A stretch of 64,000 nucleotides of DNA. Source: Sinohyriopsis cumingii. Taxonomy: Eukaryota > Mollusca > Bivalvia > Unionida > Unionidae. Location of the stretch: the NCBI GenBank assembly GCA_028554795.2, contig CM068825.1, positions 158,880,553-158,944,552 of the forward strand. The letters are read 5' to 3'. This document shows, one piece after another, positions 1-64,000 of this stretch (its first letter is position 1; every line of letters begins with the position of its first letter). A program made the position numbers and the translations under genes. The notes under the pieces were generated by a model, which saw nothing but the letters and a program-made list of their open reading frames with translations, had not been told where the DNA came from and did no database searches.

Positions 1-807
1 CTTAAAAACCCTCCCAACCACCCCGCTATGCGAGCATCCTCGTATAATATATATCGCTCAGCTTAAAAAACTAGTGACACCTGGCAGTTGCAAGGGGAGG
101 TAAGGGGCAAGAGTTATTGCCCTTTGGTCTATATGAGATAGACAGAAAAGACGAATTTTCGTCTTTTAGTAGGGCTGGATTCGAGAGGTAGCAGGCTTAT
201 ATCCTAACAATAATGTGATCGGGTAAGTATTCTCAGAGAAACATAATTTACTAAAAATTTGCTTTCTTTTTGAAGGGTTAATCAATGCTCTATCAAATTT
301 GAATCAAGGATTATTTCATTATTTGGTGTCAGTTTCGATTAATCTTATAGATAAAAGTGAACATTACTTTTCTGAATCATTATGCAATCTGCCTGCAATA
401 CATAGACTGGATTCTATGTATTATCATTATTGTAGCAATTTTAAGCACTCTTCTTTGGAAGCTAAAATGTTTGTAAACATTGAAAATTTACACTGAATAA
501 TTAAGTGTAAACCAAACTTTGTATGCTCTGTCCTGTGGTAAAAGAATTTTCAGTTAATGGTTTGCCATTTTAAACTAACAGCATTATTCACAATGTGCCA
601 TTTTTACTTTAATCCTCTTTATTTCTTCAGAAGTGTGAGAGAAAAAAAGAATACATCTTGTTGCTTCAGTGTAAGATAAGAATATTACACCTGCAGATCA
701 AAAGTTTGTGTCCAGATTTTCATATCCTTCACTGACGCATATGATGAATTTTATTAGTCTCACACTAGGCCCTGTAATTTTCTTATACATTGCCTCTTGA
801 CTTTCAG
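1..807. other. No gene seen; upstream flank or intron before first coding exon
   Basis: I see no supported coding region here. The stretch would be an upstream intron or 5' flank of the gene whose first recognised exon begins at 808. The only structure noted is a short perfect hairpin at 146-167 (arms AAAAGACGA and TCGTCTTTT around a 4-base loop). Confidence 0.5.
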
Positions 808-923
808 ATGTTAGGAAAGCGTGGACTCCTGGACTTGCTGGGAATTAGGAAAACAGTGGGGACAAAAGACTTGTGGCCACCTCCCAGGCAAAAACTTGAA
901 GCCTCTTTCACCGAGAAACACTC
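808..923 (+). CDS. Host gene coding exon 1
   Basis: The 116-bp segment follows a pyrimidine-rich tract and acceptor (..TTGACTTTCAG, AG at 806-807) and ends before GTACAT at 924. It reads ATG from its first base for 38 codons plus two bases (TC). The peptide starts MLGKRGLLDLLG and ends EASFTEKH. The terminal TC joins the first base of exon 2 to give Ser. Because the ATG sits directly at the acceptor, it may be the initiator of a gene with a non-coding first exon, or an internal Met with coding sequence further upstream. The sequence alone does not decide this. Confidence 0.7.
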
Positions 924-1223
924 GTACATATTTTTATTTCTAGATACTTTGTAGTGATGTCCTGTCATTCATGAATTGGTGCAGGTCAAAAAACCATTAA
1001 ATAACAATTGGAATTAATCAAGAACAGCAGAAATTTGCTATAGTTAATGAGTTCATGAATTAACATTTTTAGTACAAACTAGCCATAATAAAACTGAAAG
1101 TTTCTCTTTATTGTAATCATTGTGAGCTCAAAAAGCCTTATTCAGCCCCTTTCTAGAGTGAATTCATTCATAAAAGGAATTAATAACTTTTATTTAGTAA
1201 CTATTCTATATAGTTTTATACCC

Positions 1224-1880
1224 TATATCCTCTAGGGATTTGGTTGCCAAGCAGGCTTTTTTATGCCCCATCCCTCTTGAGACAGGGATATGGTTGCCAA
1301 GCAGATTTTCTTTATGTTGTTGTTGTTGTTGTCGGGTTTAACGCCATTTTTCAGCACATGATAGGCTATACATGGCGGCCAGTATTAATGGTAGATGAAG
1401 AACCAGGGAAAACCCTGGAAAGAACCACTGCCCCATGAGAGGCTACTGGCAAGCTTTCTTACATACCCACAATTGCCAAATCCAAGAATTGAACCCACGC
1501 AGATGACGGTGAGATGGCAGTGATCCGTAATGGAGAGCGCTTTAGACCACTCAGCCACTCGGGGCCCCTGGTTTTCTTTATACCACAGCCCTCTAGAGGC
1601 AGGTATATAGTAGCCAAGCAGTTTTTTTTTATATACCCCTGCCCTTTAATGATAATAATAATAAAATAATAATAATAATAATGCTTTATTTAAAGAGGGT
1701 GACTCATTAGTCAAGGACTATTCTCCCTTGAGACTGAGATATGGTTACCAAGCAGGTTTTTTTTTATACACCAGCCCTTTAGAAGTGATGGTATAGTTAT
1801 TAAAGAGGTTTTCTTATTACACTATCTCTAGAGTTGGGGATAGGGTTATAAAGGAGTTATTTTTATACCCTGCCACATGA
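1224..1880. repeat. Minisatellite, about 50-bp unit, interrupted by a SINE
   Basis: About six diverged copies of a unit carry GGTTGCCAAGCAG followed by a T-rich stretch, TATACCCC and CCCTCTAGAG or CCCTTGAGA. Copies are seen near 1240, 1290, 1580-1630, 1740 and 1790-1870. A SINE at 1316-1571 splits one unit, and an (ATA)n tract at about 1648-1682 lies in another. Confidence 0.7.
1316..1571 (-). mobile_element. tRNA-derived SINE (family A) with 10-bp target-site duplication
   Basis: On the - strand this reads a GGGGCCCC start, a class-II tRNA-like head (A-box region TGGCTGAGTGGTCTAAAGCG, B-box region near GGGTTCAATTC), a body with AAGCTTGCCAGTAGC, and an end GGCGTTAAACCC followed by (CAA)n. 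The 10-base word TTTTCTTTAT flanks it at 1306-1315 and 1572-1581, which is a clean target-site duplication. The A box marks a tRNA-Leu/Ser-type origin. The insertion lies in a minisatellite unit. Confidence 0.88.
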
Positions 1881-2749
1881 GGTGGGGTTATATATGAATT
1901 CTGGTGTCTGTCCATCTATCTAGTACACTGTAGGTTCAACTAGTCCCATAGTTATACTGGTTATATACCCAAAGAGTTTATGCAGTGACCTTTCAATGTG
2001 AAAAACATATTTGTTCCAAGGCCTACTTAGGCCTAAATGAAAAAAGTGACCTTCACATGTCCAGTATGATCATGGCAGCCATCTTGAAAGCCTTATTATG
2101 GTGTCTGCATCTGATTGGATAGTCATTTTGACATGAAACTTTTCATAGAAAACTTAAATGGTGTTTATCTGATATCCCATATCGGCCTGCTTGAAAATCT
2201 TCTTGTTACTAATCCTGGACAGTTGGTCCTATAGACATGGACATTTCACTGAAAGACTTTTTATGATATCTAACTGGCTCTGAATGAAAATGCTGCCTGT
2301 CTGACACCATATATGGCTGCCATGGTGGACATCTTGAAAAAATACTTTTTTTTGCTACTCTTGAATGGTGATAGCAGCATGGGGTTTTCACTAAAAGACT
2401 TCTTTAATCTCTAGCTGATCCTCAATGAAAGTGGAGGGAGGTACCATCTGTGATGGAATGCTATGAAACTTGGTAATTACAATGGCTTTCACATGAAGAT
2501 TTAGCAATGTCCTTACCAATAAATCATTTATACCCATGCAATTATTACCAGAGTTACTGTTCTTTTTGTCGTATATACTTATGCAGTGTTTGACACAGTG
2601 AGAACAACTAGTCCAGGAGTTTTATAATGATTGCCATGAAAATTGGTAAATATAATGCCATCACTTGAAGATGAATAATTGTTATTAGTGACGAGTCACT
2701 TTTCTGCCAGAATCAGTATTAGAGTTATGTCTATTTCAGCTTGCTTGCA

Positions 2750-2875
2750 GCTGTATGTAGTATATAACAGCTGTATGTTGTGTATGACAGCTGTATGTAG
2801 TTTATAACAGCTATATTTAAATGTAGTATATGACAGTTGTATGTAGTGTATGACAGCTGTATGTAGTGTATGAGA
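2750..2875. repeat. Short minisatellite, about 21-bp unit
   Basis: Repeats of GACAGCTGTATGTAGTGTAT with small variations occur about six times. The CAGCTG core is self-complementary. Confidence 0.75.
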
Positions 2876-3071
2876 GAATCTTGTGAATGCAACTAGTGTC
2901 ACAGATTTCATTTGGATTGCCATCAAAAATGGAAAATCTTTCATTCATCAGCTGATGATGCACTTATCAACACATCATTGTTCCCTTGCAACATTTGTTG
3001 GTGGTTTAGCCCATTTCTACTTGGAACCTGATGTTTGATATGACAGACTCAACTCGTCCAATAGTTTTCAC

Positions 3072-3400
3072 TTGAAATGGATTGCCATTTAGCTTTGCAC
3101 TTGTGATTATCATTTGAAGATACCCAACTAGTCTAAGTTTTCATTGGATAGCCATTTAACTTTGTACTTGTTATGATTATCATTTGAAGATACCCAACTA
3201 GTCTAAGTTTTCATTGGATAGCCATTTAACTTTGTACTTGTTATGATTATCATTTGAAGATACCCAACTAGTCTAAGTTTTCATTGGATAGCCATTTAAC
3301 TTTGTACTTGTTATGATTATCATTTGAAGATACCCAACTATTGTAAGTTTTCATTGGATAGCCATTTAACTTTGTACTTGTTATGATTATCATTTGATAA
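3072..3400. repeat. Minisatellite, 70-bp unit, about 4.5 copies
   Basis: The word TACCCAACTA recurs at 3121, 3191, 3261 and 3331, exactly 70 bases apart, within near-identical units. The homogeneity suggests recent expansion. Confidence 0.9.
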
Positions 3401-3746
3401 TATGCATATAGATCAGTAAGTGTCATCCCACAATATTTTGCAGAGTTATTGCCCTTTTGTCTTGTGAACTATTGCTAAGAAATTTGTTGTTCAGGTAAAA
3501 TACTTAAAATGAATCATGATTGGTGTAGCCTATTACCATCTACACCCACACCAAGGGGGTCAGGATTTACTGAGGACTGTACATATATTCATCAGAAACA
3601 TTCATAGAGAACTAATTTTACCCAGAATTTGATTTAGCTTCTCAAATTTGACCAATTAAACTATTTATGTAAGTGTTTACTGCTTATTAATAATTTCTGG
3701 ATAAAGATCATGATAAGCATGATAAAATTTCTGTGTTGTTTATAAA

Positions 3747-3878
3747 GTGAAAAATGAAATATAGCCTTCAGAGTGAAAAATGAAATATAGCCTTCAAAGT
3801 GAAAAATGAAATATAGCTTTCAAAGTGAAAAATGAAATATAGCTTTCAAAGTGAAAAATGAAATATAGCTTTCAAAGA
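3747..3878. repeat. Minisatellite, 26-bp unit, five copies
   Basis: The unit GTGAAAAATGAAATATAGC followed by YTTCAAA is repeated five times with one or two substitutions. Confidence 0.9.
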
Positions 3879-4654
3879 CGGCTCATTTCTGTCATATAAT
3901 TGGGTTGTAATTGTTGTATATAGAGCCAAAACAAGTAAAAGTTAAAATCAGAAGTATTTTTTAACAAGAAATATTTAAATAGAAAATAGGTACTTGGATA
4001 TTCATTTTGTTTAACTAGTGAATAGTGACACCTAATATCTTACTTGGCCATGGTGCTGTTTGGCAGCATTTTGTAAAAGACACAAATAAGGCAAACTGTA
4101 TGCTGTGCAAGTTTGAGTTAGGGTACAAGGGAACAACTTAAGACTTGCTAAATTGCCTGACATACAACTCCAACTCACAAGGTAATCATAATATCATAAT
4201 TTTGTATAGTCATAGTGTTCACTGCATCTACATTTTTATTCGAAGTCTTTCAGGTTCTTTGGAAAAGATATTGTGTTGTTTGGCAAGTTGGAAAAAAAAT
4301 TGTTCTTTAGTTGTATGATATTTGTTTTTAAAAAAACGATGTTTGTTTGCAGAACCACCCTTCAAGGTCATCTTGGTTAAGAGGTCAATATGGCCTGTTT
4401 GACAGGGTGTGATTAGTACAGGTTTGACTCAACATATATAAAAAAATCAGAGATGTAAATTCACTCATCTAATGCATTATTCTTTTCCAAATTGAGCATT
4501 TCATTCATTTTTTTTATCTGTTCTATTTACCTTGTTCTGATTCAGTCTTTTTCCTATATTTACATCCTTGAAGTGTCACCGAGGTGAAAAATAATTTAAC
4601 TATTTGTAAAGGCAACATTAAGAGCTTATAGTTTTGCAAATTTAAAAATATATT

Positions 4655-4968
4655 TAACTATATATGGTCATTCTTTGGATACTAGATTAGTATCTTAAAG
4701 TAATAATAGTGAAATACATAAATATGGTAATTGTGTGGATATTACTTTAGTATGTTAAAGTAATTACAATGAAAAACATATATATGTTAAATTGTCTGGA
4801 TATTACATTTAGTATGTTAAAGTAATTACAATGGAATACATGTATATGAGCATTGTCTGAATATTACATTTAGTATGTTAAAGTAATTACAATGGAATAC
4901 ATGTATATGAGCATTGTCTGAATATTACATTTAGTATGTTAAAGTATTTACAATGGAATACATGTATA
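4655..4968. repeat. Minisatellite, 61-bp unit, about five copies
   Basis: TATTACATTT recurs at 4801, 4862 and 4923 with period 61. Two more diverged units lie upstream. Each unit carries TAGTATGTTAAAGTAATTAC. Confidence 0.85.
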
Positions 4969-5198
4969 AACCTCATTCATCTAGAATATATTTCAACCTG
5001 ATTCACACATTTGTATTTGCTGATTTTGGTATAGAACCAGAGCTAGTTCAGTTCCTTTCATTGGAATAGTTTTCATGTCTCCAAAGAATTTCAAATAAAT
5101 TATCTTCCACTGTATACAAAATAACAGCAATAGAATTTTGAAGATAACCATTATCAGTAGTATTTAGCATTTTCAATCAAGGTTGTTAACTATGGTGT

Positions 5199-5199
5199 C

Positions 5200-5294
<95 letters not shown>
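5199..5294. repeat. (TG)n(TA)n microsatellite next to a splice acceptor
   Basis: About 12 TG dinucleotides run into about 35 TA dinucleotides. The tract ends about 11 bases before the AG of exon 2, where a polypyrimidine tract would normally lie. Confidence 0.95.
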
Positions 5295-5298
<4 letters not shown>

Positions 5299-5305
5299 AA
5301 TTCAG

Positions 5306-5397
5306 AGAAAAGGCTGGACTGTCTGTTGGGGCCAGAGCCCTTGCCAAGCATCACCACAGGGATAAGAGTAGCTCCTGGTGGGGTACTTCAACAGGAA
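5306..5397 (+). CDS. Host gene coding exon 2
   Basis: The 92-bp exon has one leading base completing the Ser codon from exon 1, 30 codons, and one trailing base. The acceptor is GAATTCAG (AG 5304-5305) and the donor is GTAAGT at 5398. The peptide contains AGLSVGARALAKHHHRDK and SSSWWGTSTG. The trailing A joins CT of exon 3 to give Thr and the continuous motif STGTEQ. The acceptor has a poor pyrimidine tract because the TA microsatellite sits there. An acceptor two bases downstream (5306-5307) is possible but would break the phase with exon 1. Confidence 0.75.
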
Positions 5398-5687
5398 GTA
5401 AGTTTTTCTTTAATTATTTTTGGTCCATATTTTATACTCGTCTCATCCACTGATTGTTTAGTCATGCTGCCCATAACTGTTGTAACTGTCTATTTGTAAA
5501 TCCCACTCTGAAGCTTTTGGTCCTACTTAATGTAAAAAATGTATTTTTTTTAATTTATTGTGCCTTTAATGCTTTGAAAATCCCCCATAAGGTCCATTTT
5601 GTCTACCTTGACTGCCTCAAAGTGTTTTAGAACTTATAAAAATGTTATCTGTTGTCATTTTCATTGATATTTTTTATTTTAGCAGAT

Positions 5688-5790
5688 CATTTGTAGCTGG
5701 TTTGAGGTTTTGTAAAGGCATCATTTATAGCTGGTTTGAAGTTTTGTACAAACATTGTTTATTGCTGGTTTGAGGTTTGGCACCAACTTT
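5688..5790. repeat. Three diverged copies of an approximately 36-bp unit
   Basis: TAGCTGGTTTGAGGTTTTG-like segments recur near 5694, 5730 and 5765 with substitutions. Confidence 0.6.
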
Positions 5791-7020
5791 TGACATTAGC
5801 ACAGATCCTGCAAAGGCATGTGAGTGCTTGAATCATGAAATATTTGTACAAACTGACACACTTGGAGAGAAGTGAAAGTCAAGCAAAAAAAATGTTGGGG
5901 TGAAATGGTTCACATGTTGATATGATTCACAATACACACAGCCTGAGATACAATACATATTGATACAAATATGAACTTGATAGTCTTCCCATCTTTGGAA
6001 GGTAGTTGGTGCCCTTTTATATACATTCTTGGTTGTATTTCCAATATGCAGATTACAGACAAACATAAAAATACTTTCAAACAGACTACCTGTTGGTTGT
6101 CAGTGAGTTTTATTCAATATTTTAGGCCAATTAATGTTTGCTTTATCTAACTCATTATAGGTACAAGGCTTTTTGTCTTGCATCAGTGCTTTGAAAACAT
6201 CTTATTACCAATTTCATTTCTCACTTAAACTTGAAAGACATTATCTTCAAAACAAAAGAAATAATGAAATTTCCTGGTGCAAAGAAAATCTCACCTATAA
6301 CAAACCTGGGCATGGGAATGAGGATGAATACCAGCAAGATCTATCACACTGTTATTCCTGCAGATGCAAGAGACTGCTGTGGCCACAGGTACTTGTATTT
6401 GTTAGTGAAGAAGGAAAACTATCGACTACCACCAGTCCTATTCTATAATTTTATATTTTTAAACTTGCACAAGGTGATAAACTTGAACAGTTTTAAAATC
6501 TTCCCAATCACTGATTCTGTGCTAATTTTATTTATTCCATCACACCTTCATTCACAGGTTAAATATCTTTGCATAAAAAGATAAATTCCAAATTTGTTCC
6601 CAATGTACATTTTAAGGAGAGATACTGCCAGGATTTTATCTTAAGGGAGACCTCCCCCCTTTGTCAATGAATTAAGGGGGAGTGGATAAAGGAGGTGTGG
6701 AGGGTAGGAGAAGAAAAGGTCTTAGTTCAATATTTACCTCATACTTCAATATCTCTCTCCATTTTCTTAAAGCTCTACTGAGATCAGTATAGATGTCACC
6801 TCAAATTGTAAAAGAATTAGTATGCTTATTAGAGATTGCATAATAAGAAAACCTCTTTAAGCATACTCTGTTCCCTGTCTGTGTATGAATATTGTTCTGT
6901 GCTTTCTTTTAAAGGGGCATGTACATAGCTAGCTTTGTAAGTTTGAATATGTTGGGAAACTGATCTTTGTGACTGATGTGTACAATTGTCCATTGCTTAC
7001 AGACTATCTTTTGCACAGAT

Positions 7021-7272
7021 CTGCTCCGAAGTAGGATTTTTCACTAAAATAAGCTTTGTTGAGTCAGTGGTTTATTGACTACTATGCAAGATTCTTATCT
7101 GTTCCATAATGCACAGTGTTGGTTTTCAGTCTATCAATGCCCTAATCTGCTCCAAAGTAGGATTTTTCACTAAAATAAGCTTTGTTGAGTCAGTGGTTTA
7201 TTGACTACTATGCAAGATTTCTTATCTGTTCCATAATGCACAGTGTTGGTTTTCAGTCTATCAATGCCCTAA
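7021..7272. repeat. 126-bp tandem duplication
   Basis: CTGCTCC(G/A)AAGTAGGATTTTT begins at 7021 and again at 7147. The two copies are nearly identical through TCTATCAATGCCCTAAT. A third copy seems to start and then diverge at about 7273. Confidence 0.9.
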
Positions 7273-8119
7273 TCTGTTCGTGCAGACAGAGATATTCAAA
7301 TAAATATCTTTATTTCTTAATTTCATTTTTTAAATCCTTATTTATTTAGTTTATTTTAACCCTGATATGGACAAATGGTTTTGTAGCATAAGATCTGCAG
7401 GGCTAAACTGAGTGACAAAAAAATGAAAATTTCATTTTACTTTTAAATTGTTTGTAATTTAATTAGACTCAGTATTCTGTCCTTTCTACATTTAATTTGA
7501 AATACTGCTGAAAGAGGGGATGACCGTCATGCTGTTTAATTTTGTCGATCCAACATGTACATCTGACTCATATATAATACCATTTTCAAAATCACTCAGT
7601 GGTATCTTCATTACCACTTTTCCAGCTCCATTAATCTGATATGCTTCATAACTGTACAAACTATTGGCATCATCACTTTCATAAGCCAGTATTTGCCGAA
7701 TGAATCATAATCAACCATGCGGGGTATCAGACAATTTTGGTTTTCAAGGTAGCCTGTATTTTAAATATGCATTTGTAAAACTTCCTTCATGGAAAGTTCA
7801 AACTATGCCATAATGAGGCTTATTCATGGGCACCAAGTGTCAGTCAAATTTAGTTTAACAACCATTCATGTCATGTTTGAAAAATCCATATGCTTAAAGA
7901 GTGCCTACCCAAAAAACAGATGTTGTGACAAGAATGGTTAGCCTGAATAAAGATTGTGTACTTCCCTGAGCACATTGTCATATTCTGGGCTTTCAACTAA
8001 TTTGCAGGAGTTCTCGTGCGTCAATGTTCTCCAAGTAGGTGAATTCGTACAAATTTTGCAAGATTCACATAATTGCACACCCTGACAGCATCTCATTTAA
8101 AGTACTTTACATATCAATG

Positions 8120-10063
8120 ATATATTGGTAAAATTCATCCGCTGTTGTCCAGTTAACACTACAATGCATAGCTCTGCACCAACCTTCTGTGCAATAGTAA
8201 GAGACTGGTGTGGAGCTACAACAGCTTTATATGTTCTACTCTATTTGTCTTAAAGATTAGACAACCACAGAAATGCACAACTAAGGACGAAGACAATGAA
8301 CCTACATGCTGACATGTACACATTGCTGGAGTTTTTGGTGGATAAGGAAGATAAATCAGCAATAGGCTCTCCAGTTACAAAATGCCATAACTCAACATTA
8401 TCAGAGACATCCCTGGCACCTGTGTCACCATAGGACTCATTGCTGTCGATACCTTTAGGCCTTGCTTCCTCAGGGCTCCACTCTTCAGCTCTTGCTCCAC
8501 TGACACATGGACCAATCACATGGATCAAACATCCCTAACCCATCCCAACATATGATTTTGACAATGTCATCCCCCATCATGGCCTTATGATTTCTATTTC
8601 ATGTGGCATAGACCTACTACAAGGGATCCTCAGGGACAAACATGATAAGTTCCCAGAAATTAATATGTCATCCAGTTTGTCAAACCTGGTATATACAGGC
8701 AAATAGGGAGATCAGTCTAACCCACAGGTAGCCTCACTGCACTCTCCATTTACAATTCCAAGCCTAGTGTCTGACACTGCTCAATTCTCTCAACCCTTGG
8801 TACAACAGAAGGTTTGGTAACCATTGAAAATCACCATTTCTGCTTTAGGGCATGACATATTTTTTCAGCAGCAGCAGACCTTGACACTCTTTGCCAGCTC
8901 ATTCAATCAAACAGGTGCCTAATTTCATGCAAGCAGAGACGATAACTTTCTTCACTCATGAACTCAGTATGCCAAATGAAAGACTTAGCCTTCAGATTCC
9001 ATTGAAGAAGTTTTCTGCCTTTTGCCTCCAGAGTTCTGCCCACTGCCTCCAATCTTATCAACCACCTGGACCAAAGCTCCAGCATGTGTTGATCTGATCA
9101 TGACAAAGCAAGAATCCAACTTAAGATTACTTACTCAGTCTGGCAGATTCACAGACATTTTGAACTGTTTAAAATCATCAGTTACAAGAAGCCAGGACAT
9201 CCCCAACATCAAACATTTCTTTCTCTCACAAAATGTCTTCCAGCAAGTTTTTGTCAGCAATTCTACTAAACCAGCCTTTCATTTCGAAACCCCCAACAGA
9301 TTGGGACATTGCAGCTTAATGGATGACAAAATTATACTCTATTTGTATGGATCAAACACCTTTAAAGAACACTCACCAATTGGTCTGTTATGTAGTAGCT
9401 GTGAGCTTTGTGTTGGACTGGTTATCGATGTATATCATCCAACAGGTGGAATAGAGCTCATCTCCACTTACTCCGAATTCCATGATACATGCATGGGAGT
9501 CGGTCTCTAGAATGACCTGGGTTCTGAACAGAGCTGATCAGCATACTTTAACCAATGTTGTCACAGTAGCTAGTGGAACAAGATGCTCTGCTCTCCACCT
9601 CCAGCTTCCTTGAGGATCATCATAAGGCCAAGCTATGATTACAACTGTTATCCTCTAAACTGGCCATATTGATGAAGTATGCAAACAAGCCTTTTAGGAG
9701 ACCAATTTTCCAACTCCCTCCACTGTAACATTCATACAGTGACGTTTAAGGAAACAAACAAAGGAACCAATGGACATGACTCAACACAAACCTCTAACTA
9801 GTTGTCTAATCATAGTTCCTCATGTCAGAAACCATGGTTCTTGCAAGAACCAAAAGTGGACAAAAGACAGCATATTAGTGATTACTAATGTCAAATTTCT
9901 CTCCATCTCTCAAAAATGACATTGTCTCCACTCTGCCCTTACTACAGATCCCACTAGGAGGAATGCATCAGTGCGTTGCTGCCCAGTGGGACAAGATGTG
10001 CAATGATGATCATTGGACCTGAGAAGTGGTTTCCAAGGAAATCTGCATCAAAGGTGTCAATTG
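8120..10063 (+). other. Degenerate repeat-derived sequence, possibly the upstream part of the DIRS element
   Basis: There is no intact gene. Near 9990-10060 one frame gives QWDKMCNDDHWT followed by a stop and EVVSKEICIKG. This resembles the region that precedes the reverse transcriptase in DIRS-type proteins, so the stretch may be the upstream part of the DIRS remnant. The open frame at 9022-9510 (162 aa) has no domain I recognise. A segment at about 8125-8195 is similar to 10750-10832, which suggests a dispersed repeat. Confidence 0.3.
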
Positions 10064-11088
10064 TACTTGGGTACCCACCCATTTATAATTACCCAGATAA
10101 TAAAATTAGTTATAGGGTACTCATTTTGTTCATGTAATAAAAAACAGAACAACATGTTCCCAAATTCAGATTAAAGATATCTGGTGACATCAGGAGCAAA
10201 CAAGACACAGAATAACGAGTTCAGTTCAGGGCTCATATCATGGGACTATTTGGCTACTGCACATTTACAAATCGTTGAAGTCTGTCTACTGATCTTATAT
10301 TTTCGACGTGTGCAACCATTTGGCTATGTATGTCAAACAGTTTCCTTATTTTCTATTAATAGTAACTGCACAACACATTTCGAGGAAAGAAAAAGGTTTC
10401 TTGATTTTGAAGTCATGTGTCACAGATTCATTATAGTTTGATACATACTTAAGTAACAGACCAGTCTATATTTAAAAAAAAACCATGGTGCCAAATATAT
10501 AGTGAAATGGGTTATATCAATGTGACTTGGTGGATGTTATATGATTAAACCATGTTAGAGAAGAGAGATTTTGTTAATCTGAAGAACATGTTGCATCAGG
10601 AAAATGACAGAACAATATCGCTTTACAAACTTTCAATTAGGAATTCAGCGTTGATTTGATACAGCGCTCAGAATTTGTGGAGTTTATGACCTTTCAGTGA
10701 AAGTTAAACTTTTATGTAGGTTAGTTTAGGTGAATTTTGTGTATTAATAATTGATCATTTGGTAAAATTTGTTTTGCTGTTGTCCATGTAACACTATAAG
10801 GCATAGCTCTGCACCAACTTTGTGTTCAATAATATTCTATAATGTTCTATCCTTGTGACAAGAATTTTAACTAACTGCAGATCTAGATAAATAGCAAAAT
10901 TAATTGTACATTTTTTATACAATTATCTGTAATTATAGCATGTAATATATTGATTAATCTTTTTATGCCACTCATATTAGTAATAATTACTTTTATACCT
11001 CTTGGGGGATGTTGACATGTATGAACTTACAACAAAGCAGTTAACGTTTACATTTAATATAATTTCCCTTTGATCGGGTACCCAAGTA
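10064..11088. mobile_element. Candidate DNA element with 13-bp terminal inverted repeats
   Basis: TACTTGGGTACCC at 10064-10076 is repeated in inverse orientation as GGGTACCCAAGTA at 11076-11088. The inverted pair brackets about 1 kb that separates two stretches of DIRS-like coding remnant. No target duplication or transposase is evident, so this could be an unrelated inverted pair. Confidence 0.35.
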
Positions 11089-11129
11089 ACTGATCATTAG
11101 GACTGATGGGTACCCGGTTAAAAATGTTC

Positions 11130-11521
11130 CCAAAATTTTGACATTTTTTTGTCTGCATCACTTTCAAAATACCTGAGTCCCATCAGCTACAAACAATCCA
11201 ACAGACCCATTCAAAGACACCACCTTTGCAGCAAGGGTGATGCAAATCATTCAAAATAGTAAATACCCTGGGATTTTATTCCAAACTTTTCTTGGTCCCA
11301 GAGCCAAACAGCACACTGCACCCTATGATAGACTTATGTTCCCTCAGTCAATTCATTCACCCTCCTTGCTTCGCGATGGATACACCATAGTGCATTTCAA
11401 ATGCGCTTCAAGAGGAAGATTTTGCAGTCAGCTTGGACTTACAAAAAATAACATATCTTCACATCCCTATTCATAGTGCTTCCATGAAGTTCATGTGATT
11501 TGCCTACAACGACATCTCTTA
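11130..11521 (+). pseudogene. DIRS-type retrotransposon, 5' part of reverse transcriptase (decayed)
   Basis: Across several frames this matches the beginning of a DIRS-family reverse transcriptase. Near the end one frame reads LDLQKITYLHIPIHSAS, then a stop, then FAYNDIS. This corresponds to the motif-A region LDL..AY...PIH of DIRS elements. Frameshifts and stops show it is dead. The frame is cut at 11521 by the pogo-like insertion and resumes at 13490 with YLFQALSFGLS. The first catalytic-region Asp (in LDL) is present. Confidence 0.65.
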
Positions 11522-13489
11522 ACATATATACTAACTTATAAGTCAATTTGACTATATGTTGATCCACACACACATGTTAGGGCTGCAAAAAGGGAATATC
11601 TCTAGGATCCTCCTATAAGTCAAGGTGTTTTTTGCAAGTCAAATCTATCTGCAAGGTGTGATGTGTTCAGTGAGTCAGATTTGCACATGGGGAAAAGAAA
11701 GTCAAACTGGATAAACAGACAGATAGAACAAATAAAGACACAGACAGATAGGACAAATAAAGACAAAACCAATGTAGAATAAATACATTTGTATCATTGT
11801 GTTCAATATGTACTAATAAATTGACAACTTACAATATGTCCATCTTCATTTAATGAAATCCATAATGCTTTACATTTTTAATCCATTTATATAATAAATC
11901 CATGCACTGAATTATATGCCATAAACAAGTATAAAAATTGTTATCCAGAATGATGTGATTCACGTTCTCTCATAATATATTAATTCTAAGAGTACTATAT
12001 AATAAACAAAGTAAAGTCCACAATTTTGTGATTGACAGTATCCTATAAATGTCACTAATATCAGCAGGCCCAAGAATTCATCGTCATTGTCAGAGTTATC
12101 AAATAAAATTCTGAATTCCTCCACTGTCATCCAGTCATCATAAACAGTGTATGACTCAGACTCCTTGTCTGATTCATCGTCCAGTTCTGTTTATTTGTCT
12201 TTGTCATCTGCTTGTACCACTGTTAACGTATATTTTCCTTGAATGGATTGTTTAGACAAACATCCAATCATTGTAGCAATGACACAGTGCCACCTGGAAT
12301 CACAGCTTGGTATGCAACTTCTGTTTCACAGACTGCATCAAATGTGCCCAAAATCCACTCATTCAAACCAAACTCCCAGTTTGTATAAGGGCCTTCCATT
12401 ATTCAAATTTTCTTAAGATTTCTGACACCATCAACTAGAACTGACTTTTTCTTGCGCCCATCACGCATCGTATGCATTACATTTTCTTGTCCCCATTTTG
12501 TGAAAGTACTTAAGTTTAGCAGTTTGTGATAAATTATATCCAACTGACAAAGTACACTGTAATTGACAGAACACTGACTACTCATAAACTTGGACCATTA
12601 TTATGTAGAGGTTGAGCTTAGAGACACTTTGATCATACAGTCTTTGATATCTCATCAAAGGGACTCAACATGGCAGTATCAATTCATGGCACACTAGTTA
12701 TAGACTTTACAGAAAAAAGCAATAACAGTGCTGCAGATTGTCCAGGGAGGAAAAAAAAACAGTGCTGATTTTATAGGTGAAGGATTATAGTTGTATTTAT
12801 CAAATGAGGAACTCTGTGAAAAGACTAGGTTGGTTACCCATCCCAGGACAGGAATATAAAAAAAAAACATTTTTTTAAAAATTGGGTTGAGTGAGTTTAA
12901 AAGAAACTTTGAATGTAAAATTAATATTTTGGCAAACTGGTTATTTTCATGTCTCCTTTGTTATAATTGGTGGATATTTCTTTTGTTTTCATTCAGCAAT
13001 CCAAGTCAGTTATGATAACCATTTAAACCCTGAAACTGGCTTGGGTAAGAGGGAATTTTGTCTTACAGGCAAAGTACTTTGATGTTTAATTCCCTTGTAC
13101 TCCATAATATTAGCATGATTACCATACCTGTGTAAATGGTTATGGTGTCTAACATCAAAGCAAACTGAAACTGAGTTTTGACAGTATAACAGCTATTTTA
13201 AAAACATTATTTCTGAAACAGCTTTATGGTAATTTTATTATATCAATCAATTAGTAGAAAAAAAATGTCTATGTCCCAAGACTTATAATACATGAAGCAA
13301 TTGCTCTAATTTCCCAACATTTATAGGTCATAAAAAATTACTTTTGATTATGGTGTCCCAAGACTTAGTGTCCCAAGATTTACAGTCATTACAGCAAGTT
13401 TTATTTATATCTCACTTATAAGATGACCCTTAATCTGCAGTAATAGATTTTTTTAGTAAAATGGTTGACTTATAAGCAAGTATATGTGG
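11522..13489 (-). mobile_element. pogo/Tigger-like DNA transposon with TIRs and TA target duplication
   Basis: The left terminus reads TA then ACATATATACTAACTTATAA. The right terminus, read on the - strand, is TA then CCACATATACTTGCTTATAA. Both continue GTCAA, so the imperfect terminal inverted repeats are about 26 bp. Removing the 1968-bp element and one TA rejoins the DIRS reading frame exactly (ATC TCT TA|T CTA TTC CAA). This independently confirms the borders and the TA duplication typical of Tc1/mariner/pogo transposons. The interior encodes - strand pogo-like transposase remnants. Confidence 0.82.
12060..12590 (-). pseudogene. pogo/Tigger-like transposase remnant (C-terminal part)
   Basis: On the - strand, frames within 12210-12312 read VIPGGTVSLLQ, a stop, LDVCLNNPFKENIR, a stop, then QWYKQM. 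This is the signature stretch of pogo/Tigger (DDE_1) transposases preceding the last catalytic Asp region. It is followed at 12060-12200 by an acidic tail (ELDDESDKESES, DNSDNDDEFLG), also usual in the family. The open frame at 12403-12585 upstream is in the right place for the preceding part but is not clearly alignable by eye. Internal stops make it non-functional. The TIRs at both ends support the assignment. Confidence 0.62.
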
Positions 13490-13870
13490 TATCTATTCCA
13501 AGCGCTCTCATTTGGACTGAGCGTTGGTCCCTGGGACTTCACTCATCTAATGATCTTTGTTATGGTTTATGTTCAAACCATTTCCAAGGCAATGACATAA
13601 AGTTACCCTAGATGACATCCTGCAAAAACGTCAGGTGAGTTGTATATTAGAACATGATGTTATAGCCTTTGTCACCCTGCTTACAGTCTGGGTTTCCTAG
13701 TCAACAAGGACAAATCCAACCTAGTACCATCTCAACAATTTGTTTATCTAGGTATGGAATTCAACACACAGGTAAACAGAATACGATTTCCTCAGAAATG
13801 GGTATTGAAAATCAGGACCATGGTGGCTTCAGTACTCTAGTGAATCTCTCTCCACAAGGGAATTCATTTC
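13490..13870 (+). pseudogene. DIRS-type reverse transcriptase, 3' part
   Basis: The frame resumes after the pogo element with QALSFGLSVGPWDFTHLM, matching the DIRS RT segment QALPFGL..AP..FT.LM. After frame breaks it continues from 13691 with GFLVNKDKSNLVPSQQFVYL and GMEFNTQ to a stop near 13838. The stretch that should carry the YLDD-type catalytic motif, between these two blocks, is not readable. No function is expected. Confidence 0.72.
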
Positions 13871-13899
13871 CCTTCTAGACTTGCTCAATGCATCAGTGG

Positions 13900-14800
13900 A
13901 CCTCATCATCCTTGGAAGCCTTTAGATCCACCCGTTGCAAATGATTCCTTTATCCCAATGAGAGCTCAAAAGTTTACCTTCTGGACTGACTTGTACAATA
14001 TGAGGTACCATCTGCAGACTTGGAGCAACCTAACATGGCTTACAGTGGGTGGGTGTACCTCTGTAAGAACAAATGTCAGAGATCGCAGTCTATACAAATG
14101 CAAGTAAGAAGGCAGAGGGGCACAGCTACTACCATCATTTTGGGAAGCCAGTGGAGTGTGGTCTCCCTAGGACGGCATCTACATATCAATATCAATATCC
14201 TTTGTGTATCAAACTAGGATGAAGGCCATTTTGGAAGTTTTTCATGGGTGTCAGGAATTTTAAACTGAGAAGGCAGTCCTCCTATCTGGCAATTCTACGG
14301 TGGTGACTTATCTCAAATGGCGAGGGAAACCAAGGATCCAGTCCTTTGCATAATGGTGTGGGACTTTCTAAAGTGGTGTCATCAACAAACAAATCCACAT
14401 CTAAGGTCCCAGTCCTTTGCATAATGGTGTGGGACTTTCTAAAGTGGTGTCATCAACAAACAATCCACATCCTAGTTCATCATATTCCTGGGCATGTAAA
14501 GGTTATAACTGATTCCTTTATCTGGGACAGTCGGCTTATACAGATGGAATGGTCCTCCCTTGGTTTCCACTCAGATATAGACTCAATAGGACTGACCACT
14601 GGTGGACCTGTTTGCGACAAGATGGAATACAAAGCTCCCAACCTTCATTACACCAGTCCCAGATCCCAAAACCTGGGTATTCAATGCACTGTCTATAGAT
14701 TGGAATGACCTGGATGCATACACCTACCCTCCAGCACCTCTGATTCCATGATAATACAAAAGCAAGAGAATTAGAGTGTTGCCTCATCCACATTGCACCA
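13900..14800 (+). pseudogene. DIRS-type RNase H and connection region (decayed)
   Basis: The order of remnants is SGNSTVVTYLKWRGKP near 14286, SFAIMVWDFLKWCHQQ near 14412, HHIPGHVKVITD near 14477 and RLIQMEWSS near 14533. These match in order the RNase H and adjoining region of DIRS retroelements (D.STVV.Y, HIPG, W.L). A 71-bp tandem duplication (14338-14408 and 14409-14479) lies inside it. Later frames give a fragment like SIDWNDLDAYTYPP near 14694. Multiple frameshifts are present. Confidence 0.6.
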
Positions 14801-15019
14801 GTCAGACGGAAGATGTGTGATAAATGACCTCATCAATCTCACAGAAGAAATTCCATGGAAAAAAGAGAATTTCTCTTATCTGCTCAAATAACCACAGTGG
14901 CAGCTGTCTCAAACCCAACACAGACCTACTGAATCAGTACATCTGGATCATATTTAACAGGCCTTTGGAAGTAAACAGTTCTCTCAACCATTCATGGAGA
15001 GAATCGCTTTAGCTAGAAG

Positions 15020-16005
15020 GCCCTCCACTCTGAAAGTGTATGAAAATATATGGAATATGTTTACACAGTGGTGTACACAAGAACATATTAAACCACTGCA
15101 GGCATCTTTTCCTCAAAATAGCTAACTTCCTTCTGTGGCTCTTCTGTGAGAAAAAGTTAGGACCATACACAATCAAAGGTTACTACTCCATGATCGTTGA
15201 CACCTTTCATCATCTTAGAAGAGAGGATATTGGACAAGCAATTATCTTATCCTACTTCCTCTCGACTTGTTGGCTCTGTGCCCAAACTGAGGGGTACTAA
15301 CCAGGTTGAACAAAACACCATTTAAACCAACTTTTAAGAGCATCTTTGGCTCACCTCTCATACAAGACCTGCTTCAGTATCACATTAGCAATGGTTGGCA
15401 GAATCAGCAAATACATGCCATATCAGATGAGCCAAATATAAATGCAGTTCCCATAAAACAGATCAGTTTCACTTTTGATGTTTCCCTCATTCATCACCAA
15501 GAACAGGCTTCAATCATAGGTAACCAGACCTTGGTTCTGAAATCATTGCCTACTCTGGACACTTCCCCTCAAGGTCACCTACAGGAATGAGCCTTGAAGT
15601 AGTATCTTAAAAAGACCAAGCCGTTGTGTCAAGGTAGATCACACCGATTTTAACCCCTCAAACAGGGACAGGACGATACAACTGCGCAGACCCATTAATC
15701 AGTGGGTTGTTTACTCTGCATATTGATAAGTCACTCCAACTCAGATGAATTTGTTGTGCATTTTGGCTCACAGGGTTAGAGCAGTTGCCAGAAGCATCAC
15801 CTTTTTCTGGAACTATTCTCAAATGGATATTATCCATGCTATTTGGATGGAGACTTGAGTCCACATTCCCCAGTTTTTACCTCGGATATCTTTCATCCCA
15901 TAGGGCTCAATTCGATCTGATGGGACCTATAGCTGTGGTGCAACAGGTTGCCTTTCCTGGTTGTTCAACCATTTCATAAGATGAGGCTTCACAACTTCCT
16001 CTGGA
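15020..16005 (+). pseudogene. DIRS-type tyrosine recombinase (decayed)
   Basis: The segment opens with STLKVYENIWNMFTQWC and continues IANFLLWLFCEKKLGPYTIK, YSMIVDTFHHL and KTPFKPTF. It ends with HRVRAVA (15769-15789), GWRLESTF and PSFYLGYLSSHRA. The order and motifs are those of the tyrosine recombinase that DIRS retroelements use in place of an integrase. The HxxR box (H at 15769-15771, R at 15778-15780) and the expected catalytic Tyr in SFYL are visible. The first catalytic Arg region appears altered (WQNQQIHA). The frame changes repeatedly, so this is a pseudogene. The split direct repeats expected at DIRS ends were not located. Confidence 0.7.
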
Positions 16006-16113
16006 TTTACGGAAGGGAAAATGTTCCCTTTTCAAAGCCACTCCCCAACAGATGGAGTCTTCTCCAACTGAGATACCTAGAAGCTGTTTCACATATGTTG
16101 GGTACCTCCCCAT

Positions 16114-16410
16114 TGGCCTAAGTAGTTAGCATGTCTGTGTTGGATGCAGAAGGTCGCAGGTTCAAACCAAGGCCAAGTCATACCAAAGACATAAAAATGG
16201 TACTTGCAGCTGCCTCACATGGCACTCAGAATTAAGCGATTAGTGTTAGGATTGGTCAGCCTGGTGTCAGGATAATGCGACTGGGTGAGACATGATGCTA
16301 CATATTTGCTGCATCAAGTCCCAGTGCTAGATATCATGATAAACTGCCACACTGAAGACATCATGGCGATATGACTTTAATTGTTAAAGCTACGTTACAA
16401 ATCCCAAAAC
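16114..16410 (+). mobile_element. tRNA-derived SINE (family B) with conserved-core-like body
   Basis: The head shows an A-box-like segment (GCCTAAGTAGTTAGCATG) and a B-box (GGTTCAAACC at about 16158). The body has GTCAGCCTGGTGTCAGGATAATGCGACTGGGTGAGAC, written here as GTCAGCCTGGTG then TCAGGATAATGCGACTGG. This resembles the core of SINE families widespread in molluscs. The tail ends in ACACACAC. No target duplication was found. The family name (RUDI/V-SINE or MESC type) needs a database match. Confidence 0.6.
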
Positions 16411-16859
16411 ACACACACATACCCTAGGGGATCAGAGATGGCATCTCCAGGTTAGGGAATGTAACTCCCTCCACCTCTTACCTGTTTTCCAAAGGTATTA
16501 TGATAGGGTAACATATTTAAAGAAGAAACTAATTTTTTCCAGTAAATAGTTTCTTTGTGAATACTGACCCAATCATAATACAAGTACACCCTCCTGGCCT
16601 CCCCCAAGTTAAATCCATATAGAGAGCATGCCTTACACTCCAGTAGTAACTGAGAGATTCATGGGTTTTGCCACCAGTCCCAATATCAAGGGGAAATCAC
16701 TCTGCCCAACCAGCACCTAGGTGGGCAGATAACTTTTAGTGCTTTTTTTAAAGGTAAATGTTCTATCTGGGAGGGCAGGATTTGTGAGGTAGTAGTTCTT
16801 CTAAGGTAGTATGATTAGGTAAGCATTTGCAAAGAAACATTTTACTTAAAAAATTAGAG

Positions 16860-16975
16860 TTTTAAATAAGCTTTGTAAGTTTTAGTTGGTTATATGTGCA
16901 TGCCTTTTAAATAACTTTTGTAAGCTTTATTGGTTAGATCGGTATGCCTTTTAAATAACCTTTGCTAGCTTTATT
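16860..16975. repeat. Two to three copies of a unit of about 57 bp
   Basis: TGCCTTTTAAATAAC(C/T)TTTG(C/T)(A/T)AGCTTTATT recurs near 16910 and 16946, with an earlier diverged copy at 16862. Confidence 0.55.
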
Positions 16976-17062
16976 TTCATTTCAAACTTGCTGGAATTTT
17001 TGTCTTTAGGTGGGAGTTTTGTGGTTTGCAAATACAAATATAACCTTTTTTTTGTTCTGTAG

Positions 17063-17148
17063 CTGAGCAAGAGAAGAATGAATATGCTTTAAATATTGCA
17101 AACAAGATCCTAGATGAGGCTACATGGATAAATATACACTGGTTACCT
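17063..17148 (+). CDS. Host gene coding exon 3
   Basis: The acceptor TTTGTTCTGTAG (AG 17061-17062) follows a strong T-rich tract and the donor is GTAAGT at 17149. The 86-bp exon has two leading bases (CT, completing Thr) and 28 codons (EQEKNEYALNIANKILDEAT then WINIHWLP), and ends in phase 0. The last 30 bp together with the first 24 bp of the intron form a 54-bp unit present three times in tandem, so two further identical donors exist at 17203 and 17257. Confidence 0.82.
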
Positions 17149-17280
17149 GTAAGTACCTTTCTTGTCATATTAGCTACATGGATAACTATACACTGGTTAC
17201 CTGTAAGTACCTTTCTTGTCATATTAGCTACATGGATAAATATACACTGGTTACCTGTAAGTACCTTTCTTGTCATATTA
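17119..17280 (+). repeat. In-frame triplicated exon-end plus splice-donor cassette (54 bp x 3)
   Basis: Units start at 17119, 17173 and 17227. Each contains GCTACATGGATAA(A/C)TATACA, CTGGTTACCT, then GTAAGTACC and TTTCTTGTCATATTA. The 54-bp unit is 18 codons and has no stop in the host-gene frame, so donors at 17149, 17203 and 17257 would yield 0, 18 or 36 extra residues. After the third unit the frame meets TAG at about 17290, so retention would terminate the protein. Confidence 0.9.
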
Positions 17281-19365
17281 GAAGTGATTTAGTCAAGAAG
17301 TAAAGTAAGATTTTGCAAACTTACATTATTGATTTATAATTCAACAAAAGTATTTCTTTATATTTTGCTTTTAAGTTTATTGATGTTAATACTCACCTGA
17401 AGAAATTTTAGCTTTTGTTGGCTGCTGTGATCACACACACGCCTTGACTTAGGATGCACAAAGGGCAAATTGAATATGTATATTTTATTTTCCAACAGAG
17501 ATTTATAAATTCCTTTCTTCTGTTGTTTTGCCAGGTTCTTTCTTTGTATTTGTGAGATCGGTATTTTTTAAAGTTTAGATCAATTGGAAAAATTTCATAT
17601 TTGTGCAACACAAGTTGCAACAGGAATTTGGATGTGACTTTAATTCCAAGATGTTTAGAAAACTCTTTGGCATTTTGGATAGAGTTACTAGTAATCATTG
17701 CTCACAGGTATCATTTTGTATTCACACAATCACTGGTAAATTATTTGTTCATAAAGAATAGCACATTCATTATGATATTGATTTTTGATAATTGAAAGAA
17801 ACCCTTGGAAAATTTTGTGAGACTGCATTTTCTTTCTTCAGCAATTGGCGTGTAACTTGCCAGCAGTTTAACGTTTTTCTTTTTTTAAGTGACAGAAATA
17901 TTGTCTAGACTTTCTTTGTTGCTGGTATATATTTGGTTTCAAACTCACACCCTTTTGGACACGAGTCTGGCACACTAATGATGGATCCATCATGGCTCCT
18001 TGATGGGCAAGCAAAGATACTAATGTATCCAGAAAGACTAGATCACCCTTTTTCACCCATGTGACAGAGGAATCTACCTGTTTTTTTTAACCATACTGAT
18101 CTCATTCTGGTTATCTCGGACCTGTTGTCTCAGTCATGGTGTCCACGTGCTAGAAACTACTTTTAAAAAGAAACCCTTGATGTCTTCTGCTGTGGCTGAT
18201 GGAGTTGTTATGAATCGAACAACAACATATATATAGCAAAAAGAAATTCACTCATAAAGCAAATCAATGTCTCTCCAACTTTGATAACACCATACAAAAC
18301 AACAACACAGACACAGACACACACAAATAGAACTATTTGATAAAACTCCAGACACACAAGAAATCCAGATCACTGGCTACACAAAACCAAACTCTCTCAA
18401 GTACTACTGCAAAGCTGGCAAAAAACCAGAAATGTGTTACCTTAGACTGGTTTCTTCTAACTTTTTGAACAACTCAATCCACTCCAGTTGCATCAAATAT
18501 AATAATTGGATTGCAAATGAAAACTCCTGCACTTACCAACCAGAGTAGTTCATTCAGTTCATTCATCTGACAACATCGTATTCTACAAAATGATTTCCAT
18601 GTAGCGTAGCATTGCACCAGTGATAGCAACACTTGCTGAATTTCCACTGACAGAAAACATTAATTTCCAAGAGAGTCAGGAATTAGAAATTTCCTGATGT
18701 CACTACACACTTTGTTAGAACTGTACTCAGTAGGCAAATTGTACTGCACAGTATCATACTGCTGCCTACAATATAACATTTTCCAAATTAGAACTGATGA
18801 AAGTTAAACCCTATAAAAGATATTAATTATTTATTGTAAATTTCATATGACATCTATTGATTAAATGTGATAATACAGTAACAATAGCAAATGATTTTAT
18901 ATTTCTATTTTCTCGTGTAGAACTTGTGTACTTAGGGTCTTCAGGTCGCCCCATAGCCCTTGTTAACATATTTGTCTTAGTGCACAGTATTTGGAAAAAG
19001 AAAAGCATGAGACACTCATTGTGCAGTACTTCCTGCCGATAACAATTAAACCTTTTTTCTTTATTTACTTTCCTTTTCTAAGACAGGATATATAGCTAGA
19101 TTCTACTTAGATAATTAAACAGATTTTCGTGAAAGAGTACAAAACCTGATGACCATTATATAGAGTTACAAGCAGTAATAGTATCTGATGAATACTTTAT
19201 GCTTTGAATCTGCTAACTAAATTGCAAGGATGCAGGGTTATTTTAATTTAGTTGGAAAAATTGGGTTAGCCTCATGGGGAGACAAATAAAATAACCATCT
19301 GACTGGGATTTTCTTGTCTTGGTCTAAATTCAGTTCTTCTGATGCAGCTAGCTAGGTCAGCTTTG
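17281..19365 (+). other. Intron 3, first part; nothing firmly assigned
   Basis: No supported gene is seen apart from a Met-less open frame at 18288-18548 (86 codons, + strand). That frame encodes a Lys- and Asn-rich peptide with four Cys. It begins just after stop codons and ends TAG. It may be a chance frame or an exon-like remnant. Confidence 0.35.
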
Positions 19366-19600
19366 TTTGCAAGCTTGTAATTAGTAAGCTTGCACAAGCT
19401 TACATGACAAGTTGGCACAAGCTTGCCAATAGCATGCCTATTACTAGCTTGCGCAAGCTTGCTAGAAACTTACCTATTACTAGCTTGCGCAAGCTTGCAA
19501 TTAGGCAAGCTTGCCACGGTTTCAAATCTAAGCTTGCCGCAAGCTTACATAACAAGCTTGCATCAAGCTTGCTGCAACCTTAAAAATAAGCTTGCGATTT
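19365..19600. repeat. Cluster of 12 AAGCTT palindromes
   Basis: Between 19371 and 19593 the hexamer AAGCTT occurs 12 times, mostly as CAAGCTTGC, some within longer palindromes such as AGCTTGCGCAAGCT. Spacing is irregular (about 10-40 bases), so this is not a simple tandem repeat. Confidence 0.85.
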
Positions 19601-19835
19601 TGGTTTGGGAACACCGACATAGATTCTATTAATCTAGCCTTGGTTAGGAGAAAGCTGGATCCACTTAATGTCATTCAAAGCAAGACACCCCATTCCATGG
19701 TAACCTTGTTGCTTTGGACAAATTTATAGCACATGCATAGAATTTGATTAATTAGCTGCACATTTCCTATTTCATTAATTGAATTTGACACGTACACTTT
19801 GATTGGTATTACTTTATCTGGTTTTTAATTTTCAG

Positions 19836-19872
19836 AATGATGTGTTTGTCATAGAAGCCAGGCTAGCAGAAG
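19836..19872 (+). CDS. Host gene coding exon 4 (37-bp micro-exon)
   Basis: The acceptor TTTTTAATTTTCAG (AG 19834-19835) and donor GTAAGT at 19873 bound 12 codons (NDVFVIEARLAE) plus one base. It starts in phase 0, as exon 3 ends, and its last G joins GT of exon 5 to give Gly. The short length alone would be weak evidence. The matched phases and strong splice consensus on both sides make it convincing. Confidence 0.78.
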
Positions 19873-20049
19873 GTAAGTCTTTTTAATAAATATAGACTGC
19901 AGAAAGAAAAGGAAATAATGTAAAGCCAATATTTGTTTTTTATTCAGCATATTAAAATAATATTTTGAATACTTTAAATGGAGTGATTAACGTGTCATTT
20001 AGAATGAGAAAGTAAATAAGTAGAGATAGCAGATTCATTTACATTTTCC

Positions 20050-20475
20050 TATCCCAACTTAAGGAAAGTGCAGGTGAAATGCCCCCCCCCCACCAGCTTA
20101 AGGAAAGTGCAGGTGAAATGCCTCTCCTCCAACTTAAAGAGGGGCCCCGAGTGGCCGAGTGGTTTAAAGTGCTCTCTGTCACGGATCACTGCCATCTCAC
20201 CTCAGTCTGCGTGGGTTTGAGTCTTGGGCATGGTCAATGTGGATATGTGAGAAAGCTTGCCGGTAGCTTCTTGTGGGTCGCTGGTTCTTTCTGGGTTTTT
20301 CCCGGGTTCTTTCTCCACCATTAATACTGGCTGCCATGTATAGCCTATCCTGTGCTAAAAAATGGCATTAAACCATACAACAACAACAACAACCAACTTA
20401 AAGAAAGTGCAGGTGAAATGCCCCTCCCCCAACTTAAGGAAAGTGCAGGTGAAATGCCCCTCCCACAAGAAACAA
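20050..20475. repeat. Minisatellite, about 35-bp unit, interrupted by a SINE
   Basis: The unit CTTAAGGAAAGTGCAGGTGA followed by AATGCCCCTCCCCCAA occurs about four times, twice before and twice after the SINE at 20141-20392. Confidence 0.8.
20141..20392 (+). mobile_element. tRNA-derived SINE (family A) with 12-bp target-site duplication
   Basis: It starts GGGGCCCCGAGTGGCCGAGT, has the B-box region GTGGGTTTGAGTC, and ends GGCATTAAACCATACAACAA. The flank CCAACTTAAAGA is duplicated at 20129-20140 and 20393-20404. The insertion is within a 35-bp minisatellite, so part of the duplication could also come from neighbouring repeat units. Confidence 0.85.
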
Positions 20476-20722
20476 TTGAACCTAAATGTAACCTTCATTT
20501 ATTTTAAATATCCAGGATGCATCAGTTGAAATGGACTGCTTTTTCAGGCACTAAAGAGAATTATATTTGAATTAACTTGAAAGGATGGGTGACCAATGTA
20601 ATTTTAAAATCGTCACCAGAGAAATTAAAGGTGTCTGTTTATATGCCATGTTTCAGGATTCCTTCTTTACACACCCCATTCAGGTCTACAGATAATACTG
20701 ATATTTCACATCACCATGGTTA

Positions 20723-20933
20723 CCATATATACTCGTGTATAAGTCAGATCCAAGTGCAGACTGCATAGACCCAGATCTGCCATCACACAGTGTGTCATGA
20801 AATCTGAGTCTATGCACTGTGCTAGGAGTAATCAGTAGAACAAACAGTTAGACCCAAATCTGCTAACACATGTGATAACAGTTCAGGGTCAGTGTTGTTT
20901 GCAGTTGGACCCAATTTATAAGCAAGTATAAAT
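20723..20933. mobile_element. MITE-like element related to the pogo-like transposon
   Basis: The left end (after TA) is CCATATATACTCGTGTATAA then GTCAGATCC. The right end, read in reverse complement, is TCATTTATACTTGCTTATAA then ATTGGGTCC. These ends match the TIRs of the 11522-13489 element (ATATACT..CTTATAAGTC), and inner sequence with ATCTGC and CACAC is also shared. It has no coding capacity. It is probably a non-autonomous derivative of the same family. Confidence 0.6.
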
Positions 20934-21245
20934 GACAATTAAAATGTAATAACCCAAATATTGGACTCGAAAAGTGGAACACCATTACTCTAACTATCAC
21001 TACAGACAGTATCATTGTTTTTAATATTAAAACTTTGTTTGAAGATTTTGTGATAAAGTTTTGGAAAGTCATTTACAGAAAGAGTACATGATAGCTAGGT
21101 TTGCAGGTGAAATATCGTGTTTCTTTGAACCTTCGTCTTTTATTCTATCGTTGTGCAGTATTAGGAAAGGGGTTAGCATATAGCATTTTCTCTGTCCATA
21201 ATCTGTCTGTCTGCCCATGAACATTATCATTTATGGAGTACAACA

Positions 21246-24200
21246 CTCAAGGGAATGTGTTGGGTTGGAGCATATCATTCCTTCATCCCAGACCCCAAGG
21301 AATGAATGTGTAGGGTTGGAGCATTTCATTCTCAAATCTCAGACCCAAAGGAATGAATGTGTAGGGTTGGAGCATTTCATTCTCAAATCCCAGACCCCAA
21401 GGAATGAATGTGTAGGGTTGGAGCATTTCATTCTCAAATCCCAGACCCCAAGGAATGAATGTGTAGGGTTGGAGCATTTCATTCTCAAATCCCAGACCCC
21501 AAGGAATGAATGTGTAGGGTTGGAGCATTTCATTCTCAAATCCCAGACCCCAAGGAATGAATGTGTAGGGTTGGAGCATTTCATTCTCAAATCCCAGACC
21601 CCAAGGAATGAATGTGTAGGGTTGGAGCATTTCATTCTCAAATCCCAGACCCCAAGGAATGAATGTGTAGGGTTGGAGCATTTCATTCTCAAATCCCAGA
21701 CCCCAAGGAATGAATGTGTTGGGTTGGAGCATATCATTCCTTCATCCCAGACCCCAAGGAATGAATGTGTAGGGTTGGAGCATTTCATTCTCAAATCCCA
21801 GACCCCAAGGAATGAATGTGTAGGGTTGGAGCATTTCATTCTCAAATCCCAGACACCAAGGAATGAATGTGTAGGGTTGGAGCATTTCATTCTCAAATCC
21901 CAGACCCAAAGGAATGAATGTGTAGGGTTGGAGCATATCATTCCTTCATCCCAGACCCCAAAGAATGAATGTGTAGGGTTGGAGCATTTCATTCTCAAAT
22001 CCCAGACCCCAAGGAATGAATGTGTAGGGTTGGAGCATTTCATTCTCAAATCCCAAACCCCAAGGAATGAATGTGTAGGGTTGGAGCATTTCATTCTCAA
22101 ATCCCAGACACCAAGGAATGAATGTGTTGGGTTGGAGCATTTCATTCTCAAATCCCAGACCCAAAGGAATGAATGTGTAGGGTTGGAGCATTTCATTTCC
22201 AAATCCCAGACCCCAAGGAATGAATGTGTAGGGTTGGAGCATATCATTCCTTCATCCCAGACCCCAAGAAATGAATGTGTAGGGTTGGAGCATTTCATTC
22301 TCAAATCCCAGACACCAAGGAATGAATGTGTTGGGTTGGAGCATTTCATTCTCAAATCCCAGACCCAAAGGAATGAATGTGTAGGGTTGGAGCATTTCAT
22401 TTCCAAATCCCAGACCCCAAGGAATGAATGTGTAGGGTTGGAGCATATCATTCCTTCATCCCAGACCCCAAGGAATGAATGTGTTGGGTTGGAGCATATC
22501 ATTCCTTCATCTCAGACCCCAAGGAATGAATGTGTAGGGTTGGAGCATTTCATTCTCAAATCCCAGACACCAAGGAATGAATGTGTTGGGTTGGAGCATT
22601 TCATTCTCAAATCCCAGACCCAAAGGAATGAATGTGTAGGGTTGGAGCATTTCATTCTCAAATCCAGACACCAAGGAATGAATGTGTAGGGTTGGAGCAT
22701 TTCATTCCCAAATCCCAGACACCAAGGAATGATTGTCTAGGATTGGAGCATTTCATTTCCAAATCCCAGACCCCAAGGAATGAATGTGTAGGGTTGGAGC
22801 ATTTCATTCTCAAATCTCAGACCCAAAAGAATGAATGTGTAGGGTTGGAGCATTTCATTCTCAAATCCCAGACACCAAGGAATGAATGTGTAGGGTTGGA
22901 GCATTTCATTCCCAAATCCCAGACACCAAGGAATGATTGTCTAGGATTGGAGCATTTCATTTCCAAATCCCAGACCCCAAGGAATGAATGTGTAGGGTTG
23001 GAGCATTTCATTCTCAAATCTCAGACCCAAAAGAATGAATGTGTAGGGTTGGAGCATTTCATTCTCAAATCCAGACACCAAGGAATGAATGTGTAGGGTT
23101 GGAGCATTTCATTCCCAAATCTCAGACCCAAAAGAATGAATGTGTAGGGTTGGAGCATTTCATTCTCAAATCTCAGACCCAAAAGAATGAATGTGTAGGG
23201 TTGGAGCATTTCATTCTCAAATCCAGACACCAAGGAATGAATGTGTAGGGTTGGAGCATTTCATTCTCAAATCTCAGACCCAAAAGAATGAATGTGTAGG
23301 GTTGGAGCATTTCATTCTCAAATCTCAGACCCAAAAGAATGAATGTGTAGGGTTGGAGCATTTCATTCTCAAATCCAGACACCAAGGAATGAATGTGTAG
23401 GGTTGGAGCATTTCATTTCCAAATCCCAGACCCCAAGGAATGAATGTGTAGGGTTGGAGCATTTCATTTCCAAATCCCAGACACCAAGGAATGATTGTCT
23501 AGGATTGGAGCATTTCATTTCCAAATCCCAGACCCCAAGGAATGAATGTGTAGGGTTGGAGCATTTCATTTCCAAATCCCAGCCCCCAAGGAATGAATGT
23601 CTAGGGTTGGAGCATTTCATTATTAAATCCCAGCCCCCAAGGAATGAATGTCTATGGGTTGGAGCATTTCATTATTAAATCCCAGATCCCAAGGAATGAA
23701 TGTGTAGGGTTGGAGCATTTCATTTCCTCACCCCAGACCCTAAGGAATAAATATCTATGGTTGGAGCATTTCATTCCAAAATCGCAAACCCCAAGGAATG
23801 AATGTGTAGAGTTAAAGCATTTCATTTCCTCATCCCAGACCCTAAGAAATGAATATCTATGGTTGGAGCATTTTATTCCAAAATCACAGACCCCAAGGAA
23901 TGATTGTCTAGGATTGGAGCATTTTATTCCCAAATCCCAGACCCCAAAATAATGAATGTGTAGGGTTGGAGCATTTCATTCCCAAATCCCAGACCTAAAG
24001 GAATGAATTTGTAGGATTGGAGCATTTCATTGCCAAATCCCAGACCCCAAGGAATGAATGTGTAGGGTTGGAGCATTTCATTCCCAAATCCCAGACCCCA
24101 AGGAATGAATATGGTTGGAGCATTTCATTCCCAAATCCCAGACCCCAAGGAATGAATATGGTTGGAGCATTTCATTCCCAAATCCCAGACCTAAAGGAAT

Positions 24201-24317
24201 GAATTTGTAGGATTGGAGCATTTCATTCCCAAATCCCAGACCTAAAGGAATGAATGTGTAGGATTGGAGCATTTCATTCCCAAATCCCAGACCCCAAGGA
24301 ATGACTGTGTAGGGTTT
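21246..24317. repeat. 3.1-kb tandem array of a 51-bp unit, about 60 copies, with higher-order structure
   Basis: The basic unit is GGAATGAATGTGTAGGGTTG then GAGCATTTCATTCTC, AAATCCCAGACCCCAA. Variant units with CATATCATTCCTTCATCCC start that block at 21271, 21730, 21934, 22240, 22444 and 22495, which are spacings of 9, 4, 6, 4 and 1 units. Between about 22630 and 23090 a four-unit block is duplicated. From 23039 to 23400 a 152-bp triplet (51+51+50) recurs. The right end (after 23650) is more diverged. Because 51 is divisible by three and the unit lacks stops, long open frames appear on both strands; these are not genes. Confidence 0.97.
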
Positions 24318-24319
24318 CA

Positions 24320-25821
24320 TTGTAACATTGGCTATGGTGCAAGCAAAATTCCTTAGTGACCAACAATCACTTATGATAGTTAGGGCCCTCTATTATGGGC
24401 TAATATCATAAATAATCTGGATTGGTTCAATAATGAGCAAGATCCATGCATATTAATGAAGTTGCATTGTACCTGATTGGCTAAGCTTGTTACCACCCTG
24501 AAGGTTGTATTTCTGATAAAATTTGTATGAAACTTGGAATATATGTTTATATCATAAGATCTTGAACTTGCTCAAAAATGAGCAAAATGCACACATATTA
24601 ACGAGTTGATCTGGTATTTGAGTTTGATAATCCTTGAAATATGGCCAATCTCATATCTGTTAGATAATGGACAATATCTTCATGTAATGATTGATGTAAT
24701 CTTGCATCTGATTGAATGAGCTTGTTACAAGTCAAAAAGGAATATTTGTGATACAGTTTTAATCAGACTTGGATCATCAAGGTCTTTGACTGTTTCATTA
24801 GTAAGAGCCATGCATATTGTTTAGGTGATCTTGCATGTTTATAGGTTGAGCTTATTACCATTCTTGAAACCATCATCCTATTCCATATTTGATCCAAATT
24901 GGAATATCAGCTTATATCATGAAGATCTTGGGCAGTTTCAGAAGTAAGCAGGATCCATGCATAATAATAATGTGTTCTGATTGGCTGAAAAATCTTATGC
25001 CATATTAATAATGTGATCTGATTGGCTGACAAATCTTATGCCATATTAATGATCTGTTGGGTTTATTATCATCAAAATCATGGATGACATCAATCACGAG
25101 AAAGAGAATATACTTATTAATTATGAATTATGCCTTTATCTTTAGAAATGTTCTATCAGGATATAGTAAATTAGGTAAAATCATTGTCATAGAAAGTTTG
25201 GGAGGTAGTTTACATTGGATGTATTATTTCAATACTACATTAGCCTGCATATTGAAATGTCCACTGTTACACACATTTTTGCTAGCCAAGGTTCCGATAT
25301 GATAATCCTATCTACACCTTGGCAGACTGAACAGATATATTGGTGCTTTCTTTGTTTGCAACATCTATTTGATTTCATTAGTTGCCTCCTTTAGGAGATA
25401 TGCCAACTAACCAGTAGCATGTATATTGTACATCAGCCGAAAATGGTGGGGGCAATTGACCTAAAATGGATACTTTGGAACTTTAACATCGAAAGTATGA
25501 CTGTATACCAGAGGGAAGCCCTTATAGGTGTATTTGAGTGAAATGTATTTGTACAAACACGGATTGGCAGTGGAAAATTGCTTATTTATCAGTCCATTCC
25601 AGTTGTGTGCTTGCCTTGTCTCGATCATGTAGGAACAGTTTTCAGATTTGAACAACTTAATTTTGATTGGATGAAATTCACAGACCCAAAGCACAGAAAT
25701 ATCTGCTCGTTACACCAGTGTGTAGATAGGGTTATCACATCACAACCTTGGCTAACGAGGATGAGTTATACAATAGGTGAGCGATATCAGCTGTACTTGA
25801 GCCTCTTGTTCTTATTTGCAG
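24320..25821 (+). other. Rest of intron 4; degenerate long-period repeat
   Basis: Between about 24400 and 25060, phrases such as AATGAGCAAGATCCATGCAT, ATTAATGA, CTGATTGGCTAAGCTTGTTA and ATATCATAAGATCTTG recur at about 170-200 base intervals, which indicates an old tandem or dispersed repeat. I see no gene in 25060-25821. Confidence 0.5.
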
Positions 25822-25916
25822 GTTATGGGGCTAGATGGACAGCAGATGGTGAGAACTTCAGGGGCTTTCTGGAACCCCAGATGGTTGATGGCCATGAAGT
25901 TGGCTGGAAACACTGA
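25822..25916 (+). CDS. Host gene terminal coding exon 5
   Basis: The acceptor TGTTCTTATTTGCAG (AG 25820-25821) has a good pyrimidine tract. Two leading bases GT complete Gly with the final G of exon 4. Then 30 codons run to TGA at 25914-25916. The C-terminus reads YGARWTADGENFRGFLEPQM then VDGHEVGWKH. The aromatic-rich motifs look conserved, but I cannot name the family. The 3' untranslated region must lie downstream; its end was not identified. Confidence 0.82.
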
Positions 25917-26458
25917 AGAAATAACCAATACCGCATCTGTTGATATGAACTTGGGACTTAAGCAATCAAATTTTAAGAATAGATATTTTTTGTACCTGGA
26001 ATGAAGATTTACATGCAGTTGCTAAAAGAAATTGAGCTATTTCCTTGTATTCAATCTAAAACTATGGTGGTATGACTGAAAAGTTTATTTGCTTTGCAAA
26101 ATTTTTAAATCATGCCAGGCTATCATGCAAGATACCTAGTCCTTAAAACTGAGCAAGATGATGAAGAGAACTTTTAGAGTTTGGAGGAATCATTAAAAAT
26201 GCATCTCAATTATGTACATTACAGATATCTATTATTTATCCAACCTTAGGACATTTTGGAATGTTATATATTTGGTAGTCAGAAAGAGGAATAGAAACAT
26301 TAAGTCATCTGTTTTGTAACTGATGAATGAATCCCCAAAAGAATGTACTAACAGGTAGAGCTTCAGGGATTGCATGAGGGTTTTTTGTAATTTTATATGG
26401 TGACAGCATTGAAAATCATCATCACAGTTCAGGCCATTGGTACATTACCACATTTGAG

Positions 26459-26706
26459 GGGCCCAGAGTGGCTGAGCGGTCTGAAGTGCTCACCGTTACC
26501 GATCATTGCCATCTCACCTCTGTTTGCATGGGTTCGAGTCTCGGATTCAGCTAATGTGTGTATATGAGAAAGCTTGCCAGTAGCTTCTCATTGGTTGGTG
26601 GTTCTTTCTGGAGATTTCCCGGTTTCATCCTCCACCATTAATACCAGCTGCCATGTATAGCCTATCGTGTGCTGAAAAATGGCGCTAAACCCTACAACAA
26701 CAACAA
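26459..26706 (+). mobile_element. tRNA-derived SINE (family A) with 11-bp target-site duplication
   Basis: It starts GGGCCCAGAGTGGCTGAGCG, has B-box GGGTTCGAGTCTC, and ends GGCGCTAAACCCTACAACAA. The duplication is CCACATT(T/C)GAG at 26448-26458 and 26707-26717, with one mismatch. It lies about 0.5 kb downstream of the stop codon of the host gene, so it may be in its 3' UTR. Confidence 0.87.
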
Positions 26707-26959
26707 CCACATTCGAGACTACAGGCACATCAACACATTCATTATTGGAACTTATTTCGAATACCACTGAAATTCAGTTAAAAACTTTAAGCTTTTGGCA
26801 TTGTGATAAAAACTTTTGGGGATTTCATTCACAATGCTGCAAGTTCTTTTTAAATTATCACTTTGTACTCTTCGGTAATAAATTATTTGTCGAATTATAC
26901 AAGTCTTGTTGGTTTTCACTCTTTTCTGTTACTTAGTTTATGACTATAGAGTCATAACA

Positions 26960-27372
26960 CCAATTACTCACTAAATACTGTATTTCCCTGTAAATCACTA
27001 AATTATGTATTTCCTATACTCACTAAATATTGTACTTTCGTTGAAATTACTAAATACTCTATTTTATTTTCCTATAATCACTAAATACTATTTTTTTATG
27101 CATCACTAAATACTCTGTTTTCCTATAAATCACTAAATACTCTATTTTTCTTATAAGTCAGTAAATGCTCTATTTTTTATGAATCACTAAATATTCTATT
27201 TTCCTATGAATCACTAAATATTCTATTTTCTTTATAATTCACTAAATACTCTATTTTTCTATGAATCACTAAATACTTGATTTTTCCATGAATCACTAAA
27301 TGCTCTATTTTCCTATGAATAACTAAATACTCTATTTTCCTATGAATCACTAAATACTCTATTTTCCTTATG
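26960..27372. repeat. Minisatellite, about 27-28-bp unit
   Basis: Units of CTATTTTCCTATGAATCACT then AAATACT are repeated roughly 14 times with indels. A (TG)n tract follows at 27473-27503. Confidence 0.85.
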
Positions 27373-27503
27373 CATTTCCTTCCTGTTTTATACTTTGAAC
27401 TCTTATGCCTTTGCTTGTACACTGCTGTCAGTATCCTTGTACAGGTAAATGGCCTTAGGTAAATATTTCGCAATGTGTGTGTGTGTGTGTGTGTGTGCGC
27501 GTG

Positions 27504-28372
27504 TTTAATCTAGGGGCAATAACTCTTCAAACAATATGAAAATTTGCTCAAAATGAATCGGCTTTGTTATGAAATGTATGTTTCAAGGTGTTGTAGATTT
27601 TTTTGGTATTTTCTTCAGTGTCTGGTTCAGATGAATAGCTGTATTTTACAAAAATCAATAATATGTTACTTGTATGGCAAAATGTTTAAGTGAGTTTGAT
27701 GTGAAAATGAAGATATACTGTTGAATGCTGTTAAAAATCTAAGAATGAATGCTTTTTATATATATTTTTATACAGCTTTCAGATCTACGGATATGATATG
27801 TACATTTACTGTTAAATTTTATATTTTTGCATAAATATGTTCTTGCTATACCTCTGTTACAAATTTCTATATGGTGAACACTGCATACTGTCATAGGATT
27901 TGATTTGTATCATTCCTTTTAATTTATATAATTCTAGAATATTTTATTGAGGTAGGGTTCATTTTTATGGGTTCCTATTTTATTGAGGTAGAGGCTTTTG
28001 TTAATTGGTACTTTTATTTTACTTTTTAATATACTGTTTCAAATTATATTTTTTTGTTCATGATTTGGTAATAAATTTGTTTATGGTATAATAGTACAAA
28101 GGAACTGCTGACATAAATGCAAAAAAAGAAATGTTTATCAACTGATAAACATTCTGCTAGTTGCCACAAGATTTTGAGAGTAAGTTACACAAGTACTAAT
28201 AGGTCAATAGCCTCGAGTTATTTTTTTTTTGTCCATGTATATGTCAGCCTTCATTTATCCAGTGATTACTGTTGTAATAAAGTTTGTGTAGTTATGAATG
28301 AGGCATCCATCAAGACTGTTCTCATTTTATGAGAATATTTATATAGTTCCCCAACTAGGGACACGCCTTCTG
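27504..28372. other. No gene seen
   Basis: AT-rich sequence between the (TG)n tract and the LINE insertion. I see no supported coding region. Confidence 0.5.
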
Positions 28373-28382
28373 TACATTTTAA

Positions 28383-29537
28383 CTTGGATATCAAAATAAA
28401 AGATCGAAACCCTTATCAGAGTCTGACGATGAACCATGTAGTGTGGAGTCATTTCCACGCTTCATGGTCATACAGTCAAAAGATGCCACAAAACCGCTTG
28501 CCGCACTATCTCCATTTGTCATCGAAAAGACTATCACAGGATCGATTGGCACACCTAAAAGTGTTAAAAAGTTGAAATCGGGTTGTCTTCTTATTGAGTG
28601 TGAGCGACGAGGTCAATCAGACAATATCAGGAAAATGAAAACATTCTTTGATATCCCAGTAACCTCATTCGCTCACACCACACTAAATACGTCCAAAGGC
28701 GTGATTCGCTGCCGTGACTTGGCTGGAGTCACCGACGCAGATATCATCGAAGGAATGAAAAGTGAAGGTGTCACTGCAGTCCGTCGAATACGTATCAAAC
28801 GTAATAACAATCTGCAGGACACCAACACCATTGTACTCACCTTCAACAGGCCAACTGTACCCAAAGTGGTAAAAGTTGGCTTTTTGCAAGTAAAGGTAGA
28901 GATTTACATTCCCAACCCCCTTCGGTGTTATAAGTGTCAAAAATATGGCCATCACGAAGACCGCTGCTCCAAGAGCCAAATATGTGGCCGATGCGGAGAC
29001 AATGCTCATCAGGAATCTGATTGTAGAGCAACTCCGCATTGTGTCAACTGCGGAAAAGAGCACCACGCAAATTCCAAGGATTGCGATACCTGGAAACAGG
29101 AGAAGGAAATTCAGAGGGTAAAATACACAAATAATATTCCCTATCCAGAAGCCAGAAAAATTGTACAGGCAAAAACAGCCCATCCTGGCCCATCCTTCTC
29201 CACTGTAGTGAAGAGCAATCCTAAAACAACGAAGGACGCTCAAACACAAACAGAAGCACCCGATTCAACACCAAATTAAAACACCCCCCATTACCAAGCA
29301 CAGAAAAACACGGCATCTACTCAGACCACATTTAATAATACCCAACAACCTAAATCACCAAAGAGTAAAAAATCTCACGGAAACAGGCAACAAAAGGGGT
29401 CAGATGACCCCATCAAACTTTATAACAGGTTTGGAGACATCGAGAGCATGGATGCAGAAGAATCTGCTCCATGCGCCCAAGGGAACTCCAGACCTACAAA
29501 CAAAAAATTCACCCCCGTACTTCCTCCAGAGAAATAA
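28383..29537 (+). pseudogene. LINE ORF1 (RNA-binding protein), truncated at 5' end and with one in-frame stop
   Basis: The frame is open from 28383 without an ATG (first Met at 28464). Counting from 28443, three CCHC zinc knuckles are visible: C162-C165-H170-C175, C181-C184-H189-C194 and C200-C203-H208-C214, as usual for nucleic-acid-binding ORF1p. The preceding 100 residues look like the RRM-like domain of such proteins. TAA at 29277-29279 stops translation after DSTPN. The same frame then stays open to TAA at 29535-29537 and carries a plausible natural C-terminus (LYNRFGDIESMDAE). The simplest reading is one nonsense mutation in an otherwise intact 3' half. The true stop lies 62 bp before the ORF2 start. 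Confidence 0.82.
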
Positions 29538-29599
29538 CAAAACAAATTCCGTCTGCGAAAGGTCTAACCTAGCTCCACAATCTTTAATTTAAATTTATA

Positions 29600-32500
29600 A
29601 TGAAAAACACTATCATACAATGGAATTGTCGAGGACTTAAAGCAAATTACAATGATATTCTCCTGCTTTTAAACGAACATGATCCTGCGGTACTATGCCT
29701 TCAAGAAACATTCTTGAAAGATACAGACAATATCACATTTAAAAACTACTCCCTGTTTAACACCTGCTCTCCAAATGTTGATAGGGCATCAGGAGGAGTT
29801 TCTGTTATTGTAAACAACAGAGCTCCTCATAGCTTCATTCCTTTAAACACCAATTTACAAGCCATTGCTGTAAGCGTCACTCTACATGGAGTGATTACAT
29901 TTTGCTCTATTTATTTACCACCAAACACTAACCTAGTACCAAACGAACTCGACAATCTTGTTCAACAGCTTCCCACACCCTTTGTTTTACTCGGGGATTT
30001 TAATGCCCATAACATTTTATGGGGATCAAATCATATAAGTGACAGAGGTCACAAAGTTGAAGACTTTATTTCTAGACACGATCTGTGTCTATATAATACC
30101 AAAACACCTACATATTTACACCCAGGCACGGGTACATACACAAGCATCGATTTGACAATTTGTTCTCCTTCTCTGCTTTTGGACTATGAATGGAAGGTCG
30201 CTGATGACCTTCACAGCAGCGATCACTTCCCAATCTTTCTTGTAAATCTTAACTCTACAGGCGATGAAGTAATTCCACAATGGAATTTAAAGAAGGCCGA
30301 CTGGGCCAAGTTTGAAACACTCCGTAAAACTAGGCTGAATGAGGATACAGTTTTCAATGTTGACGACACCATTCAGCATTTTACATCTATTTTAATAGAG
30401 ATTGCAGAAGAATCCGTTCCCAAGTCCTCGCCATATTGTAAAAGAACCCAAAAACCTTGGGTCACTAAGGAATGTAAGGAAGCCATTAAACTATGCCGAG
30501 AAGCATTAAGGAAATTTAATAATCAACCGACGCCCGAAAACTTAAATATATATCGCATTGCCCAGGCCAAAGCTCGCCGCATAATCAAAGAAAGTAAAAG
30601 AGCATCATGGAAGAAGTATGTTTCTTCTTTAAACTCTCTTTCCTCTGTTAAAAAAGTTTGGGACACTATACGCAAAATAAACGGAAAGAGAAAGCAAAAC
30701 CCTCTCCGACATCTGACACTGAACAATAACAACTTTAGTTCAAAACGTGACATTGCAAATATTCTTGCTGACAGTTTCTCGAAAAATTCCTCATCATCTA
30801 ATTATTCAGAAGCCTTCCAAAAACTTAAAACTCAAAAAGAAAAGTCACGTTTAAAATTCACATCCAACAACTCGGAAAGTTATAATCAATTGTTCTCACT
30901 ATCGGAGCTTAGGGAGGCTTTAGATAAGGCCCATGATACATCCGCTGGGCCTGACAAGATACATTACCAGTTTCTGAAACACCTTCCAGAATCATCATTA
31001 ACATCTCTTTTGAAACTTTTCAATGATTTATGGATTACTGGTAATGTGCCAAAAATCTGGAAAGAAGCAACTGTAATACCAGTCCCCAAACCCGGTAAAG
31101 ATAGCGAAGACCCCAACAGCTATCGACCAATTGCACTCACAAGCTGTGTGTGCAAAACAATGGAACGAATGATCAATTCTCGGCTTGTCTGGTATTTGGA
31201 AACTAAGAATATAATATCTCCTTTCCAAAGTGGCTTTCGATATGGCCGGAGCACCAATGATCATCTGGTTAGACTAGAAACATTCATTCGCGATGCATTT
31301 ATTAAGAAAGAACATTTAGTAGCGGTTTTCTTTGATTTAGAAAAGGCCTATGACACGACATGGAAGTACGGGATACTAAATGACCTGAACGATCTAGGTC
31401 TAAAAGGCCGTCTGCCCTCTTTCATATCCAACTTTCTCTCCGACAGAGAATTCAAAGTACGAGTGGGCTCTACCCTCTCAGATCTGCACGAGCAAGAGAT
31501 GGGTGTGCCCCAGGGCAGTATTTTATCTGTGACGCTCTTTAACATCAAAATTAATAGCATCACCAAGTGTTTGACTCCTGGTGTGGATTGTTCGTTATAC
31601 GTTGATGATTTTCTAATATGTTATCGGTCAAAGCACATGCATACAATTGAAAGACAGCTGCAGCAAAATATAAACAAAATTCAAAATTGGGCCAATGCAA
31701 ACGGTTTCAAATTCTCGAAATCAAAAACGGTATGCATGCATTTCTGTCAGTTACGAAAACATCACGATGAACCGAACCTCACACTGGATGGAACACCTAT
31801 TCCAGTTGTTGAGGAAACCAAATTTTTAGGTATAATCTTTGACAGAAAACTGACCTTTATTCGACACCTAAAAAACTTGAAAGCCAAATGCTTAAAAGCA
31901 CTTAACCTACTTAAAGTAGTAGTGCACACTGACTGGGGTGCTGATAGAAAAGTCATCCTGAATTTATATAGAACGATTATTCGCTCCAAACTAGACTATG
32001 GTTGCGTTGTGTATGGTTCTGCCAGAAAATCGTACCTTAAAATGCTTGATCCAATTCATCATCAGGGAATAAGACTGGCTCTGGGAGCATTTATAACATC
32101 CCCGTGTGAAAGCCTTCTAGCTGAGGCGAATGAACCACCGTTATCGCATCGTAGAGAAATGCTTTCCGCACAGTATGCTCTCAAATTAAAATCAAACCCT
32201 CTGAATCCTGCTTTTTCGGCTGTTTTTCAACCCAAATACAAAACTTTATACGAAAATAAACCAAACGCCATACCTTCCTTTGGCATTAGAATATCATCCA
32301 GCCTTGACACTACAAATATAGATCTTTCAAAAATTCAGAAAACATCTATCTCCGAAACACCACCCTGGCTAATTAAACAACCAAAAGTACGTTTTATGCT
32401 ACACGATGGAAAAAAATCCGAAACAAACCCTTCTATCTTCCACAACTCTTACCATGAACTCCTCACCGAATTTAAAAACTACACCAGAATTTACACTGAT

Positions 32501-33280
32501 GGATCAAAGGATGAGGAAAAGGCTGCTGTAGCCTTTGTTTGTGGAAATCACACAACGCAAGTTCGCTTACCAAATGGAGCATCAATTTTTACAGCCGAAA
32601 TCAGAGCAATAGACCTTGCTCTGCAACATATAGAAAAGAACCGTATTTTAAACAGTATCATCTTCTCTGACTCGCTATCAGTACTCCAGTCACTACACAA
32701 TAGAAAACTGGAGAACCCATTATTGAAAAACATACTTGTAAAAAATACCGAGCTGAGTGTCTCCCACAATATAATATACTGTTGGTTACCTAGCCACATT
32801 GGTATTAAAGGTAACGAAAAAGCAGATCGCGCTGCTAAAATGGCCCTTTCTCAAGAACCATCTGATTTTAAAATACCATATACTGATTTTAAACCTTGTA
32901 TCAGAAAGTTCTTACGTCAGAAGTGGCAGGCATCATGGAATGATGCTGTAAATAACAAACTTCATGCAATCAAACCAACTCTAGGAGAATGGACTCCTTC
33001 CTACAGAACCATTCGTAGGGAGGAGGTAGTCATTGCAAGAATCCGAATTGGTCATACTTATATCACCCACACCCACATACTAAAAGGTGAAGACCCACCA
33101 GAGTGCGTTTCTTGCAATGAACCATTCACTGTCAAGCACTTTATGATAGAGTGCTTCGACCTACAACCTACGCGCGATCGTTATTACGTTGTGCATGACA
33201 TGAAAGAACTTTTTGATAATATAAACATCACTCATATTATGGAGTTCTTGAAAGCCGTAAATATTTACTCTAAACTCTGA
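29600..33280 (+). CDS. LINE ORF2: endonuclease, reverse transcriptase, RNase H
   Basis: This intact 1226-codon frame begins MKNTIIQWNCRGLK. The N-terminal APE-type endonuclease has N9, E36, LGDFNAHN (D133, N135) and SDHFP (D208, H209). The RT core is at about 440-750: motif A FFDLEKAYD (D579), motif B GVPQGS (635-640), motif C YVDD (667-670) and LGIIFD. The RNase H is at about 960-1085, with YTDGS (D967), E1000, D1024, H1066 in PSHIG and D1076 in NEKAD, so the catalytic set is complete. A C-terminal C1169-C1172-H1180-C1185 motif follows. The protein should nick target DNA and prime reverse transcription on the LINE RNA. With all catalytic residues and no stops the copy looks young, though the ORF1 defect makes autonomous movement unlikely. 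Confidence 0.96.
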   Translation: MKNTIIQWNCRGLKANYNDILLLLNEHDPAVLCLQETFLKDTDNITFKNYSLFNTCSPNVDRASGGVSVIVNNRAPHSFIPLNTNLQAIAVSVTLHGVITFCSIYLPPNTNLVPNELDNLVQQLPTPFVLLGDFNAHNILWGSNHISDRGHKVEDFISRHDLCLYNTKTPTYLHPGTGTYTSIDLTICSPSLLLDYEWKVADDLHSSDHFPIFLVNLNSTGDEVIPQWNLKKADWAKFETLRKTRLNEDTVFNVDDTIQHFTSILIEIAEESVPKSSPYCKRTQKPWVTKECKEAIKLCREALRKFNNQPTPENLNIYRIAQAKARRIIKESKRASWKKYVSSLNSLSSVKKVWDTIRKINGKRKQNPLRHLTLNNNNFSSKRDIANILADSFSKNSSSSNYSEAFQKLKTQKEKSRLKFTSNNSESYNQLFSLSELREALDKAHDTSAGPDKIHYQFLKHLPESSLTSLLKLFNDLWITGNVPKIWKEATVIPVPKPGKDSEDPNSYRPIALTSCVCKTMERMINSRLVWYLETKNIISPFQSGFRYGRSTNDHLVRLETFIRDAFIKKEHLVAVFFDLEKAYDTTWKYGILNDLNDLGLKGRLPSFISNFLSDREFKVRVGSTLSDLHEQEMGVPQGSILSVTLFNIKINSITKCLTPGVDCSLYVDDFLICYRSKHMHTIERQLQQNINKIQNWANANGFKFSKSKTVCMHFCQLRKHHDEPNLTLDGTPIPVVEETKFLGIIFDRKLTFIRHLKNLKAKCLKALNLLKVVVHTDWGADRKVILNLYRTIIRSKLDYGCVVYGSARKSYLKMLDPIHHQGIRLALGAFITSPCESLLAEANEPPLSHRREMLSAQYALKLKSNPLNPAFSAVFQPKYKTLYENKPNAIPSFGIRISSSLDTTNIDLSKIQKTSISETPPWLIKQPKVRFMLHDGKKSETNPSIFHNSYHELLTEFKNYTRIYTDGSKDEEKAAVAFVCGNHTTQVRLPNGASIFTAEIRAIDLALQHIEKNRILNSIIFSDSLSVLQSLHNRKLENPLLKNILVKNTELSVSHNIIYCWLPSHIGIKGNEKADRAAKMALSQEPSDFKIPYTDFKPCIRKFLRQKWQASWNDAVNNKLHAIKPTLGEWTPSYRTIRREEVVIARIRIGHTYITHTHILKGEDPPECVSCNEPFTVKHFMIECFDLQPTRDRYYVVHDMKELFDNINITHIMEFLKAVNIYSKL

Positions 33281-33582
33281 CTTTTATGCTATCACCTTGT
33301 GCAGTTTTATGCACTATACATACCGTCCCATTTTAATACCTATTCATCTTTTTTACATCTCCCGTTGATCGGGAAGCTTTATTTTGCACCGTTACCATCT
33401 TACCGTTTTTAATTTCAACCATTTGTTCTTTTATATCGCTGGTCGATATAGAACCTTTTATAAGTTTTAAAAGATTATACAAGTAACACTTTGTTTGGCG
33501 CTAAATAGCCTAAAAGTGCTGATGCGCCGTTAAAAAACAAACAATCAATCAATCAATCAAAATTTTACATTTTTCTGCTTAG

Positions 33583-33745
33583 AATACACATGGTGTATTG
33601 TAAATTCACATGATCTATCATAAATACACATGTATATCATAAATACATGTGGTATATCATAAATACACATGGTATATCATAAATACACATGGTATATCAT
33701 AATTACACATGGTATATCATAAATACACATGGTATATCCTAGTGA
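33583..33745. repeat. Minisatellite, 20-bp unit, about eight copies
   Basis: AAATACACATGGTATATCAT is repeated with minor variants immediately downstream of the LINE tail. Confidence 0.9.
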
Positions 33746-33747
33746 TG

Positions 33748-34110
33748 AGCATCTGTCTCCTAGTGGCTTGGCGTACTACTGAGTATGACCCTATAAAATT
33801 CTCACAGAATGAAATGATGCTCGGTCAAAAAGTTGGATTACTCGTGTGGTTGAAGTACGAAGGGACAAGTCTCTGTAGTGCAGTTATGGCTTAGAATATG
33901 TGCCTAATTGGATCATGCCCTCAAGTTAGCCAGAAACCACATAAAACAGCAAGTAGGAAGCATAAAGCATTTTATAAATACTGGACAGACTTTAAAACAT
34001 GTGAGAAATGAAAGATTATGATTGGCCCAAAAACTACAACCAAATTGGGATGGACCTTATCTCATTGTGAAATGTCTTAGTGACTTGGTATATAGCATTT
34101 ATAAATCATT
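33748..34110 (+). pseudogene. Ty3/Gypsy integrase C-terminal fragment (decayed)
   Basis: The first frame (33748-33894) reads AWRTTEYDPIKFSQNEMMLG then QKVGLLV, like the AYR....TGF.PN.LMLGRE segment after the integrase core. Other frames then give CALKLARNHIKQQ, and near 34023 LAQKLQPNWDGPYLIVKCLS then DLVYSIYKS, the usual integrase C-terminal WDGPY.V...L sequence. Frame shifts separate the blocks. The 34.1-35.5 kb minisatellite starts right behind it. Confidence 0.7.
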
Positions 34111-34111
34111 A

Positions 34112-35515
34112 AACACACAAGCCTCACATAGTTCATTAGGACAGATGAAACACTCAAGCTTCATGTAGTTCATTATGACAGAATAAACACAAACCTCATG
34201 TAGTTCATTAGGACAGAATAAACACATAAACTTCATGTAGTTCATTAGGACAGAATAAACACAAACCTCATGTAGTTCATTAGGACAGAATAAACACATA
34301 AACCTCACGTAGTTCATTAGGACAGAATAAACACATAAACCTTATGTAGTTCATTAGGACAGAATAAACACAAACCTCATGTAGTTCATTAGGACAGAAT
34401 AAACACATAAACCTCATGTAGTTCATTAGGACAGAATAAACACATAAACCTTATGTAGTTCATTAGGACAGAATAAACACAAACCTCATGTAGTTCATTA
34501 GGACAGAATAAACAAAACCTCATGTAGTTCATTAGGACAGAGTAAACACATAAACCTTATGTAGTTCATTAGGACAGAATAAACACAAACCTCATGTAGT
34601 TCATTAGGACAGAATAAACACATAAACCACATGTAGTTCATTAGGACAGTATAAACACAAACCTCATGTAGTTCATTATGACGGAATAAACACAAACCTC
34701 ATGTAGTTCATTAGGACAGAATAAACACATAAACCTTATGTAGTTCATTAGGACAGAATAAACACATAAACCTTATGTAGTTCATTAGGACAGAATAAAC
34801 ACATAAACCTTATGTAGTTCATTAGGACAGATGAAACACTCGAGCTTCATGTGGTCATTAGGACAGATTAAACACAAACCTCATGTGGTTCATTATGACA
34901 ATAAACACAAGCCTCATGTGGTTCAATAGGACCGATTAAACACAAACCTGATGTGGTTCATTGGGACAGAATAAACACACAAGCCTTATATGGTTCATTA
35001 GGACAGAACAAACACAGAAGCCTTATGTGGTTCATTAGGACAGAATAAACACAGAAGCCTCATGGTTCATTAGGACAGAACACAGAAGCCTCATTTGGTT
35101 CATTAGGACAGAATAAATACACAAGTCTTATGTGGTTCATTATGACGAAATAAAATGCACAATCCTTATGTGGTTCATTAGGATGGAATAAAACACGAAC
35201 CTTGTGTGGTTCATTGGGACAGAATAAACACACAGGCCTTGTGTGTTTCATTAGGACAATAAACACAAGCATTGTGGTTCATTAAGACAGAATAAACACA
35301 GAAGCCTCGTTTGGTTCATTAGGACAGAATAAACACACAAACCTTATGTGGTTCATTAGAATGGAATAAACACACAAGCCTTATGTGGTTTGTTAGGACA
35401 GAATAAACACAAGCCTTATGTGGTTCATTAGGACAGAATAAAACGAGCCTTGTGTCATTCATTAGGATGGAATAAAACACACAAGCCTTATGTGGTTAAT
35501 TAGGACAGAATAAAC
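34112..35515. repeat. 1.4-kb minisatellite, alternating 35/37-bp units, about 38 copies
   Basis: Units TAGTTCATTAGGACAGAATA then AACACAAACCTCATG (35 bp) and the form with ACATAAACCTTATG (37 bp) fill 34120-34830. From about 34840 the units become TGGTTCATTAGGACAGAATA with ACACACAAGCCTTATG and are more variable, so two subfamilies lie side by side. Confidence 0.93.
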
Positions 35516-36004
35516 AGTGCTACAGGGATTGTGCACATTGGTTGAAGGACAATGTAGTTATGAAGAAAGAAATTCATAGCAGTGATTCTAATTATGTAAT
35601 TCAGAGAGTTCACAAAGTGGAACTGACCTTCCATAGGGTAATAGAGTACATTTACAGTAAGCATGTGCTAATGGCAGAGATTAGAACCTGGAAAATGTAC
35701 TGCCTTATATTATCATCCCATCTACTGTACAAAACAGTCCTGAGTTCCAACCTGTCTCACAAATTCCATAATTTCCAAATTCATTTAGTCTCCATTGAGA
35801 TTTGATGCCATATTTTCAGATTGTTCCATACAGCTAAATATGTAACCATGTCCCAGTCCTCTTGATGATGAATTCCTAAAATCCATGATGACAAATTTAA
35901 ACCCTCTTCCTTTTAATCTCTTTGAATCACATTTACTGTTCTTGCCATCTGTTTTAGAGTTATGGAACACACTTCCAGAGTTCTTGATGGACATTTGTGG
36001 AAGT

Positions 36005-36145
36005 GTCATATATAATTTAGATGATGCCATTGTGTTTGGCTCATATTTTAAAACAACATTGGGCTTGAAACTGAGGCTAGAAAAGTGCCCTTTGTTCCAA
36101 AGAAGTGTTTTCTATTTAGGGGACATTTTGTTGCATGACTTGTTC
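36005..36145 (+). pseudogene. Ty3/Gypsy reverse transcriptase fragment
   Basis: The frame within 35885-36199 contains NLDDAIVFGSYFKTTLGLKL then RLEKCPLFQRSVFYLGDILL. This matches the Gypsy RT block YLDDVIVFG....L.....GLKL..EKC.F....V.YLG. The two catalytic Asp are kept in NLDD although Tyr is replaced by Asn, and about 30 residues between DDAIVFG and GLKL are shortened. Only this block is recognisable. Confidence 0.72.
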
Positions 36146-36149
36146 AAAC

Positions 36150-36870
36150 ACATCCAGATTAAATTATTATGCATGTTAATGAACGTTGGTCAATGCTGAT
36201 GTGATTTGTGTACAATAAGTACAAAGGAAACAAAATTTAAATGAAAATAGGTGATGGTGGACACTGGTTTTGTGACTAAGACCCCCAGCAATTTCTTGTA
36301 CTGAAGGTAATTCAGAAATGTAAAAATTAGCAGAATGGATCAGGAATTTACATAGTTTTTTTTAAAAAGATTTCAAAGCATGTATAATGTAGATGAAAAG
36401 ATAAACATTTCTTTTATAATTGTCTCCTGCTTGCCTCCACTACCTATCAGAATGACAATGGGAATAAATAAGCTGTACAGAACTAATAAACAATTTATTT
36501 AATAGGATAATATATGATGTACATCAAATACAACACCTTGGATGGCACAAAAGGTACACATTTATATTGGTCCAGTTTAAGTGTTACATCCATTAGGGGA
36601 CATTGACATCAAACCAATAAAATAAAATCATGCAGCAAACTAATTAAAAAATACAAACCTGTATCATGATAAAATAATAAGAATATCTACAAAAATTGAT
36701 ACAAACTCATTAGCTTGAAGTCCCACAAATTCAGCATACTGTTACTTTCTTAAAACTAAAGTTAAAAGTATGATAATTTGAAGAATTTCGTAATGTGGGA
36801 TTTTTCTTTCACAGGATACCTGCATATGATATACATTTAATCAGATTATCATGTGTAAGTAACCATTTGC
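36150..36870. other. No gene seen
   Basis: AT-rich sequence without supported coding regions or obvious repeats. Confidence 0.5.
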
Positions 36871-37630
36871 AACCTCACTTTGTCAGTTACATGTTTGAGG
36901 TGGCATTTTCAGCCTCACTTCTCAGTTGTGTGTCTGAGTTAGCATTTTAAACCTCACCTTGTCAGCATTTTGAACCTCACTTTGTTATGTGTCTGAGTTA
37001 GCATTTTTAACCTCACTTTGTCAGTTGTGTTTCTGAGTTAGCATTTTGAACCTCACTTTGTTGTTTGAGTTAGCATTTTCAACCTCACTTTGTTGTTTGT
37101 TTGAGTGAGCATTTTGAATGTCACTTTTGTTGTTTCGAGTTAGTAGTTTGAAGTTCACTTTGTCAGTTGTGTGTCTGAGTTAGCATTTTGGACCTCACCT
37201 TGTCATTTATGTATTTGAGTTAGCATTTTTACCTCCCCTTGTCAGTTGTGTGTCTGAGTTAGCATTTTTAACCTCCCCTTGTCAGTTGTGTGTCTGAGTT
37301 AGCATTTTTAACCTCCCCTTGTCAGTTGTGTGTCTGAGTTAGCATTTTTAACCTCCCCTTGTCAGTTGTGTGTCTGAGTTAGCATTTTTAACCTTCTCTT
37401 GTCAGTTGTGTGTCTGAGTTAGCATTTTTAACCTTCCTTTGTCAGTTGTGTGTCTGAGTTAGCATTTTGAACTTCACTTTGTCAGTTGTTTGTCTGAGTT
37501 AGCATTTTGAACTTCACTTTGTCAGTTGTGTGTCTGAGTTAGCATTTTGAACTTCACTTTATCAGTTGTTTGTCTGAGTTAGCATTTTGAACTTCACTTT
37601 GTTGTGGATCTTAGTAGTTTGAACCTCATG
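36870..37630. repeat. Minisatellite, 40-bp unit, about 18-19 copies
   Basis: The unit CAGTTGTGTGTCTGAGTTAG then CATTTTTAACCTCCCCTTGT repeats with exact 40-base spacing at 37241-37400 and with more variation at the edges. Confidence 0.92.
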
Positions 37631-38650
37631 AAAAAAGTGTGTTTTGAATCATGACTGGAAAAAAAACATTGGCTATGGCTGGAGACCAATGAAAAATCAT
37701 GTGTTCTTTTTGTTTAAATACTGGGAAACAAAATTCCTTTATATACAGAAATAGTAATTTGTGAACATTGATCCTTGACTTACATACAAATTCCTTCACA
37801 CAAACAGGCAATTCATGGCTTAAAACAATGTGAAAATTCAAAAGAAACTTCCATAAATTATTGGCAAAATGTATAATTTAGTGATGTGTCACTGGTCTAT
37901 TACTTATCAAAGGAGAAAATTGACTTTTTTTGAATTTGTATTGCTACTTAATTTTGTTACTTTCCTTACCATTGATGTGAGCACTGTGAGTGTGGCTGAC
38001 AATGCAACATATTCTTCAATTGTTTCATTGTTGGAATTTCAGGTGCATTTTATACTTTTTATTTTTTCTTCATTTATTGCAGGTTTATTAACTTAGTAAT
38101 CAATTTTCTTTAAGCCAGGACTTTATTTTAAACTTACAATATCAGCCCAATATATTTTGCTGATATGCTGTTAGGAGAGAGAAATATTGAAATATCTCCT
38201 TTTTACTAAATACAGAAGTACCCTCAATAAAGAGTAAATGCAAGCACACTTTTGATGACATCAGTTGATGTTCATGTGATTATTCTTGTGCTATTAATGT
38301 GATCATTTATGTGATATGCATATGATTATTCATGTTATATTAATATGATTGTGATTATTCATGTGACATTCATATGATATTCATTCTGTATTCATATGAT
38401 TATTTATGCGATATTCGTGAAATATTCATGTGATGTGAATGTCATGGCAGACAATGCTCCTTTTTTCACCAATGTTTAATAGATTAATTCATGTTATTGC
38501 ACTAAAAAAATTGATTGTTCTATGCATGGACTTTATTTTGACCACTCCATTATTTTGAGGTAACCAAAGTTAGCACACTGAGCTTGTATTTGATTTTTTA
38601 ACAAGTCAGACAAGATCTAAAAAGTAACACATATCTACCATTAAATAAAT
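37631..38650. other. No gene seen; short ATTCATGTGAT-like repeats
   Basis: Between 38270 and 38430 short phrases such as TATTCATGTGATATTCAT recur irregularly. Otherwise nothing is supported. Confidence 0.45.
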
Positions 38651-38664
38651 TGGCAGCAGTTCTT

Positions 38665-39530
38665 GATCCATGCTTCTTTGTGTCATACAAATGATAATGA
38701 TGCAGGTGTATCATGCAATGGCAGAGCTTGGTCTTTATCATGCAATGGTAGACTATGGTCTTTATCATGCAATGGCAGATCATGGTCTTTGTTCTCAGAT
38801 TTATCATGCAATGGCAGATCTTGGTCTTGGTTTTCAGGGTTATGATAAAATGGCAGATCTTGGTATGCGTTTTCAATGTTATCATGCAATGGCAGATCTT
38901 GGTCTGCATTTTCAATGTTATCATGCAATGGCAGATCTTGGTCTGCATTTTCAATGTTATCATGCAATGGCAGATCTTGGTCTTTGTTCTCAGTGTTATC
39001 ATGCAATGGCAGATCTTGGTCTTTATCATGCAATGGCAGATTTTGGTCTTGGTTTCCAATGTTATGATACAATGGTAGATCTTGGTCTGCAATCATGCAA
39101 TGGCAGATCTTGGTCTTTGTTCTCAGTGCTATCATGCAATGGCAGATTTTGGTCTTGGTTTTCAGTGTTATCATGCAATGGCCGATCTTGGTCTGTATTT
39201 TCAATGTTATCTTGCAATGGCAGAGCTTGGTCTTTATCATGCAATTGTAGATCATGGTCTTTATCATGAAATGGCAGATCTTGGTCTTTGTTCTGAGTGT
39301 TATCTTGCAATGGCAGATCTTGGTCTTTGTTCACAGTGTTATCATGCAATGGCAGATTTTGGTCTTGGTTTTCAATGTTATGATACAATAGCAGATCTTG
39401 GTCTGCATTTTCAATGTTATCATCCAATGGCAGATCTTGGTCTGTGTTTTCAGTCTTATCACACAATGGCAGATCTTGGTCTTTATCATGTAACGGCAGA
39501 TCTTGGTCTTGATTTTCAGTGCTGAGCTGT
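38665..39530. repeat. Mixed 27/39-bp tandem array
   Basis: The core TATCATGCAATGGCAGATCT then TGGTCTT (27 bp) alternates with a 39-bp form carrying an extra block such as TGCATTTTCAATG or TGTTCTCAGTG. Both lengths are divisible by three and the core has no stop in several frames, giving frames of about 150-200 codons on both strands. I regard these as artefacts. Confidence 0.92.
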
Positions 39531-40133
39531 GTATGTTCATCAATGCAGAGTGCACAGTGAACCCCGTATTAGACAAACTGCACGAGAACCTTTCATTCAT
39601 TCCACTGGTGATTGACATGGTCAAAACCCTGTTATAATTTATTCCATTTTTAAATATGATATCAATATCACTGTTTGTGTTGGGAGGGGAGGTGTATGTG
39701 TCCTTTTGAGAGAGAGAGAGAGAAAAGTTATACAAGATATGGTTATTCCTTTGTATTATCATAAAGATAGACAGATCAGTTATTTACTGTATGGTTGAGA
39801 TGCCACCTGGTTATGGATTTTACTGGTAAGTGACCCCCTCCAAGTGACTTTCAATACTTTTTGGCAGTTGAGACAATAATTTCTGATCTGGTGGAACCAA
39901 TGGACATACAGTGTTGGACTTGTGAAATTGCAGGTGTTAATTTCAGTTTATTTACTATACATATATATTATTTTAAACCATATGCAATTAGTATTTTTGG
40001 TGAAAATTACAAATATCTATTGCTCAGTCATGAGGCATGTAATACCATTATAATATTATGAGTTTATTTTTAATGGGGTTTTGTATTTGATGATATGGTC
40101 AAATACATCTTCAGGTGTAAATTTAAAAAAATC

Positions 40134-40199
<66 letters not shown>

Positions 40200-41200
40200 A
40201 ACCTTACTTGCAATCAATGTTCTTATGAATACAGATAGTATTACCTGTTTAGAAAAACATTTGTAATAAACATTGTGCAAACATATAAATACAAAAAAAA
40301 CATTGATTTTAAGTTCATACATTCATGACTTTTTGATCAAGCTTTCCATTCGTGGAAATGTTGCAGATGTTAAGTTAAATCTTCAAATTTGATTCATTGA
40401 CCAATAATTTATAATACCAATGCTATCCAAGAAAAATCTAGTTACATCCTGTCTGAAGTTTCCTTTTCTGTTACAGATTTGTCCACCTTACGATCAAAAA
40501 TACTTTGTTTTCTATAATTCAAAAATAACTTGCATGAAGTTACCCTGTGAGGTGAACCAGAAACTTCAAAGCTACACTCTTGTTCACAGATCTTATCCTG
40601 AAATTGATTTTGTGTCAGTTTACAATTTTTGTAATGATTATATTTACACAATTGTATGAATTATATTTTTAAAATATCCTAATCATATCAGTGATTACAC
40701 AAAATTTGATCCTGCAAGACTTATCAGAGCATATGGAAGTTGAAAAATCAAAGCATCTTGATTTGTTATATGTCACATGATTAAGGATAACATTATCTTG
40801 AACACAGAGGCAGTACTATTTTTTGTCTCTGTTATATCTGTTAGAAACGGTGGTGTTACTCACCTCCTTCTGTCATGTATTGACATAATACACCTGTAAC
40901 AAATTTTCATTTATACTCATTAACCTTTGAAGGTTTTCATGTATTGGAATCCAGTCTGGTACAAGGCTATTAGTAAAAAAATCTTGGTCAAGTTTGATTT
41001 TCACAATTATCTCACAAAGCTTAACAGAGTTATGGCCCCTATTTGAGTTTAATCTTGGTCATCGCTTGCATCATATTGTCAGGGGGATCTGTGTTTTATG
41101 GACATATTTTTATTCTTAAGCCTTGATAGCTGTTATGTTCTAAACTACTGTTTGCTGAGATAATTTCAGTATGGTCAGTTTTCCATTTTTGCTTGTTATA
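39531..41200. other. No gene seen; contains microsatellites
   Basis: A (GA)n tract lies at 39707-39723 and a (TA)n tract at 40139-40195. No coding region is supported. Confidence 0.5.
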
Positions 41201-41204
41201 AAAA

Positions 41205-42340
41205 AGAGATGTGCCTTGACAGACACCAATATGTGCTGTACATTCTATGTGAGATTTTGTGTAAACAGCATGGTGTCTGGACAGACATCAGTATATGCTG
41301 TACAGTCTGTAAGAGATTTTGTGTAGACATCATGGTGTCTGGACAGACATCAATATATGCTGTACATTCTATGTGAGATTATGGGTAAACAGCATGGTGT
41401 GTGGACAGACATCAGTATATGCTGTACATTCTGTGTGAGATTTTGGGTAGACATCATGGTGTCTGGACAGACATCAATATATGCTGTACATTCTATGTGA
41501 GATTATGGATAAGCAGCATGGTACTTTGACATACATCAATATATGCTGTACATTCTTTGTGAGATTTTGTGTAAACAACATCATGGTGCCTTGACACATA
41601 TCAATATATGCTGTACATTCTATATGAGAGTTTGTGTAAACATCATGGTGTCTGGACAGACATTTATATAAGCTGTACATTCAATGTGAGATTATGGGTA
41701 AACAGCATGGCTTCTTGACATACATCAATATATGCTGTACATTCTGTGTTAGATTTTGTGTAAACAGCATCAGGGTGCCTGGACACATCAATATATGCTG
41801 TACATTCTATATGAGAGTTTGTGTAAACAGCATCAGGGTGCCTGGACAGACATTCTGAGTATATGCTGTACATTCTATGTGAGATTATGGGTAAACAGCA
41901 TGGTATGTGAACAGACACCAGTATATGCTATACATTCTGTGTGAGATTTTGGGTAGACATCATGGTGTCTGGACATACATCAGTATATGCTGTACATTCT
42001 ATGTCAGATTTTGTGTTAACAGCATGGTGTCTTGACACACATCAATATATGCTGTACATTCTTTGTTAGATTTTGTGTAAACAGCATCAGGGTGCCTGGA
42101 CAGACATTCTGAGTATATGCTGTACATTCTATGTGAGATTATGGGTAAACAGCTTGGTGTGTGAACAGACACCAGTATATGCTGTACATTCTGTGTGAAA
42201 TTTTGGGTAGACATAATGGTGTCTGGACATACATCAGTATATGCTGTACATTCTATGTCAGATTTTGTGTTAACAGCATGGTGTCTTGACACACATCAGT
42301 ATATGCTGTACATTCTATGTGAGATTTTGTGTAATCAGCA
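41205..42340. repeat. Minisatellite, 62-bp unit, about 18 copies, with a 254-bp higher-order repeat
   Basis: The units carry TATATGCTGTACATTCTATG, TGAGATTTTGTGTAAACAGC, then ATGGTGTCTGGACAGACATCA. ATG in TATATGC is at 41295 and 41357, giving period 62. A four-unit block beginning with the variant CATTCTGAGTATATGC at about 41853 is repeated 254 bases later at about 42107. Confidence 0.92.
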
Positions 42341-42576
42341 GGGGGTGGGGCAAGTGGTCTAAAGTGCTCACCTTTCTGGGATCAGTGCCATCTCAAATCT
42401 GTCTGCGTGGGTTCAGGTCTCAGGCTCGGCTAACGTGGGTACGTGAGAAAGCTTGCCAGTAGCTTCTCGTGGGTCGGTGGTTCTTCCCGGGGTTTTTCCA
42501 GGGTTCTTCCTCCACCAGTTATACTGGCCGCCATGTATAGCCTATCTGCGTTAAACCCTACAACAACAACAACAAT
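42341..42576 (+). mobile_element. tRNA-derived SINE (family A), head degenerate
   Basis: GGGGCAAGTGGTCTAAAGTGC replaces the usual GGCCGAGTGGTCTAAAGCGC, so the A box is damaged. The body AAGCTTGCCAGTAGCTTCTC and end GCGTTAAACCCTACAACAAC are typical. It abuts the last unit of the 62-bp array. No clear target duplication is seen. Confidence 0.82.
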
Positions 42577-42734
42577 AAACTGCATGGGTCATGATCTGCT
42601 GATGCAGCTACATTGCACTGGGGTGAATTCCAAGTTGACATTCCATTGGTAAAGGCCAATAAAAGGTCTATATTTGTTTGGTAATTGTGGGCAACAATTG
42701 TAACAATGAGCCGTGAAAAACACAACAGAGGCAT

Positions 42735-42885
42735 GGGCGCCCGCATGTAGAGGCAAGGGGGGTGCATAACCCCACCCTCGATTCCACCTCTAAAAGTATT
42801 TTGGCCTATATCTGTAAAACTTATTAGATGACCACTACGTGTTCCCACCCACAGCCACCCCACCCGGGAAAATTTGCGGGCGCCC
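42735..42885. mobile_element. GC-rich MITE candidate with 11-bp TIRs
   Basis: GGGCGCCCGCA at 42735-42745 is inverted as TGCGGGCGCCC at 42875-42885. The 151-bp element has no coding capacity. Superfamily and target duplication were not determined. Confidence 0.5.
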
Positions 42886-43554
42886 TTGAACATAGAAGGA
42901 TTGATAATTTTGTATTGAAATGGATGTCATGCATAACAAGTTTTGAAAAGTATGAAACATTTTTGTATTGGAATTGCAGTCCACTTTAGCTTTCAACTTC
43001 GTATTAAAAAGATCGTTAATGATATTGATTTCTTGCGCTCCACACGGTCAATCTATGAAAGGTCCTGTGATGGCCATGTTGTTAATATATTTGATCGCTC
43101 AGCCTCCTAACTGCAAATATTTTTTTGTCTGGCTCAGGCAAAGAAGCTAGTGCCAGATACCTGCCAATTTCATGTAAAATATACTCCTTGGCACTTTTGA
43201 TTGTATACATGTTCATAATGTACCAGGTACACAAAATGTAAAATAAATTATGTCGCATCCTGAAACGCAATCAGTGACCGCTGTCCTTATACCCCTTCCC
43301 TCATGTCCAGTTTAACGTCAGAAGACCTAGTAAAAAGAGAATAAAATACGTCAGATATTTATATTGGGGGTGTCAGTTTGCAAATGACAAACGTACTTAC
43401 ATAATATGTGGCTGCACAACTAACTGCTCCTTTTCATAATGTCACAATACTGCACGACTGTTTATTATTTGTTAGCAAATGCCTGCTGATAAAGTATATT
43501 GGGTTTGAAAATCTGCTTTCTTTAGATAAATCCAAATTTCCAGTTCTTTAGATA

Positions 43555-43850
43555 GTTATATTGCAGCAATTCAAAATACGGGTAGGAGTATTTTATACAG
43601 TAGCAATTCAATTTATGAGCAGGAATCAGTAGCGTACTAACGGGGGGAGCTGGGCGGACGGGGCGCAAAAACCACGGGCGCCAGAGGTCATGGGGCATCA
43701 AAACCTTATTTGGCCTTCATCGTCGCCCCCCGGGCGACATTCAAGCTTGGTACGCTACGGGTAGGAATATTTTATTTATATTGTAGAGACTCAAAATAAC
43801 GGTATGAGTATTTTAGTTATGTTGTAACGATTCAAAATAACGATGTTACT
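43555..43850. repeat. Degenerate minisatellite split by a small MITE
   Basis: ATTCAAAATA(A)CGG(G)TA(G)GAGTATTTTA-like units recur near 43570, 43761 and 43795, interrupted by the MITE at 43629-43758. Confidence 0.55.
43629..43758. mobile_element. MITE candidate, 130 bp, 12-bp imperfect TIRs
   Basis: GTAGCGTACTAA at 43629-43640 pairs with TTGGTACGCTAC at 43747-43758 (one mismatch). The interior is GC-rich with further inverted G/C runs (CGGGGGG, CCCCCCG). Confidence 0.55.
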
Positions 43851-44069
43851 GGCTATAATTCTTTTTCTTCAACATATTGTATGAAATGGAAGGGAATGAA
43901 ATCTTACACGCTGGCACTGGGTAACCTGTATAGTCAATTAGAAGTCGACTGAATAATGAATGTTACCCATGTTTGTAGCGGAACAAGCAATAAATTACAG
44001 TCGTCCACTGCTTAGATTGGGAGCACTGCATTTTTTCCTGGAAAAAAATATAGATTTATTTTTACTAAT

Positions 44070-44248
44070 AATTTTTTAACGGCACTTTTGCACATTATTG
44101 GCTGAATTGCACAGAGTATGTGGGAGATAAGTGCTTTTTGCAAAGACAATGAGGCAGTCTAAACTGACTAGCCTGGCGGGTATCGATCCCGCGATCCATA
44201 GATTACGAGTTCTACGATCTACCAACTGAGCTTCTGCGGCTCTCGTTT
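44070..44248 (-). mobile_element. tRNA-Thr-like SINE (family C)
   Basis: On the - strand the head reads GCTCAGTTGGTAGATCGTAG then AACTCGTAATCTAT and a T-arm GCGGGATCGATACCCGC. This resembles a tRNA-Thr(CGU), but the acceptor and anticodon stems do not pair, so it is not a working tRNA gene. About 100 bases follow, ending GTGCCGTTAAAAAA at 44074-44087 and an AT-rich tail. That end matches the end of the LINE at 28381-33565. Confidence 0.62.
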
Positions 44249-44264
44249 AGTATTAAAGAGAAAG

Positions 44265-44715
44265 CAACTTTAACATGGGCATAAGCGCCACTTTAACATG
44301 ATTATAACCTCCAGCTTTAACATGACTATAAGTCCCAACTTTAGCATGGATCTAAAACCCACCCACCCCACCCCCACATGGCTATAAGCCCTAATTTTAA
44401 CAATGCTATAAGCCCCCAAATTGAACATGGCTATAAGCCCCAGCCTTAACATAGCTATAAACCCAAACCATAACATGACTGTAAGCCCTCAAATTGAACA
44501 TGGCTATAAATCCCAACTATACACCCCAACCTTCATATGGCTATAAGACCCTACTTTAACATGGCTATAAGACCCAGCTTTAACATGGTTATAATCCCCA
44601 ACTTGAACATGGCTATAAGCCACAACTTCAGCATGGCTATAAGACCCAACTTTAACATAGCTATAAACCCAACCTTAACATGACTGTAAGACCCAACTTT
44701 AACATGTCTATAAAT
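44265..44715. repeat. Minisatellite, about 24-bp degenerate unit
   Basis: AACATGGCTATAAGCCCCAACTTT-type units occur about 18 times with many substitutions and small indels. Confidence 0.85.
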
Positions 44716-44719
44716 TCAG

Positions 44720-45560
44720 CGAAAATTCTCTCGTTCCCTTTCTTTCTCATTTGGAAAACCTTTCTCTCTACGTTTGTTCTTGATTATTGAAGTTTTAAGT
44801 ATGTCATGTTGTGTGAGAAAATTTGCTAACAATTCCTGCCTCATGTTTACTCGTCTTTTGATAGAATTCGTAATTCAAAGTATTTTGGGTAATGTCAATA
44901 CTTGTTATATAATATTGCGACTTTAGACATATTCTGAAATAAAGAAACTACATGTCCGTGACATATCCATTGCGTCACAGTCAAGTTTGTGGTTAATTCA
45001 AAGAGAACCTTGCCGCGGTGGTGAAAAGTCCTGTTTGTTTTGCAATCAGCCAGTGATGTCACCGGTCGGCTAAGGCTTATAGACCGGAAAACCCGACATT
45101 ATAACATGTCGGCGGTACTAGCCCAGGCACTTTTCAAAGAGACCAGGGGTATCCGATCAGAACTAAGATAGTCAAATTTTGGATGGTTTCACATGCAGCC
45201 AGACATTATCCTGTCACATTCACTTTGGAAGAGTCAGTACATGTTTTGACGTGACTAAAGTAACATCACGGTACTCCGGGAGCAAATTGTGCACTCGCAA
45301 AAAAGAGAGGGGAAAACTGAGTTATAGGAAATTCGGACAAGATTTGGAACAAAGGCTCCTGTGGAAGCTTTCCGGGTGGGATAGGGCGCTACCCGAAGAT
45401 TAGAGAGAGAAGAAGACGTGGAGAACACTTGGAAAAGGCAGTTGTGCGAAGGCGCTGGGCCGGAGAACGGAAATAAGGGTACCGGAAGTACCGACAATGC
45501 GAAAGTTACAGATGAGTAACATGGAAGGAATACGGGAAGAAATCACTCTCACCTTTAATT
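44720..45560. other. No firm gene; moderately GC-rich with unassigned open frames
   Basis: Two opposed short frames (45179-45403 + and 45255-45497 -) overlap here. A third frame on + has a continuous acidic/basic stretch near 45350-45520. I cannot place any of them in a family. This could be a decayed retroelement gag-like region. Confidence 0.3.
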
Positions 45561-45571
45561 TCACGTGATGA

Positions 45572-45823
45572 GGGGCCCCGAGTGGCCGAGTGGTCTAAAG
45601 CGCTCTCCGTTACGGATCACTACCATCTCATCTCTGTCTGCGTGGGTTCGAGTCTAGGATTCGGCCAATGTGGGTATGTGAGAAAGCTTGCCAGTAGCTT
45701 CTCGTGGGTCGGTGGTTCTTCCCGGGGTTTTTCCGGGTTCTTCCTTCACCATTAATACTGGCCGCCATACATAGCCTATCGTGTGCTGAAAAATGGCGTT
45801 AAACTCCACAACAACAACAACAA
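45572..45823 (+). mobile_element. tRNA-derived SINE (family A) with perfect 11-bp target-site duplication
   Basis: GGGGCCCCGAGTGGCCGAGT and TGGTCTAAAGCGC give an intact A box, GGGTTCGAGTC is the B box, and the end is GGCGTTAAACTCCACAACAA. TCACGTGATGA flanks it at 45561-45571 and 45824-45834. The intact promoter boxes and perfect duplication suggest a recent copy. Confidence 0.92.
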
Positions 45824-45834
45824 TCACGTGATGA

Positions 45835-48800
45835 AATAACTGGCAATTTGAACAGGCCTTTGTATTGAATGAAACAAATTGCGTGGAAATATTGTCCCGT
45901 AATTGTTGAATACTGTGATATAGTTTATTAAATTGTTATACCTTTCGCGTTATTAGTTTTATATTTTATACACCTAGACCTTCGGCCTTGCTGACGGGGG
46001 GTGGGGGGGTGGGGGGTCTCGGAGCTATTTTATCTTTTAATTTTCGTCCTTCTCCGGTGTTAGTAATAATACCGTAGCGGGCATATGACAAAGTATGACA
46101 GATAAATATGCCCGAAACAAAATAACTATATTCATCTTAACACAAACCCCGAGGGACTTCAGTTTTCTTCAAGAAGGATGTAATATAGAATATCAAATTA
46201 AAATAAACGTTAGATTAAGAAAAAATAGGTATACTGTCTTTTTGAACATGTTAGATTATAAATAAATTTTAAATAACCCCATCTTCTTAATTAAAATGTT
46301 AAGCTGTCTTCGTCTGCCCATGATTTTCAACTCTTCACTGCATCCGATATCTTTGTAGATAGGATTGATTTTCCTAACTGAATTTGGACTACGCTATCAG
46401 CTGATATGAGCTTGGCTAGACTAGAAATTCTTAGGTTTTTCGTTTGCTTTAATTTTTTTATGAATGATTTTCTGCGATTTTCCTATTGCCAGACTATATT
46501 TTGTAAATCTGAGTTTGATTTTCGTTGTGGAAAAAATGAGTGGTGGTCTAAGATAGAAGGAGTTTATTGAAAAACATAATACGGTATGATATTACCATAA
46601 TTGCCAAACTGCGTGCATAGATTTGATTGGTGACATTATCGGGCTGACATCCAGTACCATCTTCAGCTACACATATCCATTGTGAAATAAATGTATGGCA
46701 AAACGTTCTCCCGAGTTCAACACATTAAATGATTTTGTCGTTTTAATACAAGCGTTTCTGGGAGGACTTTCATAGCAACCATGTATAAACCTACTTCTGA
46801 TATCTCAGCAGAGGTATTAGTCATTGTCAATAAACATCGTAAAAAAAATATGCACATCCAGTAACCTGAACATAATTTTTCCACTGGTAGAGGGGTGGGG
46901 AAATGCTTACAAATTTATTTTACAGATCCTCGTGACGGAGATATTTTATGCAAAAAATGGCGTTCTGACTTAATCAATTTTGAATTATAGCTTTTCCTTA
47001 TCTTTCTTTTTAATCGACCACCAAGTCGCTTTTGTTTTTTTTTTTGTGGGGGTTTTATTTGTAAACTTCCACACCACTTCATTTCATCAACTACAAAACG
47101 AGCAGTGTCCAGGTTACCGATTACCACAAATGCCAAAATCATTTCTCTTTCTAATTAGGCTTTAACAGCATATTCCCTAAAATAAAATAAAAGGCTGATT
47201 TCCGCAGGAGATTTTCTGATTTTATATTAAGTGATAAACAAATGCGATCGTACTGTCATCAGATGAAAGACAAAAAAAAAATGACAGGAAAACACGTAGG
47301 TTACATAGATTGTGAGAAATAGGATTGCAATAATCTGTTTTGCAATCTCGTTACTCAAATGAAAGTTAACCACGAGACCGAATGGAACAGCAATTTACAT
47401 GTCAGAGAGATGTTTATTACGATACTTCAAATCATGAGAGATGCGCGTGCAATCGCTCATATACCGCCTAACATGCGACAATTAACATTAGAATCCGTCT
47501 GAAATGAGCAGAGCTCTGAAGTCAAAAGTCATACAAGTATCATGCACGGTTTACTCTGAATCATTTGTCGGAGTACAAGAGGAGCATTTGTGCCTGAACT
47601 CTTTCATGTTTGTTCTCAGAGATATGTGGATAATTTCGTTCAAACTGACTGCTGGAGTGACTATGTACGATCTCTGACAAAAGAAAATTGGAAATATTGC
47701 ACTAAATTTGGAGTATGCGCATTTGGTTATAGCGCTCCGTTTTAAGGAATTCTTAGATGTTCGTGATTACTTGTCTTATTATTGGAATTCGATGCAATGG
47801 AACTACTACTTAGCCTGAAATAATTAGCCAATTATTAGAAGCAAACGTCACGGAGTGAAGTGTTTGCAAGTTTCCAAGATGCCACGGTTCACAAGTAGTG
47901 AATTCAGGTCAAAACCGAATGAGTATCCCTGTCTTACCATAGTCCCTATTAAAATCTGGTGGTGTACATTGGTTGTGTGACTGCAATGGCAGTATTTACG
48001 GTAGGAAACCGGTAAACACAAAGGAATAAATAAGAGGGCATTCGGCAGATACCGCTTATGTCGCCATGGTGGAAAGTGTGATGCAGCTGTATTTTTGAAA
48101 TGTGCCTTGAAATCATGGATTGACTAGCCTAAGGTGGCGTAGTTAAAATATTTCCCTGTGTTGGGGGATAGTTGTATAATTTCTACGGCGTGAACTGCTG
48201 ACGGTACTGAAACCTAACGAAGAGAAACCATGCAGATGTGTGGTTGACAGATATTTGGCATGCTGTGAGATCGGTAGTCTTGCATTGATTAGAGTAAAAA
48301 ATTTGTATAGAACGGACACGTCGGACTTTCTAATTTACAACTGAAGCTGTATGGAAGTCTTTGGAAATTTGGGGTAAACTTATGACTTCTAGCGGGAAAC
48401 GCGCCAGGGTTTGACACCGGTCGGTCAAGTAAAGACCCGTGGCTTGTAACAATATATAATTTTCATTAATAATGCCAAATTATACAACGATTGGTATATC
48501 TTTGATACAGTGTACATAATATACATATATTTTGTTTATAATACACACAAATGTACATATTTGCCCTTTGAACGGAGTTAAGATTCACTGCAGACAACAG
48601 TATTGTCCAAGTGAATGAAGTGCTCACATCCCTAAAGAGTGTGTCCGCTACAAAATTTCGTTACGTGCCTTTTGTGGCTATTCACAATCACCTTTGCTTA
48701 TTGATAAGTCGATTGTTTTCTTTTTTTAGTTTCTATTTTTATTCACATTGACTAAATCAATATAAGACACACTTATGATTGAAACATGAAAGAGGGTTTT

Positions 48801-48982
48801 AATGATGAAAGGAGAGCACTACAAACACTGAACGCTCAGCCATTCACGTACCAGCGCATGGAAATAAGTGTGGCGTAGAAACAAAGCGAAACGACGAACC
48901 AACAAGAGGTAATTTAAATATTTAATATATTTACCGTCAATTTAAGTCATTATTCTGCTTGAATCAACATTGTTACCTACCA

Positions 48983-48985
<3 letters not shown>
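45835..48985. other. Mostly unique sequence, no gene recognised; G-rich tract at 45996-46018
   Basis: No repeats or recognisable coding regions are seen, and CpG is less depleted than in the repeat-rich parts. A G6-T-G7-T-G6 tract at 45996-46018 could form a quadruplex. This could be intergenic or intronic sequence of an unseen gene. Confidence 0.4.

Positions 48986-48989
<4 letters not shown>

Positions 48990-49033
<44 letters not shown>
48990..49033. repeat. (TC)n microsatellite
   Basis: About 21 TC dinucleotides in a row. Confidence 0.95.
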
Positions 49034-49035
<2 letters not shown>

Positions 49036-50216
49036 CTTTGGTCGGTTTGTCGTAACCTTTACCATCATTCATAGGTCCAGAGACATCGTCATATGAAACA
49101 AGCGAAAATCTCTACGCTCGTCTGTTCATGGATTTTCTCCATTTTTAGCTATGAAGGTCCGGGGGGGGGGGCGCCTTTGGGCATTTTCATATTTAATTAT
49201 TTAATTAATACTAATCGATACTTAGAACATTATAATATTGTTGATGAGTTTAATTATAGTGGCGTGCGCACAATTGTGCATGTGCCACTTTTTTCTGACT
49301 GCACCGCAGCCTGCTAATTGTTCCTGGGGAAGGGGATGGTGCCACCTCCCCCAGGCTTTTATGGATTCAAGGAACCCTGATAGTTTGGCCTCAATCTGTG
49401 GGTCCATAAAGGTCCCTACAGTTGAATGGTTGGCTGTCATTAGTGGGAAGGAGAGCTCGGGAACGGTCCTGCTTGCTTTACATCGCTGGTTTCTTGTTGC
49501 ATTTGCCTGGTGTTTCTTGCAACTTTTTAAATTTTTTTCGATTTTTTTTTCTTCTTCAAAATGTTCTAAAAGGAGGGGGGATGTTCTATGCTGTTTATAG
49601 AGGTTCTTAGTAGAAATCATGTATGAAGAGAGATTTTCAAGGTTATTATGGTATTACCAGTCGAGGTGTTTAGGGTGTGTTTCCTACGCTATGTTATTTA
49701 TAAGTTTTTAGATATCACCTCTTTAAGTTATTTATTAATTAATATTTTTAGAGATTGAATGTTATTTATACTTTATTTAGCAAGAGACCGGAGTCCTAGC
49801 CGATTACACGGTTCGTTAAGGACATCTAGGACCGGAGTCCTAGCTGATTACTCGGTTCGTTAAGGACATCTAGGACATCCGATTTTGCGGTTTCCTTAGT
49901 TTTTGATAGGTGCTTCGTAAGTGAATTATTTATTAATATTTTTATAAAATTGAATGATATGTTATGGGCTTTTATGTGGTGGCTTCTAAATTTATTTAGC
50001 TAGTTACTGGGTCTTTTGGTTTTGTGGGGATAGTAATTATATTTTGTTCCTAAGCCCTGCTGAGTCTATGAATTGATTTATATTTTTATATGCTGATTGT
50101 TTATTTTTATTAGAGTCCATAAGTAACTCTGGGTATGTGTGTGGTGATCCAATCTCTTTTTGGTTTTTGATAAATATTTTCCGAGCGGGTTGATATTTTG
50201 GGCATATATTGAATAC
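49034..50216 (-). other. Probable 3' UTR of a decayed LINE plus unassigned sequence
   Basis: This lies downstream (on -) of the RNase H-bearing fragment. It contains a 44-bp tandem duplication (ACCGGAGTCCTAGC.. at 49787 and 49831), a G11 run at about 49160 and an imperfect palindrome at 49259-49290. The 132-codon - frame at 49222-49620 has no recognised domain. Confidence 0.35.
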
Positions 50217-50885
50217 GTGGTGTAGATCTTCGGTGGTGTGGCAGTTAAAGCAGTTAATGGTTGCTGGTTTGGGTCCTATAAACCTTCCAAAACTGCTTGC
50301 TAGTTTAGTTTTTCCAGTTATTATCCTGTTTATGGTTTTCTGTTCTAAATAGGTACCCTTAGGTAGCTGTATGTTCCTATCTACGTTTTTTTGGGTTTCA
50401 TGGTGCTTTTTACCTTTTGTGGAGGAGTTCCAAAAATCTTGCTATGTTTGGTCTATATATGTTTGTGCGAAGCTTATTGCTTCTGTAGAGCTATAGTTAG
50501 GCTTGATAGAGTTTTGATCTCCTAGTTTGGTTTTTGCAACTTTGTCTGCTGTTTCGTTGCCAGAGATTCCAATGTGCGACGGTATCCACATGAGCTCGAC
50601 TAACTGATGTGCTGTGGTGATATCGTCGATTAATTGGCATGCTCTGTCGAGGAATTGTTCCCTAGAGTGTGTATTGCGATTTTGGATCGATTTGATAACG
50701 CTTAGGGAATAGCTTATAATGACTGCTTTAGGTATTTGGTTGTCTTTGATCCATTGTAGTGATTCAAGTATAGCCCAGAATTCAGTGGTGTAAATGGAGC
50801 AATAGTCAGGTAATCTGGATCCCGTTTGTATATTGAATTCAGGGATGACTGTTGCTGCTGCTGTTCTTGGTGGGTTGTACATTAT
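50217..50885 (-). pseudogene. Decayed LINE ORF2 3' end: RNase H and Zn motif
   Basis: The - strand frame 50442-50882 (146 codons) carries YTTEFWAILESLQWI (catalytic Glu), ISYSLSVIKSI and WIPSHIGISGNETADKVAK. This is a type-I RNase H as found behind LINE reverse transcriptases. The Asp expected in S-D-S is Tyr (SYSLSV), so catalysis is lost. Further 3', near 50217-50290, another frame gives NCFNCHTTEDLHHVFNICPK, the C-terminal CCHC-like motif. The YTDGS start of RNase H is missing and the homology stops at about 50885, so the copy is 5'-truncated. It is a different, older family from the LINE at 28.4-33.6 kb. Confidence 0.82.
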
Positions 50886-53800
50886 GATATGTTTAAGAAA
50901 CTATAACGACAACAATAAAGCATCAAATACATCACAGCATGTGTGCCTTGTAACCAAGAAATTTACCGTATATTGTCGACAGGCTATTGCAACTTTGTAT
51001 CATTGATTATATAAATACTGTAGATAAATTCCAAGGAAAGTGTACACATACCGTTACGACGAGCCATATATTAAGAGGTTACTTGGCGTAAGTTCAGTTT
51101 CAAGGTTTTCATCCAACCCAAATTCTTTTTCTCTCTCACTCCAAATTTTTGTGTATTTTGTCCCTTATGCATGCGATGGGAGGGAGAAACGAAAAACACA
51201 AAGGATTTCGTACCATATTAAATTCATCTAGAAAACAGGATTATTAATACTTATTTTCGTTAATTTTATACGTCACTAATGATTAATGAGTGAAAATTCA
51301 TCATTGATCTATAGGCCTGAAGTTAAAAAAATGTTTATATATTGGTATTATTGCGCCATGGGCGGATCACAATCTGATATACAGTAGTATTGGTACATCA
51401 CATTGCTTTATGCAAACGCTTTAAAAGCCATGTTATATTTAATATATACGTAGATATTATGAACTTCTGAGAGAGTGACAGGTGTAAGGTGAAGTTGTTT
51501 GCACTTGCAACAAGCACAATGATGAGAACGTTGGCATACCCTTGTTACTTTCATGTAATGTGATTGAAATTTCTTTGGACTTTATAATTGTGCAAGTTAT
51601 ACATGATCTAAGCACACGGCTAACCAAAGTGACTGCTCCCATAATCTAGGGAAATAATTCTGAATTAGTCTAAAGTACACTATCTTTAGCAGCTAGTAAA
51701 ATAGAGACTACGAATTTAGCCAGTCGAGACAATACCAGCTCTGAAAGTGCAATGAATGAATTACCAACTATATAAAATGTAAACAAAAGTTATAGGCTCT
51801 TTTTGATATAAATTACCTGTGATAGCCGGGAAGCCAAAATGACTAGACAGGGCTAGCAGTTTACTTTTTTGTCGTTTTAGTTTTTAAGTTGCACATCTGA
51901 AGTAAGGACAAGTTGTATACTCTATAATCCATATTAAACCCATCAATCTTGCACCAAACTAAACGGGATTAAAAGTTTTTTTTTTATATATAAAAAAAAC
52001 ACCTAAGACATGCAAGGTCTTTTTTTAAATAGCTTATATAGCTAGTGAGGAAAACTGGGAAATTCTTTTTCTTTTAAAATCTAACCCTATGCAAAATGCG
52101 AAACTATAGAGCGCCACCTATAACAATGGAGAGCCAAACCGAGGCTCTCCCAAAATTTGGAGATGTAATTTGATTGGCTGAGGTGATGATATGACGTATT
52201 ACATCATTGTGGTGATGAGATGACGCTATGTTTTAATATTGACAGCTTCATTGCCCGATTAAGTCAAGTTTATTTTATGGGCCTCTTGATGATCAATGAT
52301 ATCCTTTCAAGCTTGTTACATAATTTTGACTTAGATGATTGACAAAGCACGCATAGATAAATTCTGATATGGGAGAAATATCTTTGTAGTTTCACAAATC
52401 CTTACATTGGTGACTAAGACCATGGAATAATTTTGCCATGCACATACTCCATTTGTTTGTAAATCCCTATCGATTTTAAAAACAAAATGCATCAAGGATA
52501 TTAAAAAAACTAACGGAATATAGTCATTTCATGTAACCATTTATAATTTCTATTTCATGTAACCATTTATAATTTCTAACCTGATTGTCGCCAGGTGGTC
52601 CCAAACATTGTCAACTTGTTGGCGGTTTGAATTAAACGGAAACTTCTTTAGTAGCATGTTTGTCATATTTGCTTGGGCGAGTCTATATATTTGCTTGGGC
52701 GAGTCTATATATTCTAGTAAAAAATGTGATGTAGATAACCTTTTTTGATAAATCCAATAATTCCGTAAACTTTGGAGTTACATCTCTTTGAACACACGTA
52801 TAAACTATTTCTACCTTTTTATTTCTTCAATGAATTTTAAAACTTGACATTGCAAATATTGGACGTAGACGACACTGTTTTTACTAAAATGGACTTTTCT
52901 AAAAACCAGAAAGGACAGTAAGCAGTCTTATCTGCTTGTTCATATCGAGGCTTCCGTTTGGTTTGAAACGCCAATAAGTTGACAGGGTTAGGGACACAAT
53001 GCCAACAATCAGGTTAGAAGTTATAAACTGATGAATGACATCACTATGTTTTGTGCATTTTGTATATCCTTGCTGCATTTTCGATTTAAAATCCGTTGGG
53101 TGGGTGGGTTTTACAAACAAACGGTAGGATATGCCAATACTAATTAGGATGATGATATGGAATTACGTGAAAGTCTCGTTGAACAAAGCTAAATACATAT
53201 AAAGGAAAGAAATATGTGAAAATACAGACTGATCACGTTAAAAAATAATTAATAATTTCGTAGATGCGTTTTCCAGTATTATTTGAAAGAGGAGTACAGA
53301 TGTCATAATTCTTATTTGCTCAATTCTAAAACTAAAACGAAATAGCAATGTTTTGGAGATGATTTAATCTCGAGTACAAATAGAAATGCTTGTAGAATTG
53401 GAAACCTATAATACGTGGAAAGTGTAACCTCATCCAAATCCCACCGACCACGCGCACGCATACACACATGCACATGCAAATAAAATGACTGTGGAATGAA
53501 TATAATTAAACGCAATATGTTTTCCACACTATGGACCTCGACACTTTGTAAACATATTCCATTCTTTTGATGCCTTCAACCAAAGTCGCATGGGTTCGAT
53601 CACCGGCCACATCATTGATATGAAACCTAATGAAAATCGACCTACAGCAAAGCATATAGATAATCAAAAGTTAATTTATGGATCTCTCTATCATCGCTAT
53701 CATTGACTTTGTTCCGTAACAGTCAAACGATGCGACATATGTATTGGGTATTGTGGCGTTAGATCCACTCAGCTCATTCCATGTTTTGTCACGTACCTTC

Positions 53801-54220
53801 TAAACGCTGCTCTATCCACTAAAAGGTTAATATCCGACAATCGTGACACTTCATTTGCCGGGAAAGCATATAAATACAACAAAATGACTATTATTTCCTC
53901 CGATGTAATTGGTTTTGGAATAAAAGTTTTGAATATTAAGCGAAAATTAGATAACCCATAAATGCATTAGACGTTTCACACATAAGCAAACACTCGCACA
54001 TACGCACACGCAGTCGCACACACGAGCGCACACACACACAAGCATACACATACTTCAGACATACGGTATTTAAAAAGTTACTAAATGATGTTGGATCGGC
54101 GTTCAAGCCGTGCAGTTTTGTGTTAGGTTTTATTATTTTCAGTTGTTGTTATTTTTACAGAGAAATAGAGACAAAAAAGATAAACCAAATGATGAGACAA
54201 AGAAAAGATGAAAGTAATAC
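50886..54220. other. No gene recognised
   Basis: I see no supported coding region. Minor structures are an 8-bp-arm hairpin at 52128-52150 (GGAGAGCC / GGCTCTCC), a 24-bp duplication at about 52672-52715 (ATATTTGCTTGGGCGAGTCT) and a (CA)n-rich stretch at 54000-54045. GGGTTCGATCACCGGCC near 53589 resembles a tRNA B box and may be a SINE scrap. Confidence 0.4.
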
Positions 54221-54555
54221 CCTGCTAGTGCTTCATCTGGTAGGGATTCATCGGATTTAGAATCGGTCTTATTCTTATAAGAAGAAATCTGTTGTAAAGA
54301 GGAACAGCTTGAGCATCTATGATGATGGGGAAGATACGAAGATCCGACGTCGTTAGAGTTCTGAGATGAGCGGGAGGTGATTCGGGGGCGGTGAGAGGAT
54401 GTGGTGCATGTGACCTTATAAGGTGGAGGACTATTACACTGATTACTCTGCTGACTGAAGGAATTTGAACCGCGATGTTGAGGACTGCTTTGTGACTTTA
54501 CGCTGGAGTAGGCGGATTGGTTGGTAGGTTGTGATACCGTGGGTACCGAGCAGGT
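54221..54555 (-). CDS. Candidate host-gene exon, Ser-rich with PPPY motif
   Basis: On the - strand an acceptor TTTTTCTGTTTCAG precedes an open 335-bp segment, and GTATTA follows it (GT at 54220-54219). The segment encodes 111 residues plus two bases: TCSVPTVSQPTNQSAYSS, then Ser/Gln/Asn-rich sequence, a PPPY motif in NSPPPYKV, HHHRCSSCSSLQQ and SDESLPDEALA. The biased composition fits a disordered cytoplasmic segment; PPxY motifs commonly bind WW domains. I do not know the gene and found no partner exon, so it remains a candidate. The flanking frame beyond both borders looks intronic (hydrophobic, poly-Asn). Confidence 0.45.
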
Positions 54556-54639
54556 CTGAAACAGAAAAATGTGGTGGACTAAACCAATTAAAGTTATGAG
54601 AAACCAAATAAACAAATATAAGTTACAGATAATTTAAAG

Positions 54640-57240
54640 TCGGTATTCGACAATACACTCAGCAAATATTTTTTGAACTTTTGAAACCGACTTCATACAA
54701 GGTCATAAAAATTAAAGATAAGAGATAACAATTTAAGCTTAAGACCAATTTTTTTTTTATTATGGAGGAGTCATACTTTTCCCGTAAATGATTCAGAATA
54801 TCGAGACACAAGCAAATGGAAACTTTTAGGAACTCGTTTAGTAAATTTGCGAAATATTTTCATACATATGAGATCAGGTGCTTACAAATTTTGTATAAAA
54901 CATATTTACAGCAATTAGGAGGTCTTAAACTAAGTAACAGAAAAGAGCGAAAACCTACAAGTTTTGTAAAATTTAGCAAATAATTTACTTGCATCGAATG
55001 CAAAGTTATACAATAAAAATGTAAGAGGAACTTACATTATGGTGAATTGAATCCAAATTAATCCTAAAATGTCTTCAAATCCTTGAATGTACGTATCACA
55101 ATGGCATTGTTCAGAACGACATTAAATAATTCACAATAGGCCCAGAAACTTTTCGAGTCGAATGATTCATTTGTAATTCCAAAAAATAATCATAACAAAA
55201 TATGTTTCCTTCTTAATTTATCTAAACACAGCAGCAAATGCATCTGGAGACTTATTTTAACATATGTAATAAGAATCAGAAATAGGAAATAATCCGAAAT
55301 AGGAATGAGTTAGATTGCTCAGTTCTCTCATGATATACACCTTCAAGAGTCTATTGTGACTGATTGTCGCAATACACCCCACATGACAGATCTTACTACT
55401 CAATATAATATTTCAAAATAATGCTAATGTGAGCTAACTTATTCAATGGAAAATAACCCGCTTCTTCTAAGAACCCACCTGACTGACCTGTCCAATGGGA
55501 AACAATCCCAAAAGTCGTAAACAGGTCTTATTATTAATATTATTATTAGTAATGGTCATAAATATCTACGTCAACAATGTTTTATAGATCCTATGCAATC
55601 TCCAATTTTATATCTTACAATAGAATTTTATACCCATGTACAAAACTTAACTATGTAATATCTTGACAATAGATAATCATTACAATTTATAGTGATGAAT
55701 ACAAACTACACATAATATAGACACAAAAAAAATCTACTTAGAGTTACCAAAAATATTGATGTGTATAACATTATCAAAAAGACGTTAGTCAGGTAGGCCC
55801 AACCATTGCCATCAATTAATGACAAAGGTAAATCACAATACAAATTAAATATATATGACATATTTTAAAATTTTATAAGAAACTGACTGGTACCAATAAG
55901 GAGATCAGGTGCATACAAAGTTTATGTGAGAAATCTCACGATTAATATTGTGTACAAGCTATGAAGTCTCCTAACTGTTTGGGATCAAGATAAAATCTGT
56001 AATCTTGGCCTTCGTTTGTATGCCGTGAAAATGATCATTGGGACAAATATACATGTCATATAGTTGCTTTCTTTTGCATAAGCCAACATTCTGAACTCAA
56101 TAAACATTTTATTTCCTGTTTAGGTTTCAATGGTGTTGACATTCTTCACTGTATTACAAATCTCCAGGGAACAAAAGAACTAAATGTTATTGATTTTCTC
56201 AGACAATGCAATAGTAGATCGTTGGTTCAGTTTGAATAGTTATACACTGAACGCCCCATTGAATATTAGGATTCATTTCTTTTACATGTAGCACAGTTTC
56301 CTAAACTGTTTCATGTTTTGTCACGGAATTTGATGTGTGCATTCATATTTATCGCGTATGCTGGCAACCATAAGAAGTAAACCGTGGTCATAATGATCAT
56401 CTTTTCTTGCTATAAAGAGTTATGCCAATTTTCTTATGACGTACCAGTAAATAAGACGAGACAAAATATCTCCGTAATTATTGGTTGGTTAAATTTTAGC
56501 ACAGAATTTCAAAACTTGTATGAAAATTATACGATATAAATGTTCAGTTTAGGTTGATTTCAATAGCGGGAAGCACAGTAACAATTCTATTTGATGCAAT
56601 TTCACGCACATCCTCTCTTGGTAATTACAGGAAGTACCAATCTTGTTTTTGTGATCAAAAGCATTCTGTCAAACCCTTCATTCCATGCATGTAGTATGAT
56701 AGATACAACAATGGTCCATCGATAAAAAGATACATACATACATACATACATACATACATGCCTACCTACCTACCTACCTACCTACCTACATACATACATA
56801 CACACACATAGATATCGATCAATGCTTTTTGAACAGTTTGGTTCCATCGCTTTTCAGCCTCTAAAGGAGTTAAGTCAAGGACAACACTCAGAGTGTTGAA
56901 TTTTATTCCAACACGGAGGAGAATGCAAAAGAAACAATAACATTAGTCAATTAGGCTTAAATGATACATTATTTAGACTCAGTAGGAATGTCAAACTGAT
57001 GCTGCCACGAGAGAAACCCCCTCTTGCTAATGATAAATTAAATATGGAATTAAATCGTACTTAAGAAATGTGTCTGCACAAACTATTATCTTTACAGCAA
57101 AATGCAAGTGTATCTCTATTTCTGAAACAATATATTTTATTTTGCTTTTAGTAGAGGAAATCAGCCATTAATTGACTGTGCCGGCATTAGAGTGGCTATA
57201 GTATGATAATCTGTAAAACATAAAGATAATGCAAAGTCAG
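54640..57240. other. No gene; contains a dispersed repeat shared with about 59.69 kb
   Basis: GGTCTTAAACTAAGTAACAG then AAAAGAGCGAAAAC and CAAGTTTTGTAAAATT at about 54922-54985 is repeated, with changes, at 59690-59750. GAGATCAGGTGC(T/A)TACAAA occurs at 54869 and 55905. A (CATA)n/(CTAC)n microsatellite lies at 56735-56812. Confidence 0.45.
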
Positions 57241-57242
57241 GT

Positions 57243-58208
57243 GTAACAAAGGTGTTTAGCGAACGTGATAATCAGACACGTAGCGAGATCATAATGCCTA
57301 GCCCAATGAAATAGAAGTGTAAAGCTAACGTAAGAATCAGACACGTAGCGATACCATATTGCTTATCCCAACGTAATAGAAGTGTAAAGCTAACGCGATA
57401 GTCTATCAGACACGTAGCGAGACCATAATGCCTAGCCCAATGAAACAGAAGTGTAAAGCTAACGTAAGAATCAGACATGTAGCGATACCATACTGCTTAT
57501 CCCAACGTAATAGAAGTGTAAAGCTAACGCGATAGTCTATCAGACACGTAACGAGACCATAATGCCTAGCCCAATGAAATATAAGTGTAAAGCTAACGTA
57601 AGAATCAGACACGTAGCGATACCATACTGCTTATCCCAACGTAATAGAAGTGTAAAGCTAACGCGATAGTCTATCAGACACGTAGCGAGACCATAATGCC
57701 TAGCCCAATGAAATAGAAGTGTAAAGCTAACGTAAGAATCAGACACATAGAGATACCATACTGCTTATCCCAACGTAATAGAAGTGTAAAGTTAACGCGA
57801 TAGTCTATCAGACACGTAACGAGGGCATAATGCTTATCCCAACGTAATAGAAGTGTAAAACTAACGCGATAGTCTATCAGACACGTAGCGAGACCACAAT
57901 GCCTAGCCCAACGTAATAGAAGTGTAAAGCTAACGCGATAGTCTATCAGACACGTAACGAGACCACAATGCCTAGCCCAACGTAATAGAAGTGTAAAGCT
58001 AACGCGATAGTCTATCAGACACGTAACGAGACCATAATGCCTAGCCCAATGAAATATAAGTGTAAAGCTAACGTAAGAATCAGACACGTAGCGAGATCAC
58101 AATGCCTAGCCCAACGTAATAGAAGTGTAAAGCTAACGCGATAGTCTATCAGACACGTAACGAGACCACAATGCCTAGCCCAATGAAATAGAAGTGTAAA
58201 GCTAACGT
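57243..58208. repeat. 134-bp tandem array made of two alternating half-units of about 66-68 bp
   Basis: Half-units of AGTGTAAAGCTAACG then either TAAGAATCAGACACGTAGCG or CGATAGTCTATCAGACACGT alternate, so 134-bp dimers recur at 57272, 57406, 57540 and 57674. Between about 57790 and 58030 only the second half-unit is amplified. Units keep several CpGs. Confidence 0.93.
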
Positions 58209-58219
58209 GAAAGTTTTTT

Positions 58220-58227
58220 TTTTAAAC

Positions 58228-58279
<52 letters not shown>

Positions 58280-58414
58280 GGATGGATGGATGGATGGATA
58301 GATAGATAGAATTAAAAGCAGAAACATGTATAGACAGATATGACTGCTTACAAAGGACGCATACATTTATCCATTTCCAGCGAAAATGATACATTTTCAC
58401 AGAAGTAAAACAAG

Positions 58415-58487
<73 letters not shown>
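58220..58487. repeat. (GATA)n/(GATG)n and (TA)n microsatellites
   Basis: A tetranucleotide tract occupies 58230-58310, and a (TA)n tract of about 33 units runs from 58420 to 58486. Confidence 0.95.
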
Positions 58488-58490
<3 letters not shown>

Positions 58491-59439
58491 ATATTTAACG
58501 AGTGAGGTGGGAACAACTGTACTGTCACGAGTGGCATATCCAGGTGTGACAATGCAAAATGTTTCCACTTTAGGGGTAAAATTTCCTTATATCTACCATT
58601 CTACCATATATTTTCTTTTAATGGTATATTTTTTTAAGGCAAAATCCGTCTATTTTATGGATTTTTCTGCATTTTATACCAATTCGATTAACGTTTGTAC
58701 TACTACATCGATAACAAGAAGTTCCAAAATTTACAATAATTTTAGGACATTGACCTTTTGCAGTTTAGTTTGTGCAAAATAATGTTCCAAATTGTGTATT
58801 TTGTCAAATTAGTCGTTTTCAAACAAAAATGAAGAGATTTTCATTAACATATTTCATTAGCGCATTGATACAGTGTACATTGTTGGGGTGGGTCTGCCCT
58901 AGAAACATCATAAAGCGGTCACTTCCCACAGTCTACAGAGCGCAACAGCCTTCAGTAAAAGATATAAACGATTGTGAATTTATTTGTATGGATTTTTTTT
59001 GTTGTTCTGTATTGTGCTCATATCTGCATTCAAAAACAAATTTGTGGCTTTGGAAAGCTTTCAGTCTGGTTCGAAAAGAGAAGCTGTACTCAGATTTCGA
59101 TTGTCGCTTAGTTTCGGTTTACAATCAACACTCACCAATGCCCGATTTCTACATTCAAACATGTTTATGACTGTGATGACAGTCATAATCGTGGAGTGTC
59201 AAAAGCATATGATAATGTATGGGTGATAGAACATCGAATATAAACAGTTCGTTTAAGTTCAGTAACCAGTACTCTGCAGGATTCATGTAGAAAACCAAAT
59301 TTAAAAAGTTAATACTTGAAGTGTACTTTTTATTTTTGGAATTGTTTTTAAGCATCTGGTGATGGCGCCTACGTATTGATTAAATTAATGTATATTTGAG
59401 AGTCTACAGTGTTTACACATTTTATGATCTGTTCATTCT

Positions 59440-59470
<31 letters not shown>

Positions 59471-60380
59471 CAACAGAAGAAGAAATTTTAAATAGGATTA
59501 CAGATGGAAATAAAGATTTAAATAACATGCATAAGGGCATATGTTTCCTGCATGGGAAAAGACAATAGTTTGATAAGTGATATCACCAAAGTTGCAATAA
59601 ATGTGGCGTCGCCACTGTGGCGATATAATTTTCCTCCCATTGATATGTTTCAATATCTCATTATGAAACATAAATCTGTTGCGACTATATGGTCTTAAAC
59701 AATGTAACAGAAAAGAGTGAAAACAAGTTTTGTAAAATTGAACAAATAATCTATTTTCCTATAGTACATAGTGACAATTTTAAAGAACATACTGTATTGT
59801 GAATTAAACACAACATTAATACTTACTCTGCTTAAAGCTGTTAAGGCACGAATGAGTAATTTCACATATAAGCAACGTTATATGGAAAGCTCAAACACAA
59901 AAATATAACTAGAATGAGGGTCAAAAGTTATTTTTGTTGATCATTCCAAGTTGTCAACAAAATACGGTCTATTACTAAAGTTATAATAAAGAACATGACA
60001 AACATCATGTACCCCTGCGTTTTTTTCTCTTCATGTGGCATGCCAGTGTCTTAAACTCGGATTATCTCCTAATATTTAATCTATACTAAAAGAGAAAATT
60101 GCCTATGTATTATGATATTTACAAAATAAATGCGCCTTGTCAGGCACACAATGAATTTGACTTTGGACATAGTCAAGCACAAAATACAAATGCATATAAC
60201 ATACAATCATTAAGAAAAGCGAACAAATAATCCAAATAAAATATACATAATACTTCCCCTCATAAAGAAAAAGAAATATTTAGAGAATAAAGCTTTCTTT
60301 TAACTAATAGTCATATTGAAAGTTACGTTAGCTGAAGTTTTACGGATGACACAAAATGTACATGAAGCAATATAATACTT
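58488..60380. other. No gene recognised
   Basis: No supported coding region. A (GA)n tract lies at 59443-59470. Part of 59690-59750 matches a segment near 54.93 kb. Confidence 0.45.
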
Positions 60381-60384
60381 ACGA

Positions 60385-61000
60385 GTGAAAGTGCATCTGC
60401 AATTAGATTATCATTTTCCATGATGTGCCTTATGCCAACATCAAAGTCCGCTTTACTAATGTCTGACTTTTGTTTTTCATCTTGAAAATGAGAGTGAGGA
60501 GGTTGTGATCAGAGAGAAAGAGCTGAAGTAAGATACACTCCAAATTGTTGCAAAGCCAATATCAAAAACAAACATTCCTAATCGATTGGGAAATAATTTC
60601 TCTGGTGCTTATTTAATTTTTGTAGACAAATAGCACACTGGATGATCTACAACATTGCTGTCTTCTTGAATTAATACACTACCAACCCCAACATCACTTG
60701 CATCAACGGGGCCAAGAGTGGCCGAGTGGTCTAAAGCGCTCACCGTTACGGATCATTGCCATCTCACTCTCTGTCTGCGTGGGTTCGAATCTCGTGTGGA
60801 TATGTGAGAAAGCTTGCCAGTAGCTTCTCGTGGGTCGGTGGTTCTTTCTGGGGTTTTCCAGGGTTCTTCCTCCACCATTTATACTGGCCGCCATGTATAG
60901 CCTATCTTGTGTTGAAAATGGCGTTAAACCATACAACAACAACAACTTGCGTTAACAGACATTTTAAATGATTGACTGAACTTTAGAACCGAAAGAACTG
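60385..61000 (-). pseudogene. Ty3/Gypsy RNase H (decayed), split by a SINE
   Basis: On the - strand the sequence reads KMSVNA up to the SINE at 60944. After it, SDVGVGSVLIQEDSNVVDHP, VCYLSTKI and a scrambled block follow, ending near NDNLIADALS at about 60390-60420. This is the RNase H that follows Gypsy RT (DASDVG.GAVL.Q, DHPVCY.S..). Premature stops and frameshifts are frequent. Removing the SINE and one duplicate rejoins the frame at the conserved DAS motif, here NAS: the first catalytic Asp is replaced by Asn. Confidence 0.75.
60708..60944 (+). mobile_element. tRNA-derived SINE (family A) inside a Gypsy RNase H
   Basis: GGGGCCAAGAGTGGCCGAGT, TGGTCTAAAGCGC, GGGTTCGAATCTC, and an end GGCGTTAAACCATACAACAA. 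The target duplication is ACTTGCATCAAC (60696-60707) and ACTTGCGTTAAC (60945-60956), two mismatches. About 15 bases are missing after the B box compared with the other copies. Confidence 0.87.
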
Positions 61001-61269
61001 GTACACTCTTAAGTATGGCCTTAATTTAGCAAAAGCCTCCTGACATTACTTAGACCAATGTAACTTGCCCCATTCAACAGATTCAGCAATTATGGAAATA
61101 TTATAGAAAAATTTCCGACAATATCCATCCATACCGAAAAATTGCATTAGCTGCTTTCTGCCGAGAGGCATAGGGAACTCAGAGATATCCGTGACCTTAA
61201 CTTCTATGGGTTAAACTTTTCCGTGTCTCGCTATATATCAAAGAAATGTAACACAAGCACGCAAGAAAC

Positions 61270-61880
61270 TCACGTTTACTTAAATTAATTCTCAAATTTA
61301 CATCACCGAGTCTATCAAAGAATTTTCGTATTGTCTCCAAGTCATCTTTCTGGGTGTCGTTACATATGATGATATTACCGATGTAAGCGTGACAGTTATC
61401 TAGACCAGTTGTAATTGTTCATTAAACGCTGGAAAGTACAAGCGAACTTTTCATCTGGAGCTATCAATGTCAACATTTTCTTTGTCCTTTCCGTACGTGG
61501 AATTGCCAGAATATTTCCAAAAGGTCAAATTTGATGACATGTTTTGCATTTCCAATTTTGTCAATGCGGTTATCGATTCTTGGCAATAGAAATGAATATG
61601 TTTTGGTCACATTGTTCACCTTTTTAATGTCGGTGCACATGCGGAAATTATTACCTAGCTTCGGTACAAGAATACATTATGAACTCCAGTCACTTTTACT
61701 CAGTTCTACCATTCTCAACCTATTACTAAATTTCTTTTTCCAAATATTTATATTTGGGAGCGTTCATCCTATACAGACGCTGTTTCACTGGTGTATAATC
61801 GACAATTTCAACGTCATGGTAGGTTTTATTTGTTCGTGTTGGAACATCCGGAAACAAGTGTTCATATTCAAGTAATAGCT
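61270..61880 (-). pseudogene. Ty3/Gypsy reverse transcriptase (decayed)
   Basis: The - strand reads, in order, LNQLLLEYEHLFPDVPTRTN, HDVEIVDYTPVKQRLYRMNA, then CTDIKKVNNVTKTYSFLLPR, DKIGNAKHVIKFDLLE and NCHAYIGNIIICND. The order is that of a Gypsy RT from the N-terminal flank through motifs A and C. The YLDD box is YIGN (61374-61385), so both catalytic Asp are gone, and several stops interrupt the frame. It lies downstream of the integrase, not upstream of it, which defines the unusual domain order. Confidence 0.78.
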
Positions 61881-62079
61881 GATTTAGTTCACTTTTCTTG
61901 CTGCTGTATATGTGAAAGTTTCTGGGCCAGATTATTCAATATTTGTGAATTCTGAAGATTGTTTTCTCTAGATAATCACCATAGTGTGATTACATGCCAT
62001 CGCTTAAATATTTAAAGTGTGGGGCGATTACAACTAAATTGACTGAACGATTATCAAGACTATAGACATACTCCTTATC

Positions 62080-63190
62080 ATATTTACATATCAGGAGTTT
62101 TAATGATGTAATATAAGTCGCTTACTTTCTTTCTGGCATTATATGGATCATAACCTGAAGATGATCTTGACGTATGAAAAAGAGAGCCAGAACTCTATCA
62201 CCAGGCTGAAAACTCCTTTCCTTTGTATTTTTGTCATACTTTCATTTCATATTTGACTGAGTAGAGTGAAGATTATTGCGAACAAATTCACAAACCTGTG
62301 ACGACTTATATTCGAAATCAGAAACATAGTTAAGAAACGTATTGTTTAACCTTCAGTTGAAAGAAGTTTATCTTTAAATAATTTCAATGCTTCACGGACA
62401 GTATGTCCAAAAGCTTAGTTCAAAGGGACTAATCCTAAAGATTCTTGAACTGATTCTCTAACATCAAATAACAGTAAATGAACACCTTCGTCCCAATCTT
62501 TTCCAGTATCAAAACATTATGACAGAATCGAATTCTTCAAAGTTTTATGGAATCTTTCTAAGGAACCTTGGCTGTCAGGGTGATAGGCAGAAGACTAAAA
62601 TTGATGGCGGCCTAACTCACGCATAACTTGCTAGAAAATTCCACAAATAAAATTTGATCTCTGATCAAAATGAACAGATCTGAGAAGGTCGAATTGTTTA
62701 AAAGAAAAGAAACTATATCAAAGCTTTGACTATGGTGTTAGTTTTAATATTTCTCAAAGGATTGCCTCTGAGAATCTTGTGGACGCACACGTTATGGTCC
62801 AAAAGTATTGGTTACCTAACTTGGACTTAGGTAAGGGACCGACACAGTATACCATTATTCTGCGAAATGGTTCGTCAAATGCAGGAATAGGTTGCAGATA
62901 AACCTTAGGCGTCTTCTTTTGGGGTTTCCCTACCATTTCACATGTATAACAAGATCTACATTACTTAGAAACATCGTATTTAATTTCGACCGATAAAAAT
63001 GATTTAAGATTTTGTGTTAAGTCTTATTGAACCTTAAATGACCAGCCAAAGGGCTAATCTAAGAATATTTTCCTGTCCATTCAACGTAGGAACAACACTT
63101 TAATAGCTCACGGACCACTCATCACCAGTGGGTACCTCGGGTGGTCTCCATTTCCTCGTAAGAACCTCATTTTAACAAAATAAAAACAGG
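62080..63190 (-). pseudogene. Ty3/Gypsy integrase with Zn-finger remnant (decayed)
   Basis: The best frame (62754-62936, -) has GKPQKKTPKVYLQPIPAFDE, PFRRIMVYCVGPLPK and GNQYFWTITCASTRFSEAIL, a Gypsy integrase core. The catalytic Asp expected just before C-V-GPLP is Tyr. At about 62940-63180, other frames give pieces of the HHCC region (NEVLTRKWRPPEVP, DEWSV, GQENILRLA). At about 62135-62310, VCEFVRNNLHSTQS and KYDKNTKERSFQPGDRVLAL give the integrase C-terminus. Many stops show it is dead. It precedes RT at 61.88 kb in the same strand and orientation. Confidence 0.8.
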
Positions 63191-64000
63191 TACTTTTGTG
63201 AATTTAGTATCGCTTATAGCCCTCTGAAACAAACAGGAGATCTCGGGATCTTGTTCCTGTTCGACAATTAGTGACTTTCGTTTGTTACCCTGATTAGAAT
63301 AAAGACAATGATTAGTCAGTTACAAGTGGATTAACCACAATGGTATCTCCAGGTAGGTCATTGGTAGTAAAAGATGTATACCGTCAATGGGTAAAGAACG
63401 CATTATTCAGACTGTCACGGGTCATGAGACTACGTCTGATGACATACGTACACAATGGAATAATAAAAACACTTCCATCAGAAGAGATCTTCTCCAAAAA
63501 GGCAAAGCACCTGACAATAAAAGACTCTGTGAAGTTCATACGGTTCCTAACATTTTAATATGGATTGGATTAGAAGAATCATTCATAAATGATATAGATC
63601 CTTTCGACATTAATGTTTCATACTTCTCCATAATAAAATCAGACTGGGCCTGTTTGACCCAATAAACCTATTGTTTTTAATATATAACCATCACCTTGAC
63701 TTCTTAGAAATAAGAGCATTTGAAACAGCTGTGTTATGATTCTGTTGCTTATTTTCTCAATTTGTTCCAATCAGAAATAACGTACCCTTTTTTCTACTTG
63801 CAATAGGCGCAAGTAGGAAGAGATAAAGATTTCTCAGTGAAAGACTTACTGCGAAAGAAACTTTGTGAGTCAAGGAATAATTGTTGCGACCTTTGCTCAT
63901 CAACACAGGTCTTATTGTTATTATCGACAGAATTCCTTAACTCTTCAAATATTCTACGTAATTGCATCAGTTCTTATGTTGCCTCAAGCAGAATCTCTCT
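63190..64000 (-). other. Probable upstream part of the Gypsy element, unreadable
   Basis: By position this should be the protease/gag side of the - strand Gypsy element, but I cannot align any domain. The + frames at 63340-63665 are short and look fortuitous. The element may run past the window end. Confidence 0.3.

Follow-up and report, generated by a model that had tools for sequence, protein, structure and literature searches.

In the mussel genome, a 54-bp segment made up of the final 30 bp of predicted exon 3 and 24 bp of the adjoining intron is present three times in tandem, and every unit carries an identical 5' splice donor. The array lies within the whole 64,000-nucleotide stretch of DNA that we analyzed (hereafter the window). 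Our best reading, which we hold with moderate confidence, is that a recent duplication added competing donors at this site, probably without any regulatory design. The units and their donors are as follows.

17119-17172, plus strand: repeat unit 1, 30 bp of exon and 24 bp of intron
17173-17226, plus strand: repeat unit 2, one base different, at 17186
17227-17280, plus strand: repeat unit 3, identical to unit 1, with the array match running one base further, to 17281
17149-17154, plus strand: donor 1, GTAAGT, score 7.3, giving +0 residues
17203-17208, plus strand: donor 2, GTAAGT, score 7.3, giving +18 residues
17257-17262, plus strand: donor 3, GTAAGT, score 7.3, giving +36 residues

TRF reported positions 17119-17281 as a tandem repeat of period 54 with 3.0 copies, 98% matches, and a score of 319. 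The sole change among the units is an A to C substitution at 17186 in unit 2, which replaces Asn with Thr. The self-match at a lag of 54 ended at both edges of the array, and a degenerate fourth copy was not seen there. The repeat itself cannot be the work of chance. When the predicted exon and the array were used together as a 238-base query against the assembly (2.90 Gb, 1138 contigs), a single match was found in the 2.9 Gb at an E value of 0.001, with very common words skipped in the search. All three donors read CCT/GTAAGTA (exon/intron) and received the same PWM score; for GT sites on one strand of a 264-kb region, which served as the yardstick, the 95th and 99th percentiles were 5.4 and 7.9, respectively. 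The original prediction, which had described a near-identical triplication of an exon end together with its donor, was borne out by TRF, by comparison of the units, and by the identity of the three donors.

The host frame remains open across all three units until a stop codon at 17290-17292, and the spliced products that we computed contained 0, 18, or 36 extra residues, free of stops, depending on the donor used; the claim that every unit stays open in the host frame was thus upheld as well. That the array stays in frame is nevertheless weak evidence, because 39 of the 101 arrays with a period of at least 15 in the 264-kb region have a period divisible by 3, and a unit of 18 codons is often open. 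The minus strand of the array is likewise open, with a 103-aa open reading frame (ORF) and a repeated donor scoring up to 8.0. The peptide encoded by the insert is strongly hydrophobic (GRAVY 1.5), unlike the host peptide encoded by exons 2-4 (GRAVY -0.35). In RNA folding, the array region was less stable than all 200 shuffled sequences (z = +2.69), and the donors are therefore not likely to be buried.

We then scored the putative host gene around the array, using hand-written splice PWMs, a hand-written amino-acid background, and a codon table derived from 15 pieces of kinase sequence in this genome. Null sequences were order-2 Markov strands of 264 kb, with 6 replicates for exons 3 and 4 and 10 for exon 5. 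Four exons were predicted.

12997-13044, plus strand: tentative exon 2, 48 bp, ending in phase 1, acceptor 8.8, donor 7.8, total 17.7, peptide IQVSYDNHLNPETGL
17063-17148, plus strand: predicted host exon 3 as far as donor 1, with acceptor 8.4, donor 7.3, a near-neutral coding score, total 17.7
19836-19872, plus strand: predicted host exon 4 (37 bp), NDVFVIEARLAE, entered in phase 0 and left in phase 1, acceptor 7.4, donor 12.1, total 24.0
25822-25916, plus strand: predicted terminal exon 5, YGARWTADGENFRGFLEPQMVDGHEVGWKH followed by a stop, in a phase that fits exon 4, acceptor 10.9, coding 10.5

Candidates matching the 17.7 bits of exon 3 numbered 30, 32, 36, 49, 32, and 33 per random 264-kb strand, and its coding score was attained by 33% of 16,588 arbitrary open windows of 28 codons. 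Among 480 kinase windows, which are the very training set of the codon table, 13% scored at or below it. Taken by itself, exon 3 therefore scores at chance level and is a candidate, not a proven exon, which its splice signals and its phase, in agreement with exons 4 and 5, argue for. Exon 2 has the same total, equally a chance level when taken alone, and was retained because its phase fits exon 3. Exon 4 stands out more clearly from random sequence, in which 0, 1, 2, 1, 0, and 1 candidates per 264-kb strand reached its total. In the real 264 kb, 38 non-overlapping candidates on the plus strand and 17 on the minus strand scored as high, and the window accounts for 5 and 2 of these, respectively; judging by eye, we took the candidates as a whole to be mostly frames of mobile elements and repeats. 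As read from the sequence, exon 4 is open in one phase only, and exon 3 ends in that phase. In a list of the best candidate per place with a score of at least 17, the only phase-0 ends between 1.4 kb and exon 4 were those of exon 3 and of a DIRS-like fragment at 13687. For exon 5, 25822-25916 was the best in-phase stretch from acceptor to stop after exon 4 (total 21.4; runner-up 13.9) in a search from 19.9 to 70 kb with a long interspersed nuclear element (LINE) excluded from the ranking, and the 10 random strands together yielded one match as good. Because of this phase match and of scores above those of random sequence, exons 4 and 5 probably form the tail of a gene. The original prediction of a host exon spliced to 19836 thus gained from exon 4, which exceeds the random null, and from a terminal exon added in phase, while its exon 3 alone stayed at chance level. 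Exon 1 was not found upstream, where the candidate lists were dominated by a DIRS-like element. One candidate exon, 173-222, gave no result when joined to exon 2; it ends in phase 2 and fits neither exon 2 nor exon 3.

Homology searches with the predicted peptides were negative: at an E value of 10, neither Pfam nor PDB yielded a match to the peptide of exons 3+4, to that of exons 2+3+4, or to that of exons 2+3+4+5. The three Pfam rows that appeared came only from the peptide read through the array, and all were below the cut-off (best E value 0.18). No second genomic copy or retrocopy of the host gene was found by nucleotide and protein searches of the mussel's own genome, in which the protein searches at an E value of 10, with only the best candidates scored, returned the host locus and one row of 33% at an E value of 1.87. 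In wider searches, frames on the plus strand between 1 and 30 kb and between 33.3 and 63.3 kb gave one Pfam row at an E value of 0.1, the Exo_endo_phos domain of the LINE; the region of 5.1-20.1 kb gave two PDB rows at an E value of 1 (0.27 and 0.19), which we judged to be chance, as we did three rows from phage records at an E value of 2. The tRNA and Rfam scans returned nothing. The text IHWLPVS... in the array peptide resembles the HWLPV motif of LINE reverse transcriptases. An origin of the array from a LINE remnant was considered and provisionally dropped on account of the single genome match at an E value of 0.001 (common words skipped) and the absence of any Pfam match of LINE type.

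We next asked how unusual the arrangement is locally. The window contains 36 merged tandem arrays, and the 29 with a period of at least 10 cover 11,251 of its 64,000 bp (17.6%). At this density, an in-frame array across a splice site should arise often by chance. Five arrays in the 264 kb repeat a donor as strong as this one, corresponding to six strand cases, since the array at 17119-17281 counts on both strands; among these five, only this array, on the plus strand, combines an acceptor of at least 5 within 300 bp with an open frame. We also triplicated 6000 random local segments of 20-100 bp in silico. Such a donor was carried by each unit, on either strand, in 711 of them, and the full configuration with an acceptor of at least 8.4 was obtained in 12 of the 6000. 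With 101 arrays in the 264 kb, this extrapolates to roughly 0.2 cases per 264 kb and some 2000 genome-wide, if the local density holds. Selection is therefore not required to account for the arrangement. Another array, a 51-bp minisatellite of about 60 copies at 21253-24316, lies inside predicted intron 4 and carries a 495-aa ORF on the plus strand.

Duplication also created acceptor-like sequence where the units meet. The site considered here is the following.

17212-17227, plus strand: acceptor-like TTTCTTGTCATATTAG at the junction of units 2 and 3, score 5.1-5.2, with like sites ending at 17173 and 17281

An acceptor-like AG is present at every unit junction, a feature absent from the earlier description of the array. 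The duplicated segment thus holds a donor together with a weak junction acceptor (5.1), which would close a 79-nt intron at 17149-17227.

In the reading that we prefer, local slippage or unequal exchange would recently have converted a 54-bp segment straddling the boundary between a coding exon and the intron that follows it into three copies, in a minisatellite-rich genome where tandem copying is routine. We infer that the exon is transcribed, in which case the pre-mRNA would hold three equivalent 5' splice sites at 54-nt spacing, all competing for one acceptor at 19836. U1 snRNP would bind at all three donors, and the outcome would be either a mixture or one default product, decided by position and by general factors, with SRSF1 favoring the intron-proximal site and hnRNP A1 the distal one, and with no dedicated switch. 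General rules for choice among competing 5' splice sites are outlined in PMC5585400. In the longer isoforms, 18 or 36 additional, strongly hydrophobic residues would precede NDVFVIEARLAEG. The array is most likely near-neutral, tolerated because one donor would still yield the ancestral protein.

A more skeptical account holds that the array is an intronic or intergenic minisatellite, that 17063-17148 is no exon, and that exons 4 and 5, if they are part of a gene at all, follow an upstream exon located elsewhere. We regard this as rather unlikely, although the chance-level score of exon 3, the equal total of exon 2, the many real-sequence candidates at the level of exon 4, the equally repeated donor on the minus strand, and the negative homolog search in Pfam and PDB all speak for such a coincidence. 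Against it stand the scarcity of phase-0 ends upstream of exon 4, where exon 3 shares the list only with the DIRS-like fragment, and the fact that exon 3 ends in the single phase that leaves exon 4 open; the join would read ...ANKILDEATWINIHWLP to NDVFVIEARLAEG. At the other extreme, the array could be a length-variable alternative-splicing switch, in which a protein segment would be made longer or shorter through the number of units and the donor chosen, both of which would differ from one individual to another. The identical donors, the period divisible by 3, and the open frame would suit such a device, and the near-identity of the units suggests a young, possibly unstable array. The array is, however, one match in a single assembly, its period is of a kind common among local arrays, and the hydrophobic insert seems more disruptive than modular, so that we consider a switch quite improbable, and it is not needed to explain the arrangement. 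Its strongest form, a live polymorphic in-frame ladder of 5' splice sites that adds 0, 18, 36, or more hydrophobic residues shortly before the C-terminus, appears very improbable. If true, it would be a repeat-encoded length dial, with individuals differing in unit number and a graded set of isoforms, and its unit would be far longer than that of the human precedent discussed below.

The junction acceptor raises one further alternative, that of intron birth or poison splicing, in which donor 1 and the AG at 17226-17227 remove the 79-nt intron and the product is truncated or decays. The computed product of this splice does run into a premature stop after three codons, and its score of 5.1 places TTTCTTGTCATATTAG slightly below the 90th percentile for AG sites. 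Twelve AG sites downstream score at least 6, that at 19836 among them, and beside these the junction acceptor is weak. Of the pairings within the array, one of 25 nt falls below the usual length of an animal intron, which leaves the 79-nt pairing alone as plausible. New introns have been reported to arise through tandem duplication (PMC4974935), and we still hold it extremely unlikely that this is what the array does. A recent duplication that added competing donors, probably without regulatory design, remains our preferred explanation.

Several other elements were noted in the window, in its flanks, and elsewhere in the assembly. A LINE-like element occupies 28383-33280, downstream of the predicted terminal exon; it contains a 298-aa zinc-knuckle-like ORF and a 1230-aa ORF, and the latter has an Exo_endo_phos endonuclease domain by Pfam as well as text that by eye looks like reverse transcriptase and RNase H. 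ORF-like text of the form EWLSGLKRSPLRITAIS / GPRVAEWFKVLSVTDHCHL recurs on both strands at 1385-1645, 20016-20324, 26433-26555, and 60626-60803 and probably represents one dispersed repeat family. To the left of the window, at about -5 to 0 kb, large ORFs resemble by eye a DIRS-type retroelement, and the text at 13687-14101 in the window looks related to them. To the right, at about 73-84 kb in window coordinates, dense long ORFs appear by eye Polinton- or virus-like. Elsewhere in the assembly, a 30-kb contig carries mitochondrial COX1 twice, and COX2-, COX3-, and ATP6-like frames were seen by eye at a 4.3-kb locus; these sequences resemble those of freshwater mussels. A second, much diverged mitochondrial COX1 at C1106:13170-14507 perhaps belongs to a male-type mitochondrial genome, to a nuclear copy, or to another animal. 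Kinase-domain frames occur in tandem arrays, about 7.7 kb apart and many with equal scores, at C2:2.64-2.79 Mb and on contigs C193 and C603.

The array offers a clean natural setting in which to see how a cell picks one of several identical splice donors whose flanks are nearly the same, and to study how isoforms may arise by accident in minisatellite-rich genomes. If the number of units varies, the isoform ratio could be read against the number of donors at one locus. For the present it amounts to a modest curiosity, and a precedent is known.

That precedent is a report whose title speaks of a minisatellite that supplies several splice donors (Turri, Cuin and Porter 1995, Nucleic Acids Res 23:1854; cited by PMC2572611, PMC2915984, and PMC3618361, the latter two in connection with the splicing effects of repeats). 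Judged by titles and the beginnings of abstracts, none of the literature matches listed presents a closer case. They include an intronic variable number tandem repeat that affects ABCA7 splicing (PMC5954066) and a study of C. elegans splicing and minisatellites (PMC4039745). The DDX3Y/MSY2 minisatellite (PMC3039753) was set aside as a precedent, since it involves a transcription start site and not copied donors. Pairs of ordinary alternative 5' splice sites, whose choice is attributed to position and to SR and hnRNP proteins (PMC2423196, PMC5585400), resemble the mussel donors in that competing donors face one acceptor; such pairs, as described there, differ in sequence or overlap, whereas the mussel donors are identical, have near-identical flanks, and lie 54 nt apart. 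The intron gain by tandem genomic duplication described for cases such as the potato RdRp gene (PMC4974935) is similar in that a within-gene tandem duplication copied splice signals. In the mussel, by contrast, the copied acceptor is a weak one, and the duplication would chiefly supply further donors, not a new intron.

A minisatellite that provides several splice donors is therefore of a kind already known. The papers citing the 1995 report indicate that its gene is human 6-16 (IFI6/G1P3). Its minisatellite reportedly has a 12-nt unit in many copies, with donors in frame and observed transcript variants. Going by the title of that report, the mussel array would resemble the human case in that a tandem repeat provides multiple splice donors to one transcript. 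A donor in each tandem unit is a trait found again in the mussel array, with three identical donors scoring 7.3, and so is the in-frame position of the donors, at +0, +18, and +36 residues without a stop. The two differ in scale and in kind of evidence: the human repeat is reportedly short-unit, many-copy, and seen in transcripts, whereas the mussel array has a 54-bp unit in three copies, and the use of its donors is predicted from the genome sequence.
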